The notes beneath the pieces are model-generated. The model was not told the DNA's origin and ran no database searches. It worked only from the letters and a program-made list of their open reading frames with translations. Shown in pieces: positions 1 to 62,309 of a stretch of 62,309 bases of DNA. A program made the position numbers and the translations under genes. Numbering within the stretch: the first letter of the stretch is position 1; every line of letters starts with the position of its first letter. The DNA is taken from assembly GCA_003697105.1 (NCBI GenBank), contig RFFQ01000131.1, positions 1 to 62,309 of the forward strand, in the 5' to 3' direction. Source of the DNA: Gemmatimonadota bacterium. Lineage in GTDB: Bacteria > 4572-55 > J002.

Positions 1-103
1 CAAGTTGCATTAGAAATCCTCTCCTGAGTTAAACGTGGAGAGAAAATCTATCATAATAAATCATTTTTTTCAAGAGCTCTGTTGCTCAATGTGGGTTTAT
101 CAC

Positions 104-745
104 TTAATGCACAATAATGCTCAACCCTTGTGTAACCCCAATACTAAGATTGCTTTCATCCGTGAGTTTGATAGTGAAGTTAAATGTTCCTGCGGTAGTG
201 GGTGTACCGGCAAGCCGTCCCGCCGTCGAGATGAGCTGAATGCCCGGTGGTAAATTGCCGCTAACCAGAATCCAAATATCACCGTCCAGACAGTCTATAG
301 ACCCCTTTTCTAATTGCGCCGTGTAATATTCACCCACTGTTGCCGGTGGTAATGTTTGCGTGAGTACCATCCGGGGACATTCGTTAATATGGATGGTAAA
401 ACTCTTGGATGCATATACCCGAAACGTGTCATCCGAGTCATCAATCAAACCGACCGTAAAGGTATAGTACCCCGCTTTTTCAGGTATGCCCCGAAAGTCC
501 CCATCATCTTCAAAATGAATACCCGGGGGTAATGTTCCCCCCAATAACACCCATTCCTCACCCGAACAAAATTCTTTGCTGTGAAGATCGTCAAAATAGT
601 ATTCTCCAACGACACCATCGACTAAGGCATCATCTAGAATTCGATTCCGGCAATCTTCGCAACTCAGTGTTGTCAGTGATAGTAACAGTGCTACACTGAA
701 TAGCACCATCTGACTTCCTAAAAATGCCATCAAATACTGCTTCAT
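104..745 (-). CDS. Lipoprotein with two putative Ig-like (He_PIG) domains
   Basis: The protein has 213 residues from the ATG at 745, which has GGAG about 9 nt upstream. A longer in-frame start at 787 would put a charged stretch before the signal peptide, so it is not chosen. The N-terminus is hydrophobic and ends in LTTLSC, a lipobox, so lipid anchoring is likely. Two repeats follow, each with the pattern G-E-Y-Y, then LPPGI, then G-x-(L/F)-x-G-(T/I)-P-x-x-A-G-x-(Y/F)-x-F-T. That is the hallmark of He_PIG/cadherin-like putative Ig domains. Such domains usually mediate surface adhesion or serve as spacers in large exoproteins; here they form the whole protein. No catalytic domain is visible. 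It is transcribed away from the rest of the left-hand genes, and its partner is unknown. Confidence 0.75.
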   Translation of the reverse strand: MKQYLMAFLGSQMVLFSVALLLSLTTLSCEDCRNRILDDALVDGVVGEYYFDDLHSKEFCSGEEWVLLGGTLPPGIHFEDDGDFRGIPEKAGYYTFTVGLIDDSDDTFRVYASKSFTIHINECPRMVLTQTLPPATVGEYYTAQLEKGSIDCLDGDIWILVSGNLPPGIQLISTAGRLAGTPTTAGTFNFTIKLTDESNLSIGVTQGLSIIVH

Positions 746-863
746 GATTGGACTCCATCTAAAAGTGTGAAAATGAAACCGGATCAACGCCCCTCAAATA
801 TGAACTTAGACGCAGATTACGGGATTGCCTTGCAGTAAACCCGCCGGCGTTGTCGAAAAAACC

Positions 864-891
864 TTGACAATTTCTTAAAAGCGTGTTGATT
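864..891 (+). promoter_or_regulatory. Candidate sigma70 promoter for the lipoprotein at 931
   Basis: A consensus -35 TTGACA lies at 864-869. A weak -10-like TTGATT lies at 886-891 with a 16-bp spacer. The site sits in the divergent gap and would start transcription near 898, consistent with translation from the GTG at 931 rather than the GTG at 883. Confidence 0.4.
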
Positions 892-930
892 CTGTGCATC
901 TACCCAAACATCTTTTCATGGAGAAGACCC

Positions 931-1497
931 GTGAGAATCGTAATCTTACTTAGCCTTAGCTGGTTCGTGATCGGACAATCTTGTAGTGTGCTATCGCCCC
1001 AACAGAAACCGATGACTGATGACCGCTACATTGAATATGTGTGCCAATATACCGAACTGAAGCGCCAGCAGGAAATGGCAGTTATTGCCAATGATATAGA
1101 CCGGTTGAAAAAAATCCAAACCGAAATTGACCGTTTGAACGCAAAATACCCGCGAGCGGCACTTTATCCCTTGCTCCTCAGCGAACCGGAACAAGTCCGG
1201 TTGTATCAGAAATTGCGAAATGATGCCTCCGCTACTCCCCCGCCGCCCCCGATTACAGAAGAACGGTACATCGAGTACATTACCCAATATAATACCCTCC
1301 GGTGGGAACAGGGCGCGGCGGCGATTGCCAATGATACAGAACGGGTTAAAGCCATTCAGAAAAAAATCGACCAACTCAATAAAAAATATCCGCGAGCATC
1401 TGAATATCCGGCACACCTCAACGAAGCCGAAAAAGAACGGCTCAACCAAAAACTACAAGAGCTTCAGACGTTAGAGAAGTCCAATGACCCGCAATAA
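931..1497 (+). CDS. Lipoprotein with a tandemly duplicated helical unit
   Basis: The protein has 188 residues from the GTG at 931, chosen because GGAG lies about 8 nt upstream and the signal peptide then begins properly (VRIVILLSL...GQSC). The in-frame GTG at 883 falls on the candidate promoter. After the lipidated Cys there are two copies of a unit of about 65 residues. Each begins with T-(D/E)-(D/E)-R-Y-I-E-Y and continues with IAND, a helix rich in K/I/D, then KYPRA and YP. The copies are joined by a proline run. Family not recognised. The gene overlaps the downstream CHASE2 regulator by 14 nt, so the two are probably co-translated, and it may work in the same envelope-sensing pathway (inference). 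Confidence 0.75.
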
Positions 1498-4024
1498 GTA
1501 CCAATGGAAAACAATGCTCTTGTCGCGTCTGCTGATTATCGTCGGGGTATTGATTTTTACCGTCTTGACCTCCCGAACACCCTTGATGGATTCCTTCAAT
1601 AATCAGGTCTATGATGAATTAATGCGGTGGCGGGGTAACATTCCGGTGCATCCCGATATAGTGCTGGTATTTATCGGAGATGATGCGACCGAAACTCTTG
1701 GTGAGTGGCCCCTGACCCGTGATTTTTACGCTCTTTTTTTGGATGCGATGCGAACCGCTGGCGCCAAAACCGTTGTGTTCGACCTGCTCATGTCCAACCC
1801 CAGTCCGTTTCCGGAATATGATCAGGAACTGATTCGCTATACCCAAGAGATGGGGAATGTTTATTACCCCTACTTTTTTCAAAATGTAAATGTGATTGCT
1901 CCCAATACTGATGATCTATCTCCTCCGAATCTGATGACCTTTGCTAAACCGTTCAACTTCCCCGATAGTGACCGCTTTTATACCGCTTCTTCTGTGATTT
2001 TTCCGTTACCGGCATTAGCTGAACATGCTAAAGGATTAGGGCATGTCAATGTCGTCCCCGATGCGGATGGGGTAACCCGGCAACTCCCCCTCTTTATCAA
2101 TTATCAAGGGCAAAGTTACCCCTCGTTAGCACTTGTGGTGGCTCTGGATTACAAACAACAAACATGGGCGGAGGCGAATATCCCCCTGGACCCAGAGGGG
2201 ATGTTGGCAATCAATTATTGTGGTGGTTTGGATACGATCCCCAATTATTCGTTTCTACAAGTTTTGGGATCTTACCGGCAAGTGATTGAAGGGGAAACTC
2301 CACTGATCCCGCTGGATACGTTTCGTGATAAATTGGTATTGGTGGGGATGACGGCGACCGGAGCGACAGACCTCAACCCGACCCCCTTTTCCCCCAATTA
2401 CCCATTGGTTGGCACCCTCGCAAATGTTATTAACAGCATTTTGCAGGATGATTATTTGTATCCGGTACCGTGGGGGGTACATCTCGTCTTGATTGGACTC
2501 ATCGGGGTCTTTTTTTTCTTTGGGATTCCGCATATACGCGAACTTTGGATTTTCCTCATTCCTTTCGGGTTGTTGGCTGGATTTGTGGGAATTGCGTGGC
2601 TCAGTTTTAAACTTTTTAATTTGTATTGGCATTATATGGTAATGACCAACGGCATCGTGTTCAATGCTATTGCGCTTTGGGTCTGGACGGTGCGGAATGT
2701 GGAAGTGGAACGTCGCCGAATTCATGGGGAATTACTGCAGCGTACCGAAAAATTGTTACTAAGTGAACAGCGGTTACAGGGGTTAACCACCGAGATCCAA
2801 ACCCTAGAAGAAACCATCGAGACCCTGCATGACTACCAAGTAGAAGCTGAAGAATATCACCGTCTTTTGGAAAAAACAGAAGCCGAACGAATGTCCCTCC
2901 TAGCAGAGCGCGACCGGTTACTATCAGAGAAACAGAAACTGGAAGCCGAACGAAAATCCCTACATGAAAAAATACAACCGCACCCGACCCCCAAACGTAC
3001 CTCGCTTACTGCCAACATCAAAAAACGGGCAGAACTCAAGGGGGACTATCATGCGATCATCGGACAAAGTCCAGCCATGCTGGAGATCCTCTATAAGCTG
3101 GATAAAGTGGCGCAGAGTGATGCCAGTGTGCTTCTGTTTGGTGAGAGTGGAACAGGGAAGGAACTCATCGCACGTGCCATCCATGAAAACAGCCCGCGCC
3201 GCGATAAAAATTATGTCACTGTAAATTGTGCCGCGATTCCCCGTGAATTGATTGAAAGCGAACTTTTCGGCCATGAGAAAGGCGCATTTACCGGGGCGAT
3301 TAACCGCCGTCTGGGCAAATTTGAACTTGCTCATCAAGGAACGATCTTCCTAGATGAAATTGGAGATATGGATGTGCGAATGCAGGCAAAACTTCTCCGG
3401 GCCATTCAAGAACGTGAATTTATGCGCGTGGGTGGCTCTGAATTGATTCAAGTGGATGTGCGGATTATTGCCGCCACCAATCGTGACCTGCCGGCGGAAA
3501 TTGAAAAAGGCAATTTTCGGGAAGATTTATATCACCGGTTGAATGTTGTCCCGTTTTATCTGCCGCCATTGCGTGCCCGCCGCGAAGACATTCCCTTGTT
3601 GATCGACCATTTCCTGACCCTGAAAGGCTTCCCGCAAGTAAAAATCACGCCGGAAGCGATGCAAGCTCTACAACGGTATTCGTGGAAAGGCAATATTCGG
3701 GAATTGGGACAAGTGATCGAGCGAATGCTGGTCTTGAAGGAAAGTGATACTCTGACACTTGATGATGTACCCGTCCTGATCCGGGATTACCAACCTTCTA
3801 CCGAAGAGTGGATCCCCTCGTCCCCAAAATCAGAGTTGCCGGAAATGGAAGCCGGGCAATCGCTAAAAGAATTGGTAGAAGCGTATGAACGAAAGGTAAT
3901 TGTAAAAGCCTTACATAAACATAACTGGAACAAATCGCGCACGGCTGAATTTTTAGGTATCGGGCGACGAAATCTACATCAAAAAATCAATAAATACAAC
4001 ATCATTGATGGTGAAACTCCCTGA
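1484..4024 (+). CDS. CHASE2-sensor sigma54-dependent transcriptional activator
   Basis: This 846-residue protein links an extracytoplasmic sensor directly to a sigma54 activator. There is one membrane segment near residues 11-30 and a CHASE2-type sensor at about 35-325. Three membrane segments follow at about 331-402, then a long coiled coil at about 405-500. The AAA+ domain at about 525-750 carries Walker A GESGTGKE (553-560), the GAFTGA sigma54-contact loop (600-605) and Walker B IFLDEIGD (621-628). A Fis-type helix-turn-helix occupies about 795-840. There is no receiver domain and no kinase domain. CHASE2 is usually fused to adenylate/guanylate cyclases or histidine kinases, so direct fusion to the activator implies one-component membrane-bound transcription control. 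The target promoters are unknown; I saw no convincing -24/-12 element in the window. Confidence 0.93.
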
Positions 4025-4032
4025 AAAAACCA

Positions 4033-4061
4033 TTGACGAAGTTATTGGGATCAACTAAGGT
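4033..4061 (+). promoter_or_regulatory. Weak candidate promoter upstream of the AI-2E transporter
   Basis: TTGACG (4033-4038) is followed after 17 bp by TAAGGT (4056-4061). The -35 is good and the -10 poor. It lies in the 97-bp gap before the gene at 4122. Confidence 0.28.
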
Positions 4062-4121
4062 TGGTATTCCGCATTTGTTTATTTCTCATTACTTATTCTT
4101 CATTATTCCGGGTTCATAGCT

Positions 4122-5324
4122 ATGTCTTCTGGAACAGGCAAAAAAGCAGACCGCATTCGCAAGATACAGGAAAAACAGACCGAACAGTTTAGCCGTTACT
4201 TTTTGTTAGCGTTGCTGATCGGGGTGATGGTTATCTTTTTTAATATGGTCAAGATTTTTCTTGTGCCGGTATTGCTCGCGGCGGTTTTTTGTACCCTCTT
4301 TTTTCCACTTTACACGTGGCTTTTGGAACGGACTAAAGGGAATAAAGCGTTTAGTTCCTTGTTGTGTTGTCTGATTTTATTGTTAGGGCTACTCGTGCCG
4401 ATTTATCTGGTGGCGGATTCGGTCTCACGCGAGGCGGTTGTTTTTTACCAGTCTGCTGAGCAGGAAATCCGGGAGATTATCAAAAAAGGTGATGAAGGAT
4501 TGCTCGGTAAAATTAAAGATAATCGCTGGGTGCAACGGTTCAATCTGGACAAAATGGATTGGCAGAGTACCCTGAAAGATGTGGCATCTACCGGCGGAAA
4601 ATTGCTGGCAACGGTGATTAACAAGACATCCAAAGGGACGTTTCAAGTGGTGGCAATCCTTTTCATCACATTATTTACCATGTTTTATTTTTTCATGGAT
4701 GGAGAGGCTCTCATTGCTCGTGTGATGTATCTCAGCCCGTTGAATGATGATTATGAACGGGAGATCATTGCCCGGTTTGTTTCGATTTCCCGTGCCACCA
4801 TTAAAGGGACGCTTCTGATTGGCTTAACCCAAGGCGGGTTGGGGGGTATCACGCTGTGGGTGTTAGGAGTTGGCTCACCGATTTTGTGGGGAGTGGTGAT
4901 GGTCATCCTTTCGATCATCCCGATGGTGGGCCCGGCGGTGGTCATGATCCCGGCGGCAATTATCCAAATTGTTTTAGGGAACATCTGGCAAGGTGTGGTG
5001 ATTTTGTTTGTAACCTTAGTGATCATTAGCAATATTGATAATCTTATGCGCCCGCGTTTAGTGGGTCAAGAAAGTGGTATGCACGACCTGATGATTTTCT
5101 TTTCCACATTGGGTGGTATTAGCATGTTTGGGGCAATGGGTTTTATTGTCGGACCGGTTGTCGCCGCTTTATTTTTGGCAATTTTAGATATTTATAGTAA
5201 AGAGTTTCAAATCCATCTGAATATGGCGCAAACGTTTGACGCTGTATCTGGCGAGGAATCCCCTTCTTTACCGCCGGAACCTCGTCCCGCAGAGGATGAT
5301 GACGTCTCGTCCCCCACTTCTTAA
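4122..5324 (+). CDS. AI-2E transporter (PerM/TqsA) family membrane protein
   Basis: The protein has 400 residues with about eight hydrophobic segments and the family's layout. Two N-terminal membrane helices (about 27-75) and a third are followed by a soluble loop (about 110-165). A C-terminal bundle contains the characteristic run PMVGPAVVMIPAA and the helix-breaking segment NIDNLMRPRLVGQ. Family members export small molecules such as autoinducer-2 or act as ion-coupled antiporters; the substrate here cannot be read from sequence. The C-terminal 30 residues are acidic and proline-rich and probably cytoplasmic. It is followed closely by a TonB-dependent receptor. Confidence 0.88.
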   Translation: MSSGTGKKADRIRKIQEKQTEQFSRYFLLALLIGVMVIFFNMVKIFLVPVLLAAVFCTLFFPLYTWLLERTKGNKAFSSLLCCLILLLGLLVPIYLVADSVSREAVVFYQSAEQEIREIIKKGDEGLLGKIKDNRWVQRFNLDKMDWQSTLKDVASTGGKLLATVINKTSKGTFQVVAILFITLFTMFYFFMDGEALIARVMYLSPLNDDYEREIIARFVSISRATIKGTLLIGLTQGGLGGITLWVLGVGSPILWGVVMVILSIIPMVGPAVVMIPAAIIQIVLGNIWQGVVILFVTLVIISNIDNLMRPRLVGQESGMHDLMIFFSTLGGISMFGAMGFIVGPVVAALFLAILDIYSKEFQIHLNMAQTFDAVSGEESPSLPPEPRPAEDDDVSSPTS

Positions 5325-5348
5325 ACGTTTTCATAAATGAGGTTGATT

Positions 5349-7496
5349 ATGAACGGACTAAAATATATTCTATTAATGGGTGTGATAATTAGCGGTTTCT
5401 CCTTTCCGGCAACAGCGCAGGATGAGGCGGATGATTACGAGTTTGCCCCAGAAGACCTCTTCTTTTTTGAAGACGAAATTGTTTATACGGCGTCGCGGCA
5501 AGAGCAAAAAATTAAGGATGCCCCCTCCACGATCACGGTGATCTCCGGGGAAGAACTGAAAGCTTTTGGTATTTTCTGGTTACCGGATCTGTTTCGCCAA
5601 ATTCCCGGACTGGATGTCTCTGGAGCGACCTTAGCTGAAACGGAAGTCTCGACACGAGGACGCGGGTTAGTGGTTTTACCCAGTGACTCCAGTGCCGCTC
5701 CGGGGTTTGGCAATAGTGTTTCCGTTGGTTCGAGCCGAATGTTGGTGATGATCGATGGACGTTCCGTTTATGAAGACTTTTGGGGAAAGACCTACTGGGC
5801 GACATTGGGTGTCACCATTGATGAGATCGAACGGATCGAGATCATTCGGGGTCCCGGTTCGGCGTTGTACGGCGCGAATGCGTTTGATGGGGTGATCAAC
5901 ATCATCACTAAACCGGTGGAGACTTTGAATGGCACCCTGTTTTCTGTTACCGGTGGTGAGCGAGGGACACTTTTTGCCAGTGCTCTGAGTGCGCACCAGT
6001 TTGAAAAATGGGGCTATAAAATATCATTGAATCACCAGCAAATGGATGATTGGAATGTGGTATATCAAGACGAACTCTCAGACCCCGACTCGGAACCTGA
6101 AATTCACCACATCAAAGACCGCGAAAGTTTCAATATCCATCAAGTAAATGCTCAAACGATGTACCGGTTGACCCCAGACCAGCAGTTGAAAGTTTATGCT
6201 AGCTATACTGGGGGATTGATGAACGTGGACAGTGGTGACCCCGTCAACCCCTTTGAAATGGAGATCAATGCCGGTACGGCATGGTTGCAGTACCAAACCC
6301 CAGTATTGAGCCTGAATCTGAGTTGGGACGGACGGTATCATGTGGCCACCAATGCTGATTATGCCCAGTTTAATCCAAATTTTGATGGTGATTTTGATAT
6401 CCAGACGCAAACCTTCCATAGTGATTTACAATATACTATTCAATCCCAAGAGCACCATAATATGATTTTCGGGGCTTCGTACCGCTTTAACCGTTTCAAA
6501 TCGGACTTGTTGAATAGTGTTGACCCGCGTACGATTGAACAATTCGGCGAGTTGGATGTCAATGATACTCAACAGGAACATTTGGCGTCCATGTACGGGC
6601 AAGACCGGGTGCAAATTCATCCCAAAATCGCCTTTACGGCAGGTTTACGGTATGATTACCACTCGCTGACCGGTAATAACCTCAGCCCTCGGGGAAGTTT
6701 GATTTTATCTCCCACCGATAAAGATGTGTTGCGAGTATCGGTAGGTTATGCCTTTCGGAATCCCACCGCTTACGAATCGTATGTTTTGCTGGATAGCTTT
6801 GTTGAATCCGAAATTGAGGTTGATGGGCAAACAATCCCCTTTATTTACATCTTTCGCCTGCGGGGGAATGACCAGTTGAATCCCGAAAAAGTGCGCTCTA
6901 TCGAATTGGCATACAGCCATTATCGCAAAGGTTTGATGGTGCGTCTGGAAGGATTTCATAACCAAATTGAAGATTTTATCATTTCCAATGTGGATGTTCG
7001 GGTACAGCCCTTTCCGCCCGATGACCCCCGGGAAATTCACCAGCGCGAACGGGAACGGTATGTCAATTATGATGGCACGGCAACTGGGATTGGCGGAGAA
7101 TTGACTTTGGAATATCGACCGTACACGTGGTTATATACCTTCTTCAATTGGAGTTACCAAGAATGGAAAGACGATGAGACTGGTCAGAAAATTTCATTTG
7201 TACCCCAGCATCGTGGCAATGTGGGTATTCGCTATATGCCACAGGTGGGTCCCGCTTTTAGTACGGTAATTCATTATGTCGGTGACATCCATTATCCGGA
7301 AACCACCCCTTCCGAAAAGAACGATGCGGTAAATGCTTACGCTTTTGTCGAACTTTCAGCGGGATACTCCTTTTTAGAAAATGTTCGGGCCTCCGTGAGT
7401 GTGTTTAATCTGTTTGATGAGGATTTTCGGGGAACGCCGACTGGTGAAATCTTACTAGGACGACGAATTGTCGGACAAATGTCAATCTCTTTTTAG
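5349..7496 (+). CDS. TonB-dependent outer-membrane receptor
   Basis: The protein has 715 residues from the ATG at 5349, preferred over the ATG at 5337 because GAGG at 5339-5342 then serves as ribosome binding site. A signal peptide ends near ATAQ. An acidic stretch follows, then a TonB-box-like EIVYTASRQ and a plug domain (DAPSTITVISGEEL, IRGPGSALYGANAFDGVINIIT). The rest is an aromatic-rich beta barrel ending in Phe, as expected for BAM-dependent insertion. It lacks the N-terminal carboxypeptidase-like domain of SusC proteins and has no SusD partner, so uptake of a siderophore, cobalamin or another small ligand is more likely than glycan import (inference). It resembles the second receptor at 22898-25036 in the plug region. 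Confidence 0.93.
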   Translation: MNGLKYILLMGVIISGFSFPATAQDEADDYEFAPEDLFFFEDEIVYTASRQEQKIKDAPSTITVISGEELKAFGIFWLPDLFRQIPGLDVSGATLAETEVSTRGRGLVVLPSDSSAAPGFGNSVSVGSSRMLVMIDGRSVYEDFWGKTYWATLGVTIDEIERIEIIRGPGSALYGANAFDGVINIITKPVETLNGTLFSVTGGERGTLFASALSAHQFEKWGYKISLNHQQMDDWNVVYQDELSDPDSEPEIHHIKDRESFNIHQVNAQTMYRLTPDQQLKVYASYTGGLMNVDSGDPVNPFEMEINAGTAWLQYQTPVLSLNLSWDGRYHVATNADYAQFNPNFDGDFDIQTQTFHSDLQYTIQSQEHHNMIFGASYRFNRFKSDLLNSVDPRTIEQFGELDVNDTQQEHLASMYGQDRVQIHPKIAFTAGLRYDYHSLTGNNLSPRGSLILSPTDKDVLRVSVGYAFRNPTAYESYVLLDSFVESEIEVDGQTIPFIYIFRLRGNDQLNPEKVRSIELAYSHYRKGLMVRLEGFHNQIEDFIISNVDVRVQPFPPDDPREIHQRERERYVNYDGTATGIGGELTLEYRPYTWLYTFFNWSYQEWKDDETGQKISFVPQHRGNVGIRYMPQVGPAFSTVIHYVGDIHYPETTPSEKNDAVNAYAFVELSAGYSFLENVRASVSVFNLFDEDFRGTPTGEILLGRRIVGQMSISF

Positions 7497-7509
7497 GAGG
7501 ATGCCGTGC

Positions 7510-7929
7510 ATGAACCGCCCAAATCATCTGATCGGTTGGGGGATACTATTGACCGTTCTGGTTGTTTTCTCAGAGCCTTATGCGACGGAAACCGAACCCA
7601 ATTTGCTGGATAAGGCAAAAGCGTTTTACGACAGCGCGAAAGCCAAAACCAGTGATGCCGTCGCCGGAATGAGAGAATCCGCTGAAAATTTACTCGATCA
7701 GGCTCAAGCTATCATTGCTGTGGAGAGTGAAGTGATCCGCATGCGCGCCGAACTGAATCAGGCACAAGAAACCATCACCGCTTTAGAAGCAAAGTTGGCG
7801 CAAACTCGTGCAGAAGTGCAAATATTACGAATGATCGTCATTGGCGCTGTAGTGATTGTATTGTTGCTGTTCGGTTTTACGCTAAAGGTGGTCGTTGAAA
7901 TGCAACAATTGAAAGGATCGCATGGCTAA
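7510..7929 (+). CDS. Small membrane protein with a periplasmic coiled coil
   Basis: The protein has 139 residues from the ATG at 7510, which follows AGGAGG (7495-7500) at ideal spacing; the in-frame TTG at 7468 lies inside the receptor gene. It has an N-terminal hydrophobic segment or signal peptide (about 5-25) and an Ala/Lys-rich amphipathic helix. A heptad-like coiled coil at about 75-108 has E/Q/A/L periodicity, and a C-terminal membrane helix (about 110-132) ends the protein. Family not recognised. It sits 13 nt after the TonB-dependent receptor and overlaps the next gene by 8 nt, so it is part of the same transcription unit. A structural envelope role is possible, but nothing in the sequence proves it. 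Confidence 0.7.
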   Translation: MNRPNHLIGWGILLTVLVVFSEPYATETEPNLLDKAKAFYDSAKAKTSDAVAGMRESAENLLDQAQAIIAVESEVIRMRAELNQAQETITALEAKLAQTRAEVQILRMIVIGAVVIVLLLFGFTLKVVVEMQQLKGSHG

Positions 7930-8518
7930 AGGTTCGTTTCGCAAAAAGATGCGTCGGGAACGCCAACAGCACCAACACCAACCGATCCCCCCCATGCCCG
8001 ATTTGGATGACCCGATTTACGATAAATTGGATGAATTATACCGGAATCACAAGGATCGACCCCCCAACGCCCCTGAATTTTTTATTTTTTTGGTCGATGG
8101 GCATAATTGCATCCATAAGTTGATGGCAAAAGAACAGTTGGAGTGGGAAGACGCCCGGAATAAATTCTTGCGTGACATTGTGGATTACCGGTTGATGATG
8201 TGGAACTACTACCAGTTGATGGTCGAGTTCAAAATTTATCTGGACGACTACAAATCCCGCTGGTCATCACAAGAATTTGAAGAAGGCGTGACACTCTTTA
8301 ACTCTGCAGTGAGCGGTCGTCGGGATGCCGCCGATATTGAGATTGTGGAAATGGTGCGTCTAGCCGTCAATCCGGCGGAATTGGTCGTCGCTAGCTCCGA
8401 CCGGTACTGCCGCCAAGTAGAACATTACGGGGCAAAACTCTTCAAAGCCGATGTTTTTCTGCAAATGTTGCGCATCCAACTTCCCCCGGACTATATCGGA
8501 GATTATCATTTTGCGTAA
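7922..8518 (+). CDS. YacP-like NYN-domain ribonuclease
   Basis: The protein has 198 residues. After a basic N-terminus, the segment FFIFLVDGHNCIHKL (about 53-67) gives the first acidic motif with its Asn of the PIN/NYN fold. SGRRDAADIEIVE (about 121-133) and VVASSDRYCRQVEHYGA supply the later acidic residues. This layout matches the YacP/Rae1-like NYN endoribonucleases, cytoplasmic enzymes that cut RNA, in one case mRNA on the ribosome. The N-terminal extension of about 50 residues is longer than in minimal YacP proteins. The gene overlaps both neighbours (8 nt at each end), so translation is coupled to the membrane protein before it and the CapA-like gene after it. Confidence 0.78.
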   Translation: MAKGSFRKKMRRERQQHQHQPIPPMPDLDDPIYDKLDELYRNHKDRPPNAPEFFIFLVDGHNCIHKLMAKEQLEWEDARNKFLRDIVDYRLMMWNYYQLMVEFKIYLDDYKSRWSSQEFEEGVTLFNSAVSGRRDAADIEIVEMVRLAVNPAELVVASSDRYCRQVEHYGAKLFKADVFLQMLRIQLPPDYIGDYHFA

Positions 8519-9575
8519 GCTCTTATTTTTCAACTCATTACTGCTTATTTTTCTGTTAAGCCGCCCCCTTCCTCTGTTTTCTACAGAAATCGATTCATCA
8601 CACACCCTGACCATTATTGCCGTGGGCGATATTATGATGGGCACGGATTTCCCGAAAGATAAATTGCCTCCCAACAATGGGAGCAGTCTGTTATCTGAGG
8701 TGGCGCCGATCCTACGGGGTGGTGACCTCACTTTTGGGAATCTGGAAGGTGTGTTGCTCGATGGGGGTGAGCCGGAAAAAACGTGTAATGATACCTCCCT
8801 CTGCTATCTCTTTCGGACGCCAAGCTCTTACGTAGAACATCTGAAAAACGCCGGGTTTGATGTCCTGAGCCTTGCCAATAATCACGCCCGTGATTTCGGG
8901 GAAGCGGGACGAACCGCAACCATGCAAACCCTGTCGAATGCCGGAATCCAACACGCCGGACGTCTCGGCGATATTGCCACCGGCGTCATTGATTCCGTGC
9001 GGTGGGCGCTGATTGCTTTTGCACCAAACCCCGGCTCATATTCCAATCTTGACCAGAATCGCGCGGTGAGGGAAATCAAAAAACTGGATCAAACTTATGA
9101 TCTGGTGTTGGTCTCTGTTCATGGCGGTGCCGAAGGTAAAGATGCCATACATGTTGTGGATAGTATGGAAGTGTACTACGGCGAGGAGCGGGGGAATATG
9201 GTGGAATTTGCTCATGCGGTGATTGATGCCGGTGCCGACCTTGTCCTCGGGCATGGTCCTCATGTGCCTCGTGCCCTTGAACTGTACCGGGACCGGTTGA
9301 TTGCCTATAGTTTGGGCAACTTTTGTACCTATCGTGGCGTCAATATTGCAGGTATTAACGGGTATGCGCCGATTTTGGTAGTTACATTGCACACCAGCGG
9401 TGCTTTCGTGACCGGAAATATTATTTCGGCGCGGCAATATCGCCCCCAAGGCACGCGCTTGGATGCCTATCACCGTGCCGCCAAATTGATGCAACAACTC
9501 ACTTTGGAAGACTTTCCTCAAACCGCGATTTCTATTGATGCTCAGGGATTGATTTCCCGTAAAAAAGCCAAATAA
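8511..9575 (+). CDS. CapA-family (PGA_cap) calcineurin-like protein
   Basis: The protein has 354 residues from the TTG at 8511, chosen because GGAG lies 9 nt upstream and the protein then starts with a clean signal peptide (LRKLLFFNSLLLIFLLS). The ATG at 8451 would add a Cys-rich stretch read out of frame from the previous gene. Conserved motifs follow the CapA/metallophosphatase order: VGDIMMG, FGNLEG, LANNHARDFGEAG, VSVHGG, LVLGHGPHVPRALE and YSLGNF. CapA proteins take part in poly-gamma-glutamate capsule export, and wider family members are putative periplasmic phosphoesterases. No capB or capC is nearby, so a capsule role is not shown. It is translationally coupled to the NYN gene. Confidence 0.88.
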   Translation: MRKLLFFNSLLLIFLLSRPLPLFSTEIDSSHTLTIIAVGDIMMGTDFPKDKLPPNNGSSLLSEVAPILRGGDLTFGNLEGVLLDGGEPEKTCNDTSLCYLFRTPSSYVEHLKNAGFDVLSLANNHARDFGEAGRTATMQTLSNAGIQHAGRLGDIATGVIDSVRWALIAFAPNPGSYSNLDQNRAVREIKKLDQTYDLVLVSVHGGAEGKDAIHVVDSMEVYYGEERGNMVEFAHAVIDAGADLVLGHGPHVPRALELYRDRLIAYSLGNFCTYRGVNIAGINGYAPILVVTLHTSGAFVTGNIISARQYRPQGTRLDAYHRAAKLMQQLTLEDFPQTAISIDAQGLISRKKAK

Positions 9576-9591
9576 GTCTATAAAAAAGTGC

Positions 9592-9620
9592 TTGACAGAA
9601 TTATGGGGATATGATATTCT
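9592..9620 (+). promoter_or_regulatory. Strong sigma70-type promoter for the M23 peptidase gene
   Basis: A consensus TTGACA (9592-9597) and TATTCT (9615-9620) are separated by exactly 17 bp. The start would be near 9628, leaving a 5' UTR of about 110 nt that contains an unused AGGAGG (9672-9677). Confidence 0.75.
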
Positions 9621-9671
9621 CTCCAAGAATTGCTGTAAGAATGAGGGAGTATTAATCTATAACATTTACTT

Positions 9672-9756
9672 AGGAGGTGGAACTTACCTGATTGTGTTGA
9701 TCAGGACAAGTGCGAGAACTATGGGAAGGAGTCATTACGTATGTCAGACCTGTTAA
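9672..9756 (+). other. Possible leader peptide overlapping the M23 start
   Basis: AGGAGG at 9672-9677 stands well upstream of the real start at 9741. A short frame opens at CTG 9688 (10 nt away) or GTG 9694, runs for 20-22 codons and stops at 9754-9756, 16 nt inside the peptidase gene. The start codons are non-standard, so this is only a possibility. Confidence 0.2.
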
Positions 9757-10688
9757 AGGAAGAGAAGAAGACGCGTATTGTTTTGGTACCGCACAATACG
9801 GCGCGCGCGTGGAGTTGGGTCGTTCCAAATGTATTCTTTCGGGTTTGTGTTGGAATATTAATTACTATTTTTGTCGGCATCGCTGTTTTTGGTTGGGAAT
9901 ATACCCAGAAAGTTGTAAATGAGCAGAAATTAGCTCGATTAAAGTTACAAAATGAGTATTTGAAAGATAAGATTAGACACTATAGTCAAAATGTTGCGCT
10001 CCTTCAACACCAAATGGAACGCTACCGGAAGTTTGACACTGATATTCGCATCATTAGTGATTTAGAGATGCTCGACGCGGACGTGGCGAATGTGGGTGTC
10101 GGGGGAGCACCGGAAGTTTATCCGAAAATTGAAGAAATTCGTAAGTTAGACCCCGAATCGGCGAAGCTCATTGAAAATATCAAAATTAAACTCGATGAAC
10201 TGGAACGAAAAAGTCGCTTCCAAAAAGAAAGTTTTGAAGATATTGTGACCTCATTGACAAATCAGCAAGACTTTTGGAACCACACCCCGTCTATTTTACC
10301 GTGTAAAACAGGGTTGATTGGCTCCGGATTTGGTATGCGACGAGACCCCATCACGGGTAAATACCGGATGCATGAAGGTCAAGATATTCGGGCAAAAAAA
10401 GGAACACCGATTTATGCAACCGCGAATGGGACGGTTATCTTTGCGGGGCGAAAAGCCGGATATGGGTTGACGGTTGATATTGATCATGGTTACGGAATTC
10501 AAACCCGTTATGCCCATTGCTCCTTATTGAAAGTAAAGAAAGGGGATAGCGTTATTCGGGGTCAAGAGATCGCTTTAGTCGGGAGTACCGGACGTTCTAC
10601 TGGGGCACACCTTCACTATGAAATTCGAGTTGGAGTCAATAAAGTAAACCCCCTGAAGTATATCTTGCCCGATTCAATGACTCGGTAA
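9741..10688 (+). CDS. M23 (LytM-type) metallopeptidase with membrane anchor and coiled coil
   Basis: The protein has 315 residues from the ATG at 9741 with AAGGAG 9 nt upstream. It has a short cytoplasmic N-terminus, one membrane helix (about 30-52), a periplasmic coiled coil (about 55-100) and a linker. The C-terminal peptidase domain (about 190-310) carries the zinc ligands H211 and D215 (HEGQD), H259 (YAHC) and H290-x-H292 (AHLHYE), so the site looks complete. Enzymes of this type cut peptidoglycan cross-links. Some homologues with this anchor-plus-coil arrangement act in cell-shape control or as septal hydrolases. It is a single-gene unit between a strong promoter and a hairpin terminator. 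Confidence 0.93.
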   Translation: MSDLLKEEKKTRIVLVPHNTARAWSWVVPNVFFRVCVGILITIFVGIAVFGWEYTQKVVNEQKLARLKLQNEYLKDKIRHYSQNVALLQHQMERYRKFDTDIRIISDLEMLDADVANVGVGGAPEVYPKIEEIRKLDPESAKLIENIKIKLDELERKSRFQKESFEDIVTSLTNQQDFWNHTPSILPCKTGLIGSGFGMRRDPITGKYRMHEGQDIRAKKGTPIYATANGTVIFAGRKAGYGLTVDIDHGYGIQTRYAHCSLLKVKKGDSVIRGQEIALVGSTGRSTGAHLHYEIRVGVNKVNPLKYILPDSMTR

Positions 10689-10716
10689 TCGCAAACTGCA
10701 CTGAATGCAATGAATG

Positions 10717-10750
10717 CAAAAGCTGAATCCTTTTTAGGATTCAGCTTTTG
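10717..10750. terminator. Bidirectional intrinsic terminator
   Basis: A perfect 14-bp stem pairs CAAAAGCTGAATCC (10717-10730) with its complement at 10737-10750 around a 6-nt loop. The flanking A and T runs are part of the stem ends. It separates the convergent M23 gene and the von Willebrand lipoprotein gene. Confidence 0.8.
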
Positions 10751-10783
10751 GCGTTTAATAGAGACCTTTTTGAAATTTGATTT

Positions 10784-12295
10784 CTAGTCAATGCGCATTG
10801 TCCGGCGAACCAGTTCCAGAAACTCTACATCCCGGTCATCTCCGCCGGAGACGGCATTTTCCACAATAGCTTCCACATCCGCAAACCGGGTATTCACATA
10901 GGGACTTTCCCGTAGAATCTCGGCAAATTCCGCCACACCAGCTGTAAATTGAAACCGTCGCGAGGCTTGATCGAACTCGGCTGTGACCGCGTGACGAGGT
11001 ATCACCACATCCAGTGGAATGTCCGTGTGGCCACTGGGCTGTTTGTATCGTAAATGTACTGTACCCACATCACCCGAGACACCATCGACCAACTCAATCT
11101 CGTATAGGGCAGTCACCCGGTGCCCGGCGCCTATTTCCCCGGCATCGGTTGTTTCATCCTTGAAATCATCATCGTGAATTGCCCGATTTTCATACCCAAT
11201 GAGCCGGTAGCGACGCACCGCCTCTGGATTGAACTCAACCTGAACTTTCACATCCTTGGCAATGACTTCCATCACGCCGACCAATTCTTCGGTAAAAAGG
11301 CGTGCCGCTTCTGTTAAAGAATCAATGTAGTAATAATTGCCGTTCCCCATATCGGCTAATTGTTCCATGCCGTAATCGTTGTAGTTGCCTTGCCCAAAGC
11401 CCAGAGTGGAAAGGGTGATGCCTTCTTCCACATAGCTCCGGATCAGTTCAAACATTTCATCATGACTGGTGGGTCCTACATTGGCATCCCCATCGGAGCA
11501 GACTAAAATCCGATTCACACCATCCGGCAAAAATCCCTCTCGATTGATCTGGTAGGCATTTTGTAGTCCCGATGCCATTGCCGTACTTCCTCCCGCTTGT
11601 AGATCGCCAATCATTCCTTTGATAGACTCTCGATCCGCGTCCGAGAGAGAGGTGGGGGGTAAAATGGTACGGACACCGCCCGCATACGTACATACCGAAA
11701 TTAAATCACCTTCCCGCATTTCATCAATCAAAATGTACAAACTTTGTTTGACTAAATCCAGACGAGAGGTCATCGACCCCGAAATATCGATCAGGAAGGT
11801 TAAATTCCAAGGTTTGGTATTATCGATGACATTTCGCGCTTGTAAGCCAATCCGTAGCAAATGAAATTCATCGCCTCGAAATGGTGACCGCGCGCCATCC
11901 ACATATACCGCAAAAGGGTTATCATCCGGTGGGGGATAATCTTGCCGGAAATAATTGATGTACTCCTCCACCCGAACAGAGGCAGGCGGTGGCAGTTGAC
12001 CTTCATTGATTTTTTTGCGTCCAAAAGTGTACGATCCAGTGTCCACATCAATGCCAAATGTGGAAAGATTATCTTCATTTGTGTTTACAAAATTGTTATA
12101 GACCAAATCACCAAATTGTTCTTCGCCGGGGTAATAATCTCCTTCACTACCGCTATATGATCCGTCCCGGCCGAAATCACCCGCGGCGAGTTCGGGACTG
12201 CCAATATTGCGGTTCCTAGTGTCACAGCCGCTTAACGTGAGTCCCACGGCAAAAAACAGGCTTAAAAACAGGGTGAGTCGTCTAAAATAAAACAT
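10784..12295 (-). CDS. YfbK-like von Willebrand factor type A lipoprotein
   Basis: The protein has 503 residues. The signal peptide ends in a clear lipobox LSGC (C24). The family's N-terminal domain follows (NEDNLSTFGIDVDTGSYTF, about 73-125). The VWA domain carries the MIDAS motif DISGSMTS (about 170-177) with later metal-site residues in the segment CSDGDANVGPTSHDE. The C-terminal DUF3520-type domain ends in EFLELVRR. This matches the E. coli YfbK family of lipoproteins, whose function is not settled but which are assumed to bind protein partners through the metal site. It is the last gene of a minus-strand run after the small lipoprotein (12-nt gap), and it ends at a hairpin terminator. 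Confidence 0.92.
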   Translation of the reverse strand: MFYFRRLTLFLSLFFAVGLTLSGCDTRNRNIGSPELAAGDFGRDGSYSGSEGDYYPGEEQFGDLVYNNFVNTNEDNLSTFGIDVDTGSYTFGRKKINEGQLPPPASVRVEEYINYFRQDYPPPDDNPFAVYVDGARSPFRGDEFHLLRIGLQARNVIDNTKPWNLTFLIDISGSMTSRLDLVKQSLYILIDEMREGDLISVCTYAGGVRTILPPTSLSDADRESIKGMIGDLQAGGSTAMASGLQNAYQINREGFLPDGVNRILVCSDGDANVGPTSHDEMFELIRSYVEEGITLSTLGFGQGNYNDYGMEQLADMGNGNYYYIDSLTEAARLFTEELVGVMEVIAKDVKVQVEFNPEAVRRYRLIGYENRAIHDDDFKDETTDAGEIGAGHRVTALYEIELVDGVSGDVGTVHLRYKQPSGHTDIPLDVVIPRHAVTAEFDQASRRFQFTAGVAEFAEILRESPYVNTRFADVEAIVENAVSGGDDRDVEFLELVRRTMRID

Positions 12296-12307
12296 GGTAT
12301 TACCTCC

Positions 12308-12742
12308 TTAATATGATGATAGCTCGGAAACGACTAAAACCGCCCGGTAGCGTGAGGGCTTGATTGTTGTTTCAAATTTTTGGGGATAGGGGTGGACGTT
12401 TAGGAGTTCAATTGTGTATTCCCCCACGGTTTGAACGGCGGATTCGGGATGACCGGCACGAAGCGTCAGTTCAATCTCTTGCGGGGGGTTGTTGGAAGCT
12501 TGTAGTTTCAGCTTGATGACAACCTGCCCTTCCCATACACATTCAACCTGCTGAGGGCAGCGGGAATCTTCAACCACTTCGGCAAACGTGAGGGAAAGAC
12601 CGGTATCCTTTAAATGAACGGTCTGGTGCCATCCCAGCACAAACTGTTCACCCAAAGGGGACGTGGTGGTGGGCAGTGCAGAGGGTTGGCAACTGATGGC
12701 ACTCAGAACCCATCCAATGAGTAAAACATTGATTTTTTTCAT
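12308..12742 (-). CDS. Small lipoprotein with a DSRCPxxxxCVWEG motif
   Basis: The protein has 144 residues. The signal peptide ends in LSAISC, a lipobox. The body is predicted beta-rich and contains DSRCPQQVECVWEGQVVI, with two cysteines spaced C-x6-C that could form a disulfide or bind metal. Small secreted proteins with an R-C-P...C-x-W-x-G signature are widespread as unnamed families in Bacteroidota and related phyla; I know of no established function. The gene lies 57 nt downstream of the serpin gene and 12 nt upstream of the VWA lipoprotein, so the three are probably one envelope-directed unit. Confidence 0.7.
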   Translation of the reverse strand: MKKINVLLIGWVLSAISCQPSALPTTTSPLGEQFVLGWHQTVHLKDTGLSLTFAEVVEDSRCPQQVECVWEGQVVIKLKLQASNNPPQEIELTLRAGHPESAVQTVGEYTIELLNVHPYPQKFETTIKPSRYRAVLVVSELSSY

Positions 12743-12799
12743 GAGTTGACCTCCTCCTGATATGGTTTGAACAGCCCGGATCGCGAAGCTGTTTTCCTT

Positions 12800-14065
12800 T
12801 TATCCTTCCCAAACCGGATTCATCAGGCGACCCAGAAATAGAATCGCGCCGGATTGCCGCTCGCGGATGAGGTAAATAAACGGACGGTTCGCGAAAAATG
12901 TGAGTGGGAGAGAGACGGTTCCTACTTCTACGGCGGTTGCCGCGCCGGCAGTCGTGCCGCTTTCATCGACTTGTATAAACGCCTTATGCTTGACATCACT
13001 GATAAACAACGGATCATCTGCCGAAATCCCCCTGAAATCAGCTTGCATCGGGTCAAATGCGACACCCATGCCCAGCGCCGTTAATGCCGCTTTCAAGGAA
13101 AGATCATGGCTGAGACGGAATTTGGGTAGCGAAATTAGCAACTCGGTATCGTGTAATTCGTTCAACCATGCCGTCCACATCTCTACCGATAATTCCGCCA
13201 GAAGATCATCAACCGTGACATTATGATTTGGCAAGATAAGAGTCATGCTATATTGCCGGTTGCCATAAAGCAGATCGAGTATCTGTGCCTGCGCCGTATA
13301 TAGATGGGGCATGATAACCGGTTCCACAATATGCATCATCTGGCAAGGCACTGTGGAACCCTCTTCTAAATAAAACACGTCTGTTTGAGTCAGATTTTTA
13401 TTGAAGCGATAACGCCATTCCCCTTGAAAATAGATGGCGTTGATCAGGTACATCACCGCCTCCGGCGGAATGTGATCGATGACCGTCGGAATGGTGCCGT
13501 TTGTGCGTTGATTGACCCAATCATTGACCCGCCCTACGGTTTGGGGATCGGTAAAATCCGCGTCACGAATATCGGCTTGATAGTACGTTTGGTTACGGTG
13601 TAAAAAGTCCGGCAACACGGAAAATCCCTGTCGATACCAGATCGAATTTGCTAAACGAAAAGTGACATTCGGATCCAGAGATTGCAGAAGATCGATTAAA
13701 TCATGATAAGCGATGTTCATCTCCGCCAACGATAGTCCGTTGAGTTCAAGTGCAGATTGCATTGCCGCTTGTGTTTCACCGCTGGCGCCGTTATAGGTCA
13801 TTGCCAGTGCCATCGAGATACTCAGCGGCGAGATCAGGATATTTCCCGCATGTTCTGTTGCTAATTCCCGAAAAAGGGTAAAACTAAATTGGGTGTTACC
13901 GCTTAAAAGCGTCTGTTCAGGAGTCGTCAAGGTGCGGGGAAGTTCAGGGGCGGCGGTGGAAATCTCCACCGGAGGCTCGGTGATACTACCCGGAGAGCAA
14001 TTCCAAAATAAAAGGGTAGCACTCACCACTAAGATTAGGTTCAATTTAATCAATATGTTACACAT
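12800..14065 (-). CDS. Serpin (serine-protease inhibitor), probably membrane-tethered
   Basis: The protein has 421 residues from the ATG at 14065, which follows GGAGG by 5 nt; upstream in-frame starts lack such a site. A hydrophobic N-terminus (about 5-22) is followed by C23, but the lipobox (FWNC) is poor, so lipidation is uncertain. The serpin fold is clear: NILISPLSISMALAM (about 75-89), INAIYFQGEW (about 208-217) and LPKFRLSHDLSLKAALTALGM (about 313-333, interrupted here for brevity of match). The hinge region ESGTTAGAATAVEV follows, then FANRPFIYLI. The small-residue hinge is the type found in inhibitory serpins. Counting from hinge Gly370 as P15 puts Val384-Ser385 at P1-P1', suggesting an elastase- or subtilisin-like target. 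Bacterial serpins are uncommon and usually secreted. Confidence 0.92.
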   Translation of the reverse strand: MCNILIKLNLILVVSATLLFWNCSPGSITEPPVEISTAAPELPRTLTTPEQTLLSGNTQFSFTLFRELATEHAGNILISPLSISMALAMTYNGASGETQAAMQSALELNGLSLAEMNIAYHDLIDLLQSLDPNVTFRLANSIWYRQGFSVLPDFLHRNQTYYQADIRDADFTDPQTVGRVNDWVNQRTNGTIPTVIDHIPPEAVMYLINAIYFQGEWRYRFNKNLTQTDVFYLEEGSTVPCQMMHIVEPVIMPHLYTAQAQILDLLYGNRQYSMTLILPNHNVTVDDLLAELSVEMWTAWLNELHDTELLISLPKFRLSHDLSLKAALTALGMGVAFDPMQADFRGISADDPLFISDVKHKAFIQVDESGTTAGAATAVEVGTVSLPLTFFANRPFIYLIRERQSGAILFLGRLMNPVWEG

Positions 14066-14200
14066 AATCACCTCCATCGGGTAGGGGGTCATGGTGGTCT
14101 CACGTGTCGGTAGATTTGGTGCTCTTAATGGCACATGTTCTACTTGTAAGATGGAAAATACTGGCGTCCTTGCTGATTTTCTAAAGGAAAGGGGAGAAAA

Positions 14201-14234
14201 TGAGAAAAACCGGCAAGTGATAAGCTTGCCGGTT
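14201..14234 (-). terminator. Intrinsic terminator for the PNGase F-like gene
   Basis: A 10-bp perfect stem, AACCGGCAAG (14208-14217) with CTTGCCGGTT (14225-14234), has a 7-nt loop. Read on the minus strand it is followed by TTTCTCATTTTC. It sits 30 nt beyond the stop of the gene ending at 14265. Confidence 0.75.
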
Positions 14235-14264
14235 CATTTGTTAGGGTTCGTTTTTCAGTGGTTG

Positions 14265-16652
14265 TTAGCGCAATAGTACCATGGACTTGGTCTGGGTAAC
14301 GTCTGGCGTTTGTAACTGGTACAGATACATCCCGGATTTTACCGCCTCGCCGTGATCATTCGTACCATCCCAAACCAATGCCTGTTGACCGGCTTCAAAC
14401 CATGTATCCCGAAAAGCCCGTACCAACCTGCCCTGAACATCATAGATCTGGAGGTTGGCTACAGTGGCGACCGGTAAATCAAACCGGATTGTCGTGACCG
14501 GATTGAACGGATTGGGGTAGTTTTGGTACAAACGATAGGATTGGGGTACTTGGGTTTCAGCCGTGACCGGCTCAACATCTACAATATTAATATCCGCTTG
14601 CCCTTTCACCACTAGGTGATCCACAAACCAGCCCATGTTTCCATCATTGCGGTAGGCTCCCAGCCAAAAGCGGAACATAACATTTTCACCCGCATACTCG
14701 CTGAGGTCAAATTGAGCCAGTTGCCAGCCGTCACTCTGCCCAGTATAGCCGGGTGTTTGCCCCAAACCGACACACCGGTCAAAATCATAGCCGGTATTTG
14801 GTGTGATTAGCTCCCAATTTTCCCCGTGATCGGTAGAGATTTGCACTTGCCCGCCATCCCAATTCTGCCGGATGTCATACCAGTGGTAAAAACTAAGTTC
14901 GTAAGGGGGATCGGTTGCTCCGAGTGGATATTCCGGGCTGATCAGAAACATATCCCCAGGTCCGCTGTAAGCACCATCCAGATTGGTACCCCAGCTAAAA
15001 ATTCCGTGATAGGCGCCGTCGGGTCCCCCGCTCGATTGGGGTTCGCCCCATTCCCAGTCACCATCGCCGCTGAAGTTCCCATTATCTTCTTCAAAACTGT
15101 AGATCGGTATCAGCTCGAAATTGCGGGTTGCCGTCCCATTTGGCGGAATCGTCACCTGATACTCCGCGGGGAGGTGGTAAAGCCCGGTGGCACGCACTGT
15201 GTACGTTCCGATGGGAATATCGGTCATCACATAATTGCCGTTTTCGTCCGTAAAAACGGGAAAGAGCGGGGTATCCAGTAGTTCGATAAAGGCGGCAGGG
15301 ATGGGCACGTCACCGTCGTTATAGGCTTCTGCTACATGCCCGTCCAACGATCCGGTTGGTAAGAGCGGCATCACAAGGTCGTAAGTAACTTCCTGATCGA
15401 CCTCAATCGTGAACAGTCCGGTTGACCCCTCTTCATAGCCAAACTGGTAGGCATAGACGGAATACGTACCGGGGATCACAATTGGAAAATCATAAAAGCC
15501 GGAATCATTCGTTGTGGTCTCGTAAGGCAATGTACCAATGAGTTGTACGGGGATATTTGCCAGCGGGAGGCCCTCGCCATCGGTAATGGTTCCACTGACA
15601 CGCCCGCCGGGGGTTAAACGGTAAAAGAATAACTGCGTTTGGATGGCATAGACCGGTGGGGTGTGTCCGGTGTTGTTCCAGTTGCAATCTGTACAGGTGA
15701 TGCCATCCACGCAGTCGGGATTCGTCGGGCGGCACTCATTAAAATAGGGTTCGATGTTGTAATCCAGGACGTATTCTTCCCCCGGGGTGACCGCAGGTGT
15801 CAAATCGACATCCCACGGGATGACGCTTGCCCCGGGGCACCAACCGGCGCGGGGGTAAATCCAGGTGCCACCTTGGGGGCTACATGGGTTTTGCGGGCAA
15901 TCTGTCCGCCAGAGGTCTTGGAAGAAGCGGGTTGTATCCTCACCATCAATCACGTTGATGTCGTGCCACAGGATCGAGAACTCCGCGGCGTTTAGGGTAT
16001 TGCCTTGTCCGTGACCGGTGGTGATCATCCGGTATTTGAGCGAGTCAATATCCGCATCAATGGCAACGGTGATGGGGGTTAATGTCTCTTCCACCGGGTC
16101 TGCCGGATCACCGATCAGGGCGGAATCATCCTGCCACAAGTTTTGCACCCGGTATGCTACCATCCGGGGTTGTCCAACTTCAAACTCGAAGGTTGCCGTG
16201 ATCTGCCAACCCCGGTCGCCCCCAATCCATGATTCGATATAGCTTCGTAGGGTCACACTATCGCGCAAGACGGATTGGTAATCCGTGACATCATACACCC
16301 AATCACATGAGCCCGGATAGCCGGGTCCCACAATATTGTAAGGTGTGATGTAGCGGGCAATTTCCACATAGGTGGTGTCACTGGTCATCACCCGCAAGTG
16401 CCCGATCCGGTCCCACGGGTCGCAACCCGCGTCCGGGCAGTCAATGGTGATATAAAGCATGATGCGCTTCACCATCACACTGCTATCGGGAAAGGCAAAG
16501 GTTCCGTAGTGCGGAGTCGCCCAATTATGATTCAACTGGACGAAAGTGGGCACGGTGATAATATCACCGGGTTCGGGTTGTGCCTGTGCAGGGAACATGG
16601 TAAACACAAGGAGTACCATTAACGATAATTGAAAGATATGTATTTTAGGCAT
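14265..16652 (-). CDS. Secreted PNGase F-like protein with Cpe-like domains and FlgD-like sorting domain
   Basis: The protein has 795 residues from the ATG at 16652 with AGGAGGTG upstream. The signal peptide ends near AQAQ. The first part (to about residue 330) resembles the paired jelly-roll domains of peptide-N-glycosidase F: CDPWDRIGHLRV, ARYITPYNIVGPG and a Cys-rich segment near CRPTNPDCVDGITCTDC. Two carboxypeptidase-regulatory-like repeats follow (GRVSGTITDGEGLPLANIPV; GSLDGHVAEAYNDGDVPIP). Next comes a beta-sandwich of MAM or immune-inhibitor type. The C-terminus carries YQNYPNPFNPVTTIRF and ends in SMVLLR, the sorting/FlgD-like module typical of FCB-group exoproteins. The likely role is action on glycoproteins outside the cell; whether the PNGase catalytic acids are kept needs an alignment. 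Confidence 0.8.
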   Translation of the reverse strand: MPKIHIFQLSLMVLLVFTMFPAQAQPEPGDIITVPTFVQLNHNWATPHYGTFAFPDSSVMVKRIMLYITIDCPDAGCDPWDRIGHLRVMTSDTTYVEIARYITPYNIVGPGYPGSCDWVYDVTDYQSVLRDSVTLRSYIESWIGGDRGWQITATFEFEVGQPRMVAYRVQNLWQDDSALIGDPADPVEETLTPITVAIDADIDSLKYRMITTGHGQGNTLNAAEFSILWHDINVIDGEDTTRFFQDLWRTDCPQNPCSPQGGTWIYPRAGWCPGASVIPWDVDLTPAVTPGEEYVLDYNIEPYFNECRPTNPDCVDGITCTDCNWNNTGHTPPVYAIQTQLFFYRLTPGGRVSGTITDGEGLPLANIPVQLIGTLPYETTTNDSGFYDFPIVIPGTYSVYAYQFGYEEGSTGLFTIEVDQEVTYDLVMPLLPTGSLDGHVAEAYNDGDVPIPAAFIELLDTPLFPVFTDENGNYVMTDIPIGTYTVRATGLYHLPAEYQVTIPPNGTATRNFELIPIYSFEEDNGNFSGDGDWEWGEPQSSGGPDGAYHGIFSWGTNLDGAYSGPGDMFLISPEYPLGATDPPYELSFYHWYDIRQNWDGGQVQISTDHGENWELITPNTGYDFDRCVGLGQTPGYTGQSDGWQLAQFDLSEYAGENVMFRFWLGAYRNDGNMGWFVDHLVVKGQADINIVDVEPVTAETQVPQSYRLYQNYPNPFNPVTTIRFDLPVATVANLQIYDVQGRLVRAFRDTWFEAGQQALVWDGTNDHGEAVKSGMYLYQLQTPDVTQTKSMVLLR

Positions 16653-16681
16653 CAAACACCTCCTGTTAAGAGCTGAAGAAA

Positions 16682-16713
16682 GAGCCGTTGGGAGGGGTAT
16701 TCCCAAATGGCTC
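16682..16713 (-). promoter_or_regulatory. Hairpin upstream of the PNGase F-like gene
   Basis: GAGCC (16682-16686) and TTGGGA (16688-16693) pair with TCCCAA (16701-16706) and GGCTC (16709-16713). The structure would lie about 30 nt upstream of the start codon in the 5' UTR, or could be an operator. Confidence 0.4.
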
Positions 16714-16812
16714 GTAGTTTCGTTAAAAATTTAAAAAATAAAAATAAGAAGGCTATCATGGTCAAGGTTTCAATGCGCTTTCGCGCTTATCTGGATTCGG
16801 TAGGATACCCCC

Positions 16813-16841
16813 GTAGAGACGTTGCAATGCAACGTCTCTAC
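16813..16841. repeat. 29-bp perfect palindrome
   Basis: GTAGAGACGTTGCA is followed by a single A and then its exact reverse complement, giving 14-bp arms. This sequence type (GTAGAGACGTTGC...) is known to me as a dispersed palindromic repeat in several unrelated bacterial genomes. Confidence 0.8.
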
Positions 16842-16936
16842 TCTACGAATAATATGTTTCAATGCGCCTCCACGAGCCATTCGTGAATGCGAAAACCCCT
16901 GCCATAATGCGGATTTGGGGGCTAACGGTGGGTTGC

Positions 16937-16957
16937 TTCAAGTGCGTCGCACCTGAA
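16937..16957. repeat. 21-bp imperfect palindrome
   Basis: TTCAAGTGCG (16937-16946) and CGCACCTGAA (16948-16957) flank one T and pair with a single mismatch. It is a second, unrelated palindrome in the same gap. Confidence 0.55.
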
Positions 16958-17194
16958 TTGTAAAAGCACTATAGCATTGTCCACACCGGGTTGTCAAGAC
17001 CCCAGTTATCTTTTCAGCCCTGAAGGATACTATTTGATCCGAAATCGCTTATATTAAGGGCAAAAGATCAAAATAGCGCGAAAACATTTTTTTCATACCT
17101 GCGTGAAACACTTGATATAGCACAAGTTTCATAAGTATTCTTCAGAGCTGGGGCAGTTGTTTGCTGAATGGCGGTAATTTTTTCAATCAAGCGA

Positions 17195-17222
17195 TTGACA
17201 AACGATTTTCATGGTGTAAATT
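17195..17222 (+). promoter_or_regulatory. Candidate promoter for the small acidic protein
   Basis: TTGACA (17195-17200) is followed after 16 bp by TAAATT (17217-17222). It lies 58 bp upstream of the ATG at 17281. Confidence 0.45.
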
Positions 17223-17280
17223 ATAAAAGTTCGCCAACACATCCACTAGAAACACCCAATGTCTGCCGGGGGGATATCTC

Positions 17281-17532
17281 ATGAAAATTTCAATGAAACG
17301 CCTAAAACAGATCATCCTGAAAAATAAAGACTTAACGCCGGAAGAACTCCGTGCTGAACTGGAAAATGCAGAGCAGGAAGAAGCCGGTGAATTTGAATTT
17401 GATGAGACCTCGGTCGAGCTATCCTTGGATGACCTGCTGAACTCGACCGAAACGATGAGCGACGATTTAACTGTAGAACTCAATCTGAATGAGCGAGGAG
17501 AAGTGAAAATGCAGGCAAAAGCAAAAGTGTGA
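17281..17532 (+). CDS. Small acidic protein of unknown function
   Basis: The protein has 83 residues. The first 15 are basic (MKISMKRLKQIILKNK). The middle is strongly acidic and helical (LTPEELRAELENAEQEE), followed by an alternating acidic/hydrophobic part. There is no signal peptide and no Cys. Family not recognised. Support for the ORF comes from its codon structure, the candidate promoter upstream and its position 100 nt before the Spy-like gene in the same direction. Confidence 0.55.
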   Translation: MKISMKRLKQIILKNKDLTPEELRAELENAEQEEAGEFEFDETSVELSLDDLLNSTETMSDDLTVELNLNERGEVKMQAKAKV

Positions 17533-17559
17533 GCCGGTTTAAACCTTTGCCGCTGGAGG

Positions 17560-17631
17560 GGGTCTATCTCTACGAATCGCGATTCAAGAACCACTGAATG
17601 TATTTACCCTCATAAGAAAGGAGATAGACCC
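17560..17631 (+). promoter_or_regulatory. Inverted repeat that could cover the Spy-like gene's ribosome binding site
   Basis: GGGTCTATCTC (17560-17570) is exactly complementary to GAGATAGACCC (17621-17631). The second arm contains part of the AAGGAG Shine-Dalgarno region and ends at the base before the ATG at 17632. Between the arms lies a 12-bp palindrome GAATCGCGATTC (17574-17585). In RNA this could form a translation-blocking stem. Confidence 0.5.
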
Positions 17632-18054
17632 ATGACACGCAAATTCAAGCTTAGCCTCGCATTTGCCGTGCTGATGATCGGCACGTTAGTTCTCGCTCAA
17701 GGTGCTCTGGCAAACGCAACAAAACAAGCTCCACCGGCGCAAGACCGGGAACGGCTCGGGGAAAAGCGCCTTGAAATCCTCAAGGAGAAATTATCGCTGA
17801 CAGATGAGCAAGCCGAAGCAATTAAAACTGCCATGGCAGAACATCGCGCGAAAATGGAAGAAGTGCGAAACCGTACCAACCGCGACCCAGAAGCCATGAA
17901 AGAAGCACGGGAAGAAATCCGTGCGGCGATGGAAGAAACCATGAAATCCATTTTGACCAAAGAACAATACGCGGATTGGGAAATCCTGAAAGCCGAGTGG
18001 CAAAAACGGCGCGATGAACGGCGCCAACATCGTCCGCGAAGAGGGCACCGGTAA
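17632..18054 (+). CDS. Spy/CpxP-like periplasmic helical protein
   Basis: The protein has 140 residues. A signal peptide ends at about GALA (residue 27). The rest is almost wholly helical and highly charged, with the LTDEQ motif (LSLTDEQAEAIK, about 61-72) and a second LTKEQYADWE near residue 105. The C-terminal tail is rich in Arg and His. This is the pattern of LTXXQ/Spy/CpxP-type periplasmic chaperones and metal-resistance proteins, which respond to envelope stress. The His/Arg-rich tail could bind metal (inference). It is bounded by an unusual 5' inverted repeat and a strong terminator. Confidence 0.75.
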   Translation: MTRKFKLSLAFAVLMIGTLVLAQGALANATKQAPPAQDRERLGEKRLEILKEKLSLTDEQAEAIKTAMAEHRAKMEEVRNRTNRDPEAMKEAREEIRAAMEETMKSILTKEQYADWEILKAEWQKRRDERRQHRPRRGHR

Positions 18055-18082
18055 TATGAAAAGGTTTCCCCTACCCCAAATC

Positions 18083-18120
18083 AAAACACCCGACCTAATA
18101 TTTAAGTCGGGTGTTTTTTT
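18083..18120. terminator. Intrinsic terminator between convergent genes
   Basis: AAACACCCGAC (18084-18094) pairs with GTCGGGTGTTT (18106-18116) and runs into seven T's. The A run on the other side makes it usable from the minus strand too. Confidence 0.88.
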
Positions 18121-18175
18121 GTTGATCATGGGGCGGTAACTTGCCATTTTGTGTGCCGCGTTGGCTTGATGTCCA

Positions 18176-19390
18176 TCACCATGTTTTAACCACCTGCCGG
18201 TTGCCAATTGTCAGAGGTTCTGTCTGGTTGGGATCCAGTGCCCACCGGATACGGCGGATGCCTTCCCGAATGTCCGCTTCCGAGCCACAAAAACTGAGCC
18301 GCAGATACCCATCCATCCCAAAATCCACACCGGGCACGGCGAGTACCAGGACGTTCTCAATCAGAAAATCCGATAGCTGGCGGGAATCCGCCTCATACGC
18401 CCGAAAATCGACAAACGAGTAGAAGGTTCCTTCCGGTTTTTGAACTTTCAAATTTGGAATCTCCGCCAATTCTGCCAGCAGGATATCCCGATGGGTTTCC
18501 AGTGTGGAACGTAATGCCCTCACACAAGATTGATCACCGGTTAGGGCGCCAATCGCCCCTTTTTGTGCCAAAATTGAACTGCCAGAGGTTTGATGTGCCT
18601 GAATCCGGGTCATGGCGGCGATCAACTCGCGGTTGCCAATCGCCCAACCCAGCCGGAAGCCGGTCATCGCATACAGTTTGGAAACCCCGTTGATTACCAG
18701 TAACTTCGACTCATCCACCGATTTTTTCGTAAATTCATAACCCGACGGTGCTTTTTGCCCGTCAAAAACCAATTGGTGATAAATATCGTCCATGATGAGG
18801 AAAATCTCGCGTTTTTCGCAAAAATCGACAAGATCGGCGATAACACCGGTGGGGTACACGACTCCAGAGGGGTTGTTGGGGCTGTTAATCAGGATCACTT
18901 TGGTGTTGGCGGTGACCTTTTTTTCAATATCCTGAATGGTGGGGTAAAGTGAACCGCCGGCAGGGGTTACTGGCACGGGTACACCGTAGGCTAACTTCAC
19001 CATCTCCGGGTAACTGACCCAGTAGGGTACGGGAAAAATGACCTCATCTTGGGGATTCAGAATTGCTTGCAAGCCGACCATCAATGCCTGTTTGGCTCCG
19101 CTGGAGGCAATGACATTCGCCGGTTCTACTAGACGGTGATAGTGCTGTTCGGTGTAATCTATAATTGCCTGTTTAAGTTCTGGGATACCGCCTACCGCCG
19201 CGTAACGAATTTCTCCGGTTTCCAGATGAGCAATTGTAGCATTAATGGCATCCGGCGAGGCTTTGCTTTTGGGTTCACCTCCTCCGAGATGAATCACCGG
19301 TTCACCCGCTTGTCGTAATACCGCCGCTTTCGCGTTGAGCTTTAATGTGGGGGAGGGGTTAATCTGTTGGGCAATTTGGCTCAGAATCAT
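18176..19390 (-). CDS. Class I PLP-dependent aminotransferase (aspartate/prephenate type)
   Basis: The protein has 404 residues, the normal length. Family features are visible: HLGGGEP near the N-terminus, SSGAKQAL (phosphate-binding segment, about 97-103) and NSPNNPSGVVY (about 169-179). DDIYHQLVFD supplies the Asp and Tyr contacts, and the PLP lysine K238 lies in GVSKLYAMTGFRLGW. The best match from memory is the 1-beta aspartate aminotransferase group, which uses oxaloacetate or prephenate with glutamate. It follows the PPDK-N response regulator by 99 nt on the minus strand and may be transcribed with it, although the gap could hold its own promoter. Confidence 0.88.
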   Translation of the reverse strand: MILSQIAQQINPSPTLKLNAKAAVLRQAGEPVIHLGGGEPKSKASPDAINATIAHLETGEIRYAAVGGIPELKQAIIDYTEQHYHRLVEPANVIASSGAKQALMVGLQAILNPQDEVIFPVPYWVSYPEMVKLAYGVPVPVTPAGGSLYPTIQDIEKKVTANTKVILINSPNNPSGVVYPTGVIADLVDFCEKREIFLIMDDIYHQLVFDGQKAPSGYEFTKKSVDESKLLVINGVSKLYAMTGFRLGWAIGNRELIAAMTRIQAHQTSGSSILAQKGAIGALTGDQSCVRALRSTLETHRDILLAELAEIPNLKVQKPEGTFYSFVDFRAYEADSRQLSDFLIENVLVLAVPGVDFGMDGYLRLSFCGSEADIREGIRRIRWALDPNQTEPLTIGNRQVVKTW

Positions 19391-19489
19391 GAAGGTACCT
19401 TTCTAAAATAATTCCGATAAGATGTTGGTAATAAAGGAATATACCGTTACGATTTATGGTGACCGGTAACACCTGCCACCGGCAATCAT

Positions 19490-22400
19490 TCAGAGGGTTT
19501 CCAGTTGGTTTTCGATAGATTGACCCGGTTTCAGGATAACCCCCCAACTCTGTTTACCGTCCAGATAGGTTGGGCAGGCTTCCGGGAAGGAAATCCAGCG
19601 TAAGTAGGTGGTTTCTTTTTTCGCCGGTTGTTGGTCGAGCCAATCCCACGCCACGTAATCAATTGGGTGGTTGTAATTCACAGAAAAATAACCGATACCG
19701 AGGGAGGTAATGTTTTGGAAAAAATGGGTCCCTTGCGAAGGTTCAATGTTATAGTTGCTGAGTCCAGCTTCCACCAATACCCGTGCCCCGGAAATTTGAG
19801 ACCATTCCACCGGAATCCCCAACGAATGATCGGAAGATCCCCAGCGACCGGGTCCGATTAAAATATAATGTCGGTTCTGTTTCAGGCATTCCGCATTGAT
19901 CATCCCGATTTCGGTGGCAATGTCCCTCGTTTTGAGTGAGGAAAACGTGTTGGGCTTCACGTAAATCAGGTCATGAATCGTGGTAATCCGTCCATTGCCG
20001 AGGGCTTGGCGGCTCCGGCAGATGGTATCTTCTTGGGGCAGGCTATCAAAATCCACATTAATACTTTCCAGAGTAGCAACCATGGGGCGGATTTGCAACA
20101 GCGCCATCTCACTTTTTTCGTTAGGGTTTGCCGGTAAATTAACGGCAAATTCTATCTCCACGGGACCTCCGAAACTTCTCTTACCGATCTCCAGCAATTT
20201 TTCCAGAATTTCCGCCAATGGAAAGGTTTTGTACTTCAACATTTGAGCAAACGTGACCACCCGGATTCCTTTCCGGTACACCGAATCATACAGTCGCTCA
20301 TTTTCATAGGAATAGACACTGCCTACCGGATGTAGCGTTCCATCGACTTCGGCATCACTCAGATTCAGTTTAACGAGGGTTTCATCCTCATTCGCCGTCA
20401 AATTCGGGGTTGGATTCTTCAGATCGAGGGCGTAGAATATCGTCTGGGACGTTTGGAGGATGTTCTCGATGGTACCAAACTGATGAATCACCTCTGGATA
20501 TTTGGGCGAAAAGCTGAGGACGTGTCCCCCCTCCACAATCAATTTACCTAAGCCTAATGCTACAAATGCCAGTCCATCATGTGCGGTTTGGGGTTCAATG
20601 GGATAAAAATTATAGGATTGGGCGACACCGGAAAAATTGGGGTAAAAGCGTTGGTTATAAGCTCTGCCGACCAATTTTTGGAGGACAATTCCCATTTTTT
20701 CCTCTTCGATGCGGAACGGAGTGCCCTCTAAATACGCTTTGGTACTCGAAAAATACGTTGAGGCATAAATATGCTTAATGGCACTGGCTAATTGTTGGTA
20801 ACGGACTTCGCTATCGGGGTGATTGTTCGGCAACATGTAGGTTGTATAAATGCCGGCAAAGGGTTGGTAGCGTGAATCTTCCAACAAACTGGATGAGCGC
20901 ACTGCCAGCGGTTTGTTAATTTGTTCAATGACAATACGGAGTGCTTTTTCGAGGTCTTCAGGTAATTTTGCATCTTCAAAACGGGCTAAGATCAGGTTAT
21001 TGCTGTTCTCTTCGATAGCAAACGTTTTGAGTTTATTTTCTTCTAAAAATTTATCAAACTGGTCGGTGGCAATCACGACGGTGGCGGGCACAAAAATATG
21101 GACGTTTTCAAACAATTGTTGCATTCGCTGGCGGTTAAAGATCGCCGACAAATAGGCAAGGCTACGGGCTTTCCCCCCAATGGAACCGTTACCGATCTTG
21201 AAGAATCCGCGTTCGGTATCAAAACGATCTTTTATAAACGCACTAATGGCGGCATCGTGCTTTTCAGACCGGGTTTGGCGCATGAGTTTTAATAGATATT
21301 GGCGCATTTCTTCAATATCATCAAAATCTTCCATACGCTGGGGACGGAGTTGTTCCGCTAATGTAAATTCCCCCCGAGCGAAGAACCAGTGAGAAAAGTG
21401 GTTATGGCGTGCATGGTATTCAATGGACTCGAGCGGCATCTCGGCAAACGTTTTAATCATGCTGTCCATATCTTCGGCACGGCCAACCTCCTCCCCTCGT
21501 GGAGAACGGAAAACAAAATCCCCAAACCCGAAGTTCTGTTGTAAAAAGCGGCTGATTTTTTTGAGCAACTCCGGTGAATTTTTGTTGATAAATGCCACGT
21601 TCAGCCGTCGGGCATGGGTTTCATTATCCGGTTCGGCGGATTGGAGTGCCACTGGAATATAGGGGTTTACCCGGCGAATTTCTTCAATTAATTTTAGACC
21701 GGCTTCCGGGTGTTTTTTACCATTCTTCGGGAAATTGATGTCCGAGATGACCCCCAACAGATTAAATTCGTATTTTTGAAAAAGCTCGATGGCTTCTTCA
21801 TACGTTTTTGCCAGCAGAATTTTGGGACGAACTCGCATTTGGAGCAATTTTTCCAATTCATTCGCTCCCGATTGGATCAACGCCCGGGTTTGTTTAAACA
21901 CTTCATTATAGATCATGGGGAGAAACAGCGAATAGTACCGTACCGAGTCTTCCACAACGATGATAACCCGAACTTTTCCTTTTTCGAGGTCGTTATCAAT
22001 ATTCTGGCGATCTTCAAAGTGCTTGAAAACAGTTAAAAAGATTGCGGAGTCCCCCGACCAAAAAAATACCTGATCGACCTTCTGCAACCCTCCAGACTTG
22101 TGGTAACGGTCATATTCCGCGATGGTGGAAATCATCATCACAATCGGTAATTTCGGATATTTTTCCTTCAATTTTTGGCTGAATGTGCCGGGGTCCACGT
22201 CTTCGACTTGTCCCATCATGATAACCAAATCGAACTGTTGGCGGGTGTCGTCATGGTGGTGCAACTTATGGAAGGCTTCTTTACCACTACCGGCGTGGAT
22301 GATACGGGGTACGGCAAAGCGGAAATTCATATTGAGGTAAACCGCCATGATCCGCTCATTCAGTTGCCCATCTTCCTCCAGCACAAAATAGTCATAAGGG

Positions 22401-22876
22401 CTGGAGACCAGTAGGATCGTCTGAATGCGGTTTGGCATTAAATCGTGAACGATTTGAAAAGGCGGTTGGTAGGTGAGGTTGTGCCTTTGCTGGCGTTGGA
22501 TATTCTGAAGGATATTTTGCCGGACACTATCGATCAATTTTCGGATGTTGAGCGGCTTTTGGAGTATGTCATCGACTAGCCCGTACAGATTTTCTTTAGC
22601 CTCTTGTACTTTGTGCTCTGTCGCAATGCAGATCGTAGCTATCGTTTTTTTGAAGCGGCGTTGAACAATCTCAAATAGTTCCCGGCCGGTCATATCCGGG
22701 AGTAGATAATCTGCAATAATGAGGTCATATTTCGTTGTATCAAGATAATCGAATCCATCTTTTCCGGTAGTAACTAGCGTTATATCAAACCCGCCGCCTG
22801 CCAGTGTTCGCTTCAGGAGTTCGCCGGCTTCGTGGTCGTCTTCAATGATGAGCAATTTTGCCGAAATCGGATGCAT
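19490..22876 (-). CDS. Response regulator fused to a PEP/pyruvate-binding (PPDK-N) ATP-grasp domain
   Basis: This 1128-residue cytoplasmic protein starts with a receiver domain: IIEDDHE, phosphoacceptor D56 in LIIADYLLPDM, and the QKP lysine. Two further receiver-like segments follow (about 150-280 and 300-440) with degenerate active sites. A linker follows. The PPDK N-terminal ATP-grasp part (about 555-900) has GSIGGKARSL (about 564-573), LAVRSSSLLEDS (about 657-668) and QPFAGIYTTY. The phosphohistidine swivel and PEP TIM-barrel of real PEP synthase are absent. The C-terminus carries a domain with GPGRWGSSD and GTHFFQN. It is probably a signal protein rather than a gluconeogenic enzyme (inference). 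It lies 21 nt after a TonB-dependent receptor gene. Confidence 0.88.
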   Translation of the reverse strand: MHPISAKLLIIEDDHEAGELLKRTLAGGGFDITLVTTGKDGFDYLDTTKYDLIIADYLLPDMTGRELFEIVQRRFKKTIATICIATEHKVQEAKENLYGLVDDILQKPLNIRKLIDSVRQNILQNIQRQQRHNLTYQPPFQIVHDLMPNRIQTILLVSSPYDYFVLEEDGQLNERIMAVYLNMNFRFAVPRIIHAGSGKEAFHKLHHHDDTRQQFDLVIMMGQVEDVDPGTFSQKLKEKYPKLPIVMMISTIAEYDRYHKSGGLQKVDQVFFWSGDSAIFLTVFKHFEDRQNIDNDLEKGKVRVIIVVEDSVRYYSLFLPMIYNEVFKQTRALIQSGANELEKLLQMRVRPKILLAKTYEEAIELFQKYEFNLLGVISDINFPKNGKKHPEAGLKLIEEIRRVNPYIPVALQSAEPDNETHARRLNVAFINKNSPELLKKISRFLQQNFGFGDFVFRSPRGEEVGRAEDMDSMIKTFAEMPLESIEYHARHNHFSHWFFARGEFTLAEQLRPQRMEDFDDIEEMRQYLLKLMRQTRSEKHDAAISAFIKDRFDTERGFFKIGNGSIGGKARSLAYLSAIFNRQRMQQLFENVHIFVPATVVIATDQFDKFLEENKLKTFAIEENSNNLILARFEDAKLPEDLEKALRIVIEQINKPLAVRSSSLLEDSRYQPFAGIYTTYMLPNNHPDSEVRYQQLASAIKHIYASTYFSSTKAYLEGTPFRIEEEKMGIVLQKLVGRAYNQRFYPNFSGVAQSYNFYPIEPQTAHDGLAFVALGLGKLIVEGGHVLSFSPKYPEVIHQFGTIENILQTSQTIFYALDLKNPTPNLTANEDETLVKLNLSDAEVDGTLHPVGSVYSYENERLYDSVYRKGIRVVTFAQMLKYKTFPLAEILEKLLEIGKRSFGGPVEIEFAVNLPANPNEKSEMALLQIRPMVATLESINVDFDSLPQEDTICRSRQALGNGRITTIHDLIYVKPNTFSSLKTRDIATEIGMINAECLKQNRHYILIGPGRWGSSDHSLGIPVEWSQISGARVLVEAGLSNYNIEPSQGTHFFQNITSLGIGYFSVNYNHPIDYVAWDWLDQQPAKKETTYLRWISFPEACPTYLDGKQSWGVILKPGQSIENQLETL

Positions 22877-22897
22877 ACGGTTGCCTTTTTCTACCGG

Positions 22898-25036
22898 TTA
22901 GTATGCCCAATCCAGCCCTACGGTCACCCGAAAGCGCTCTTGAGGCAATTCCGGTGATCCGGATCGACTGGTGGTTTTGATGTCTGCCCATTGGGTATCA
23001 AACAGGTTATCGATTCTTAGATTTGCTCCGATCTGGTGCCAAATATTTTCGGCACGAAAATAAAAATTAGCAATGAACACGTCATCCATTTTGCCATCGG
23101 GATAAAGTACATTACCCGTGTTCGTTTTTCGGTCGAGCAAGCCAAAACCTTGCACATCCAGATAGTACCGTTCCCGGAACTTGGCGCTCACACCGAAAGT
23201 TGTCTTGATATGGGATAAAAAGACCAAATCAGCTTTTTCGGCAGCATCATTGGCTTTGGTATATCCATCCAGATACGCGAAGGTCGCGTAAGCATCCCAA
23301 TTCTGACCTAACGCAAATTTTGCCAGTACTTCAGTGCCATAATATTGGGCACTGCCTACGTTCTGATATTGCCGGACATTCACGGTATCCGTTCCGGAAA
23401 TGTATTTATCACCGGTGTTCACAAAAACAATATTGTTTTCCACTTGGGTGATAAAACCTCGTGCCTCAAAGGTGGTACGGGATAACGGTTGGAAATTCAA
23501 GACCACCTCGTAATTGTCGTAGGTTTGGGGGTCTAAGTTGGTATTGGGGATTTGGTAGCGACTGCCCGGAACGTATGTCGTACGGAACATGGTGTTGGGG
23601 GCTGGGGTAAAATAGGCACTACCATAAATCAGGCGGGCACTAAACCTCGGTAGTATTTTCGCGTAAATGCTGGCACGCGGGTTGACCGTCCAGCCAAAGG
23701 TAGTGAAGTAATCGACACGAGTGCCCAAATTGAGTTTAATCCGGTTTTCAAAATGACTGGTTTCCAGTTGCAGAAACCCTCCCCCGTTACGAATTTGATA
23801 ATAGGTGAGTGCCTCATTATTACTAATGGGGTCGCCTAAAATTTCAATGCCCTCTTCATTGTATTCCGATTTATAATCTTTGGGAACCGTTCCCAGATTT
23901 TGGGCTTCCAAGCCCATCAGAACCAGCGTGTTTTCGCTAGGTGCGTAGCTGAGTTCTTCGACAAAGTGAATGCGATCCCCACTTTCGCGATAATGTTTAG
24001 ATGTATTGTAGCGGGGAGACGCGGGGTCTGCATCCGAGGTATAATAAAAATTATAGCGATTTTGGTAATAATGATACGATAACCGGGTCGTTAAGCTGAT
24101 CTGGTTACTAAATGGAAATTTATTCTCTACATAGACGAGTAATTCGTCATTGGAGGTACCGGCATGTTCGTTAGCCGCGAAGTTTGCCGGGTCAAGTCGC
24201 AAACCACCTTTACTATCCCGCGTCCAGACATTTAACCCCAGCGTATTGTTTTCCGCTTGAATTTTGCTCGAAAAACTATAGCTGGTGAGCGGGTTGGTGT
24301 ATTCCGGTTTGTAAGCATCGGCCACACCGGGGGGATAGATCAATTCATTGGTGTATTGGTCATTCAAATAGTCCCACCAATCGCGATCATCATCATTTTG
24401 GTGGTAGGCGGAAAAGGCGAAATTGATTGCCAAATCATTGATGTGCCGTTGTCCGAAAACTTGTGTCCCGATGGTTTCCTGAGAGCCACCAAACATCGAT
24501 ATTTGGTACATGTTCAGGCTGTTGATCGGACTTTTGGTGATAATATTGATGATCCCCGCCGCGGCATCTGCCCCGTAAAGTGCCGAACTGGGACCCATCA
24601 ACACTTCGATCCGTTCCACATGTTTCAGGGGATACGCATAACCGAAATGCGGGTCTTCTGATGTCGCCGGATTGGCACGAATTCCATCGATTAGCAAGAT
24701 AAAGTTATCCAGACCCCGTAACTCTGCTTGAAGGTAGTACTGGGGACCACCCGCCACATGGAGCTCCATTCCGGGGATAAAACGCAATACTTCACTTAAA
24801 AAGCGGTAACCATGCTGTTGAATTTCATCGTAGGTGATGACAAAAACAGATGCCGGGGTTTCACTAAGCTTTTGCATCCGTTTGGAAGCGGTGCTAACCA
24901 ACTCGTCTGTAAAGAACATATCTTCGGTCATCAATAATTCATCGTCAAGGTTTCCCCATTCCTCTTGTGCTTCACCAGCGACAACCAGCAAAGCCATTAA
25001 GATCATACCAACCAAAATGGTCTGTTTTGTAATCAT
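22898..25036 (-). CDS. TonB-dependent outer-membrane receptor
   Basis: The protein has 712 residues from the ATG at 25036 (preceded by GGGGG); the longer in-frame start at 25141 crosses the promoter. A signal peptide ends near GEAQ. An acidic segment follows, then DELVSTASKRMQKLSE (TonB box and start of plug), ETPASVFVITYDEI and MGPSSALYGADAAAGIINII. The beta barrel ends in Tyr after GLDWAY. The plug resembles that of the receptor at 5349-7496, so the two may be paralogues with different ligands. Being co-transcribed with the PPDK-N response regulator suggests a link between uptake and intracellular signalling, but the ligand cannot be read. Confidence 0.92.
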   Translation of the reverse strand: MITKQTILVGMILMALLVVAGEAQEEWGNLDDELLMTEDMFFTDELVSTASKRMQKLSETPASVFVITYDEIQQHGYRFLSEVLRFIPGMELHVAGGPQYYLQAELRGLDNFILLIDGIRANPATSEDPHFGYAYPLKHVERIEVLMGPSSALYGADAAAGIINIITKSPINSLNMYQISMFGGSQETIGTQVFGQRHINDLAINFAFSAYHQNDDDRDWWDYLNDQYTNELIYPPGVADAYKPEYTNPLTSYSFSSKIQAENNTLGLNVWTRDSKGGLRLDPANFAANEHAGTSNDELLVYVENKFPFSNQISLTTRLSYHYYQNRYNFYYTSDADPASPRYNTSKHYRESGDRIHFVEELSYAPSENTLVLMGLEAQNLGTVPKDYKSEYNEEGIEILGDPISNNEALTYYQIRNGGGFLQLETSHFENRIKLNLGTRVDYFTTFGWTVNPRASIYAKILPRFSARLIYGSAYFTPAPNTMFRTTYVPGSRYQIPNTNLDPQTYDNYEVVLNFQPLSRTTFEARGFITQVENNIVFVNTGDKYISGTDTVNVRQYQNVGSAQYYGTEVLAKFALGQNWDAYATFAYLDGYTKANDAAEKADLVFLSHIKTTFGVSAKFRERYYLDVQGFGLLDRKTNTGNVLYPDGKMDDVFIANFYFRAENIWHQIGANLRIDNLFDTQWADIKTTSRSGSPELPQERFRVTVGLDWAY

Positions 25037-25131
25037 GCGACCCCCTATAGCATTATGGTGTGAAATGAAGGCATTTCTTCCGGCATTCGCGGTCTCTCCG
25101 TACTTGTGCCCGTCTTGAATGCGCTTAAACC

Positions 25132-25160
25132 TGAATAACATAAAAAAAGAAAAATGTCAA
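25132..25160 (-). promoter_or_regulatory. Promoter for the TonB receptor/PPDK-N unit
   Basis: On the minus strand TTGACA (25160-25155) and TATTCA (25137-25132) are 17 bp apart with a T-rich spacer. It lies about 95 bp upstream of the ATG at 25036. Confidence 0.6.
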
Positions 25161-25202
25161 TCCATTTTATCAGATGGATAGCACCGGGTTGCCGTGCTAC
25201 CC

Positions 25203-25247
25203 GGATTCAATAAAAAGCTTGAATCCATCCCGTTTTTGACGTATAAT
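25203..25247 (+). promoter_or_regulatory. Strong promoter with an overlapping inverted repeat
   Basis: TTGAAT (25219-25224) and a consensus TATAAT (25242-25247) are 17 bp apart. An inverted repeat GGATTCAA (25203-25210) / TTGAATCC (25219-25226) covers the -35, which would suit a repressor site. It would drive the long operon starting at 25348. Confidence 0.75.
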
Positions 25248-25347
25248 ACAAGTCTATCTAAACGAAAGACATGAAATTCAATCTGAATAGACGCCCTTTT
25301 GGTTTGCCAGAGGCACTATTTTTCATTTTAGAAGTTAGGTGATATTT

Positions 25348-26433
25348 ATGACGACGCGCTTTTCAGAAGTGAGAGTCGATCCGGTACCATGGCTTTTGGA
25401 GAATGCCGGACCGGTCATCCGGTATCGGACACTGGTTGATATTTTGGAAAAACCGCTGGATGACCCAGAAGTCCAGAAAGCCCGTCAGGCGATCTTAAAA
25501 ACGAAACATGCCAAGGAAGTCTTGGATAATATTGGTGATGATGGGAGTTGGTTCGGCCGGTTGGTGGAAGGGAGTTCGCATAACGGTGCATGTACGGAGA
25601 CGATGTTTCCCCGAATGTTGGAATTGGGATTTCTGCCCGGTGATGAGGTGGTGGAACGTGCCGCAACATTCCAGTGGCATCTTTTGGAACAGGGTATGGA
25701 AGCAGATACCAAAGAATTTAACCATCATGACCAACAAACCTACGCCTATAAGCACATCACATTTTTACCGGCATCGTATTTAGCCCGAATTGGGTATCAG
25801 GATGACCCCCGGGTAACCGAAGTGTTTGATAAGCTACATGCGGGATTGGTAGAATTTTTCGAGAATGATTTGCAACATAATTTATGGGAACGAAAAAAAA
25901 ATGTCCTGCTGATTAAAGAAGATAGCCTCTGGTTGCACGATTCCTTTATCCTACCAGATTTATACTACTTGGAAACCTTTGCCTACCATCCCACGCTGAA
26001 AACCACCCCCAAATGGAAACCCATTTTCAAAAAATGTATGGAGTGGTGGCTGGAAGGTGGTCGTCCACAAGGTTTAGGCTCGTTTGTGTGGGAACGAACG
26101 AATATTGTGCATGGGAATAACGTCAATTTTCATACGTTAGAGGTGGCGCAATCCTACCAAATGACCCGCCATTACTTGATCAAAATGGAACAAGCCCTGC
26201 GGACAGGCTTTGCCGCCGAGTTTGATTATTTCCAGACGGAAATCTTAAAGCTCGCCGCTTTACAACATCCGGAAGGGTTTTGGGAATTGAATGGGATGAC
26301 CAATAGCCCGCAACAACTGGAATATCAATATATCCCATTGGAAGATAAGTGGAAAGGCTCTGCCCGAGAAGTGGATGTGACCTTTCGGGTCGTGCAGATT
26401 CTGAAGCACTTTGAACGCTCGATCACCGCTTGA
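25348..26433 (+). CDS. Hypothetical protein, probable alpha/alpha-toroid fold
   Basis: The protein has 361 residues from the ATG at 25348 (AGGT upstream); the GTG at 25339 is an in-frame alternative. There is no signal peptide and no membrane helix. The sequence is helical with repeated motifs typical of prenyltransferase/terpenoid-cyclase toroids: VPWLLENAGPVIRYRTLVD, DGSWFGR, SHNGACTETMFPRMLELG and HPEGFWELNG. No DxDD or DDxxD motif of the true cyclases is present, so enzymatic activity is not shown. I do not recognise a named family with confidence. It is the first gene of the operon and abuts the MurD-like gene, which suggests a shared pathway. Confidence 0.6.
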   Translation: MTTRFSEVRVDPVPWLLENAGPVIRYRTLVDILEKPLDDPEVQKARQAILKTKHAKEVLDNIGDDGSWFGRLVEGSSHNGACTETMFPRMLELGFLPGDEVVERAATFQWHLLEQGMEADTKEFNHHDQQTYAYKHITFLPASYLARIGYQDDPRVTEVFDKLHAGLVEFFENDLQHNLWERKKNVLLIKEDSLWLHDSFILPDLYYLETFAYHPTLKTTPKWKPIFKKCMEWWLEGGRPQGLGSFVWERTNIVHGNNVNFHTLEVAQSYQMTRHYLIKMEQALRTGFAAEFDYFQTEILKLAALQHPEGFWELNGMTNSPQQLEYQYIPLEDKWKGSAREVDVTFRVVQILKHFERSITA

Positions 26434-26444
26434 TTTGTCACGAA

Positions 26445-27905
26445 ATGGATCTTTCGACGCTTCGTCAGCAAAACATCCATATCGTGGGGGCAACCAGTGC
26501 CGAAGGTAGCGCCATTTTGGATTTTTTACTCGATCACGGCTGTGAATGCCTTACCGCGCACGATGTCTGTGCTCCGCGTGAAATCCATCGCCATTACCGC
26601 CTGACCCACCTCACACAACCGGTTAAAGCGGTCAATGCAACTATCCGGCGATGGAAATCTGCAGTTACGCTCTGTCATGCGGATGATTATCTGAAGGGAA
26701 TCGAACATGCAGACCTGATTTTTGTGACGCAGGCATGGTTCAAATATCCACCGAATTTCCCGAAATTACCCGAAGTGCGGCAACAAGGTATCCCTTTTCG
26801 AACGATTACCCAACTCTATTTTGAATTGTTTCCCGGCACCATCATCGGCATTACCGGTACCAACGGTAAATCCACGACCACGGCTCTGGTCGCCCAGATA
26901 CTGGAACAGGAAGCCCGTCTTACCGGGACGTTTCGGGTATTGCATAGTGGTAACGAGCGCCATGTTTCCCAAGTACTGGATCAGTTGGAGCACTGCTCAC
27001 CAGCAGATGTACTGGTCTTGGAAATCAGTAACCGGCAATTGATCGAACTGGATCGCGCTCCCCATATTGCCACCATCACCAACATCACTCCCGATCATCT
27101 GGATGACCACCCCTCGTTTGCGGATTATGTCCAGATCAAGACCAAGATGTTCCGCCTGCAAACCCCAGATGATGTGGCAATTTTGAATCGAGACCATGAA
27201 TTGACCCGACAAATACAATCCGTGGTAACTGCCAAACGGGTGTTGACGTACAGTTTTAAGGGCGATCCCGCCGCAGAAGCGATATATCGGGATGACCACT
27301 TGTGGTGGCGCCAACCGGATGGCGACTTTCAACCGATCTGTCACCGCTCGGAATTCCCGTTGCGAGGTAATCATAATATTGAAAATGCACTGGCGGCAAT
27401 ATTGACGACAAAAGCGTTTGGTGCTCGGTCGGAAGCGATTCAGTCGGCATTGCAATCCTTTCGAGGATTGCCCTATCGCACGGAAGTGGTCGCTACATTG
27501 GATGGAGTGGAATACATCAATGATGTGAAAAGTACCACACCTGCCGCCACGATTGCGGCACTTCAATCCCTCTCCCAACCCGTTATTTTGATTGCCGGCG
27601 GAGGAGGTAAAGGGGATTTAGATTATCAGCCCTTAGCACATCAGATTTCCCAACACGTTAAAGCACTTATTTTGCTGTCAGGTGAGGGTGCTACTGCCAT
27701 TGCGGCGGCTATGGCAGGTCTTGATACCCCGCTGTATTACCAACAGACGCTAGAACAAGCCATTTTGCAGGCAAAAACCTTGGCTGTGGCGGGTGATGTG
27801 GTACTTCTCTCACCAGCATGTCCTTATTTTTCCAGCACTTTTGGTGCATCACCCCGCGGCGGTTTCACCCAACTGATCGAGGAGTTACAACAAAACCATG
27901 CATGA
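26445..27905 (+). CDS. Mur ligase family protein, MurD-like
   Basis: The protein has 486 residues from the ATG at 26445; neither this nor the TTG at 26430 has a clear ribosome binding site. The ATP-binding loop GITGTNGKSTTT lies at about 135-146. The middle-domain segment ITNITPDHLDDHPSFADYV and the C-terminal segments GLPYRTEVV and IAGGGGKGDLDYQPLA follow MurD order. MurD adds D-glutamate to UDP-MurNAc-L-alanine. Two departures stand out. The N-terminal domain reads HIVGATSAEGSAI in place of the usual Gly-rich start, and the MurD substrate motif N-D-S-K-A-T-N reads NDVKSTT. It is also longer than typical MurD (about 440-450). No other cell-wall gene is adjacent; the gene overlaps a LysW-like gene by 8 nt. 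It may be the house MurD or a ligase with another substrate. Confidence 0.78.
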   Translation: MDLSTLRQQNIHIVGATSAEGSAILDFLLDHGCECLTAHDVCAPREIHRHYRLTHLTQPVKAVNATIRRWKSAVTLCHADDYLKGIEHADLIFVTQAWFKYPPNFPKLPEVRQQGIPFRTITQLYFELFPGTIIGITGTNGKSTTTALVAQILEQEARLTGTFRVLHSGNERHVSQVLDQLEHCSPADVLVLEISNRQLIELDRAPHIATITNITPDHLDDHPSFADYVQIKTKMFRLQTPDDVAILNRDHELTRQIQSVVTAKRVLTYSFKGDPAAEAIYRDDHLWWRQPDGDFQPICHRSEFPLRGNHNIENALAAILTTKAFGARSEAIQSALQSFRGLPYRTEVVATLDGVEYINDVKSTTPAATIAALQSLSQPVILIAGGGGKGDLDYQPLAHQISQHVKALILLSGEGATAIAAAMAGLDTPLYYQQTLEQAILQAKTLAVAGDVVLLSPACPYFSSTFGASPRGGFTQLIEELQQNHA

Positions 27906-28065
27906 ATTTTTAACAGCACGTTGCCCGCTATGTGGGGCGGAAATCGAAATTCCACAAGATACGGATTTTGGCGAACTTTATGAGTGTGACGTATGTGGTG
28001 CTGAAGTTGAAGTGGTTGAACTAGACCCCCTAGAACTCCAACCGGTGACTGAAATTGAAAAATGA
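27898..28065 (+). CDS. LysW-like small zinc protein lacking the acceptor tail
   Basis: This 55-residue ORF overlaps the MurD-like stop by 8 nt and the next start by 4 nt (ATGA). It has C9-x2-C12 (RCPLCGAEIEI) and C30-x2-C33 (ECDVCGAEVEVV), then LDPLELQP. This is the pattern of LysW, the amino-group carrier protein of the alpha-aminoadipate lysine/arginine/ornithine pathways. Known LysW proteins end in E-D-W-G-E, and the last Glu is joined to the substrate. This one ends TEIEK, with no such tail in any frame. None of the LysW-modifying genes lysX, lysZ, lysY, lysJ or lysK is in the window. It may be a carrier with different chemistry, or a zinc-ribbon partner of its neighbours. Confidence 0.8.
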   Translation: MHEFLTARCPLCGAEIEIPQDTDFGELYECDVCGAEVEVVELDPLELQPVTEIEK

Positions 28066-29150
28066 GGGATTCTTCTCCCACTCCGGAACTGCCGCACGTG
28101 GCAAGTTGCCATACGGTATGGCGGTATGCGCCATTGTACCGAAAACCTCCGGCTTCAAACTATCACTTAACATTAGCAGAAGGAAATACGCCGTGTCTGG
28201 AAATGCCGTTACTGGCGGATCGGCTAGGTTTAACGGCTTTATTTTTTAAACGTGAAGACCTGAATCCAACCGGCTCGCATAAAGATCGTAGTTTGGCGTT
28301 TCAGGTATCGACCTATTGGGAGCAAGGCTGTTCCCGTTTGCTAATTTCATCCAGTGGAAATGCGGGTGTTTCGGCTTCGGCGTATGCCGCACTGGCAGGG
28401 ATTTCCATGTATGTGTTTGTCTCTCCCCAAACGCCCCGTCACAAACTGGAACGGATTCACCGCTATGGTGGTCACATAATTGCATCGTCGAGAGCGATCA
28501 GCTTTGCCAAGCATATTTCCCGGCAATTGGAGATTCCAAATCTTCGTCCATCGACCAATCCACGCTCTATTGAGGGTTTTCAGTCGATTGGATGGGAACT
28601 TTTTGAACAATTGGGCACCGTAGATTCTATTTTTACGTATGTCAGTAGCGCCAGTTCGTTAATCGGGATCGGGCGTGCATTTCAACGCTTAAAAGATGAG
28701 TTTCATCTACTGGAGAGCGTGCCGCAGCTACATGCGGTCCAATCCGGTTTGGGAACCAGCATTGCCGCCCATTTTGTACCCCAAAAGCAAGATTTACCGA
28801 TGCAGCGGAGTGTGGTCGGTGATTTAGGGGCAAAAAAAACAGCATTAGCCGATGAGGCGATCCGGTTGATTACGGCTACCGGCGGGTCGGGGTGGATTGT
28901 CTCCGATGCCGATATTTTAGCCGCCCGCCACGTGTTGGGGAGGCAATACGGGATTGAAACTTCCAGCGAAGGGTGCGCGGCTTTTGCCGCCCTACAACAC
29001 GCGAGCCAAACACGCCAGTTAGGGCGTGTGGTGGTCCTCCTCACCGGACATGGTTCGCAATGGGAGATGACCTCCCCAGAACTGGATCAATTACCCGTTT
29101 TAAATACGTTTTCCGAAATTGCCACTTATATTGAACGCCACCCCGCCTAG
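28062..29150 (+). CDS. Threonine synthase-like PLP-dependent enzyme
   Basis: The protein has 362 residues and starts inside the stop of the LysW-like gene (ATGA overlap). The PLP lysine is K74 in LNPTGSHKDRS. The Gly/Ser-rich phosphate loop ISSSGNAGVSASAYAA (about 94-109) follows, as does LAEGNTPCLEMP at the N-terminus, a threonine-synthase signature. Threonine synthase turns O-phosphohomoserine into threonine. The paralogue at 61045 looks like the canonical enzyme with its zinc-ribbon N-terminus, so this copy may use another substrate; related enzymes make cysteate or diaminopropionate-type products. The N-terminus has two isolated Cys/His but no zinc ribbon. Confidence 0.82.
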   Translation: MRDSSPTPELPHVASCHTVWRYAPLYRKPPASNYHLTLAEGNTPCLEMPLLADRLGLTALFFKREDLNPTGSHKDRSLAFQVSTYWEQGCSRLLISSSGNAGVSASAYAALAGISMYVFVSPQTPRHKLERIHRYGGHIIASSRAISFAKHISRQLEIPNLRPSTNPRSIEGFQSIGWELFEQLGTVDSIFTYVSSASSLIGIGRAFQRLKDEFHLLESVPQLHAVQSGLGTSIAAHFVPQKQDLPMQRSVVGDLGAKKTALADEAIRLITATGGSGWIVSDADILAARHVLGRQYGIETSSEGCAAFAALQHASQTRQLGRVVVLLTGHGSQWEMTSPELDQLPVLNTFSEIATYIERHPA

Positions 29151-29162
29151 AATGTGATCTGT

Positions 29163-30062
29163 ATGGATAACCCGTTTACCGATTATCTCCGCCGTTTCAA
29201 AGACTACATCAGCATTGAAAAAGGTCTTGCCGATAATAGTATTGAAGCCTATGATCGAGACCTGACACGTTATTTACATCACTTAGATGACCTTAACCTT
29301 ACCCATTTGGAACAGATTACCCATGATCACATCACCCAATTGCTGATGCAACTGCATGAAATGGGGTTATCTCATGCCAGTATTGCCCGGAATATTTCCG
29401 CCCTGCGCCAATTTCATCAATTTTTGGTTGCCGAGGGCGAGACCGAAAATGACCCCACGGAACTGCTGCGCAATCCACAAATTGGGCGAAAAATTCCGGT
29501 AGTTCTTACGATGGAAGAGGTCGAACGGTTGCTTTCTAGCCCCGATACCCGTACCACCCTAGGGATGCGAGACCAAGCGATGCTGGAATTTATGTATGCG
29601 ACCGGTGTCCGGGTTTCCGAATTGATTGCCTTTAATATTCGTGATTTTTATCCAGATGATGGGTTTGTTCGTGTTTTTGGAAAGGGGTCTAAAGAGCGGA
29701 TTATCCCGATTGGTTCCAAAGCGATAGAAAGTACCCAAACCTACATCGCCGTCGCACGAGAGGTTCTCCGCCGGAGTAAACCCACGGAAACGCTTTTTTT
29801 GAATTGGCACGGGCGCCCCCTCAGCCGGATGGGCTTTTGGAAAATCCTGCAAAAACATGTGGAAGGGGCAAATATTAAAAAAGATATTAGCCCGCATACC
29901 TTGCGCCATACCTTCGCAACCCATCTATTGGAAGGTGGGGCGGACTTACGCGCCGTGCAGGAGATGCTGGGACACCGAACGATTGTAACCACCCAAATTT
30001 ACACTAAAATTGACCGTCAATTTTTGCTGGAAACCCACCGTCACTACCACCCACGGGGATGA
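29163..30062 (+). CDS. xerD: XerC/XerD-type tyrosine recombinase
   Basis: The protein has 299 residues from the ATG at 29163. It has a SAM-like N-terminal domain (about 3-90) and a catalytic domain with a complete active site: R150 (GVRVSEL), K174 (FGKGSKER), H245-x2-R248 (HTLRHTFATHLL), H271 (LGHRTIVTT) and nucleophile Y280 (QIYTKID). Length and motifs match chromosome-dimer-resolution recombinases rather than integron or phage integrases. It is embedded in the operon 13 nt after the threonine-synthase-like gene, with no repeats or att-like ends around it, so a housekeeping role is more likely than mobility. XerC cannot be fully excluded. Confidence 0.85.
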   Translation: MDNPFTDYLRRFKDYISIEKGLADNSIEAYDRDLTRYLHHLDDLNLTHLEQITHDHITQLLMQLHEMGLSHASIARNISALRQFHQFLVAEGETENDPTELLRNPQIGRKIPVVLTMEEVERLLSSPDTRTTLGMRDQAMLEFMYATGVRVSELIAFNIRDFYPDDGFVRVFGKGSKERIIPIGSKAIESTQTYIAVAREVLRRSKPTETLFLNWHGRPLSRMGFWKILQKHVEGANIKKDISPHTLRHTFATHLLEGGADLRAVQEMLGHRTIVTTQIYTKIDRQFLLETHRHYHPRG

Positions 30063-30089
30063 ATTCACCCCGCCACTTTCAGGTGAATT

Positions 30090-32132
30090 ATGCAGTATCG
30101 TTTCAAGGACATTCCCATGCGGATCAAATTATTGCTCGCGTTTGGGATGATCGTGTTACTGCCAGTACTGATTGTAACTTGGTTTGCCATCGGTCAGATT
30201 ACCAGCAAAATTGAAGATAGCCTCCAAAATCGGGTCAATGAATCTCTCGATGTCGCCCTCAACGCGTACACGCAATTTCGGGATCGGGCGTTGGAAAACG
30301 CCAAAATTCTGGCAGAGTTGCGTACCCTCCAAAATTATATCAATCATTATGATACGGAAGCAATGAATCTTATCCAATTGGTGGAAATTAAACGCGACCA
30401 GTTTGATGCGATTACCCTCGAAATCGCCGATGCAAGAGGGGATATTCTCTATCGGAGTTACGAAGCTATTCCGGACCGGCGCGAGTATTTATATGACTCC
30501 CAAGACCCAACGATTTTGCGTGCCATACAATATTCAGAAGGCATCTCGGTGCGAGCCTCCGAACATGGGATTTCGGTCAAAGGGGTGGTACCGGTACGAA
30601 CATATGCAGACCCGTTTGGTGTGATTTTGTTGGGGTATCTGCTGGATGATACCTTTGCCGACCAAATTCACCAAATTACAGGCACGGATGTCGGCATTCG
30701 GATTTATCTCAACTCGCGGGTGATCGCCGCAGCATTTGCCGCTACGGCAGCAGGGAGCCGGGAACAGATTCTTAAAGAGGTAAAATCACAAGCGGCACGA
30801 CCTGAAATTACCCAACATGTTATTAAAGACGGTATTCGGAATTGGAGTTACCGCGAAACCATTCGAGGAAATGAATATCAAACAGCTTTTGCCCCTATCA
30901 GCGGTGATAATGGCGAGATTATCGGCATGATTTCCGTGGCGATTCAACGCGATAATATTGATGCCATCAAACGCCTGTCAGCGATATTCTTATTTGTCGC
31001 CGCCATTGTGGCGTTGATTCTTGCCACACTCACTGCCTTTTTTATCTCGCGAGAAATTACAGTCCCGCTCCAACGCTTTGTGGAAGGCTCCCGCGCCATC
31101 TCCGCCGGAGATTTTACCCAACGGATCAACCTCCATTCCCGCGATGAAATTGGGGTTCTGGCAAACACTTTCAACCAGATGACCCAAGATTTATTTGACC
31201 AACGAGAACAATTGCGGAAGGCAAATCAACAATTGACCGAGTATGCCGCCCAATTAGAACAAACCAATTTAGAATTGACGGCCGCCAAACAACGCATCGA
31301 ACGGTGGAATGAAGAATTAGAACAAACCGTTAAAGAACGTACCGAACAGTTAGAAATTTCCAACCGCGAATTGAAAAAACTGCATGAAATGCGCACCGAA
31401 TTTTTAAACATGGCAACCCATGAACTGCGCACCCCCATTACCGCGATTAAAGGATATTCCGATTTTATGCTGATGGGAATGATGGGCGAAATTAACGATA
31501 AACAGCGCAAAGCCATTTCTGCCATCCGCGAAAGTGGAGAACGGCAACTCGCCCTCATCAACGATATGCTAGACCTCGCTAAAATTGAGGCAGGGCGAAT
31601 CCAACTGGAAGTCGAACCGACGCCCCTGTGGGTGATCGCCGCCAATAATCTGCACATGATCCGCCCCTTAGCAGAAGAAAAGGGCATTACGCTGGAAAAC
31701 CAAATCCCCCGTGATTTTCCAGACGTTTATGTGGATAAAGATAAACTAACACAGGTGTTTACCAACTTGCTCAGCAATGCCATCAAATATACGGATGATG
31801 GGGGGCGAGTGACCATCACCGCCAGTGTTATTTCGGAAGAGCATGTGCAAGTTTCTGTCTCGGATACGGGTGTCGGTATCCCACCGGAAGATTTACCGAA
31901 AGTGTTTGAAAAGTTTACCAAAATTTCCAACCAACCCACCCGCAATGAAAAAGGCACCGGTTTGGGTCTGCCGATTGTCAAATTGATCGTAGAGGCACAC
32001 GGGGGCGAAATTTGGGTTGAAAGTGAACTCAACAAAGGAACATCCTTCTCTTTTACCATTCCTATCTTTCAATATGAAGCGCAATTGAAAGAACAAGCCC
32101 AACGTATCGAACGATCATTAACTTCCACATGA
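30090..32132 (+). CDS. Membrane-bound sensor histidine kinase
   Basis: The protein has 680 residues. Membrane helices near 12-36 and 295-319 enclose an extracytoplasmic sensor of about 260 residues, probably dCache-like. A HAMP domain (about 318-372) and a long coiled coil (about 372-430) lead to the HisKA dimerisation domain with H444 (NMATHELRTPITAIKG). The ATPase domain has the N box NLLSNAIKYTDDGG, DTGVGIPPEDLP and KGTGLGLPI. All catalytic elements look intact. No response regulator is adjacent, so its partner is unknown. It is 28 nt after xerD and overlaps the PLP enzyme downstream by 4 nt, an unusual pairing that suggests sensing linked to the operon's metabolism. Confidence 0.92.
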   Translation: MQYRFKDIPMRIKLLLAFGMIVLLPVLIVTWFAIGQITSKIEDSLQNRVNESLDVALNAYTQFRDRALENAKILAELRTLQNYINHYDTEAMNLIQLVEIKRDQFDAITLEIADARGDILYRSYEAIPDRREYLYDSQDPTILRAIQYSEGISVRASEHGISVKGVVPVRTYADPFGVILLGYLLDDTFADQIHQITGTDVGIRIYLNSRVIAAAFAATAAGSREQILKEVKSQAARPEITQHVIKDGIRNWSYRETIRGNEYQTAFAPISGDNGEIIGMISVAIQRDNIDAIKRLSAIFLFVAAIVALILATLTAFFISREITVPLQRFVEGSRAISAGDFTQRINLHSRDEIGVLANTFNQMTQDLFDQREQLRKANQQLTEYAAQLEQTNLELTAAKQRIERWNEELEQTVKERTEQLEISNRELKKLHEMRTEFLNMATHELRTPITAIKGYSDFMLMGMMGEINDKQRKAISAIRESGERQLALINDMLDLAKIEAGRIQLEVEPTPLWVIAANNLHMIRPLAEEKGITLENQIPRDFPDVYVDKDKLTQVFTNLLSNAIKYTDDGGRVTITASVISEEHVQVSVSDTGVGIPPEDLPKVFEKFTKISNQPTRNEKGTGLGLPIVKLIVEAHGGEIWVESELNKGTSFSFTIPIFQYEAQLKEQAQRIERSLTST

Positions 32133-33250
32133 TGCCCACTTCCGCATTTCTTCAATCTCTGGGGATTACGCGACCCACTGCCATACTGGATGCCGTTCAA
32201 GCCCGGCAAAATATCCGGCACATGGCACAAAAAGCCGCTCAAGCAAACATCCGGTTCCGCCCCCATTTCAAAACCCACCAGTCCGCTGAGATCGGGCAAT
32301 GGTTTCAAACCGAAGGCGTTACGACGATCACGGTCTCATCGTTTTCAATGGCGCATTATTTTGTGGAGCACGGCTGGCAGGATATTACCGTCGCCTTTCC
32401 GGTCAATGTGCGGGAGATGGATGCGATCAACCGGTTGGCTTCCCAGATTCAATTAGGCGTGTTGGTGGAATCCCTCGCCACGATAGATGCGTTGCAACGA
32501 GGCATCCAGCATCCGGTACAGGTCTGGTTGGAAATTGATACCGGTTATCATCGAACCGGTCTGGTGTGGGATGATGGAGACCGGATTTTGTCTCTTGTGC
32601 GGCATCTGGATTCGGTGGAACATCTTGAGTTTACCGGAATTTTAACCCATACGGGACAGACGTATTATGCGCGTTCCCGTGCCGAAATCCAGTATCTTTA
32701 TCAGGAAACTACCGGGCGGATGCAGTCCATTCAGGATCGACTCCAACAAGCCGGTTTTTCTTGCCAAATTTCCATTGGAGATACCCCTTCATGTGCTGTT
32801 GCCGGCTCATTCGCCGGAATAGATGAAATTCGACCGGGAAATTTTGTGTTTTACGACCAGATGATGTACCAAATTGGTGCTTGCCGTCCCGATCAATTGG
32901 CTTTAGCGGTGGCGTGTCCGGTGGTGGGGGTGTATCCTGAGCGAGGTCAGATAGTGGTGTATGGGGGTGCCGTCCATCTTTCCAAAGAGGCTCTGGTAGA
33001 AACCAGTGGACGGGCCGTGTTCGGATATTTGCAGGAGATTGAAAACGGTCGTTTGGGGCGGATCGCCTATGATGCGCCGGTGATTTCGCTCTCACAAGAA
33101 CATGGAATCATCGACGTACCCCCGGCTATGGAGCGAAAGGTCACGGTCGGGGATATTGTTTTGATTTCGCCGGTGCATTCCTGCTTGACCGCCAACCTGT
33201 ACCCCTTTTATTTGACCTTAACGGGGGAAAACATTAGCCGAATACGGTAA
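32129..33250 (+). CDS. D-threonine aldolase / D-serine dehydratase-like PLP enzyme
   Basis: The protein has 373 residues with an alanine-racemase-type N-terminal barrel. The PLP lysine is K48 in RFRPHFKTHQS. LEIDTGYHRTG and GDTPSCAV line the barrel. The C-terminal DSD domain holds the metal-site His and Cys in SPVHSCLTANLY. Enzymes of this fold type III group cleave D-threonine to glycine and acetaldehyde or dehydrate D-serine, usually needing a divalent metal. Its ATG overlaps the histidine kinase stop. Its last 17 nt overlap the 3' end of the exchanger gene on the other strand, with no terminator in between. Confidence 0.85.
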   Translation: MMPTSAFLQSLGITRPTAILDAVQARQNIRHMAQKAAQANIRFRPHFKTHQSAEIGQWFQTEGVTTITVSSFSMAHYFVEHGWQDITVAFPVNVREMDAINRLASQIQLGVLVESLATIDALQRGIQHPVQVWLEIDTGYHRTGLVWDDGDRILSLVRHLDSVEHLEFTGILTHTGQTYYARSRAEIQYLYQETTGRMQSIQDRLQQAGFSCQISIGDTPSCAVAGSFAGIDEIRPGNFVFYDQMMYQIGACRPDQLALAVACPVVGVYPERGQIVVYGGAVHLSKEALVETSGRAVFGYLQEIENGRLGRIAYDAPVISLSQEHGIIDVPPAMERKVTVGDIVLISPVHSCLTANLYPFYLTLTGENISRIR

Positions 33251-34166
33251 CTTTGACCACATATATGATGTATAATACCAGTAAAAACAGTGCCTTAGGA
33301 TGGCTCAATCGCCAATTCCACCGGAGTAACGGCAGTAGCAAGAGGCTAAATACCAGCATGACGGGTATGTCCCATACGAGGGACATCTGTTCCACCGGAA
33401 TGGGTTTGATTATGGCGACAGTGCCCATGACAAAGGTTGTGTTGAAAATATTACTCCCCACAATATTCCCAATGCCAATATCGGTTTCCCCCTTGATGAT
33501 GGCGTATAATGACGTCGCCAGTTCGGGTAATGAGGTTCCCACAGCCACTAATGTTAGCCCGATGATCAATTGAGGCACTCCCAACATTTCTGCAATGTTC
33601 ACCGCACCGGTGACCAGCCCCTGTCCTCCCGCGGTTAGTGCCAACAACCCCAAAATTACGATTATGATGTCCCGCAGGATGTTGGTTGAAGCGCCTTCGG
33701 GTACTTCGCCAGTTAAAGCTTTTGGTGGCTCTTTAAAGCAAAAGATGATAAATCCGGTAAAGATCACCAGCAGGATTACACCCGCCCGTAGACCCAAGAT
33801 TCCATTCCATGCCAGTGCCCACATGACCAGCCCAGAGAATAGAATCAGAGGTATATCGATAAAAATCAGGCGACGTTCGACGCCCATGACCCGGATCAGA
33901 CCGGCAAACCCTAGTATCAGTCCAATGTTAGCGATGTTACTGCCTACGACGTTTCCGAGCGTGATCGCCGTTGAACCCCGCAATGCCGCGAGTAAACAGA
34001 CGACTAACTCCGGTGCAGATGTGCCAAATGCCACTAATGTTAAACCAATAACCAGTGGCGAAACGCCAAACCGGATCGCAATGCGGGAAGACCCCCCCAC
34101 AAGCCACTCCGAACCAAAATACAATCCCACCACACCCAATAATACCCATAAAATTGATGTAATCAT
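33234..34166 (-). CDS. Sodium/calcium exchanger (CaxA/YrbG) family protein
   Basis: The protein has 310 residues and ten hydrophobic segments in two inverted halves. Each half carries the alpha-repeat signature: LVAFGTSAPELVVCL with GNVVGSNIANIGLILG, and LVAVGTSLPELATSL with GNIVGSNIFNTTFVMG. The acidic residues in these repeats bind the cations. The family exchanges Ca2+ or K+ for Na+ or H+ across the inner membrane; the exact ions cannot be told from sequence. It converges on the D-threonine-aldolase-like gene with a 17-nt overlap. Confidence 0.92.
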   Translation of the reverse strand: MITSILWVLLGVVGLYFGSEWLVGGSSRIAIRFGVSPLVIGLTLVAFGTSAPELVVCLLAALRGSTAITLGNVVGSNIANIGLILGFAGLIRVMGVERRLIFIDIPLILFSGLVMWALAWNGILGLRAGVILLVIFTGFIIFCFKEPPKALTGEVPEGASTNILRDIIIVILGLLALTAGGQGLVTGAVNIAEMLGVPQLIIGLTLVAVGTSLPELATSLYAIIKGETDIGIGNIVGSNIFNTTFVMGTVAIIKPIPVEQMSLVWDIPVMLVFSLLLLPLLRWNWRLSHPKALFLLVLYIIYVVKVTVFG

Positions 34167-34272
34167 CGATTTCTCTCTGCGTTTAGAGTTTATATACTCC
34201 GGGAAAAATGAGCCTTCACGTTAAGCGGAATCCGAGTTGCTGTCAATAGCTTTTTGACGGGGGCGAATATGC

Positions 34273-34338
34273 TTGACTTCTATCGATAGAGCCATTAACA
34301 TACGGAACAATACCCTCAGGGTTTGAGGGAAATTGTTC
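34273..34338 (+). promoter_or_regulatory. Promoter with a palindrome in its spacer and a hairpin at the start site
   Basis: TTGACT (34273-34278) and TAACAT (34296-34301) are 17 bp apart. The spacer contains a perfect 12-bp palindrome TCTATCGATAGA (34279-34290). The predicted start lies in a hairpin: GAACAAT (34305-34311) pairs with ATTGTTC (34332-34338), and CCCTCA (34313-34318) with TGAGGG (34324-34329). The arrangement suggests tight repression or a structured 5' end. Confidence 0.65.
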
Positions 34339-34380
34339 AATACTAACGCACTTATAATAAACAGTTTAAAGGAGGTTATC

Positions 34381-34908
34381 ATGAAAGATCAATTGATCGA
34401 AATTATGCCCGAATTTCTGCAAATTAAAGATGAAGATGTTCGGAATAAAACCCTTGCCGTCTGGGAAGAAGCCCTGACCACCAAAGGGTGGACGATAGAA
34501 ACCTTGCAACGAATGCCATTCACCTTGCTAGCAGATAATGTTCAAGTCAGTTTTATCGAACATGTGCGGGTGGTCTGCCAGATGTGTATCGCCATTAAAG
34601 ATGTGTTGGTTAAAAATTATGATCATGCCGAGATTAATTCAGACCATCTCATCGCCGGAGCCATGCTGGCGGATGTGGGCAAAGTTTGGGAAAATGATGA
34701 GGTTGGTGGCAAATTTGTGAAAAGTTTACACGGAAAATACCTGCGCCACCCGTTTACCGGTGTCATGCTGGCGCACAAACATGGTTTACCCGACCCGGTG
34801 TTGCACGTCATCGCTGTTCACTCCAAAGAGGGGGATGGCTTCAAACGGACGCCGGAAGCGATCATCTTCCACCATGCCGATTTTGTGGATTTCGATTTAG
34901 TTCGGTAA
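34381..34908 (+). CDS. HD-domain-like protein lacking the HD histidine
   Basis: The protein has 175 residues from the ATG at 34381, which follows AAAGGAGG at good spacing; the earlier in-frame start at 34333 lies just behind the hairpin. The fold order of HD phosphohydrolases is present: H61 (EHVRVV), then the central motif, H123 (LRHPFTGVML), H147 (AVHS) and HHADFVDFD. The central motif reads MLADVGKV where family members have L-H-D-(I/V)-G-K, so the metal-binding His is Ala97 while Asp98 is kept. Activity may be altered or lost, as in regulatory HD proteins. It is a single-gene unit behind an elaborate promoter. Confidence 0.72.
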   Translation: MKDQLIEIMPEFLQIKDEDVRNKTLAVWEEALTTKGWTIETLQRMPFTLLADNVQVSFIEHVRVVCQMCIAIKDVLVKNYDHAEINSDHLIAGAMLADVGKVWENDEVGGKFVKSLHGKYLRHPFTGVMLAHKHGLPDPVLHVIAVHSKEGDGFKRTPEAIIFHHADFVDFDLVR

Positions 34909-34984
34909 GACCCGGAACCCCAAAACCCGAAATTTAACCCGCAACGATAAACGATAGTTTGAGCGAATTTGAGGTCATTTAGCC

Positions 34985-35653
34985 ATGTGTGGACGGTTTG
35001 TGCGGAAAAGCCGGATTGATGAGATTGTGTGGGCATTTGCCGTCGATGAAGTCGCTGCAGATGTAGCTCCCAGCTATAATATCGCTCCGACTCAGGACGT
35101 TGTAGCCCTCATCGCCGCCAACGGTAAGCGGCGTTTGGGCGCGTTGCGGTGGGGATTGATCCCGTTTTGGGCAAAAGAGGTTGCTACGGGTAACAAGATG
35201 ATCAATGCCCGTGCTGAAAGCGTGATGGAAAAAGTCAGTTTTCGGAAGCCGTTCCTCCACCAACGGTGCTTGATTGTTGCCAATGGATTTTATGAGTGGA
35301 AACGGTCTGGAACGACCAAAGTGCCGGTGTATATCCGGCTTAAATCGGATATGCCGTTTGCCTTCGCCGGACTGTACGACACGTGGACCTCTCCGGCAGG
35401 GGAGCGCATTAGCAGTTGCACGATTCTCACAACTGGAGCAAATGAATTGCTCCGGGATGTTCACCACCGGATGCCCGTTATTCTGAATGAGACCGCTCAA
35501 GAAATCTGGTTAGACCGTACCATGAAAGACCCCGCCCCGTTACAATCCGTGCTCCAGCCGTATCCCCCGGATCAAATGGAGTTGTTTGAGGTCTCAACGC
35601 GGGTCAATTCGGTCAAAAATGATGATGCCGGCTTGATTGAACCGGTATCCTAA
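34985..35653 (+). CDS. yedK: SOS response-associated peptidase YedK (HMCES family)
   Basis: The protein has 222 residues. Catalytic Cys2 follows the initiator Met (MCGRFV). N74 (KMINARAES), E104 (GFYEWKR) and the His of DVHHRMPVIL (about 160) complete the active site, at nearly the same spacing as E. coli YedK. The enzyme forms a thiazolidine crosslink with abasic sites in single-stranded DNA and so shields them. Start choice is fixed by the need for Cys at position 2. It stands alone between the HD-like gene and the caspase-like gene (9 nt to the latter's start); no LexA-type box is obvious. Confidence 0.95.
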   Translation: MCGRFVRKSRIDEIVWAFAVDEVAADVAPSYNIAPTQDVVALIAANGKRRLGALRWGLIPFWAKEVATGNKMINARAESVMEKVSFRKPFLHQRCLIVANGFYEWKRSGTTKVPVYIRLKSDMPFAFAGLYDTWTSPAGERISSCTILTTGANELLRDVHHRMPVILNETAQEIWLDRTMKDPAPLQSVLQPYPPDQMELFEVSTRVNSVKNDDAGLIEPVS

Positions 35654-35662
35654 AGGGTGCTC

Positions 35663-36703
35663 ATGTCGAAGCTCATAATACCCCTATGGATCTGTTGTTT
35701 TTTAGTGTTTCCAAAGATTACCCCAGCAGAAGTGGTGACATACCGTGATGTCACCGGGGTCGAAGTCGGTTGGTATGATGCCAGCTATGCCCTCGTGATC
35801 ACCCTGAGTGATTATCAATATGCTTGGGGTGACTTGGATTTTTTAAACGAAGATGCCAATCGGGTTGCCGGAGCCCTAATGGAACAGGGGTTTGAGGTCG
35901 TGCGGGTGAATAACCCAGACCATCACGCGCTAACAGCGGAAATTCAGCAGTTTTTTGATATTTACGGGCAACAGCGTTACAGCCGGTTGGTGGTTTACAT
36001 TGCCGGACATGGTTACACTCTAGGTGAAATGGGCTATATTGTGCCGGTAGATACCCCTTTGCCGCAAACAGACCCTACCGGATTTTTAGCAACGGCTCTG
36101 GAAATTAAGCAATTGCAACACATTGCCAACCAAGCTCCTGCCAACCATGTGTTGTGTCTGATTGATGGCGATCTTTCGCCTACACGGCTCGATCTAAATC
36201 CCGGGATGGTGCGCCCGCTCAGTTTTACCACCAGTGAACCCGTACGGCAATTTATCATTTCCGGTAGTGATCATCAAAATCAGTGGAATCGCAGTATGAT
36301 AGCCGACCAATTTGCCAAAATATTGTACGGAAAAGCCGGCGAGATCGGTAAAGACGGGTATCTGACGGGCGCGGAGATTGGGTTTTATTTACAACAACGC
36401 ATCGCGCTGTTTTCCGCAGGTTCGCAACGGCTTATTTTTGGGCAAACCGGTGCGGGTGATGTGGTTTTTACCACGACCCCAAGTCTATCCTACATTTTAG
36501 CCACCCAACGGGCATTGATGCGAAATGAGTTTTATCTAAATCTGATCGATGTGACTCGTACGGATGACCCGTATAGTTGGCAGTTGCTCACCCGGCGCTA
36601 TATGCGGCAACCGTTAGCCCCGCTGAAAGAATCCGAGGAAACGCGGAAAAAGAAAGCAGAACAGACGGGTAAAAGTGTATTTGGTGAGGAATATGATTTT
36701 TAA
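35663..36703 (+). CDS. Secreted caspase-like (C14) protein with the catalytic Cys replaced
   Basis: The protein has 346 residues from the ATG at 35663 with GGG upstream. A signal peptide ends near TPAE. The p20-like domain spans about 38-230: ALVITLSDYQYAWGDLDFLNED resembles the caspase start, and VVYIAGHGYTLGEMGYIVP holds the catalytic His116. The next strand reads VLCLIDGDLSP where active caspase-like proteases have I-D-(A/S)-C-x-S-G, so residue 170 is Asp instead of Cys. Cys165 lies one turn away and is unlikely to substitute. It is therefore probably a pseudoenzyme or binding module in the periplasm. The C-terminal part is basic and unrecognised. Confidence 0.8.
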   Translation: MSKLIIPLWICCFLVFPKITPAEVVTYRDVTGVEVGWYDASYALVITLSDYQYAWGDLDFLNEDANRVAGALMEQGFEVVRVNNPDHHALTAEIQQFFDIYGQQRYSRLVVYIAGHGYTLGEMGYIVPVDTPLPQTDPTGFLATALEIKQLQHIANQAPANHVLCLIDGDLSPTRLDLNPGMVRPLSFTTSEPVRQFIISGSDHQNQWNRSMIADQFAKILYGKAGEIGKDGYLTGAEIGFYLQQRIALFSAGSQRLIFGQTGAGDVVFTTTPSLSYILATQRALMRNEFYLNLIDVTRTDDPYSWQLLTRRYMRQPLAPLKESEETRKKKAEQTGKSVFGEEYDF

Positions 36704-36719
36704 ATAGTCTGTTTATAGG

Positions 36720-36752
36720 GGGTATCGAAGGACTCTCGATACCCGTTTTGTT
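36720..36752 (+). terminator. Intrinsic terminator
   Basis: GGGTATCGA (36720-36728) pairs with TCGATACCC (36736-36744) around a 7-nt loop and is followed by GTTTTGTTT. It closes the caspase-like gene's unit. Confidence 0.8.
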
Positions 36753-36796
36753 TGAGGTTAATGTAACAATATCTAACTTATTTAGGAGGATTTATC

Positions 36797-37912
36797 ATGG
36801 CTCAATATAAAATTGCATGGTTGCCCGGTGATGGCGTGGGGAACGAGGTCATGGAGGCAGCAAAAATCGTACTGGATGCCCTAAAATTCGATGCCGAGTA
36901 TATTCATGGTGACATCGGTTGGGAATTTTGGTGCAATGAGGGCGATCCCCTCCCCCAACGTACAATTGAAGTATTACATAATACCGATTGTGCCCTTTTC
37001 GGCGCGATTACATCCAAACCGAAAGAAGAAGCCGCTAAAGAACTCATTCCGGAATTGCAGGATAAAGGATATGTCTATTTTAGCCCGATTGTACGCCTGC
37101 GTCAGGAATTTAATCTCCACACGAATTTGCGCCCCTGTAAAGCGTATCCCGGCAATCCTTTGAATTACAAGGAAGGTATTGATTTGGTCATCTTCCGTGA
37201 AAATACGGAAGGAATGTATGGCGGGGTTGAGTTTCACCCGATTCCGCAACACGTTTTTGATGCGCTCTGTACCCATCCCAAAATGAAAAAATTTGGCGAA
37301 AAAGGGCTAGAGAATCTGGCACTGAGTACCCGCATTATGTCCCGGCAAGGGTGTGAAAATATCGTGCGGCAAGCGTTTGAATATGCCAAAAAACACAATC
37401 GCAAATCCGTGACGGTGGTCGATAAACCGAATGTGATCCGCGAAACCGGCGGGTTGATGATCCGTACTGCTCGCGAAGTTGCAAAAGATTACCCCGACAT
37501 CCCACTGTGGGAAACCAACATTGATGCCCAATGTATGTGGCTGGTAAAAAACCCGCTGGATTATGATGTGCTGGTTGCCGAGAATATGTTTGGTGATATT
37601 CTTTCTGATTTGGCAGCGCAATTGGTCGGTGGCTTGGGGTTTGCCTGTGCGGGGAATATCGGTGATAATTACGCGGTATTTGAGCCTACACATGGCTCTG
37701 CACCCAAGTATTATGGACAGTACAAAGTCAATCCGATTGCGATGTTATTGACGACACGGCTCATGCTTGATTGGCTCAATGAGTTCGATATGGCAAACCG
37801 GCTGGAAAATGCCATTGCCACTGTGATTGCCGAAGGGAAGGTTCGGACGTACGATATGGGCGGCTCGAATACCACACTGGAAATGGCGGAAGCGGTGGCT
37901 TCCAAATTGTAA
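36797..37912 (+). CDS. Isocitrate/isopropylmalate (homoisocitrate) dehydrogenase family enzyme
   Basis: The protein has 371 residues with AGGAGG upstream. Features of the beta-decarboxylating dehydrogenases are clear: WLPGDGVGNEVM at the start, RLRQEFNLHTNLRPCKAYPG (substrate Arg residues), VIFRENTEGMYGG, the Lys of VVDKPNV and the metal-site Asp residues in NMFGDILSDLAAQLVGGLG. The nucleotide segment FEPTHGSAPKYYGQ suggests NAD+ preference. The substrate could be isocitrate, 3-isopropylmalate or homoisocitrate; neither leu, TCA nor lys genes adjoin it. Homoisocitrate would connect with the LysW-like protein at 27898, but that is speculation. It is a single-gene unit between two terminators. 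Confidence 0.85.
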   Translation: MAQYKIAWLPGDGVGNEVMEAAKIVLDALKFDAEYIHGDIGWEFWCNEGDPLPQRTIEVLHNTDCALFGAITSKPKEEAAKELIPELQDKGYVYFSPIVRLRQEFNLHTNLRPCKAYPGNPLNYKEGIDLVIFRENTEGMYGGVEFHPIPQHVFDALCTHPKMKKFGEKGLENLALSTRIMSRQGCENIVRQAFEYAKKHNRKSVTVVDKPNVIRETGGLMIRTAREVAKDYPDIPLWETNIDAQCMWLVKNPLDYDVLVAENMFGDILSDLAAQLVGGLGFACAGNIGDNYAVFEPTHGSAPKYYGQYKVNPIAMLLTTRLMLDWLNEFDMANRLENAIATVIAEGKVRTYDMGGSNTTLEMAEAVASKL

Positions 37913-37928
37913 AAAGGGTCGTTTTTAG

Positions 37929-37968
37929 ACAACACCCGATGAGAAGACTCTTGTCGGGTGTTGTGTTT
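37929..37968 (+). terminator. Intrinsic terminator
   Basis: ACAACACCCGA (37929-37939) pairs with TCGGGTGTTGT (37954-37964), followed by GTTT. The stem resembles that of the terminator at 18083. Confidence 0.78.
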
Positions 37969-38010
37969 GCCGTTAATGTATGAATTCACCATTCCTATCG
38001 AAAAACGAAA

Positions 38011-39627
38011 ATGAAAAACGCATATTCCTCGGATAAAATTATATTGGATGGCGAACACCTGACCCTGGAACAGGTCGTCGCGGTGGCTCGCCACTATGCC
38101 CCCGTTGAAATTGCCAAACTCGCCAAAGAACGCGTTCAGCAGTGCCGTAAATGGATTGATCAAATCGTGCAAGGTAAACTCACTGATGAAACCGGTAATG
38201 AACTGACGATCTATGGTATCAATACCGGTTTCGGGATTCTCGCTAAAACGAAGATTTCACGGGATCAACTGCAGCAATTGCAGCACAACCTGATCGTTAG
38301 CCATTGTGCCGGTGTGGGTAATCTTTTGCCGGTGGAAATCGTACGGGCAATGATGGTGCTACGTGCCAACACTTTGCTGAAAGGGCATTCTGGTATTCGG
38401 CTGAGTGTTATCGATTTATTGATCGATATGCTGAATCACCGTATCCACCCAGCAATTCCCGAAAAAGGGTCCGTTGGGGCAAGTGGCGACCTCGCCCCGC
38501 TTTCGCATTTGGCATTGGCACTGATGGGCGTTGAGGGTGGTAACGTCATTTTAGAAGAAGATGATCACGGGCGGATCACCAAAACAGGCGACGCTCGCCA
38601 AGCGTTGGAAAATGCAGGTTTAAAGCCGGTTACGTTGAAGGCAAAAGAAGGACTTGCCCTGAATAATGGCACGCAGATGTCAACGGCAATCGCGGCTTTG
38701 GCGGTGTACGATGCCGAAATGCTGGTCAAGCACGCCGAAATTGCCGGTGCGATGACACTTGAAGCGGTCTGTGGGATGTCACGGGCATTTGATGCGCGCG
38801 TTCATGCCTTGCGCCACTTTGCCGGGCAATCGATCACGGCACAAAATATCCGTAAGTTGACGGATGGGAGTTCCCTAGTGGATTTATACCCGCAAAAGGT
38901 GCAGGATGGCTACTCCATCCGCTGTATGCCGCAAGTCATTGGTGCGGTGCGCGATACGATTGCCCATGTCCGGCGCACACTGGAAGTCGAACTCAATGCC
39001 GCAACGGATAACCCGCTGATCTTTCCAGATGATCCACACTCGAATAAAGCCTTTTCTGCCGGCAATTTTCACGGTGAACCGGTGGCACTGGTCATGGATT
39101 TTTTAGGCATTGCTCTGGCAGAACTCGGTAGTATTTCGGAGCGTCGTATCTTCCGCCTGACCGATGCAAACCTCAATGAAGGCTTATCACAAATGTTAGT
39201 TGAGGATAGTGGGTTGGAAAACGGCTATATGATTGCCCAATACACCGCTGCGGGCTTGGTCTCGGAAAATAAATCTCTGGCTCATCCGGCATCGGTTGAT
39301 TCCGTGCCCACATCTGCCAACCAAGAGGATCATGTGAGTATGAGTGCAATAGCGGCACGTCAGGCATGGTCTATCCTCAAAAACGCGCAAACGATTATCG
39401 CCATTGAGCTTTTATGCGCCACCCAAGCTTTGGATTTACGGTTGCGCTCGATTGCCACCGCCGAGATGGGTAAAGGCACAAAAATTGTCCACCAACTGTT
39501 GCGAGAGCATGTACCATTTTGGGACACGGATCGCATCATGGCATTTGATATTGAAACCGCCCTTAACTTACTAAGAACAAATGCGATCCTAACACGAGTA
39601 TCGGATAAAATAGGAGGCTTAGGCTGA
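38011..39627 (+). CDS. hutH: Histidine ammonia-lyase (aromatic amino acid lyase family)
   Basis: The protein has 538 residues. The MIO cofactor triad Ala157-Ser158-Gly159 sits in GSVGASGDLAPLSHLAL. Tyr68 in YGINTGFG is the expected catalytic Tyr. NGTQMSTA and the C-terminal segment SVPTSANQEDHVSM are typical of histidine lyase, which forms urocanate and ammonia. A phenylalanine or tyrosine lyase or aminomutase cannot be ruled out without checking the selectivity residues. No hutU, hutI or hutG is nearby; instead kdsB follows after 4 nt, so the two are co-transcribed. An orphan lyase in an LPS-gene context is odd. Confidence 0.88.
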   Translation: MKNAYSSDKIILDGEHLTLEQVVAVARHYAPVEIAKLAKERVQQCRKWIDQIVQGKLTDETGNELTIYGINTGFGILAKTKISRDQLQQLQHNLIVSHCAGVGNLLPVEIVRAMMVLRANTLLKGHSGIRLSVIDLLIDMLNHRIHPAIPEKGSVGASGDLAPLSHLALALMGVEGGNVILEEDDHGRITKTGDARQALENAGLKPVTLKAKEGLALNNGTQMSTAIAALAVYDAEMLVKHAEIAGAMTLEAVCGMSRAFDARVHALRHFAGQSITAQNIRKLTDGSSLVDLYPQKVQDGYSIRCMPQVIGAVRDTIAHVRRTLEVELNAATDNPLIFPDDPHSNKAFSAGNFHGEPVALVMDFLGIALAELGSISERRIFRLTDANLNEGLSQMLVEDSGLENGYMIAQYTAAGLVSENKSLAHPASVDSVPTSANQEDHVSMSAIAARQAWSILKNAQTIIAIELLCATQALDLRLRSIATAEMGKGTKIVHQLLREHVPFWDTDRIMAFDIETALNLLRTNAILTRVSDKIGGLG

Positions 39628-39631
39628 TCCG

Positions 39632-40387
39632 ATGGATGTTGTTGCAATTATTCCTGCTCGGTATGCTTCCACCCGATTTCCGGGCAAGCCCTTAGTGGAA
39701 ATTGCGGGTAAACCGATGATCCAGCATGTGGTAGAGCGTACCCAAGCGTGCCCGTTGATTGAACACGTGATTGTTGCCACGGATGATACCCGAATTGAAT
39801 CGGCGGTGCGTCAATTTGGTGGAGAGGTGATCCGTACCCGTGCCGATCACCCCTCCGGCACGGATCGGGTGGCTGAAGTGGCGGAAAACTGTGAGGCAGA
39901 CATCATCGTTAATGTACAAGGCGATGAGCCGCTGATCGACCCGCAGGCGTTGGAAGCGGCGATTCAGCCGTTGATCGATCATCTACAGGTGATGATGTCC
40001 ACGTTGGCAAGCCCGATTCGTACCGAAACCGAATTGCATAATCCAAATATTGTTAAAGTGGTGCTGGACATCAATCAGTTTGCCTTGTATTTTTCGCGGG
40101 CGCCAGTTCCCTACCCGCGTGATGGTTTTGCACCGGAACTGCAATCGTTTTACCGGCATATCGGGGTTTATGTGTACCGGCGTAAGTTTCTGTTAAATCT
40201 GACAAAATTCAACCCAACACCTCTTGAACAGACCGAAAAACTGGAACAATTGCGGGTGTTGGAAAACGGACACCAGATAAAGGTTGTTTTGACGGATTAT
40301 GTGTCGATTGGTGTGGATACTCCTGAGGATTTAGCCCTAATTCACGCCCGGCTGGCTGGATGTGGAATAAATACCAGCGATAAGTAG
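39632..40387 (+). CDS. kdsB: 3-deoxy-manno-octulosonate cytidylyltransferase
   Basis: The protein has 251 residues, the usual length. IIPARYASTRFPGKPL at the N-terminus is the CTP-binding signature. VQGDEPLIDP and STLASPI follow, then YFSRAPVPYPRD and HIGVYVYRR. It activates KDO to CMP-KDO for lipid A-core assembly in the cytoplasm, direct evidence for an LPS-bearing outer membrane. It lies 4 nt downstream of the histidine-lyase gene; no kdsA, waaA or lpx gene is in view. Confidence 0.95.
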   Translation: MDVVAIIPARYASTRFPGKPLVEIAGKPMIQHVVERTQACPLIEHVIVATDDTRIESAVRQFGGEVIRTRADHPSGTDRVAEVAENCEADIIVNVQGDEPLIDPQALEAAIQPLIDHLQVMMSTLASPIRTETELHNPNIVKVVLDINQFALYFSRAPVPYPRDGFAPELQSFYRHIGVYVYRRKFLLNLTKFNPTPLEQTEKLEQLRVLENGHQIKVVLTDYVSIGVDTPEDLALIHARLAGCGINTSDK

Positions 40388-40395
40388 CACTCACC

Positions 40396-40476
40396 AACTC
40401 ATAAAACTCAACGAACTCATAAACTCCCAAACTCATAAAACTCAACGAACTCATAAACTCCCAAACTCATAAACTC
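40396..40476 (+). repeat. 34-bp tandem repeat, about 2.4 copies
   Basis: Two identical 34-bp units (40396-40429 and 40430-40463) and a partial third fill the gap between kdsB and the next ATG. Each unit is itself two AACTCATAAA...CTC subunits of 18 and 16 bp. The unit length is not a multiple of three and the repeat is AT/C-rich with no G beyond one CG, quite unlike the flanking genes. Confidence 0.9.
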
Positions 40477-40479
40477 TCC

Positions 40480-41265
40480 ATGCCCTTGATTACACTTACG
40501 ACGGATTTTGGTACACAAGATGCCTATGTTGCTTGCATGAAAGGGGTTATTTATGGCATCCAACCCCAAGCAATGATTGTGGACATCACTCACGAGATTC
40601 GTCCGCAGCACATCCGGGATGCTGCGTTTGTGCTGGTCACCGCAGTTGATTATTTCCCGGCAGGGACGGTGCATGTGGTTGTGGTGGACCCCGGAGTCGG
40701 ATCCGCACGACGGGCAATTATTGCCCAGACAGGCGACGCCTATTTTGTCGCACCGGATAACGGGGTGCTCTCGTTGGTGTTGCAATCTGCACCGGATGCT
40801 CTCCTCTATGAAATTACGAACCCTGCGTATCAATTGCCTCATATCAGCAACACCTTCCACGGACGGGATATTTTTGCGCCGGTGGGAGCGCATCTGGCAT
40901 CGGGAGTTTCTCCTGACATTATTGGCGAACCTATTGATGACCTTGTAACCTTTTTGCCACATTTGCCCCAGTATCAGGGTAATCAGCTCATTGGGGAAAT
41001 CATTTATATTGATCATTTTGGGAATTGTATCAGCAACATTCAAGCGGATCAGCTCGATCCGGATCCGTGTTATCGGGTTATTATTGACGGGCAACTTCTT
41101 GAATTATATGATACTTATGCCGCCGTGAACTCTTTGCAACCGTTAGCGTTGATCGGTAGTAGCGGGTATCTGGAGATCGCGGTGCGAGATGGCAATGCCA
41201 GTAAAATATTATCTTTATCACTTGGCGCAAAAGTTGCCCTGAAGCCGGTCAACTGCACATCATAA
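40480..41265 (+). CDS. SAM hydroxide adenosyltransferase (DUF62 family)
   Basis: The protein has 261 residues. ITLTTDFGTQDAYV at the N-terminus and the triad Asp70 (VVVDPGVGS), Arg77 or Arg78, and His127 (NTFHGRDIFAPVGAHL) match the DUF62 enzymes. These hydrolyse S-adenosylmethionine to adenosine and methionine with water in the place halide takes in fluorinase and chlorinase. The C-terminal barrel segment YIDHFGNCISNI is present. The start ATG follows the tandem repeat directly and has no purine-rich ribosome binding site, so the start or its control is unusual. Confidence 0.9.
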   Translation: MPLITLTTDFGTQDAYVACMKGVIYGIQPQAMIVDITHEIRPQHIRDAAFVLVTAVDYFPAGTVHVVVVDPGVGSARRAIIAQTGDAYFVAPDNGVLSLVLQSAPDALLYEITNPAYQLPHISNTFHGRDIFAPVGAHLASGVSPDIIGEPIDDLVTFLPHLPQYQGNQLIGEIIYIDHFGNCISNIQADQLDPDPCYRVIIDGQLLELYDTYAAVNSLQPLALIGSSGYLEIAVRDGNASKILSLSLGAKVALKPVNCTS

Positions 41266-41291
41266 ACCGATTTTTTGGAGCGTATTTGGGG

Positions 41292-42737
41292 ATGAAATAT
41301 CATCATGTTTTCGGATTTTTAGCCGGGTTTGTTTTTAGCTTAATCCTGTTCACCGGTTGTGACGATAACGTGCCTTCCACGGGTTTGCCCAGCAACAACG
41401 CCACCGGCGATCCGGTTGTCGGGTGGGAGTTGTATTCTGGACAACGGGCAATTACGAACCCGGCGGCGCCTTATGCCTGCATCACGTGTCACGGTGGGGA
41501 TACCTTACAAGTCTTGCCACCGGCACATTCGCTGAAAAATGTACGAAATCGGGGTATCTGGTGGGTCGGCTTGGACTCCGCAAGTGTGGTATTTTCGCTG
41601 CGGGAAGCCGTCAATGTCTGTTTGACTAATTGGATGCAGAGTGACCCGCTTCAAGCAGAGCAAGAGACGTGGGAGCATCTGGATGCGTATCTGGACTCGA
41701 TCTCCACCGGCACCGGTGGATTTATCATCCATATTGATACGGATTCCATGAATATCGATCCCATTATCGCCGATCCCCATGACGGCGATTTGGCATACCG
41801 CGAAGCGTGTGAGCCGTGTCATGGGGATGTCATCACCGGTAATGGGGGTTATCTTCCGGCACCGCTAACACTAGAGGATTGGCTCCGGCGTGACCTGCTT
41901 ACCGTCGTTCGTACCAGTGGATTGCCCGTAGAATTTGGACGCAGCGAACCCGTTTCTATGCTGAAAATGCCATTCATTGCTAGTAGCCGTCTCTCCAATG
42001 AAACAGTCAATACCATCCAAAGCTATGTGGCGGATACCCTTTACCGGTATGACCCTGACCATTATGAAACGTTGATCATGGAAAATCCGGCAGTGGGTAA
42101 TACCGATCCTCAGACCACCCACAATTATGCCTGTGCTACCTGTCATGATCTAGAACCGCCTCCCAGCCGCGAAGACCCCACCCGGTTCATTTACCCCGGA
42201 GGCAATCTGCATAACGTGGCGGATAGCTCCGGCTGGTGGGTCTCCAATTTGTGGGATTTTGATCAAACTACCTTAAAAGGCGCAATCAATCTCTGTGTAG
42301 AAAAGTGGATGGCGGGCGATCCACTACCCAATTATAAAGCTTATGAAACCTATCTGAGGCATCTGACCAGTGATCTGGAAGCGTCGAATCCCTCCCCAAG
42401 TGAACGCTACTTGACTACGTTTACGGGTGCGGATGCGACCAATGGACGCCATATTTATGATCGATCGTGTGTGGGATGCCACGGAAGTGCGGAAGGGGAC
42501 GCGATCCCGCCGTTACCAAATATACCAACGGCGCTTTTCACCGATTATAACACAATAGAAGCGTATCCGGCACTGGTACAATGGGTGCGTTATGCCGGAA
42601 CGGGTTTAAGTGAGATGGCGGCGGTAAACCAAGCTGACATGCCCTACTATGGCGTACAAGTTCTCCGGGATGACGACTTGCGAGACCTAATTTATTATCT
42701 GGTACATGTCGTGAATGGGGGTCCCGAGCCGGAATAA
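41292..42737 (+). CDS. Tetraheme c-type cytochrome lipoprotein with duplicated diheme unit
   Basis: The protein has 481 residues from the ATG at 41292. The signal peptide ends in LFTGC, a lipobox. Four CxxCH heme sites are visible: CITCH (about 63-67), CEPCH (about 173-177), CATCH and CVGCH. The first and third are each followed by a similar block (R/D-x-x-G-W-W-V, then A-(V/I)-N-(V/L)-C-x-x-(N/K)-W-M-x-x-D-P-L). The second and fourth each follow Y-x-x-x-C in cytochrome-c-like domains. The protein is thus a duplication of a diheme module. It probably carries electrons on the periplasmic face; no reductase or oxidase gene adjoins it. Confidence 0.88.
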   Translation: MKYHHVFGFLAGFVFSLILFTGCDDNVPSTGLPSNNATGDPVVGWELYSGQRAITNPAAPYACITCHGGDTLQVLPPAHSLKNVRNRGIWWVGLDSASVVFSLREAVNVCLTNWMQSDPLQAEQETWEHLDAYLDSISTGTGGFIIHIDTDSMNIDPIIADPHDGDLAYREACEPCHGDVITGNGGYLPAPLTLEDWLRRDLLTVVRTSGLPVEFGRSEPVSMLKMPFIASSRLSNETVNTIQSYVADTLYRYDPDHYETLIMENPAVGNTDPQTTHNYACATCHDLEPPPSREDPTRFIYPGGNLHNVADSSGWWVSNLWDFDQTTLKGAINLCVEKWMAGDPLPNYKAYETYLRHLTSDLEASNPSPSERYLTTFTGADATNGRHIYDRSCVGCHGSAEGDAIPPLPNIPTALFTDYNTIEAYPALVQWVRYAGTGLSEMAAVNQADMPYYGVQVLRDDDLRDLIYYLVHVVNGGPEPE

Positions 42738-42759
42738 AACACGGAAGATCAAAACCAAT

Positions 42760-42788
42760 AAAAAGGGAGCCTTTTGGCTCCCTTTTTT
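42760..42788 (+). terminator. Intrinsic terminator between convergent genes
   Basis: AAAAGGGAGCC (42761-42771) pairs with GGCTCCCTTTT (42776-42786) around TTTT, with a T run to 42788. Confidence 0.88.
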
Positions 42789-42808
42789 AGTCTGCCTGCC
42801 GTTCATGC

Positions 42809-43792
42809 TCACGGCACCACCACCGCAGACCCCTCAAAATGACCCTGCCGTAAATCTTCCAGAGCTTTGCCCGTTTGATTCAGCGGGTAGGTGGTCACAT
42901 TGGTCTGTACGGGGACTTGAGGGGCAAGTTGTAAAAATTCCACTCCATCTTGACGGGTGAGATTTGCCACAGACCGGATGGAGCGCTCCTGCCACAACAT
43001 TTCATAAGGGAACGCCGGAATGTCGCTCATGTGGATGCCGGCACACACCACAACGCCGCCCGGTTTGATCGCCTGCAACGCTAATGGGACCAAATGACCC
43101 GCTGGGGCGAAGATGATTGCTGCGTCGAGGGAGACCGGGGGTGTCTCATCGGTACCGCCAGCCCACACGGCGCCTAAGGAGCGGGCAAATTTCTGGGATT
43201 TCCGGTCACCGGGACGGGTAAACGCCAACACGTCTTTCCCCTGATATACCGCAATTTGGCATAAAATGTGAGCGGCTGAACCAAAGCCATAAAACCCCAA
43301 TACCTCTGCCGTGCCCGTAAAGCGGTATGCCCGGTACCCGATCAATCCGGCGCAAAGTAGAGGCGCGGCTTGAACATCCGGGTAACCCTCTGGAATGGGA
43401 AAACAAAACTGCTCGTTCGCAGTAGTGTATTCGGCGAATCCCCCCGGCCGGGTATATCCGGTAAAAACCGCATCTTCACATAAATTTTCTTGTCCCCTAC
43501 GGCAAAACGGACAAGTATTACACGTTTTACCCAACCACGGTACCCCAACCCGATCCCCGGGAGAAAATCGGGTGACCGCCCTGCCGGTTTTTTCAACAAT
43601 ACCCACAATCTGGTGTCCTAAAACGAGGGGTAATTTTGGTTGGGTGAGTTCACCATCTAAAATGTGCAAATCTGTACGGCAAATTCCGCACGCCCGCACT
43701 TTTAGTAAAACTTCATTTTCAGCCGGTTCGGGGATTGGTATCTCCTCTAGTTGGAGGGGTTGACCAGCGCCGCGCAAAATTATGGCGTTCAT
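42809..43792 (-). CDS. Zinc-dependent alcohol dehydrogenase (MDR family)
   Basis: The protein has 327 residues from the ATG at 43792, the start consistent with the promoter at 43852-43880. Catalytic zinc ligands are in CGICRTDLHILDGE and LPLVLGHQIVG. Structural zinc ligands are the four Cys in CNTCPFCRRGQENLC. The nucleotide domain has GFYGFGSAAHI, a slightly altered GxGxxG. Its short, trimmed C-terminal half fits the AdhP-like/YahK-related group of NAD(P)-alcohol dehydrogenases. The substrate is unknown. It is a single-gene unit divergent from the GT-C gene. Confidence 0.9.
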   Translation of the reverse strand: MNAIILRGAGQPLQLEEIPIPEPAENEVLLKVRACGICRTDLHILDGELTQPKLPLVLGHQIVGIVEKTGRAVTRFSPGDRVGVPWLGKTCNTCPFCRRGQENLCEDAVFTGYTRPGGFAEYTTANEQFCFPIPEGYPDVQAAPLLCAGLIGYRAYRFTGTAEVLGFYGFGSAAHILCQIAVYQGKDVLAFTRPGDRKSQKFARSLGAVWAGGTDETPPVSLDAAIIFAPAGHLVPLALQAIKPGGVVVCAGIHMSDIPAFPYEMLWQERSIRSVANLTRQDGVEFLQLAPQVPVQTNVTTYPLNQTGKALEDLRQGHFEGSAVVVP

Positions 43793-43830
43793 GTGAAAAA
43801 ATCCTTGCTTAGGGGTGGGGGATGCTATAT

Positions 43831-43880
43831 ACAAAGAACAGCTTTGTTTGTATTGTACCGCAACCCAGTTCATTTGTCAA
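43831..43880 (-). promoter_or_regulatory. Strong promoter of the alcohol dehydrogenase with operator-like repeat
   Basis: On the minus strand TTGACA (43880-43875) and TACAAT (43857-43852) are 17 bp apart. An inverted repeat ACAAAG (43831-43836) / CTTTGT (43842-43847) covers the predicted start site. Confidence 0.78.
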
Positions 43881-43885
43881 CGTCC

Positions 43886-46198
43886 ATGAAAATCTTGTCC
43901 TCAATTCTGATCAGTGCCGTCTTGATCCATGCCGCGCTGACGCTTTACTATAGTTATCGTCATCCCCGCTTTGACCCCAATGATGCAACCGGCTTATTTT
44001 GGGCAGAATCTGCCTTGCAATACCATTATGCCCATCAAATTGCACAAGGACACGACCTCCCTGCCATCGACAAACGGGCGCAATATCCGGAAGGTTTAAA
44101 TCTACAACAGGATTTGACCATTTTCATGGAATATGTGATCGGGTATGCCTACCGGCTTATTGGCTTCGGTGTACCGTTTCATGTATTTGCGGTCTGGTGG
44201 ATGGCGTTTTTCGCTGCCCTTAACGTCGGGGTATTGGGGTTGTTGGTTTACCATCTAACAGGGAATCGATTGGCAACGGCGGTGGCAGTCTGGTTTTATG
44301 CGCTGAGTCCGGTGGCGTTTGCCCGAACCGTGGGGAATTTTTTGCGGGAAGATTTTGCTCTGCTCTTTTTCTTTGGGGGCGTTTTACTGTTGATGTTGGC
44401 ATTATCCTCTTCCCCTCACCAACGACGGTATGCTGCCGGTGCGGGGGTAAGTTTTTTTATCTTGTTGAGTGCCTGGCATTTTGGACAGTTTGCCTTTTTG
44501 ACCGTCATTGCCGGATTGGCGGGGTTACATTTGCTCAAACCGGGAGCATTACGCCTTTCCACCTTCCTCTGGATTTACGGATTCGCGCTTGCCGCTGGGC
44601 TCTTGATGCCTCCGCTGCGTGCCCGGTGGTTTGCGCTCTCCCTACCAATGGTGATCAGCTTGTCCCTGATCGGGACGTTGATCGCTCACGAAAAGAATCT
44701 AATGAGCCGCCGCCGTTGGACGATCCTTTTTCCCTTTGATTTAGCATTTTGGTTACTCGTCGCCAGTTTCTTTCGTAAAACGGAAGATTATGCCCATGTC
44801 ACGCAATTGGCATGGAACAAACTTCGCTTTTTCCTGCAGAAACCCGCCGATCCTTCCCTGTTGCCCTATCACGCCCGCATTCTCTGGTTGGAGCCCTTCA
44901 ACAGCCCTGTCGTTGGGGAAGCCCTGTACCAGTTCGGGCTGGTGCTCCCCCTGACACTTATGGCGTTGGTTCTGCTGATTCGCAACTGGCGTAACCTACC
45001 CACCTCCCAGCAGGGCATGATTTATTTGAGCCTGATTTATCTTGTCGCCGCGATTTTGATCGAACGGATGAATGTCTTTGCGATTTTCTTTTTCTGTGGG
45101 GGGATCGGCTTAATAGTGTCCCAGATGGGATATACCAAGCGATGGCAACCGGTATTATGGGGTGTCCTGATCTTCGCTTTGGGCTTTCAAAGCTGGGTCG
45201 CGCTGAATTATGACCGTCCGAATCCATTCCGAAACTGGACGACAACGCTAACTCCTCCTCGATTAGAAATCCCCAATTATCAGGCGGATACCCGCGATAT
45301 GCTCCGTTGGATTCGCACGGAAACTCCGCAAACCTCCGTTTTTTTGAGCCGGTTTGCGGTGGGACCCTCGATCTATGTGTACGGTAACCGGGCGATCAAT
45401 TTGCAACCCAAATTTGAGTCCGTCGGCATTCGGGAGAAGGTGCGCCGGTTTACAGAAGCGTTGTACCAGTCGGAAGCCGATTTTTACGCACTTTGCCAAG
45501 CATGGGGCACAACACATTTTATTTATGAAGCCGCTTTTACCTTGGATCGTTCGCCGGAATCGGTGCGTTATCTAGCAGACCGGCTTGATCTGCCCCTCGA
45601 TTCGTTTGCATTTCAATGCCATTTTGCGGATCAAACCTTGACTTACTTTACCCCGGTTTATCAAAACTTTTATTTTAAGATTTTTGCGGTGTCGCCTCCG
45701 GATTCCATTGGCTCACCGCCGTTATTAACGCAACCGCTGTTCGACCCAAACCTATTTCAAATTGATTGGAACCGCCCGTTTTTTGATGATAGTCTCACCG
45801 ATGATGTGATTTTTCGGATTCACCAAGCGACCGCGCACAACAATCGGGGTATGCAGTTCCGCCAACAAGGGCATTATCAGCAAGCACTTCAGGAGTTTCA
45901 AACGGCGATTCAAACACTGCCCACCTTGCCGGCGCCTTATTTTAATCTGATCCAGTTGTTTGCCGAACACCGCCAGACCAACCAGATTCCGCTGGTGTAC
46001 CAGCGATTGATCCGGGGGCATCCTGATTTTGTCCCATTTCGCATTGAATTGGGGCAGTTTTGGCTACAACAGCAACAGTGGGAACAGGCGTTACAGGCAT
46101 TTCAGGTGGCGCAGGCGCTTGATCCTCAAAATCCGTATGTTCAACGTCAGTTACGCTATATTGAAGCCCAACGGAAGGGGAGGTCTTCCGCCGATTAG
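43886..46198 (+). CDS. GT-C-type integral membrane glycosyltransferase-like protein with TPR tail
   Basis: The protein has 770 residues from the ATG at 43886; the in-frame extension back to 43751 runs through the divergent promoter and is rejected. About twelve membrane helices follow a short loop with DPNDATG, the place where GT-C enzymes keep their catalytic Asp. Overall shape (first loop, helix bundle, soluble periplasmic domain) resembles STT3/PglB-like oligosaccharyltransferases or O-mannosyl/arabinosyl transferases, but the WWDYG motif is not seen. The C-terminal part (about 645-765) holds three TPR-like repeats (NNRGMQFRQQGHYQQALQEF, then WEQALQAFQVAQALDPQNP). The donor and acceptor are unknown. 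Confidence 0.72.
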   Translation: MKILSSILISAVLIHAALTLYYSYRHPRFDPNDATGLFWAESALQYHYAHQIAQGHDLPAIDKRAQYPEGLNLQQDLTIFMEYVIGYAYRLIGFGVPFHVFAVWWMAFFAALNVGVLGLLVYHLTGNRLATAVAVWFYALSPVAFARTVGNFLREDFALLFFFGGVLLLMLALSSSPHQRRYAAGAGVSFFILLSAWHFGQFAFLTVIAGLAGLHLLKPGALRLSTFLWIYGFALAAGLLMPPLRARWFALSLPMVISLSLIGTLIAHEKNLMSRRRWTILFPFDLAFWLLVASFFRKTEDYAHVTQLAWNKLRFFLQKPADPSLLPYHARILWLEPFNSPVVGEALYQFGLVLPLTLMALVLLIRNWRNLPTSQQGMIYLSLIYLVAAILIERMNVFAIFFFCGGIGLIVSQMGYTKRWQPVLWGVLIFALGFQSWVALNYDRPNPFRNWTTTLTPPRLEIPNYQADTRDMLRWIRTETPQTSVFLSRFAVGPSIYVYGNRAINLQPKFESVGIREKVRRFTEALYQSEADFYALCQAWGTTHFIYEAAFTLDRSPESVRYLADRLDLPLDSFAFQCHFADQTLTYFTPVYQNFYFKIFAVSPPDSIGSPPLLTQPLFDPNLFQIDWNRPFFDDSLTDDVIFRIHQATAHNNRGMQFRQQGHYQQALQEFQTAIQTLPTLPAPYFNLIQLFAEHRQTNQIPLVYQRLIRGHPDFVPFRIELGQFWLQQQQWEQALQAFQVAQALDPQNPYVQRQLRYIEAQRKGRSSAD

Positions 46199-46205
46199 AA
46201 TTTTC

Positions 46206-46234
46206 TTGAAATTTCATCAGGGATCGTGTATAGT
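46206..46234 (+). promoter_or_regulatory. Promoter of the panB unit
   Basis: TTGAAA (46206-46211) and TATAGT (46229-46234) are 17 bp apart, with TG directly before the -10. It lies about 55 bp upstream of the panB start. Confidence 0.72.
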
Positions 46235-46288
46235 TTCAAAAGCATTCCAAATCTGTCCTCCTCTTTACTTTCATGAATTTATAATGTG

Positions 46289-47086
46289 ATGGTCCGACGA
46301 AAAATTAGAATTCAATCCTATTTAAAGATGAAAAAACGCGGTGAAAAGATCAGTATGCTGACGGCATACGATTATCAAACCGCATTACTGCTGGATGCGG
46401 CGGAAATTGATGGTATTCTTATCGGTGATTCTGTCGCCAACGTAGTTTGTGGGGAGAGTACCACCCTGACCGCCACGCTGGATCAGATGATTTATCATGC
46501 CACCGCCGTCTGTAAGGCGGTGAAGTATGCCTTGACCGTCATTGATATGCCGTTTATGTCGTATCAAGTGAGTGTGGAAGAGGCGGTGCGAAATTGCGGG
46601 CGAGCATTGAAGGAAAGTGGGGTAGAGGCGGTCAAAATTGAGGGACCTCGTCCAGAGACTGTTGCCGCTATCACCCAAGCCGGGATTCCAGTCATGGGGC
46701 ATTTGGGGTTTGTGGCACAATCGATTCACCAACTCAGTGGGCCAAAAGTGCAAGCCAAATCGGAAGCGGCAGGTGAACGTCTATTGCAAGATGCCCGTGA
46801 TCTGGAAGCCGCCGGCTGTTTTGCGATTGTGTTGGAAATGGTGCCGGCAAACGTCGCCCGGCATGTCAGTGAAAACTTAACGATCCCGACGATTGGCATC
46901 GGTGCGGGCGTCCATTGCGACGGGCAAATTTTGGTTATTAATGATATTCTGGGGATGTTTGAACAGTTCCAGCCCAAATTTGTCAAACCGTATGCCGACG
47001 TGGGACGGATCGTCCGCGAAGCATGTGCGGCGTATCGTGCGGAGGTTAAAGCGCAATCCTTCCCGACGGATGATCATGCATGGTGA
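46289..47086 (+). CDS. panB: 3-methyl-2-oxobutanoate hydroxymethyltransferase
   Basis: The protein has 265 residues from the ATG at 46289 (a GTG one codon earlier is also possible). Conserved elements include MLTAYDYQTALLLD, ILIGDSVANVVCG (metal-site Asp), VIDMPFMSYQVS (second Asp), VKIEG, GHLGFVAQS and IGIGAGVHCDGQILVINDILGM. The enzyme adds a hydroxymethyl group from methylene-tetrahydrofolate to ketoisovalerate, the first step of pantothenate synthesis. No panC or panD adjoins it. The next gene begins 6 nt after its stop, so the anti-sigma-like ATPase is probably co-transcribed. Confidence 0.95.
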   Translation: MVRRKIRIQSYLKMKKRGEKISMLTAYDYQTALLLDAAEIDGILIGDSVANVVCGESTTLTATLDQMIYHATAVCKAVKYALTVIDMPFMSYQVSVEEAVRNCGRALKESGVEAVKIEGPRPETVAAITQAGIPVMGHLGFVAQSIHQLSGPKVQAKSEAAGERLLQDARDLEAAGCFAIVLEMVPANVARHVSENLTIPTIGIGAGVHCDGQILVINDILGMFEQFQPKFVKPYADVGRIVREACAAYRAEVKAQSFPTDDHAW

Positions 47087-47092
47087 TATGCT

Positions 47093-47530
47093 ATGTCTGT
47101 TTGGCTCAATAATGCAAAACAAATTCGATTTCCGACACAACTCAAGTACACCAAAACCGCACGGGAGTTTATTCAGGAGGTCATGGTTGAGGTTGGCGTT
47201 CCGCAATCCCTCCATTTGAAAATCATGCTGGCGGTAGATGAAGCCGTGGGGAATGCCATCAATCATGGGGGCAGTAACACTGGTGATACCGAGATCATTT
47301 TAACCTGCCGGATGCGTGGCACGGTGCTCGAAATTTTAGTTGAAGACTTTGGTGGAAAGCCCTTTGACCCCACCTATTTTGAGCGGATTGCAAAAGCAAA
47401 AACATGGGGTAAAGGCGGGCGAGGTATCCTGCTAATCAACCGTATCATGGATGAAGTCATGTATATTTTTGAAGAAGGAAAAAGCACCTTGGTTTATATG
47501 GCAAAAGACATCACACGTGAGGTCAAATGA
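47093..47530 (+). CDS. RsbW-like serine kinase/ATPase (anti-sigma type)
   Basis: The protein has 145 residues forming a single GHKL ATPase domain. The N box is AVDEAVGNAINHG (about 43-55), the G1 box VEDFGGKPFD and the G2-like region WGKGGRGILLI. This is the HATPase_c_2 group that includes RsbW and SpoIIAB, which phosphorylate an anti-anti-sigma partner and bind a sigma factor. No STAS partner or sigma factor is adjacent. The stop overlaps the MscS start by 4 nt. Confidence 0.85.
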   Translation: MSVWLNNAKQIRFPTQLKYTKTAREFIQEVMVEVGVPQSLHLKIMLAVDEAVGNAINHGGSNTGDTEIILTCRMRGTVLEILVEDFGGKPFDPTYFERIAKAKTWGKGGRGILLINRIMDEVMYIFEEGKSTLVYMAKDITREVK

Positions 47531-48369
47531 GGCAATTTTATCTCGTCAGTATTATCATGGGGGGGATGGTGCCCGGTATTGGGACTACGGCGCCGTTTGG
47601 GGGTACGGCATCCGGTTCTACGGTGGTTGTGCAGACCGTGACGGCACTTTTTCTATTTTTTGTTGCCTTTGTGTTAAACGGATTGTTGCGCATTACCTTA
47701 GACCGGCTCGTTCAACGGAAATTTGTAACGGCGGATTCCGTATTTGTTCGATACCCGTTATTGCAGGCGGTGCTGTGGGGGGTTGTGCTCACGTTGGTCT
47801 TTTTTTATATTTTACCGCTCCATTGGGAAATCGGTTTGGGGCTGGTTCTGGTTATCGGGCTTGGTGTTGGTTTTGCGTCAAAACAGATGTTTCAGAATGT
47901 TCTCAGCGGGCTTATAATTTTGATGGAACAGACCTTTCAAGCTGGGGACAGCATCCAATTTCAGGATATTTCCGGGAAGGTTATCCGCGTGGGGTTACAT
48001 TCCACCCGGCTTCAAACTGGAGAGGCATTAACGGTCTCCATCCCCAATTCTCGCTTATTGCAATATCCGATTTACCATCGCACGTTGAAAGGAGATCCAA
48101 AAACGACGGCGGTACTCACCACCGTGTTTCCGCCACCGGCGGTTGATCTGGAAACCTACCAGCAGATTGCCTATGAAGCCGCGCTGACCTCCCGTTATGT
48201 CGATTCGACCGAACCCGTACACGTTTATGTGGGATATTCATCTTCAGGCTCCGCATCTCTACAAGTGACGATTCGGGCTGCTGTAATCAATAGTCTGCAC
48301 GTTCTGGCATTTCAAACAGATGTATTACGGCGTATTCAGTTGGCATTAATGGCGAATCCAACGGGTTAA
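47527..48369 (+). CDS. Small mechanosensitive channel (MscS family)
   Basis: The protein has 280 residues. Three to four hydrophobic segments are followed by the pore-lining helix and the MscS beta domain: GLGVGFASKQMFQNVLSGLIIL, then GDSIQF and GKVIRVGLHSTRLQT, then SIPNSRLLQYPI. The Gly/Ala pattern of the pore helix matches the family. It opens under membrane tension and lets solutes out during osmotic downshock; some members are regulators of signalling. The start overlaps the RsbW-like gene (ATGA), so the two are made together. Confidence 0.88.
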   Translation: MRQFYLVSIIMGGMVPGIGTTAPFGGTASGSTVVVQTVTALFLFFVAFVLNGLLRITLDRLVQRKFVTADSVFVRYPLLQAVLWGVVLTLVFFYILPLHWEIGLGLVLVIGLGVGFASKQMFQNVLSGLIILMEQTFQAGDSIQFQDISGKVIRVGLHSTRLQTGEALTVSIPNSRLLQYPIYHRTLKGDPKTTAVLTTVFPPPAVDLETYQQIAYEAALTSRYVDSTEPVHVYVGYSSSGSASLQVTIRAAVINSLHVLAFQTDVLRRIQLALMANPTG

Positions 48370-48544
48370 AGCCGGGATTTTTCCTAAAACCGTCTGACTC
48401 TGGTTTGGATTCCGCTCACGAAGGCACACAAGCCGTCAACGAGCATCAACACAACTTATATTCTTTCCGTTATGATCCCCTTCGTGGGAGGCATTAAACC
48501 ATGTCTCTACTTTTCATATCGCTTTAGGCGAAGGACGTTTTATC

Positions 48545-48910
48545 ATGGCAAACCAAAATATTTCGGAACGGCGAAGGTTCCCTCGTTTAAACTCGCTGAA
48601 TTTGGTCTCTTATAAAGTCTATCCGGCGGAAGAAGCGGTTGCCGCCAGTGAAGGTGTGGCTCGCACGCTGGATATGAGTGCGGGTGGTGTCATGATTCAG
48701 ATTAATGAATCGGTCGATGCGCAAGCCATTTTAGATTTGATGATTGCCATTGGTGACGACATTATCCAAGCAAAGGGATTAGTTGTTCATGTGGACCAGA
48801 TTAAATCCGACGTGTACGATCTGGGTATTCAATTTATTGATATTTATCCGGATCAATTAGAGCTATTGATGCGATATATTGAGAAACGTGACCCGAATTC
48901 ATCCGGCTAG
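48545..48910 (+). CDS. PilZ-domain protein
   Basis: The protein has 121 residues: a single PilZ domain with the c-di-GMP-binding RxxxR in ERRRFPRLNS (about 8-17) and the second motif DMSAGGVMI (about 43-51). Both motifs are intact, so binding of cyclic di-GMP is expected. It lies 175 nt after the MscS gene and 79 nt before cheW, next to the chemosensory genes, which suggests that c-di-GMP feeds into motility or surface control. No diguanylate cyclase is in the window. Confidence 0.88.
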   Translation: MANQNISERRRFPRLNSLNLVSYKVYPAEEAVAASEGVARTLDMSAGGVMIQINESVDAQAILDLMIAIGDDIIQAKGLVVHVDQIKSDVYDLGIQFIDIYPDQLELLMRYIEKRDPNSSG

Positions 48911-48948
48911 ATGGGGGTTTTGTAAGGACATTATCCTTTGATTTTATA

Positions 48949-48977
48949 TTGACAATTGATAGGGATTAGTGTAGTTT
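48949..48977 (+). promoter_or_regulatory. Candidate promoter of the cheW unit
   Basis: TTGACA (48949-48954) and TAGTTT (48972-48977) are 17 bp apart. The start would be near 48984, very close to the cheW ATG at 48990, so the transcript would be nearly leaderless or a weaker site further up may be used. Confidence 0.4.
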
Positions 48978-48989
48978 CGCGAGGAATCT

Positions 48990-49454
48990 ATGCGATCAAG
49001 CACCGTTGAGCAAGCACAACAGCGCGACGTTAACGCCAGTCGTTATATTTCGTTTTTGCTGGATAATCAAGAGTTTGGCATACCGATCACACGCGTTCGG
49101 GAAATCAAAGAATTGGTACCGGTGGTTCGGGTGCCTAATGCCCCGCCGTATATAACCGGGGTGATTAACCTCCGAGGCACGATTGTTCCCATTTTGGATC
49201 TGCGCACGCGGTTGGGATTACCGCAGGTTCCCTCCTCACGGGATACCGGTATTATTATTGTTAATGTCGAAAACCGGTTGTGCGGTTTAGTTGTGGACCG
49301 GGTGGAAGATGTGAAAACCATTCGTTCCAGTGATATTGATAAAACACCAGAATTTGTTCTGGAAAAATTAGATGTTTCTTTTATTGATGGTGTAGCACGT
49401 ATAGGTGATATGCTATTGGTATTATTAGATATAGACGCTGTTTTTTCTAAGTAA
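48990..49454 (+). CDS. cheW: Chemotaxis coupling protein CheW
   Basis: The protein has 154 residues: one CheW domain after a short polar N-terminus. Typical segments are YISFLLDNQEFGIPITRVREI, VVRVPNAPPYITGVINLRG and ILDLRTRLGL. GLVVDRVEDVKTI follows in the second half. It couples receptors to the kinase CheA. GAGG precedes the ATG by 8 nt. It begins the chemosensory set, followed by cheY after 30 nt. Confidence 0.94.
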   Translation: MRSSTVEQAQQRDVNASRYISFLLDNQEFGIPITRVREIKELVPVVRVPNAPPYITGVINLRGTIVPILDLRTRLGLPQVPSSRDTGIIIVNVENRLCGLVVDRVEDVKTIRSSDIDKTPEFVLEKLDVSFIDGVARIGDMLLVLLDIDAVFSK

Positions 49455-49484
49455 CTCAGTCTTTAAGAAGGCAGGAGGATTCGA

Positions 49485-49850
49485 ATGGGTGCGACCGTTT
49501 TAATTGTGGATGATGCCATTTTTATGCGGACAATGCTGAAAGACATTTTGAAAAAAGAAGGCTACGAAATTGTGGGAGAAGCCAAAACCGGTCGGGAAGC
49601 AATTGAACGCTACAAAGAACTCTCTCCCGATTTGGTCACGATGGATATCGTGATGCCGGATATGGGAGGGATTGATGCCGTGCGAGAGATCATCGCGATG
49701 GATGAAAACGCAAAAATTTTGATGTGTAGCGCGATGGGACAGCAATCGTTGGTGATCGAGGCGATTCAGGCTGGTGCGCGTGACTTTGTGGTCAAACCGT
49801 TCCAACCCTCACGGGTATTGGAAGCGGCAGGTCGTGTGCTCGGCCACTAA
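49485..49850 (+). CDS. cheY: Response regulator CheY
   Basis: The protein has 121 residues: a stand-alone receiver domain. The acidic pair is in LIVDDAIFMRTML, the phosphoacceptor is D53 (LVTMDIVMPDMGG), Ser81 is in MCSAMGQQ and Lys103 in VVKPFQPS. The lysine-alanine-rich sequence closely follows the CheY type of thermophilic and spirochaete-like organisms (KILMCSAMGQQ). AGGAGG lies upstream. No flagellar gene is in the window, so its output (flagellar motor, pili or other) is open. Confidence 0.93.
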   Translation: MGATVLIVDDAIFMRTMLKDILKKEGYEIVGEAKTGREAIERYKELSPDLVTMDIVMPDMGGIDAVREIIAMDENAKILMCSAMGQQSLVIEAIQAGARDFVVKPFQPSRVLEAAGRVLGH

Positions 49851-49982
49851 TGGCGGGATGCCTGCCATGTGGTTTTGTTACCCCCGTTTGTGCTTTTTTG
49901 CCGATAAACTGACGTTCGATCTTATGTTCCCCAACACCGGTGTCTTCTGCGTAGTTCCGCCGGAAGATAAACTAGGCGCTCG

Positions 49983-51986
49983 ATGGAAATTTCCGAATAC
50001 AAAGAATTATTTTTGGTTGAAGCGGAAGAACATCTTGCCAGTATTAATCAAGCCATTTTTGCGTTGGAAAAAGACCCCTCGGACGAGGGGCATGTTGGTG
50101 AGATCTTTCGATCCGTACATACCATCAAAGGTATGTCCGCCACAATGGGTTATGACGACATTGCTGAATTATGTCATACCCTGGAAAATGTGCTTGACAA
50201 GTTACGTTCGCAGGTGATCCCCGCATCCACAGCCGTGGTCGATGTCTTGCTGGAAACCATTGATTATCTGGAACAGTTGGTTGAAAGCAAACGGGCTGGT
50301 AACGCGCCCGATGTGGATTTCTCCGACATCCATTCACGCCTGCAACGCCTATCGGAAACGTCAACACCTATTGAACCATCTCCTCGTTTGGAGACCTCCA
50401 CAGGTCACCTCCCACAGTTTTCTACTGAGATTTTAGACCAATTAACCGCCGCTATCGATTCGGAGTTCAAACCCTACTACCTTAAAATCAGCCTCGACCC
50501 CAATTGTGTGATGAAATCGGTGCGCGCATTTATGGTGCTCCGTTTGTTTAAGGAAGATTCACGCTACCGGTACATTGCTTCCGTCCCACCTGAAGATGAG
50601 ATCATGGCAGAAGGGTTTGGAGTCGATTTTGATGTGCTGACGACTGCCTCTATTTCTGAGGCGGAGATTCGCCATGCCGTTGAACGTATCCTTGAAGTCA
50701 AGAAATGTGTAGTCTTCCCTTTGCATATCGGAGAAGGCACCGTTTCCATGGATATGGTCGAACGCCAGCCCGATACACCCAGTGGCAGCGGTTTCAACCA
50801 GTTAGAATCGCGTGTGATGCGAGGCATTCGCGATATCCGGATCAGCATTGAACGGCTTGATAATCTGATGAAATTGGTCGGTGAACTGGTGATCACTCGT
50901 GGACGGTTGCACCAATTAACTCAGGAATACCGCATTGAACCATTGGAAGAAGTCATCACCCAACTTACCCGCTTGACCACTGACCTTCAGGATGAGGTGA
51001 TGCAAGCCCGAATGGTGCCGGTAAAACAAATTTTTGACCGCTTTCCACGCGTCGTGCGAGATATATCTAAAAATTTGAATAAGCCCATCGAATTAGTGGT
51101 GCAAGGGGACGAGATCGAATTGGATCGCTCCATGTTAGAACAAATCGGCGACCCGTTGGTCCACTTGATCCGCAATTCCGCTGATCACGGCATTGAAAGC
51201 CCAGAAGAGCGGTTACGGAAAGGAAAACCGGAAACCGGCACGATTCGATTGGTGGCAGAACGGGATAAAACCAGTGTTATTGTCTATGTGGAAGACGATG
51301 GGAGGGGTATTGATAAAGAGGCAATTGTCAGTACCGCTCTGAAACGGGGACTCATTACCGCGGATCAGATTCCCCAAATGGATGACCGTAGCATCTATAA
51401 TTTGATGACACGACCCGGATTTAGCACCAAAACCACAACAACGGATATTTCGGGACGAGGGGTTGGGTTAGATGTAGTCCGGTCTAAAGTTAAAGCAATG
51501 AATGGCTCTTTGGTGATTGATTCTCAACCCGGCCAAGGTGCACGTTTCACCTTGCGGTTACCCCTGACATTGATCATCGATCAAGCGATGCTGGTTAAAG
51601 TTGAGAACGAAACCTACGCGATTCCCGTTAATCAAGCCACCGAAATTGCGGAATTAACCACAGATTATCTAAAAACAATCCGCCACAAGGAAGTGGTTAT
51701 CTTACGCGACGATATTTTCCCGCTGATCCGGTTAAAAGAGGTTCTCCATGTGCCGGAGGCAAATGGAAATGGCGCTCCAACAGAAAAATCAACCTTATCC
51801 ATTGTGGTGGTGGAGTTGGGAACCAGGCGGTTAGCCATTTTGGTGGATTCATTGATCGAGCAACAAGAAATTGTGGTCAAAAATTTAGACCCCCTCATTG
51901 GGAATCTAGATGGTATTTCTGGGGTGACCATCATTGGAAATGGGCTACCCGCGTTTATTTTGGATATTGCGAGTCTGATTAAATAA
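49983..51986 (+). CDS. cheA: Chemotaxis histidine kinase CheA
   Basis: The protein has 667 residues with all five CheA regions. HPt P1 carries H46 (SVHTIKGMSATMG). A P2-like CheY-binding domain spans about 150-260 and dimerisation P3 about 270-340. The ATPase P4 has the N box HLIRNSADHGIE (about 394-405), DDGRG (438-442) and GRGVGLD (491-497). A CheW-like P5 covers about 525-667. All key residues are intact. It lies 132 nt after cheY, a gap with nothing notable, and 22 nt before cheC. No MCP, CheR or CheB gene is near. Confidence 0.95.
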   Translation: MEISEYKELFLVEAEEHLASINQAIFALEKDPSDEGHVGEIFRSVHTIKGMSATMGYDDIAELCHTLENVLDKLRSQVIPASTAVVDVLLETIDYLEQLVESKRAGNAPDVDFSDIHSRLQRLSETSTPIEPSPRLETSTGHLPQFSTEILDQLTAAIDSEFKPYYLKISLDPNCVMKSVRAFMVLRLFKEDSRYRYIASVPPEDEIMAEGFGVDFDVLTTASISEAEIRHAVERILEVKKCVVFPLHIGEGTVSMDMVERQPDTPSGSGFNQLESRVMRGIRDIRISIERLDNLMKLVGELVITRGRLHQLTQEYRIEPLEEVITQLTRLTTDLQDEVMQARMVPVKQIFDRFPRVVRDISKNLNKPIELVVQGDEIELDRSMLEQIGDPLVHLIRNSADHGIESPEERLRKGKPETGTIRLVAERDKTSVIVYVEDDGRGIDKEAIVSTALKRGLITADQIPQMDDRSIYNLMTRPGFSTKTTTTDISGRGVGLDVVRSKVKAMNGSLVIDSQPGQGARFTLRLPLTLIIDQAMLVKVENETYAIPVNQATEIAELTTDYLKTIRHKEVVILRDDIFPLIRLKEVLHVPEANGNGAPTEKSTLSIVVVELGTRRLAILVDSLIEQQEIVVKNLDPLIGNLDGISGVTIIGNGLPAFILDIASLIK

Positions 51987-52008
51987 CGACATTGTCAGGA
52001 GGTGAGCT

Positions 52009-52635
52009 ATGCGGATTGCTGAACTACAAGACATTCAATTGGATGCGTTAAAAGAAGTGGCAAATATCGGTGCCGGTCATGCCGCGACAGCGCTATCCCA
52101 ATTGATTAGCAAACAAGTGATGTTGAAAGTCCCTTCATTACAGTTAGACCCTCTGGAAAATGTACCCAACTTGCTGGGGAGTCCTGAGCGGGTGGTGGCA
52201 GGGGTTCTGATGCACATTTTGGGAGACATCACCGGACGGATGTTGCTGTTGTTCCCGCGGGAAGCCGCCCTAGTGCTCACCGACCGTCTGCTAGGGAAAG
52301 AACCGGGTACCACCACCAGTTTTACCGAAATGGAGCGCTCTTGTATCTCGGAAACGGGGAATATCTTGGCCGGTTCTTATTTAGGTGCTCTGGGTGAATT
52401 TTTGGGGCTACTGTTACTTCCCTCCGTGCCCAGTATGGTGCTGGATATGTCCGGGGCGGTTCTTACCACAGCGTATCTGGGCTTTGGTGAACCGCAGGAT
52501 TTTGTCATCTGTATCGAGACCTCCTTCCACTTTGTGGAAGATGATAAGCAATTGAAAGGCTTTTTCTTCCTGATTCCCGATATGGACTCGCTGGAAATTA
52601 TCCTGAAATCGATTGATGTTAGCTTCCACATGTAA
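52009..52635 (+). CDS. cheC: CheY-phosphate phosphatase CheC
   Basis: The protein has 208 residues with AGGAGGTG upstream. Both phosphatase motifs of the CheC type are present: LKEVANIGAGHAATALS (E and N, about 10-26) and CISETGNILAGSYLGAL (about 107-123). The family dephosphorylates CheY-P, often together with CheD, which is not seen here. It ends the chemosensory set. Its last 20 nt overlap the gatB start region, so gatB may be translated by coupling. Confidence 0.9.
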   Translation: MRIAELQDIQLDALKEVANIGAGHAATALSQLISKQVMLKVPSLQLDPLENVPNLLGSPERVVAGVLMHILGDITGRMLLLFPREAALVLTDRLLGKEPGTTTSFTEMERSCISETGNILAGSYLGALGEFLGLLLLPSVPSMVLDMSGAVLTTAYLGFGEPQDFVICIETSFHFVEDDKQLKGFFFLIPDMDSLEIILKSIDVSFHM

Positions 52636-54079
52636 CTACAACGTGGTAATCGGTTTGGAAGTTCATGTTCAATTACGAACGCGAACAAAGTTGTTTTGCG
52701 CCTGCCCGGTTCAATTTGGTGCCAGACCCAATACCCACGTTTGCCCAATTTGCTTGGGATTCCCCGGTGCCTTGCCCGTAACCAATCATCAGGCGGTGAA
52801 TTTGGCACTTCGGGCGGCACTCGCCTTGAACTGCTACATCCACCCCGTTAGCCAATTTGCCCGCAAAAACTACTTCTACCCAGATTTGCCCAAAGGGTAT
52901 CAAATCACCCAGTATGCCTATCCGCTGGCGGAAGCCGGTTTTCTGGAAATTACCCCGCCGGAGCAATCACCCCGCCGGATTCGCATCCAACGATTACATC
53001 TGGAAGAAGATGCTGCCAAATCGGCCCATAACGAACCCTGGTGTGAGCCGGAATGTTCCTACCTAGATTTTAACCGCAGTGGTACTCCTTTAATCGAGAT
53101 CGTCTCTGAACCCGACTTGCGGACACCGGATGAGGCCGGTCTATATCTAAAAAAATTAAAGCAACTCCTTGAATATATTGCGGTTAGTGATTGCAATATG
53201 GAAGAGGGTAGTCTCCGGTGTGATGCCAATGTCTCCCTCCGCATCACTGCCGGCGCACCCCCTGGAACAAAAACGGAAATCAAAAATCTCAATTCGTTTC
53301 GTCACCTTAAAAGAGCACTCGCGGCTGAAATAGACCGTCAAGCAACCGTTTTAAGTGCCGGAAAAACCATTATCCCCCAAACCTTGATGTGGGATGACCA
53401 TCGCCATCAATTAAGACCGATGCGTTCCAAAGAGGATGCCCCTGATTACCGGTATTTCCCCGAACCCGATTTGCCCCCGCTCCAAATCAATGAGGTGTGG
53501 ATCGCGCAAGTCAAAACCCAGTTACCGGAGTTGCCACAAGCAAAACTCGCCCGTTTCCAAACAGATTATGGCTTGCGTGCTTATGATGCAGAAATCCTTT
53601 GCACAGACCCCGATATAGCAAATTATTACGAGGCGGTATTGTTGTCCTTCCCCGCCGATCCCCATCTCGCCGCGAATTGGGTTTTAACCCACGTATTGGC
53701 GCACCTCAAAGCGATACAGTGCTCCATTCGTCACTTTTCGGTGACACCCGCCCGTTTGGCAGAATTGCTGCATCTCATCCACGACCAAACGATCACCAGT
53801 ACTAGCGCGAAGGTTGTTTTTAGGGAGATGACACAGGTTACAACATCTGCCACACAACTTGTCGCGGAGAAAAATCTGCACCAAATTACAGATGAAAACG
53901 AACTGCTTCCAATCATTGAGGATATCAAAGCCAATTTTCCGGATCACGTTGAGCGCTATCGAAACGGGCAAGAAACCCTTCTCGGTTTTTTTGTCGGGCA
54001 AGTCATGGGGCGAACAAAAGGACGCGCAAATCCACAGGTGACTCACCGTTTACTGCACGACCAATTGAAGTTAAACTGA
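52616..54079 (+). CDS. gatB: Asp/Glu-tRNA amidotransferase subunit B
   Basis: The protein has 487 residues from the ATG at 52616, inside the cheC 3' end; a GTG near 52643 is an alternative and neither has a good ribosome binding site. GLEVHVQL, FCACP, RKNYFYPDLPKGYQITQY and DFNRSGTPLIEIVSEPD are diagnostic. The tail domain ends MGRTKGRANPQVTHRLL. With GatA and GatC it converts Glu-tRNA(Gln) or Asp-tRNA(Asn) to the amidated form; gatA and gatC are elsewhere. The cheC-gatB overlap ties a translation gene to a signalling operon. Confidence 0.95.
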   Translation: MLASTCNYNVVIGLEVHVQLRTRTKLFCACPVQFGARPNTHVCPICLGFPGALPVTNHQAVNLALRAALALNCYIHPVSQFARKNYFYPDLPKGYQITQYAYPLAEAGFLEITPPEQSPRRIRIQRLHLEEDAAKSAHNEPWCEPECSYLDFNRSGTPLIEIVSEPDLRTPDEAGLYLKKLKQLLEYIAVSDCNMEEGSLRCDANVSLRITAGAPPGTKTEIKNLNSFRHLKRALAAEIDRQATVLSAGKTIIPQTLMWDDHRHQLRPMRSKEDAPDYRYFPEPDLPPLQINEVWIAQVKTQLPELPQAKLARFQTDYGLRAYDAEILCTDPDIANYYEAVLLSFPADPHLAANWVLTHVLAHLKAIQCSIRHFSVTPARLAELLHLIHDQTITSTSAKVVFREMTQVTTSATQLVAEKNLHQITDENELLPIIEDIKANFPDHVERYRNGQETLLGFFVGQVMGRTKGRANPQVTHRLLHDQLKLN

Positions 54080-54170
54080 CCGGCATTATCGCCCTACCTT
54101 TCCCCTCGTCCCGACGGGTGTTTTTCATATTCTATTGACAGGCGGTTTGCTTTCATATATTTTGTCACTC

Positions 54171-54593
54171 ATGACACTCCTTAAAAAGACACTTTTGCAA
54201 CTCATTGGCACGTTGTTTCTGGTGATTGGCATTGCCGGGATTGTATTGCCCCTTGTTCCAACAACCGTGCCCCTGCTGGTAGCCTGTGCCTGTTACGTGC
54301 GCAGTTCGGAACGGCTTTATAACTGGTTGATGAATCACCGGTTGCTGGGTAAGTTTATTCGAGACTATCACCTCCATCGAGCGATGCCGTTTCGCGCCAA
54401 AATTAGCGCTATTGTCCTCTTGTGGGCAACTATTCTGTTGTCGGTATTTTTATTTGACCTGCTCTGGTTGCGCCTGTTGTTGCTGGCGATAGCAGTTGGT
54501 GTCACGATTTTCCTCTCGATGTTTGTCAAAACACTCCCCAAAACGTATCCAACAAAAATGGATTCAACCCCGTGCGAAGTTGAATCCATCTAA
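54171..54593 (+). CDS. YbaN (DUF454) family inner-membrane protein
   Basis: The protein has 140 residues from the ATG at 54171; the start at 54135 would add a hydrophobic stretch without a ribosome binding site. It has three to four membrane helices and the family motif IVLPLVPTTVPLLVACACY. The following SSERLYNWLMNHRLLGKFIRDY is also typical. The function of YbaN proteins is not established. Unusually, its last 12 codons are formed by the stem-loop terminator of the convergent kinase operon. Confidence 0.82.
   Translation: MTLLKKTLLQLIGTLFLVIGIAGIVLPLVPTTVPLLVACACYVRSSERLYNWLMNHRLLGKFIRDYHLHRAMPFRAKISAIVLLWATILLSVFLFDLLWLRLLLLAIAVGVTIFLSMFVKTLPKTYPTKMDSTPCEVESI
54554..54589 (-). terminator. 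Terminator for the minus-strand kinase unit, inside a coding region
   Basis: A perfect 11-bp stem, ATGGATTCAAC (54558-54568) with GTTGAATCCAT (54579-54589), has a 10-nt loop. Read on the minus strand it runs into TTTTG. It lies 32 nt past the kinase stop at 54621 and within the last codons of the YbaN gene. Confidence 0.78.
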
Positions 54594-54620
54594 CGTATCC
54601 CGCCGTGTGTCCGGTTGAGG

Positions 54621-56096
54621 CTACGGCTGGATAACCGGTAGTTCAAACCGGAATGTCGTCCCGACATTGACCCGGCTCTCTACTTCGATTTTACTCTCAT
54701 GCGCTTCAATAATTTTCTTCACAATTGCCAAGCCCAGCCCGGTTCCGGTCTGGTCGGAGCGGGTACGGCTTTTATCCACTCGATAAAATCGCTCAAAAAT
54801 ATGGGGAAGATCGTCCTCCGGGATGCCCTGACCGGAGTCAATTACAGCGATACGAACGGTTTGACCGTGATTCTCAAAATGTATCCGCACTGTGCCGTTG
54901 GGAGGCGTGTAGTTGATCGCATTGCCGATGAGATTGGTCAAGACACGCTCGATCATGGCAATATCCGCATAAACTAAGGGTAGATTCTCCGAGCGTTCCG
55001 TTTCCAGATCGATGTGGCGTTTTTCCGCGACAGGCTGAAACTTCAAGACCACATCTTGAGCAAGTTCGGCAATTGAAAACGGTTCTGGATAAGGTTGTAT
55101 CTGGTGGGCATCAAATTTGGAGAGATCAAACAATTCTTCCACCAGACGTGTCAGGCGAGTGATGTTTTTATAGATTGTCTCTAAAAATCGCCGGCGCTCT
55201 GCCGGATGGAGGTCATCCTCTTTCATCAGCACCGTCTCCAGATAGCCTTGAATGGAGGCAAGGGGAGTGCGAAGATCATGTGAAACATTGGCAATGAGTT
55301 CTCGCCGGAGCTTATCTGTTTGGCGCATCTGTTCCATGCTGGCAACCACCGTATCTGCCATCTGGTTGAAGGCACGCCCTAACCGTCCAATGTCATCATT
55401 GGATTCAAACGGCATTCGTTGTTGATAATCCCCTTGCTCAAATTGCCGTACCACCGTTGTCATCACTCGAAACCGGCGGGTTAGAAAGGCAAAGACAATC
55501 AGGGACATCGTTCCGCTAAACAGAATCGTAAACATGAGGAACATATTGGAGGCATGCATCACATAGCTCTCTTTGACCAATTCGGCTTCGGTTTCGCTTT
55601 CCAACAAGATCATGTAGAGATAGCCGGTCTCACCATTTTCAAGGGTGATCGGAGCGGCAGAAAAAGGGCGTTTTTGTGTTGGGTCTGCGGGGTCTTCCCC
55701 CCAGACCGGCATGGCATGATCTTTTGCCGCAATAAATTCCTGAATGGGTGTCACATTGACTTTCCCGCAGGTCATGTTGGGCTGGTGTTTATGCAGGCAG
55801 GCAAGAATGTTCCCGTTCCGATCCACAATATGAACTCCCAAGCGTGGATTCACCAACATGAAATGGCGCACAATGTTTTGTACCCCTTCCGAAGACAACC
55901 CATATTCGACCATGGGCTGAATTTCATCTGCGAGTTTTGCCGCCAAATCAATGTTGAGTTTTTGTTCGGTTTCATTGACAAAGTCCATAGCGGCTTTGGT
56001 GGCAATCTGCTGGTATATCAGGTAAAAGACGATCAGCAAAATAACGTGTACTGCTACGATCTGCCCGTATAGACTGTGAAAAAAAACGCGTTTCAT
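54621..56096 (-). CDS. Sensor histidine kinase with a Cys/His cluster in its sensor domain
   Basis: The protein has 491 residues. Membrane helices near 10-30 and 183-206 enclose a periplasmic domain of about 150 residues containing C100-x-H102-x-H104 and C110 (ACLHKHQPNMTCGK), a plausible metal, heme or redox site. HAMP (about 206-258) is followed by HisKA with H273 (NVSHDLRTPLASIQGYL). The ATPase has NLIGNAINYTPPNG, DSGQGIPEDDLP and GTGLGLAI. It overlaps the response regulator upstream by 4 nt (ATGA on the minus strand), so it forms a PhoR/PhoB-like pair. Confidence 0.93.
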   Translation of the reverse strand: MKRVFFHSLYGQIVAVHVILLIVFYLIYQQIATKAAMDFVNETEQKLNIDLAAKLADEIQPMVEYGLSSEGVQNIVRHFMLVNPRLGVHIVDRNGNILACLHKHQPNMTCGKVNVTPIQEFIAAKDHAMPVWGEDPADPTQKRPFSAAPITLENGETGYLYMILLESETEAELVKESYVMHASNMFLMFTILFSGTMSLIVFAFLTRRFRVMTTVVRQFEQGDYQQRMPFESNDDIGRLGRAFNQMADTVVASMEQMRQTDKLRRELIANVSHDLRTPLASIQGYLETVLMKEDDLHPAERRRFLETIYKNITRLTRLVEELFDLSKFDAHQIQPYPEPFSIAELAQDVVLKFQPVAEKRHIDLETERSENLPLVYADIAMIERVLTNLIGNAINYTPPNGTVRIHFENHGQTVRIAVIDSGQGIPEDDLPHIFERFYRVDKSRTRSDQTGTGLGLAIVKKIIEAHESKIEVESRVNVGTTFRFELPVIQP

Positions 56097-56818
56097 TCGG
56101 GTAATTCCTCACGTTCAACAAACCGGTACCCCACTCCCCAGACCGTTTTGATGTATGTCGGCTGGGAGGGATTCTCTTCAATTTTGCTTCGCAGACGGTT
56201 AATGTGCGAATTGACCGTATGGTCGTATCCATCAAATTGGTATCCCCAAACCAGATCAAGTAATTCTTGGCGGGAGTAAGCTCGTCCCGGATGGGACGCA
56301 AACAGTGCGAGCAAATCAAATTCTTTTGCGGTGAGTTCAACAGTTTTTCCGCGAAGTGTCACTTTGCGCTTTTCCACATTGATGGTGAGTTCCCCAAACC
56401 GCATTTCTTCTTTTTGTTTATTTTCGTTGGCAATCTCTGCTTTCACGGTATCCACCCGGCGGATCAGGGCTTTAATTCGTGCCATTACCTCCCGCAGGCT
56501 AAACGGCTTGGTGATGTAATCATCCGCGCCGATTTCCAATCCCAGCACTTTATCAAATTCCTCTGACTTGGCAGTCAACATGATGATTGGCAGGCTCTTT
56601 TTTTCTGCCCGTAATCGCCGGCAGACCTCCAATCCATCCATTTTGGGGATCATCCAGTCGATAATTACCAACAGATAATCCCCATCGATGGCACGTTCCA
56701 AACCGCTCACCCCATTGGGGGCCCAATCGAGTTCATATCCTAAATCTTTAATATGAATATCAATTAAATCAACAATTTCCGCGTCGTCTTCAATAATTAA
56801 AATTTTGCTTTCACTCAT
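56093..56818 (-). CDS. OmpR/PhoB-family response regulator
   Basis: The protein has 241 residues. The receiver has LIIEDDAEIV, phosphoacceptor D54 (VIIDWMIPKMDG), the Thr of MLTAK and the Lys of TKPFSLRE. The C-terminal winged helix carries LTAKEFDLLALFASHPGRAYSRQELLD and the family ending YIKTVWGVGYRF. AAAGGAG lies upstream of the ATG. It is the first gene of the pair with the kinase. The receiver Asp precedes Trp instead of the more usual Leu/Ile, a minor variation. Confidence 0.94.
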   Translation of the reverse strand: MSESKILIIEDDAEIVDLIDIHIKDLGYELDWAPNGVSGLERAIDGDYLLVIIDWMIPKMDGLEVCRRLRAEKKSLPIIMLTAKSEEFDKVLGLEIGADDYITKPFSLREVMARIKALIRRVDTVKAEIANENKQKEEMRFGELTINVEKRKVTLRGKTVELTAKEFDLLALFASHPGRAYSRQELLDLVWGYQFDGYDHTVNSHINRLRSKIEENPSQPTYIKTVWGVGYRFVEREELPE

Positions 56819-56933
56819 GGAACGGCTCCTTTCACATGGTAGATGATAAACCTTTTCGGTGATGATGATCGGGTTTAAGGCTCACGAAACCGTCACGGTG
56901 ACCTCATGAGAGCATACCAAACACCACCGCTGA

Positions 56934-56976
56934 AATAAAAATTAGACCTGACAGATGTCCACGTCCGTCAGGTCTA
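56934..56976 (-). terminator. Intrinsic terminator of the small membrane protein gene
   Basis: TAGACCTGAC (56943-56952) pairs with GTCAGGTCTA (56967-56976). On the minus strand it runs into ATTTTTATTT, 20 nt past the stop at 56997. Confidence 0.85.
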
Positions 56977-56996
56977 TTCCGGTTATCCGTGCGTTT

Positions 56997-57506
56997 TCAA
57001 ATTTCTTCCGCATTAAATTTATCTTCCCCCAATCCCCGAATTTTATAGACTTTGGTGCCGGTTTCCGCCACTAAAATATCGGCGATACCTTTATGGAGCA
57101 TCTCATCTAATGCGGCTTCCGCCGTTTGAGTTTGGATATCCAATTCCACGGCGGCTTCTGTGGCGGTGATGCGCCCTTCTCGCCGAAGAGCACATTTTAG
57201 AAGACTATTTTCCAGCCAGTGGGCATATTCCAGTTTGAATTTTTGCCGGTTTTGATGTATAATGTACCAAATCGTGGCACATAGTCCTAGGGGGACAAGT
57301 CCGCCAAAGACCAACAAGAGCAGGGTTTGGGTGTAATTGACACCCGCCGCAAACAGTAAATGATACAAACCAGAGACCGTGAACGACCCGCCAAGAATCC
57401 CACTGATGACCGCCACCGTACCCAGACAACCCTGACGGGGCTCTTTCGGCGGTTTGTTGATATTTTTATCAATCAGATCACTAATTTTACGAATCAGATC
57501 AGACAT
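56997..57506 (-). CDS. Membrane protein with C-terminal winged-helix-like region, unknown
   Basis: The protein has 169 residues. A polar helical N-terminus (SDLIRKISDLIDKNINK) is followed by two membrane helices (about 27-52 and 58-82). The cytoplasmic C-terminal part reads LLKCALRREGRITATEAAVELDIQ (split by a turn), with TAEAALDEMLHKGI, a pattern like a small winged helix that reads DNA or protein. No named family recognised. It forms its own unit behind the two-component pair, with a clear terminator. Confidence 0.65.
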   Translation of the reverse strand: MSDLIRKISDLIDKNINKPPKEPRQGCLGTVAVISGILGGSFTVSGLYHLLFAAGVNYTQTLLLLVFGGLVPLGLCATIWYIIHQNRQKFKLEYAHWLENSLLKCALRREGRITATEAAVELDIQTQTAEAALDEMLHKGIADILVAETGTKVYKIRGLGEDKFNAEEI

Positions 57507-57689
57507 AAGACGACCTCTGCATTAAACGGAAAAAAAGAAAAATGGCTGCACAAAACCAACATAATAAAATATCCTTTTTTTTTCAACACCTTCGGCAGAT
57601 TTCCCACGTTGAAAGACCATTTATGATGTCACACCGGTTATGCCGGTGGGCGGAGGTCATGTTTTTCCATCCCATTGGGGGAGAGGCAC

Positions 57690-57941
57690 ATGGCAGTACT
57701 AATTGAAGTGCGCAACAGCAGTGGGGTTATCGGGCGGTGCGACGCAAAATGTTACGACGCGGAAACGCAGGAATGCCATTGCATTTGCGGTGGACAAAAT
57801 CATGGCGCGGGTTTGGAACGTGCCATCCGCAATACCCGTAAATATGCGGATCAATGGCTTACGCGCTATGCTCGCCAACATGGGTTAACCGATTTTCGCA
57901 GTGAAATCGGTCATGAAGTCACTCAACTTAAACTATTTTAA
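57690..57941 (+). CDS. Small Cys-rich protein, probable zinc site
   Basis: The protein has 83 residues from the ATG at 57690 with GGAGAGG upstream. The core reads GRCDAKCYDAETQECHCICGGQNHG (positions about 18-42; written with its Cys at C-x3-C-x7-C-x-C-x-C and a closing His). The C-terminal half is a helix (GLERAIRNTRKYADQWLTRYARQHG). The Cys/His pattern suggests one or two zinc ions. I recall similar short proteins in phage and actinobacterial genomes but know no function. The 183-nt gap upstream has a CACCGG/CCGGTG hairpin (57632-57648). Confidence 0.65.
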   Translation: MAVLIEVRNSSGVIGRCDAKCYDAETQECHCICGGQNHGAGLERAIRNTRKYADQWLTRYARQHGLTDFRSEIGHEVTQLKLF

Positions 57942-57952
57942 AGGTATCTACG

Positions 57953-58351
57953 ATGATCAAAATTGAACAACTCGCATTGGAACCCATTCGCATCAACGGC
58001 AAATGGGGCTTTCGGAACCCGGCAGGAGAGATTGCCATCCCGCCGCAGTTTGATGATGTTTGGCTTTTTTCACAAGACCGTGCTCCGGCACAACTCAATG
58101 GCCAATGGGGGTTTATTGACCCTTCCGGAACATGGGTTATCGCGCCTCAATATACGGAAGTCGGTGGTTTTTGCGAAGGACTTGCCGCCGTTTGCGTAGG
58201 CGAAAAATGGGGCTACATCAACACTGAAGGTGAGATGGTGATCGAACCCCAGTTTGATCTAGCGGTCGATTTTGTGAAAGGCGGCGCGAGTGTCGCCAAA
58301 GATGGAATGGCGTTCCGCATCAATCATGATGGAAACCGGTTAGACGACTAA
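57953..58351 (+). CDS. WG-repeat protein
   Basis: The protein has 132 residues made of three WG (KWG) repeats: GKWGFRNPAGEIAIPPQFDDV, then GQWGFIDPSGTWVIAPQYTEV and EKWGYINTEGEMVIEPQFD, with part of a fourth. There is no signal peptide. WG repeats form small beta units, thought to bind other proteins; most known ones are longer and exported. It lies 11 nt after the Cys-rich gene and 20 nt before the threonine aldolase gene. Confidence 0.82.
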   Translation: MIKIEQLALEPIRINGKWGFRNPAGEIAIPPQFDDVWLFSQDRAPAQLNGQWGFIDPSGTWVIAPQYTEVGGFCEGLAAVCVGEKWGYINTEGEMVIEPQFDLAVDFVKGGASVAKDGMAFRINHDGNRLDD

Positions 58352-58371
58352 ACCCACAGAAAGGAAGATCA

Positions 58372-59424
58372 ATGAAAATTAAACGGACTTTTGCCAGCGA
58401 TAACAATTCTGGAGTACACCCGGCAATGTGGCAAGCGATGCAGGCGATCAACGCCGGCCATGTTGCCGCTTATGGAGACGACCCCTACACCGGGCGGGCA
58501 ATTGCTAAATTTAAGGAACACTTTGGTGACCATGTGGCGGTCTATTTTACGTTTGGGGGTACGGCGGCGAATGTCCTCTCCTTCAAAACCGTCACTCACT
58601 CGTTTAACGCGGTTATTTGTCCCGTTTCGGCGCATATTCACACCTCGGAGTGTGGCGCACCGGAACTGTTCACCGGTTGTAAACTCCTGACCATTCCCAC
58701 AGATGATGGCAAAATCAATGTGGAGATGATTCGCCACCATTTCCCCCATTTGGGGCAATTTGATGACCGGGATCAACACCATGTCCAACCTAAAGTGATT
58801 TCGATCACCAACGCGACAGAAGTCGGCACGGTGTACACCCCTACGGAAATCAAGGCGCTTGCTGATTTTGCCCATGCCCATAAGCTATTGCTCCATGTGG
58901 ATGGGGCACGGATCGCCAATGCCGCGGCGAGCCTTGGGGTCGGCTTCCGGGAGATCACCACCGATGTGGGGGTTGATATTCTCTCGTTTGGTGGCACTAA
59001 AAATGGATTACTCTTTGCGGAGGCAGTTGTTTTTCTGAACGCCAGTTTAGCGGAAAACTTTAAATATTTCCGGAAACAGGGGATGCAGTTGCCCTCTAAA
59101 ATGCGCTATATCTCAATCCAATTTGAAACATATCTTACCAATGATTTTTGGCGAACCTTAGCCAGCCACGCCAACGCGATGGCACGTTTACTCGCCCACC
59201 AATTGGCAGAGATTCCCGAAGTGACCATCAACAAACCCGTCGAAGCAAACGGTGTGTTTGCGACCCTACCCCAATCGATTATCCCTCGCTTGCAACAAGA
59301 ACATTTTTTTTATGTCTGGGATGAAACCACCGCCGAATGCCGTCTAATGTGCTCCTTTGATACCACAGAAGAAGATGTTTCTACATTTGTGGCGGCGGTA
59401 AAACGTTTGATTGCTGAATCCTAA
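58372..59424 (+). CDS. ltaE: Low-specificity L-threonine aldolase
   Basis: The protein has 350 residues. FASDNNSGVHPAMWQAM at the N-terminus is the family start, YFTFGGTAANVLS binds the PLP phosphate, and HVDGARIANAA stacks on the cofactor. K210 in LSFGGTKNGLLF is the Schiff-base lysine. The enzyme splits L-threonine or L-allo-threonine into glycine and acetaldehyde in the cytoplasm. AAGGAAG precedes the ATG. It shares a unit with the AmpG-like permease and threonine synthase downstream, so threonine is both made and broken down by products of one gene run. Confidence 0.9.
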   Translation: MKIKRTFASDNNSGVHPAMWQAMQAINAGHVAAYGDDPYTGRAIAKFKEHFGDHVAVYFTFGGTAANVLSFKTVTHSFNAVICPVSAHIHTSECGAPELFTGCKLLTIPTDDGKINVEMIRHHFPHLGQFDDRDQHHVQPKVISITNATEVGTVYTPTEIKALADFAHAHKLLLHVDGARIANAAASLGVGFREITTDVGVDILSFGGTKNGLLFAEAVVFLNASLAENFKYFRKQGMQLPSKMRYISIQFETYLTNDFWRTLASHANAMARLLAHQLAEIPEVTINKPVEANGVFATLPQSIIPRLQQEHFFYVWDETTAECRLMCSFDTTEEDVSTFVAAVKRLIAES

Positions 59425-59439
59425 AAAATACGAGGCTAC

Positions 59440-59781
59440 GTGGATAACATCCAATGTCTTAAAATTCCCGTGAAACCGGGTCAAACGGAACGCCTTGCTC
59501 AGTGGATTGTCTCCCTGCCGGATCGCTTACCGGAAGTCCGCGCCGCGATGGCGCAGGAAGGTATTCTATATGAAGCTATTATGCTAGAATATGGTACCGA
59601 GAGTGACCCGGATTACCTGATTTTGTACCTTCAGGCGGAAAATCTCCAGCAAGCAAATGTCGCTTTTCAAGCGTCACAAGTGGCGGTTGATCTGGAATTC
59701 AAACAACTGATGCTCGAAACCCTTGATTTTACGGCAGCTATCCCGTTAAGTGTCCTCTTTGCCACTACAACAACCCCTTAG
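59440..59781 (+). CDS. Small conserved protein of unknown function (DUF6176-like)
   Basis: The protein has 113 residues from a GTG at 59440. It looks like a ferredoxin-like alpha/beta fold: CLKIPVKPGQTERLAQWI, EGILYEAIMLEY, DYLILYLQAENLQQA and HF-type C-terminal helices. This resembles the DUF6176 group as far as I can judge without a search. It has no signal or membrane segment. It sits 15 nt after ltaE and 16 nt before the permease gene. Confidence 0.6.
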   Translation: MDNIQCLKIPVKPGQTERLAQWIVSLPDRLPEVRAAMAQEGILYEAIMLEYGTESDPDYLILYLQAENLQQANVAFQASQVAVDLEFKQLMLETLDFTAAIPLSVLFATTTTP

Positions 59782-59797
59782 TTAAGGACAAATTATT

Positions 59798-61048
59798 GTG
59801 CCGGTTCATCATCTTCTAAAAGTTTTTGAAAGCCGCAAAATGGCGGCGTTACTCCTGCTGGGTTTTTCTTCCGGCTTGCCCTTACTCCTCACCAACAAAA
59901 CTGTGCAAGCCTGGATGACATTTGAAGGGGTTGATTTGGGCACGGTGGGGCTGTTTAGCCTTGTCGGATTGCCATACTCTCTCAAATTCATCTGGGCACC
60001 CCTGCTAGACCGGTATGTTCCCCCCTTTTTAGGACGTCGGCGCGGCTGGCTGGCAATCACCCAAGTGGGGTTGATGATAGCCCTCGCCACGATGGCGCTC
60101 CATGACCCAACGGTTGCCTTACAAATGCTGGCACTCAACACGGTGATTATCGCGTTTCTGAGTGCCTCGCAAGACATCGCTGTGGATGCCTACCGTACCG
60201 ATGTGTTGGAAGAACGGGAGATGGGCGCCGGAGTTTCGGTCTGGGTGCTGGGCTATCGCGTGGGGATGCTTATCGCCGGGTCTCTCACCTTTGTCATGGC
60301 AAAATATATGTCGTGGCAGATGGTCTATCTCGCTATGTCCGGTTTGATGTTGATTGGCTTGACCACCTCGTTCTGGTCACCTGCCCCCCAAACGGAAAAT
60401 CAAACTCCGACTTCTCTCTTTGATTCTGTTATCTTTCCCTTTATTGATTTTTTTCGCCGCCTGAATGTGACCCGTGCCAGCCTGATTTTACTGTTTATCA
60501 TCCTATACAAATTGGGCGACGGTATTTTGGGCAATATGGCGACACCCTTTTTGATCAAAACCGGTTTTGATGAGATCGACATTGGCTTGATGCAAGGTGT
60601 GGTCGGGCTTCTCGCAACCATGATTGGTGTAGTCGCCGGTGGCGTGATTCTCAGCCGGATCGGCATCAACCGTTCCATGTGGGTGTTTGGGGGGTTGCAG
60701 GCGGTCAGTAACCTGATGTACCTGATCTTGGCAATTGTTGGTAAAAATGATGTAGTAGCGGTGCTGGCGATCAGTGTGGAAAATTTTTGTGCGGGCTTGG
60801 TGACTTCCGGCTTTGTCGCTTATCTGATGAGCCTATGTAACCCTAAATTTTCTGCAACACAATTTGCTTTGCTAACCAGTTTAATGGCAGTTAGCCGGGA
60901 TATTCTGGTTGCACCGGCGGGTAAGATGGCAGAAGCGACCGGCTGGATTTGGTTTTTTTTGATCAGTATCTTGTTGGCGTTGCCCGGCTTATTGTTGTTA
61001 CCGGTTGCCGCCCCTTGGAATGCCCCCGCTGAACAGGTTGAATCATGA
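59798..61048 (+). CDS. AmpG-like MFS permease
   Basis: The protein has 416 residues from a GTG at 59798, with about twelve membrane helices. The first part reads LLGFSSGLPLLLTNKTVQAWM and LPYSLKFIWAPLLDRYVPP, and helix 4 has SQDIAVDAYRTDVL. These are signatures of the AmpG/PAT subfamily, which imports anhydro-muropeptides in Gram-negative bacteria or carries acetyl-CoA in eukaryotes. No amidase AmpD or beta-lactamase gene adjoins it. Its stop overlaps the threonine synthase start by 4 nt. Confidence 0.88.
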   Translation: MPVHHLLKVFESRKMAALLLLGFSSGLPLLLTNKTVQAWMTFEGVDLGTVGLFSLVGLPYSLKFIWAPLLDRYVPPFLGRRRGWLAITQVGLMIALATMALHDPTVALQMLALNTVIIAFLSASQDIAVDAYRTDVLEEREMGAGVSVWVLGYRVGMLIAGSLTFVMAKYMSWQMVYLAMSGLMLIGLTTSFWSPAPQTENQTPTSLFDSVIFPFIDFFRRLNVTRASLILLFIILYKLGDGILGNMATPFLIKTGFDEIDIGLMQGVVGLLATMIGVVAGGVILSRIGINRSMWVFGGLQAVSNLMYLILAIVGKNDVVAVLAISVENFCAGLVTSGFVAYLMSLCNPKFSATQFALLTSLMAVSRDILVAPAGKMAEATGWIWFFLISILLALPGLLLLPVAAPWNAPAEQVES

Positions 61049-62163
61049 TGAATCACCTCCGCTGCCGCACCTGCGGCCAAACCTACAACCCGAATGAGCC
61101 GGTCTGGAGATGTACCTGCGGCGGTCTGCTGGATTTGCACTTTCAGGCAGAATTTCCACTAGACCGGATTCAAGCTCGCCCGCCGGATTTGTGGCGCTAC
61201 CGCGAAGCACTCCCATTGGAGTCCGATGACCACATCATTATCATTGCGCTGGGAGAAGGATTTACCCCGCTATTACCAGTGTGGATCGGTGATAAATCGA
61301 TCTGGATCAAGCAAGAACACCTCTTTCCCACCGGATCGTACAAGGATCGCGGGGCGGCGATGTTGATCAGCAAAAGCGCGGAATTGGGTATCTCACGCGT
61401 GGTGGAGGATTCCTCCGGCAATGCGGGGTGTGCTGTGGCGGCGTACTGTGCCCGCGCCGGTATGGAATGCGATATTTACGTTCCAGCGGATACGTCCGCC
61501 GCTAAACTCGCTCAAATTCAGATGTACGGTGCCACGTTGCACAAAATAGCCGGTTCCCGGGAGGATACCGCTCGAGCCGTGCTGATGGCGGCAGAACAGT
61601 ACTATTATGCCAGCCACTCGTGGAATCCGTTTTTCTTTCACGGTACCAAAACGTTTGCCTATGAAGTCTGCGAACAATTGGGCTGGACTGCCCCGGATAC
61701 AATTATCTTACCGGTGGGCAATGGCACCCTGTTACTGGGGGTTGACATCGGTATGAGCGAGCTACGGAACGCCGGAATCATCCCCCAAAAACCAAAATTG
61801 ATCGCAGTACAAGCGGCACATTGTTCTCCCTTGGCACAACGGTTTTTTAAACCAGATTCCGAGATCACGTCCCCCCAACCCACCATTGCTGAAGGGATTG
61901 CTATCGCGGAACCAATCCGGGGGGAACAAATCCTTGACGCCGTGCGTAATAGTGGCGGTACGTTCATCACCGTTAGCGAGGACGAGATCAAAACCGCCTT
62001 GATCCAGATGGGAACACAAGGGTTTTATATTGAACCCACAGCTGCCGCGACCATTGCCGGTATCCAGCGCTATCTCGCAACAGCCCCCCCAGATGAGGTG
62101 ATCGTGTCCGTTTTTACCGGACATGGGCTTAAAGCCACTGAAAAAATACTAAAATTCCTATAA
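61045..62163 (+). CDS. thrC: Threonine synthase with N-terminal zinc ribbon
   Basis: The protein has 372 residues; the first of two adjacent ATGs overlaps the permease stop. The N-terminal ribbon has C7-x2-C10 and C23-x-C25. The PLP lysine is K100 in FPTGSYKDRGAAM, and the phosphate loop is EDSSGNAGCAVAAY. GEGFTPLLP precedes it. This is the shorter, SAM-independent-looking type that converts O-phosphohomoserine to threonine. Compared with the operon copy at 28062 it has the standard ribbon and motifs, so it is the better candidate for the biosynthetic enzyme. Confidence 0.9.
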   Translation: MMNHLRCRTCGQTYNPNEPVWRCTCGGLLDLHFQAEFPLDRIQARPPDLWRYREALPLESDDHIIIIALGEGFTPLLPVWIGDKSIWIKQEHLFPTGSYKDRGAAMLISKSAELGISRVVEDSSGNAGCAVAAYCARAGMECDIYVPADTSAAKLAQIQMYGATLHKIAGSREDTARAVLMAAEQYYYASHSWNPFFFHGTKTFAYEVCEQLGWTAPDTIILPVGNGTLLLGVDIGMSELRNAGIIPQKPKLIAVQAAHCSPLAQRFFKPDSEITSPQPTIAEGIAIAEPIRGEQILDAVRNSGGTFITVSEDEIKTALIQMGTQGFYIEPTAAATIAGIQRYLATAPPDEVIVSVFTGHGLKATEKILKFL

Positions 62164-62193
62164 AATGCGATAAACAACCTAAAACCGCCGTAG

Positions 62194-62239
62194 CCACTTT
62201 TCAGTTTCAATCCTGAAAACTCTGGAAAAGTGGTTTTTT
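62194..62239 (+). terminator. Intrinsic terminator after thrC
   Basis: CCACTTTTC (62194-62202) pairs with GAAAAGTGG (62225-62233), followed by TTTTTT. The loop contains a second small hairpin (TTTTCAG/CTGAAAA). Confidence 0.82.
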
Positions 62240-62309
62240 ATTGATTTATGGTGTCCTTTTGAGTATGAACCCTATTTTGTATTTTTGATGAGGATGTTGA
62301 TTATGATGC

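Follow-up and report, generated by a model that had tools for sequence, protein, structure and literature searches.

The window, a stretch of 62,309 nucleotides from the genome of a Gemmatimonadota bacterium, carries on its plus strand a tightly packed run of genes encoding a 364-aa protein, MurD, a LysW-like protein, a paralogue of threonine synthase, the recombinase XerD and a histidine kinase. Up to the paralogue, successive genes overlap by 4, 8 and 4 bases. The features that matter here are the following:

25339..26433, plus strand: 364-aa protein with no Pfam or NCBIfam match, first of the overlapping run
26430..27905, plus strand: MurD of a divergent type, the sole MurD detected in the genome
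27879..27884, plus strand: GAGGAG, a Shine-Dalgarno-like sequence seen about 12 bases 5′ of the ATG, plausibly the ribosome-binding sequence of the LysW-like ORF
27898..28065, plus strand: LysW-family zinc-ribbon protein of 55 aa without the EDWGE tail, ending TEIEK, as read from its sequence, profile matches and structural model
28058..28065, plus strand: AAAAATGA, comprising the last codon AAA, the TGA that overlaps the next ATG, and an A5 run
28062..29150, plus strand: paralogue of threonine synthase, a PLP enzyme of fold type II (PALP) that lacks the N-terminal zinc ribbon
29154..30062, plus strand: XerD recombinase, following the paralogue in the run
61045..62163, plus strand: ordinary-looking threonine synthase with an N-terminal zinc ribbon, CRTCG...CTCGG

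The product of the ORF at 27898-28065 (plus strand) is the 55-aa protein MHEFLTARCPLCGAEIEIPQDTDFGELYECDVCGAEVEVVELDPLELQPVTEIEK. The original prediction had described an ORF with both CxxC pairs and a TEIEK end, and it is present exactly so. Its place in the LysW family is secured by a PF21344 match (Pfam; E 3.5e-15, 55.8 bits against a cut-off of 27) and by a LysW-like AlphaFold2 model (pLDDT 85). With the NCBI model for lysW, TIGR01206, it scores 52.6 bits, slightly below the cut-off of 53.2, and with the archaeal LysW/ArgW model NF041070 it reaches 48.4 bits, far below the cut-off of 75. LysW chains of the PDB match the ORF by sequence at E about 3e-10 (best 2.8e-10), and LysW also provides the top structural matches of the model in Foldseek, with a TM score of 0.78 and an rmsd of 1.2 Å for 3wwl. 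Compared with this T. thermophilus LysW (PDB 3wwl), identity is 50% over 48 structurally aligned columns. The protein thus has in common with LysW and ArgW (TIGR01206, NF041070) the fold, the four cysteines and the EVV-x-LDPL core, and it probably binds zinc. The closest LysW relatives display at most about 56% identity over the core. GC3 of the ORF is 0.29, against 0.49-0.55 in the neighbour genes (binomial p 0.002). A profile search of the genome retrieved this single LysW homologue and no second, normal LysW, and G001, the sole genome of the same class that was compared, has none.

What distinguishes the protein is its C-terminus. In LysW and ArgW, the terminal Glu of EDWGE accepts the substrate and the GSWGR motif of LysX/ArgX recognises EDWGE; a haloarchaeon carrying argW(E54A) is an arginine auxotroph, the function being lost (PMC10433800). 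Alignment shows that the ORF ends TEIEK and stops where its relatives go on with EEEDWGE. It had further been claimed that no frame supplies the missing tail, and scanning bears this out: there is no [DE]WG-type tail on the plus strand within 27601-28600 and no EDWGE in the three frames beyond the TGA. A tail encoded in another nearby frame of this strand is therefore ruled out.

The loading enzyme appears to be missing as well. No LysX or ArgX with GSWGR is recognisable in the window's genome, although, the MAG being 96.85% complete, absence of LysX is not fully certain. The best match to a LysX query is an ATP-grasp protein of the RimK family (C43), 29% identical over about 190 aa (E 1.2e-13), which lacks GSWGR and scores 71 bits against the LysX cut-off of 275.6 bits. 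As the sole candidate for a LysX under another name, this RimK/MptN-like protein was rejected on its identity and on the missing motif. LysZ, LysY, LysJ and LysK are not among its immediate neighbours, nor do any of them stand beside the LysW-like ORF, whose neighbours are MurD, the threonine-synthase paralogue and XerD. The genome encodes a DAP epimerase (DapF), so that lysine is presumably made via the DAP route. ArgJ is absent from this genome and from the same-class genome G001; the lack of a recognisable LysX/ArgX makes a role as ArgW not credible. Known LysW/ArgW carriers possess the C-terminal EDWGE acceptor Glu, a LysX and LysZ/Y/J/K neighbours, whereas the protein described here has none of the three. 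Because EDWGE and its cognate LysX are both absent and no pathway gene is nearby, we do not class it as an amino-group carrier.

This joint absence was placed in a wider context by surveying PF21344 in 386 genomes around the window's genome and in 378 genomes around G225, whose LysW-like protein is an orphan. In the G225-centred survey, 335 of the 378 genomes hold a PF21344 protein, and the approximately 50 tails that were read are either EDWGE or variable and acidic, mostly the latter. A LysX query was then run against 41 genomes: 17 with EDWGE, 23 with other tails, and G001, which has no LysW. A GSWGR-bearing LysX lies near the LysW gene in 17/17 of the EDWGE genomes (E 1e-52 or better) and in 0/23 of those with non-EDWGE tails, the window's own included. 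The Fisher p of 1e-11 for this association is overstated, since the genomes are related and most of the non-EDWGE ones belong to one group, which gene content suggests to be the Acidobacteriota. A weaker LysX-like match was encountered in G099 (tail EEEEEWGD; E 4.5e-29), on another contig and without GSWGR. Both states coexist within family f269, where G632 combines EDWGE with LysX while G640 ends in EEEWEG and has no LysX. LysX-less genomes hold many LysW-family proteins whose tails are not EDWGE, and the window's protein combines the same three traits, a LysW core, a non-EDWGE tail and a LysX-less genome.

Several observations on these relatives can be added. LysW-family proteins with long, variable acidic tails are widespread in LysX-less genomes (L103, L134-L166; families f191, f261, f264-f267), and their genes often adjoin one for a carboxypeptidase-regulatory-like protein or an M28 peptidase. 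In the Thermus-like G020 and G167 (L223, L018), the normal LysW gene is adjoined by that of a second, longer LysW-like protein, which consists of two tandem CxxC ribbons and ends VEEEDEEW. Among open-licence papers, a literature search for LysW with Acidobacteria gave only studies of lysine riboswitches and of soil communities.

We consider it highly probable that the LysW-like protein is a non-carrier zinc ribbon, an estimate that spans all non-carrier readings, including the one in which it is part of a split gene. Of the three options left by the original prediction, this is the one that is supported, and to its initial basis can now be added the missing LysX, the single LysW homologue, the presence of DapF and the existence of tail-less relatives in LysX-less genomes. 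The protein would have lost, or never had, the EDWGE acceptor, in a host without a recognisable LysX-type ligase, and would be a small protein that binds Zn and has a structural or partner role.

The candidate partner is the threonine-synthase paralogue encoded immediately downstream, the ATG of which overlaps the TGA of the LysW-like ORF by 4 bases (ATGA). It lacks the N-terminal ribbon that is frequent in its family and present in the genome's ordinary-looking threonine synthase, and the LysW-like protein could give this ribbon in trans, as their positions suggest. The catalytic Lys (GSHKDR) is kept in the paralogue. Its VGxGxxxxG loop, which we take to be the PLP-phosphate loop of the threonine-synthase family, reads VSSASSLIG and, judging by this alteration, the paralogue itself may be inactive. 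When the pair is aligned with two threonine synthases that have the ribbon, the LysW-like protein places its four cysteines at those of the ribbon, and the paralogue retains the W-R-Y found after it. The order of four cysteines, WRY and PLP domain in threonine synthase is matched by the order along the chromosome. On the other hand, the threonine synthase ribbon belongs to the same chain as the enzyme, while the LysW-like protein is a separate ORF of LysW type rather than ThrC type. The match of the threonine synthase profile PRK08197 starts after the ribbon and does not reach the LysW-like sequence. Profile comparison of the LysW-like and threonine synthase ribbons with hhalign gave a weak similarity, over only 22 columns at 70.7%, and no threonine synthase is found among the Foldseek matches listed for the LysW-like model.

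The 4-base overlap, the paralogue's missing ribbon and the alignment of cysteines and WRY together lead us to propose, tentatively, the whole statement: a non-carrier zinc ribbon that acts as partner of the threonine-synthase paralogue and supplies its ribbon in trans. No homologous locus with the same gene order was found, so it is the position of the two genes that points to the partnership. Among the 386 genomes there is no close homologue of the paralogue at E 1e-40, and accordingly no relative with a fused LysW-like ribbon at that threshold. Long PF21344 frames elsewhere, considered as possible fusions, turned out to be a kinase and various proteins whose ribbons are unrelated. Neither the LysW-like protein nor the paralogue has a match on plasmids.

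Nearly as likely as this partnership is that the protein is an orphan zinc ribbon with a structural or regulatory role independent of its operon neighbours. The abundance of PF21344 proteins around G225 speaks for it, those read there in LysX-less genomes ending in variable acidic tails, as do the recurring neighbours of such genes elsewhere, carboxypeptidase-regulatory-like and M28 peptidase genes and not those of amino-acid biosynthesis. A Gracilibacteria relative (L004), 40% identical to the LysW-like protein and ending LLTEEEED, fits the same picture. Like the acidic-tail orphans of PF21344, the window's protein has a LysW core without EDWGE, in a LysX-less genome and outside any Lys/Arg operon. 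The tails of the orphans, however, are longer and strongly acidic, and their neighbours differ, whereas the window's protein is shorter, ends EIEK and is encoded firmly within an overlapping run. Its core scores 56.4 bits with the carrier LysW model against 43.8 bits with the acidic-tail model; being nearer to the carriers, it gives no support to common descent with the acidic-tail proteins.

The junction itself raises the question of whether the two ORFs could be one gene, divided by an assembly error of one base or read through by programmed -1 slippage, and encoding a protein of 417 aa made of a ribbon and a threonine synthase. The paralogue lies in the -1 frame at the A5 run, where the ORFs would become one through a -1 shift or the insertion of a single A; the total of 417 aa is close to the 406 positions of the threonine synthase model, and the aligned ribbon cysteines and WRY agree with such an arrangement. 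We nevertheless judge it improbable. ATGA overlaps are common, and the same run has two more 4-base overlaps; A5 is a short homopolymer; and the LysW core is complete through its last strand, with a sequence of LysW and not ThrC type.

The two other options of the original prediction, a carrier with a different attachment point or one in which removal of Lys55 exposes Glu54, received no support, TEIE not being EDWGE and no cognate loader having been found. A working carrier of either kind would be compatible with the retained globular core of LysW, EVV-x-LDPL included, with Glu54 as the next-to-last residue and with the ATP-grasp protein encoded elsewhere in the genome (C43). Yet that protein is too far from LysX in identity, score and motif, and it has no LysZ/Y/J/K gene in its immediate surroundings. 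Since tail and LysX co-occur across genomes and this genome lacks both, we regard the carrier and the Lys-trimming readings as very unlikely.

Equally doubtful, in our opinion, is a local mutation by which a normal LysW was recently truncated in one genome or assembly and lost its function. The core's greater proximity to carriers is in its favour, and the low GC3 (0.29 versus about 0.5) hints at another history, but the ORF is intact, preceded by its Shine-Dalgarno-like sequence and tightly overlapped on both sides. The absence of the loader and of the downstream carrier genes also argues against truncation as an isolated event in a system that otherwise works. Given the scores of the core with the two models, a decayed carrier without a role may fit.

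The gene upstream deserves separate consideration. By inspection, the genome contains seven Mur-ligase matches: MurE, MurF, the MurD at 26430..27905, an Mpl/MurC-like protein, MurC, FolC and a PgsB-like protein. This MurD forms a fully supported group with MurDs from the dcw clusters of three f78 genomes; these MurDs share its divergent N-terminal domain, at 38-39% identity over nearly the full length, and these nearest relatives sit in mraY-murD-ftsW-murG clusters. Its motifs near the D-Glu site, EISNRQL and SPACPYFSSTF, depart from those of usual MurD proteins. As the genome's sole detected MurD, and by its grouping with dcw MurDs, it is read as a cell-wall enzyme, and the idea of a dedicated carrier ligase was rejected on these grounds. 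For the same reasons, a novel carrier system in which a Mur-type ligase, in place of LysX, would charge the LysW-like protein with an amino acid, to be modified there by the PLP enzyme, is disfavoured and seems to us extremely improbable. In the Gracilibacteria locus (L004 6001-8728), the LysW-like gene also stands beside MurD-like and MurL-like genes, both convergent to it; the MurL-like gene suggests an L-Glu route of peptidoglycan synthesis. Because the MurD gene of L004 is convergent and beside a MurL-like gene, adjacency to MurD in both places is probably a coincidence. No paper treating LysW together with MurD was found in a search of open-licence literature.

Family models name LysW homologues 'lysine biosynthesis protein', yet many of these proteins have neither the acceptor tail nor the loader. 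The rule that tail and loader go together provides a simple way to separate real carriers from non-carriers, and it brings out a widespread zinc-ribbon family without an assigned role. What is new here is a LysW-family protein devoid of the carrier parts, one of many such proteins, for which there is a candidate partner. If the idea of this partnership is true, a carrier fold would have been put to new use as a PLP-enzyme subunit.
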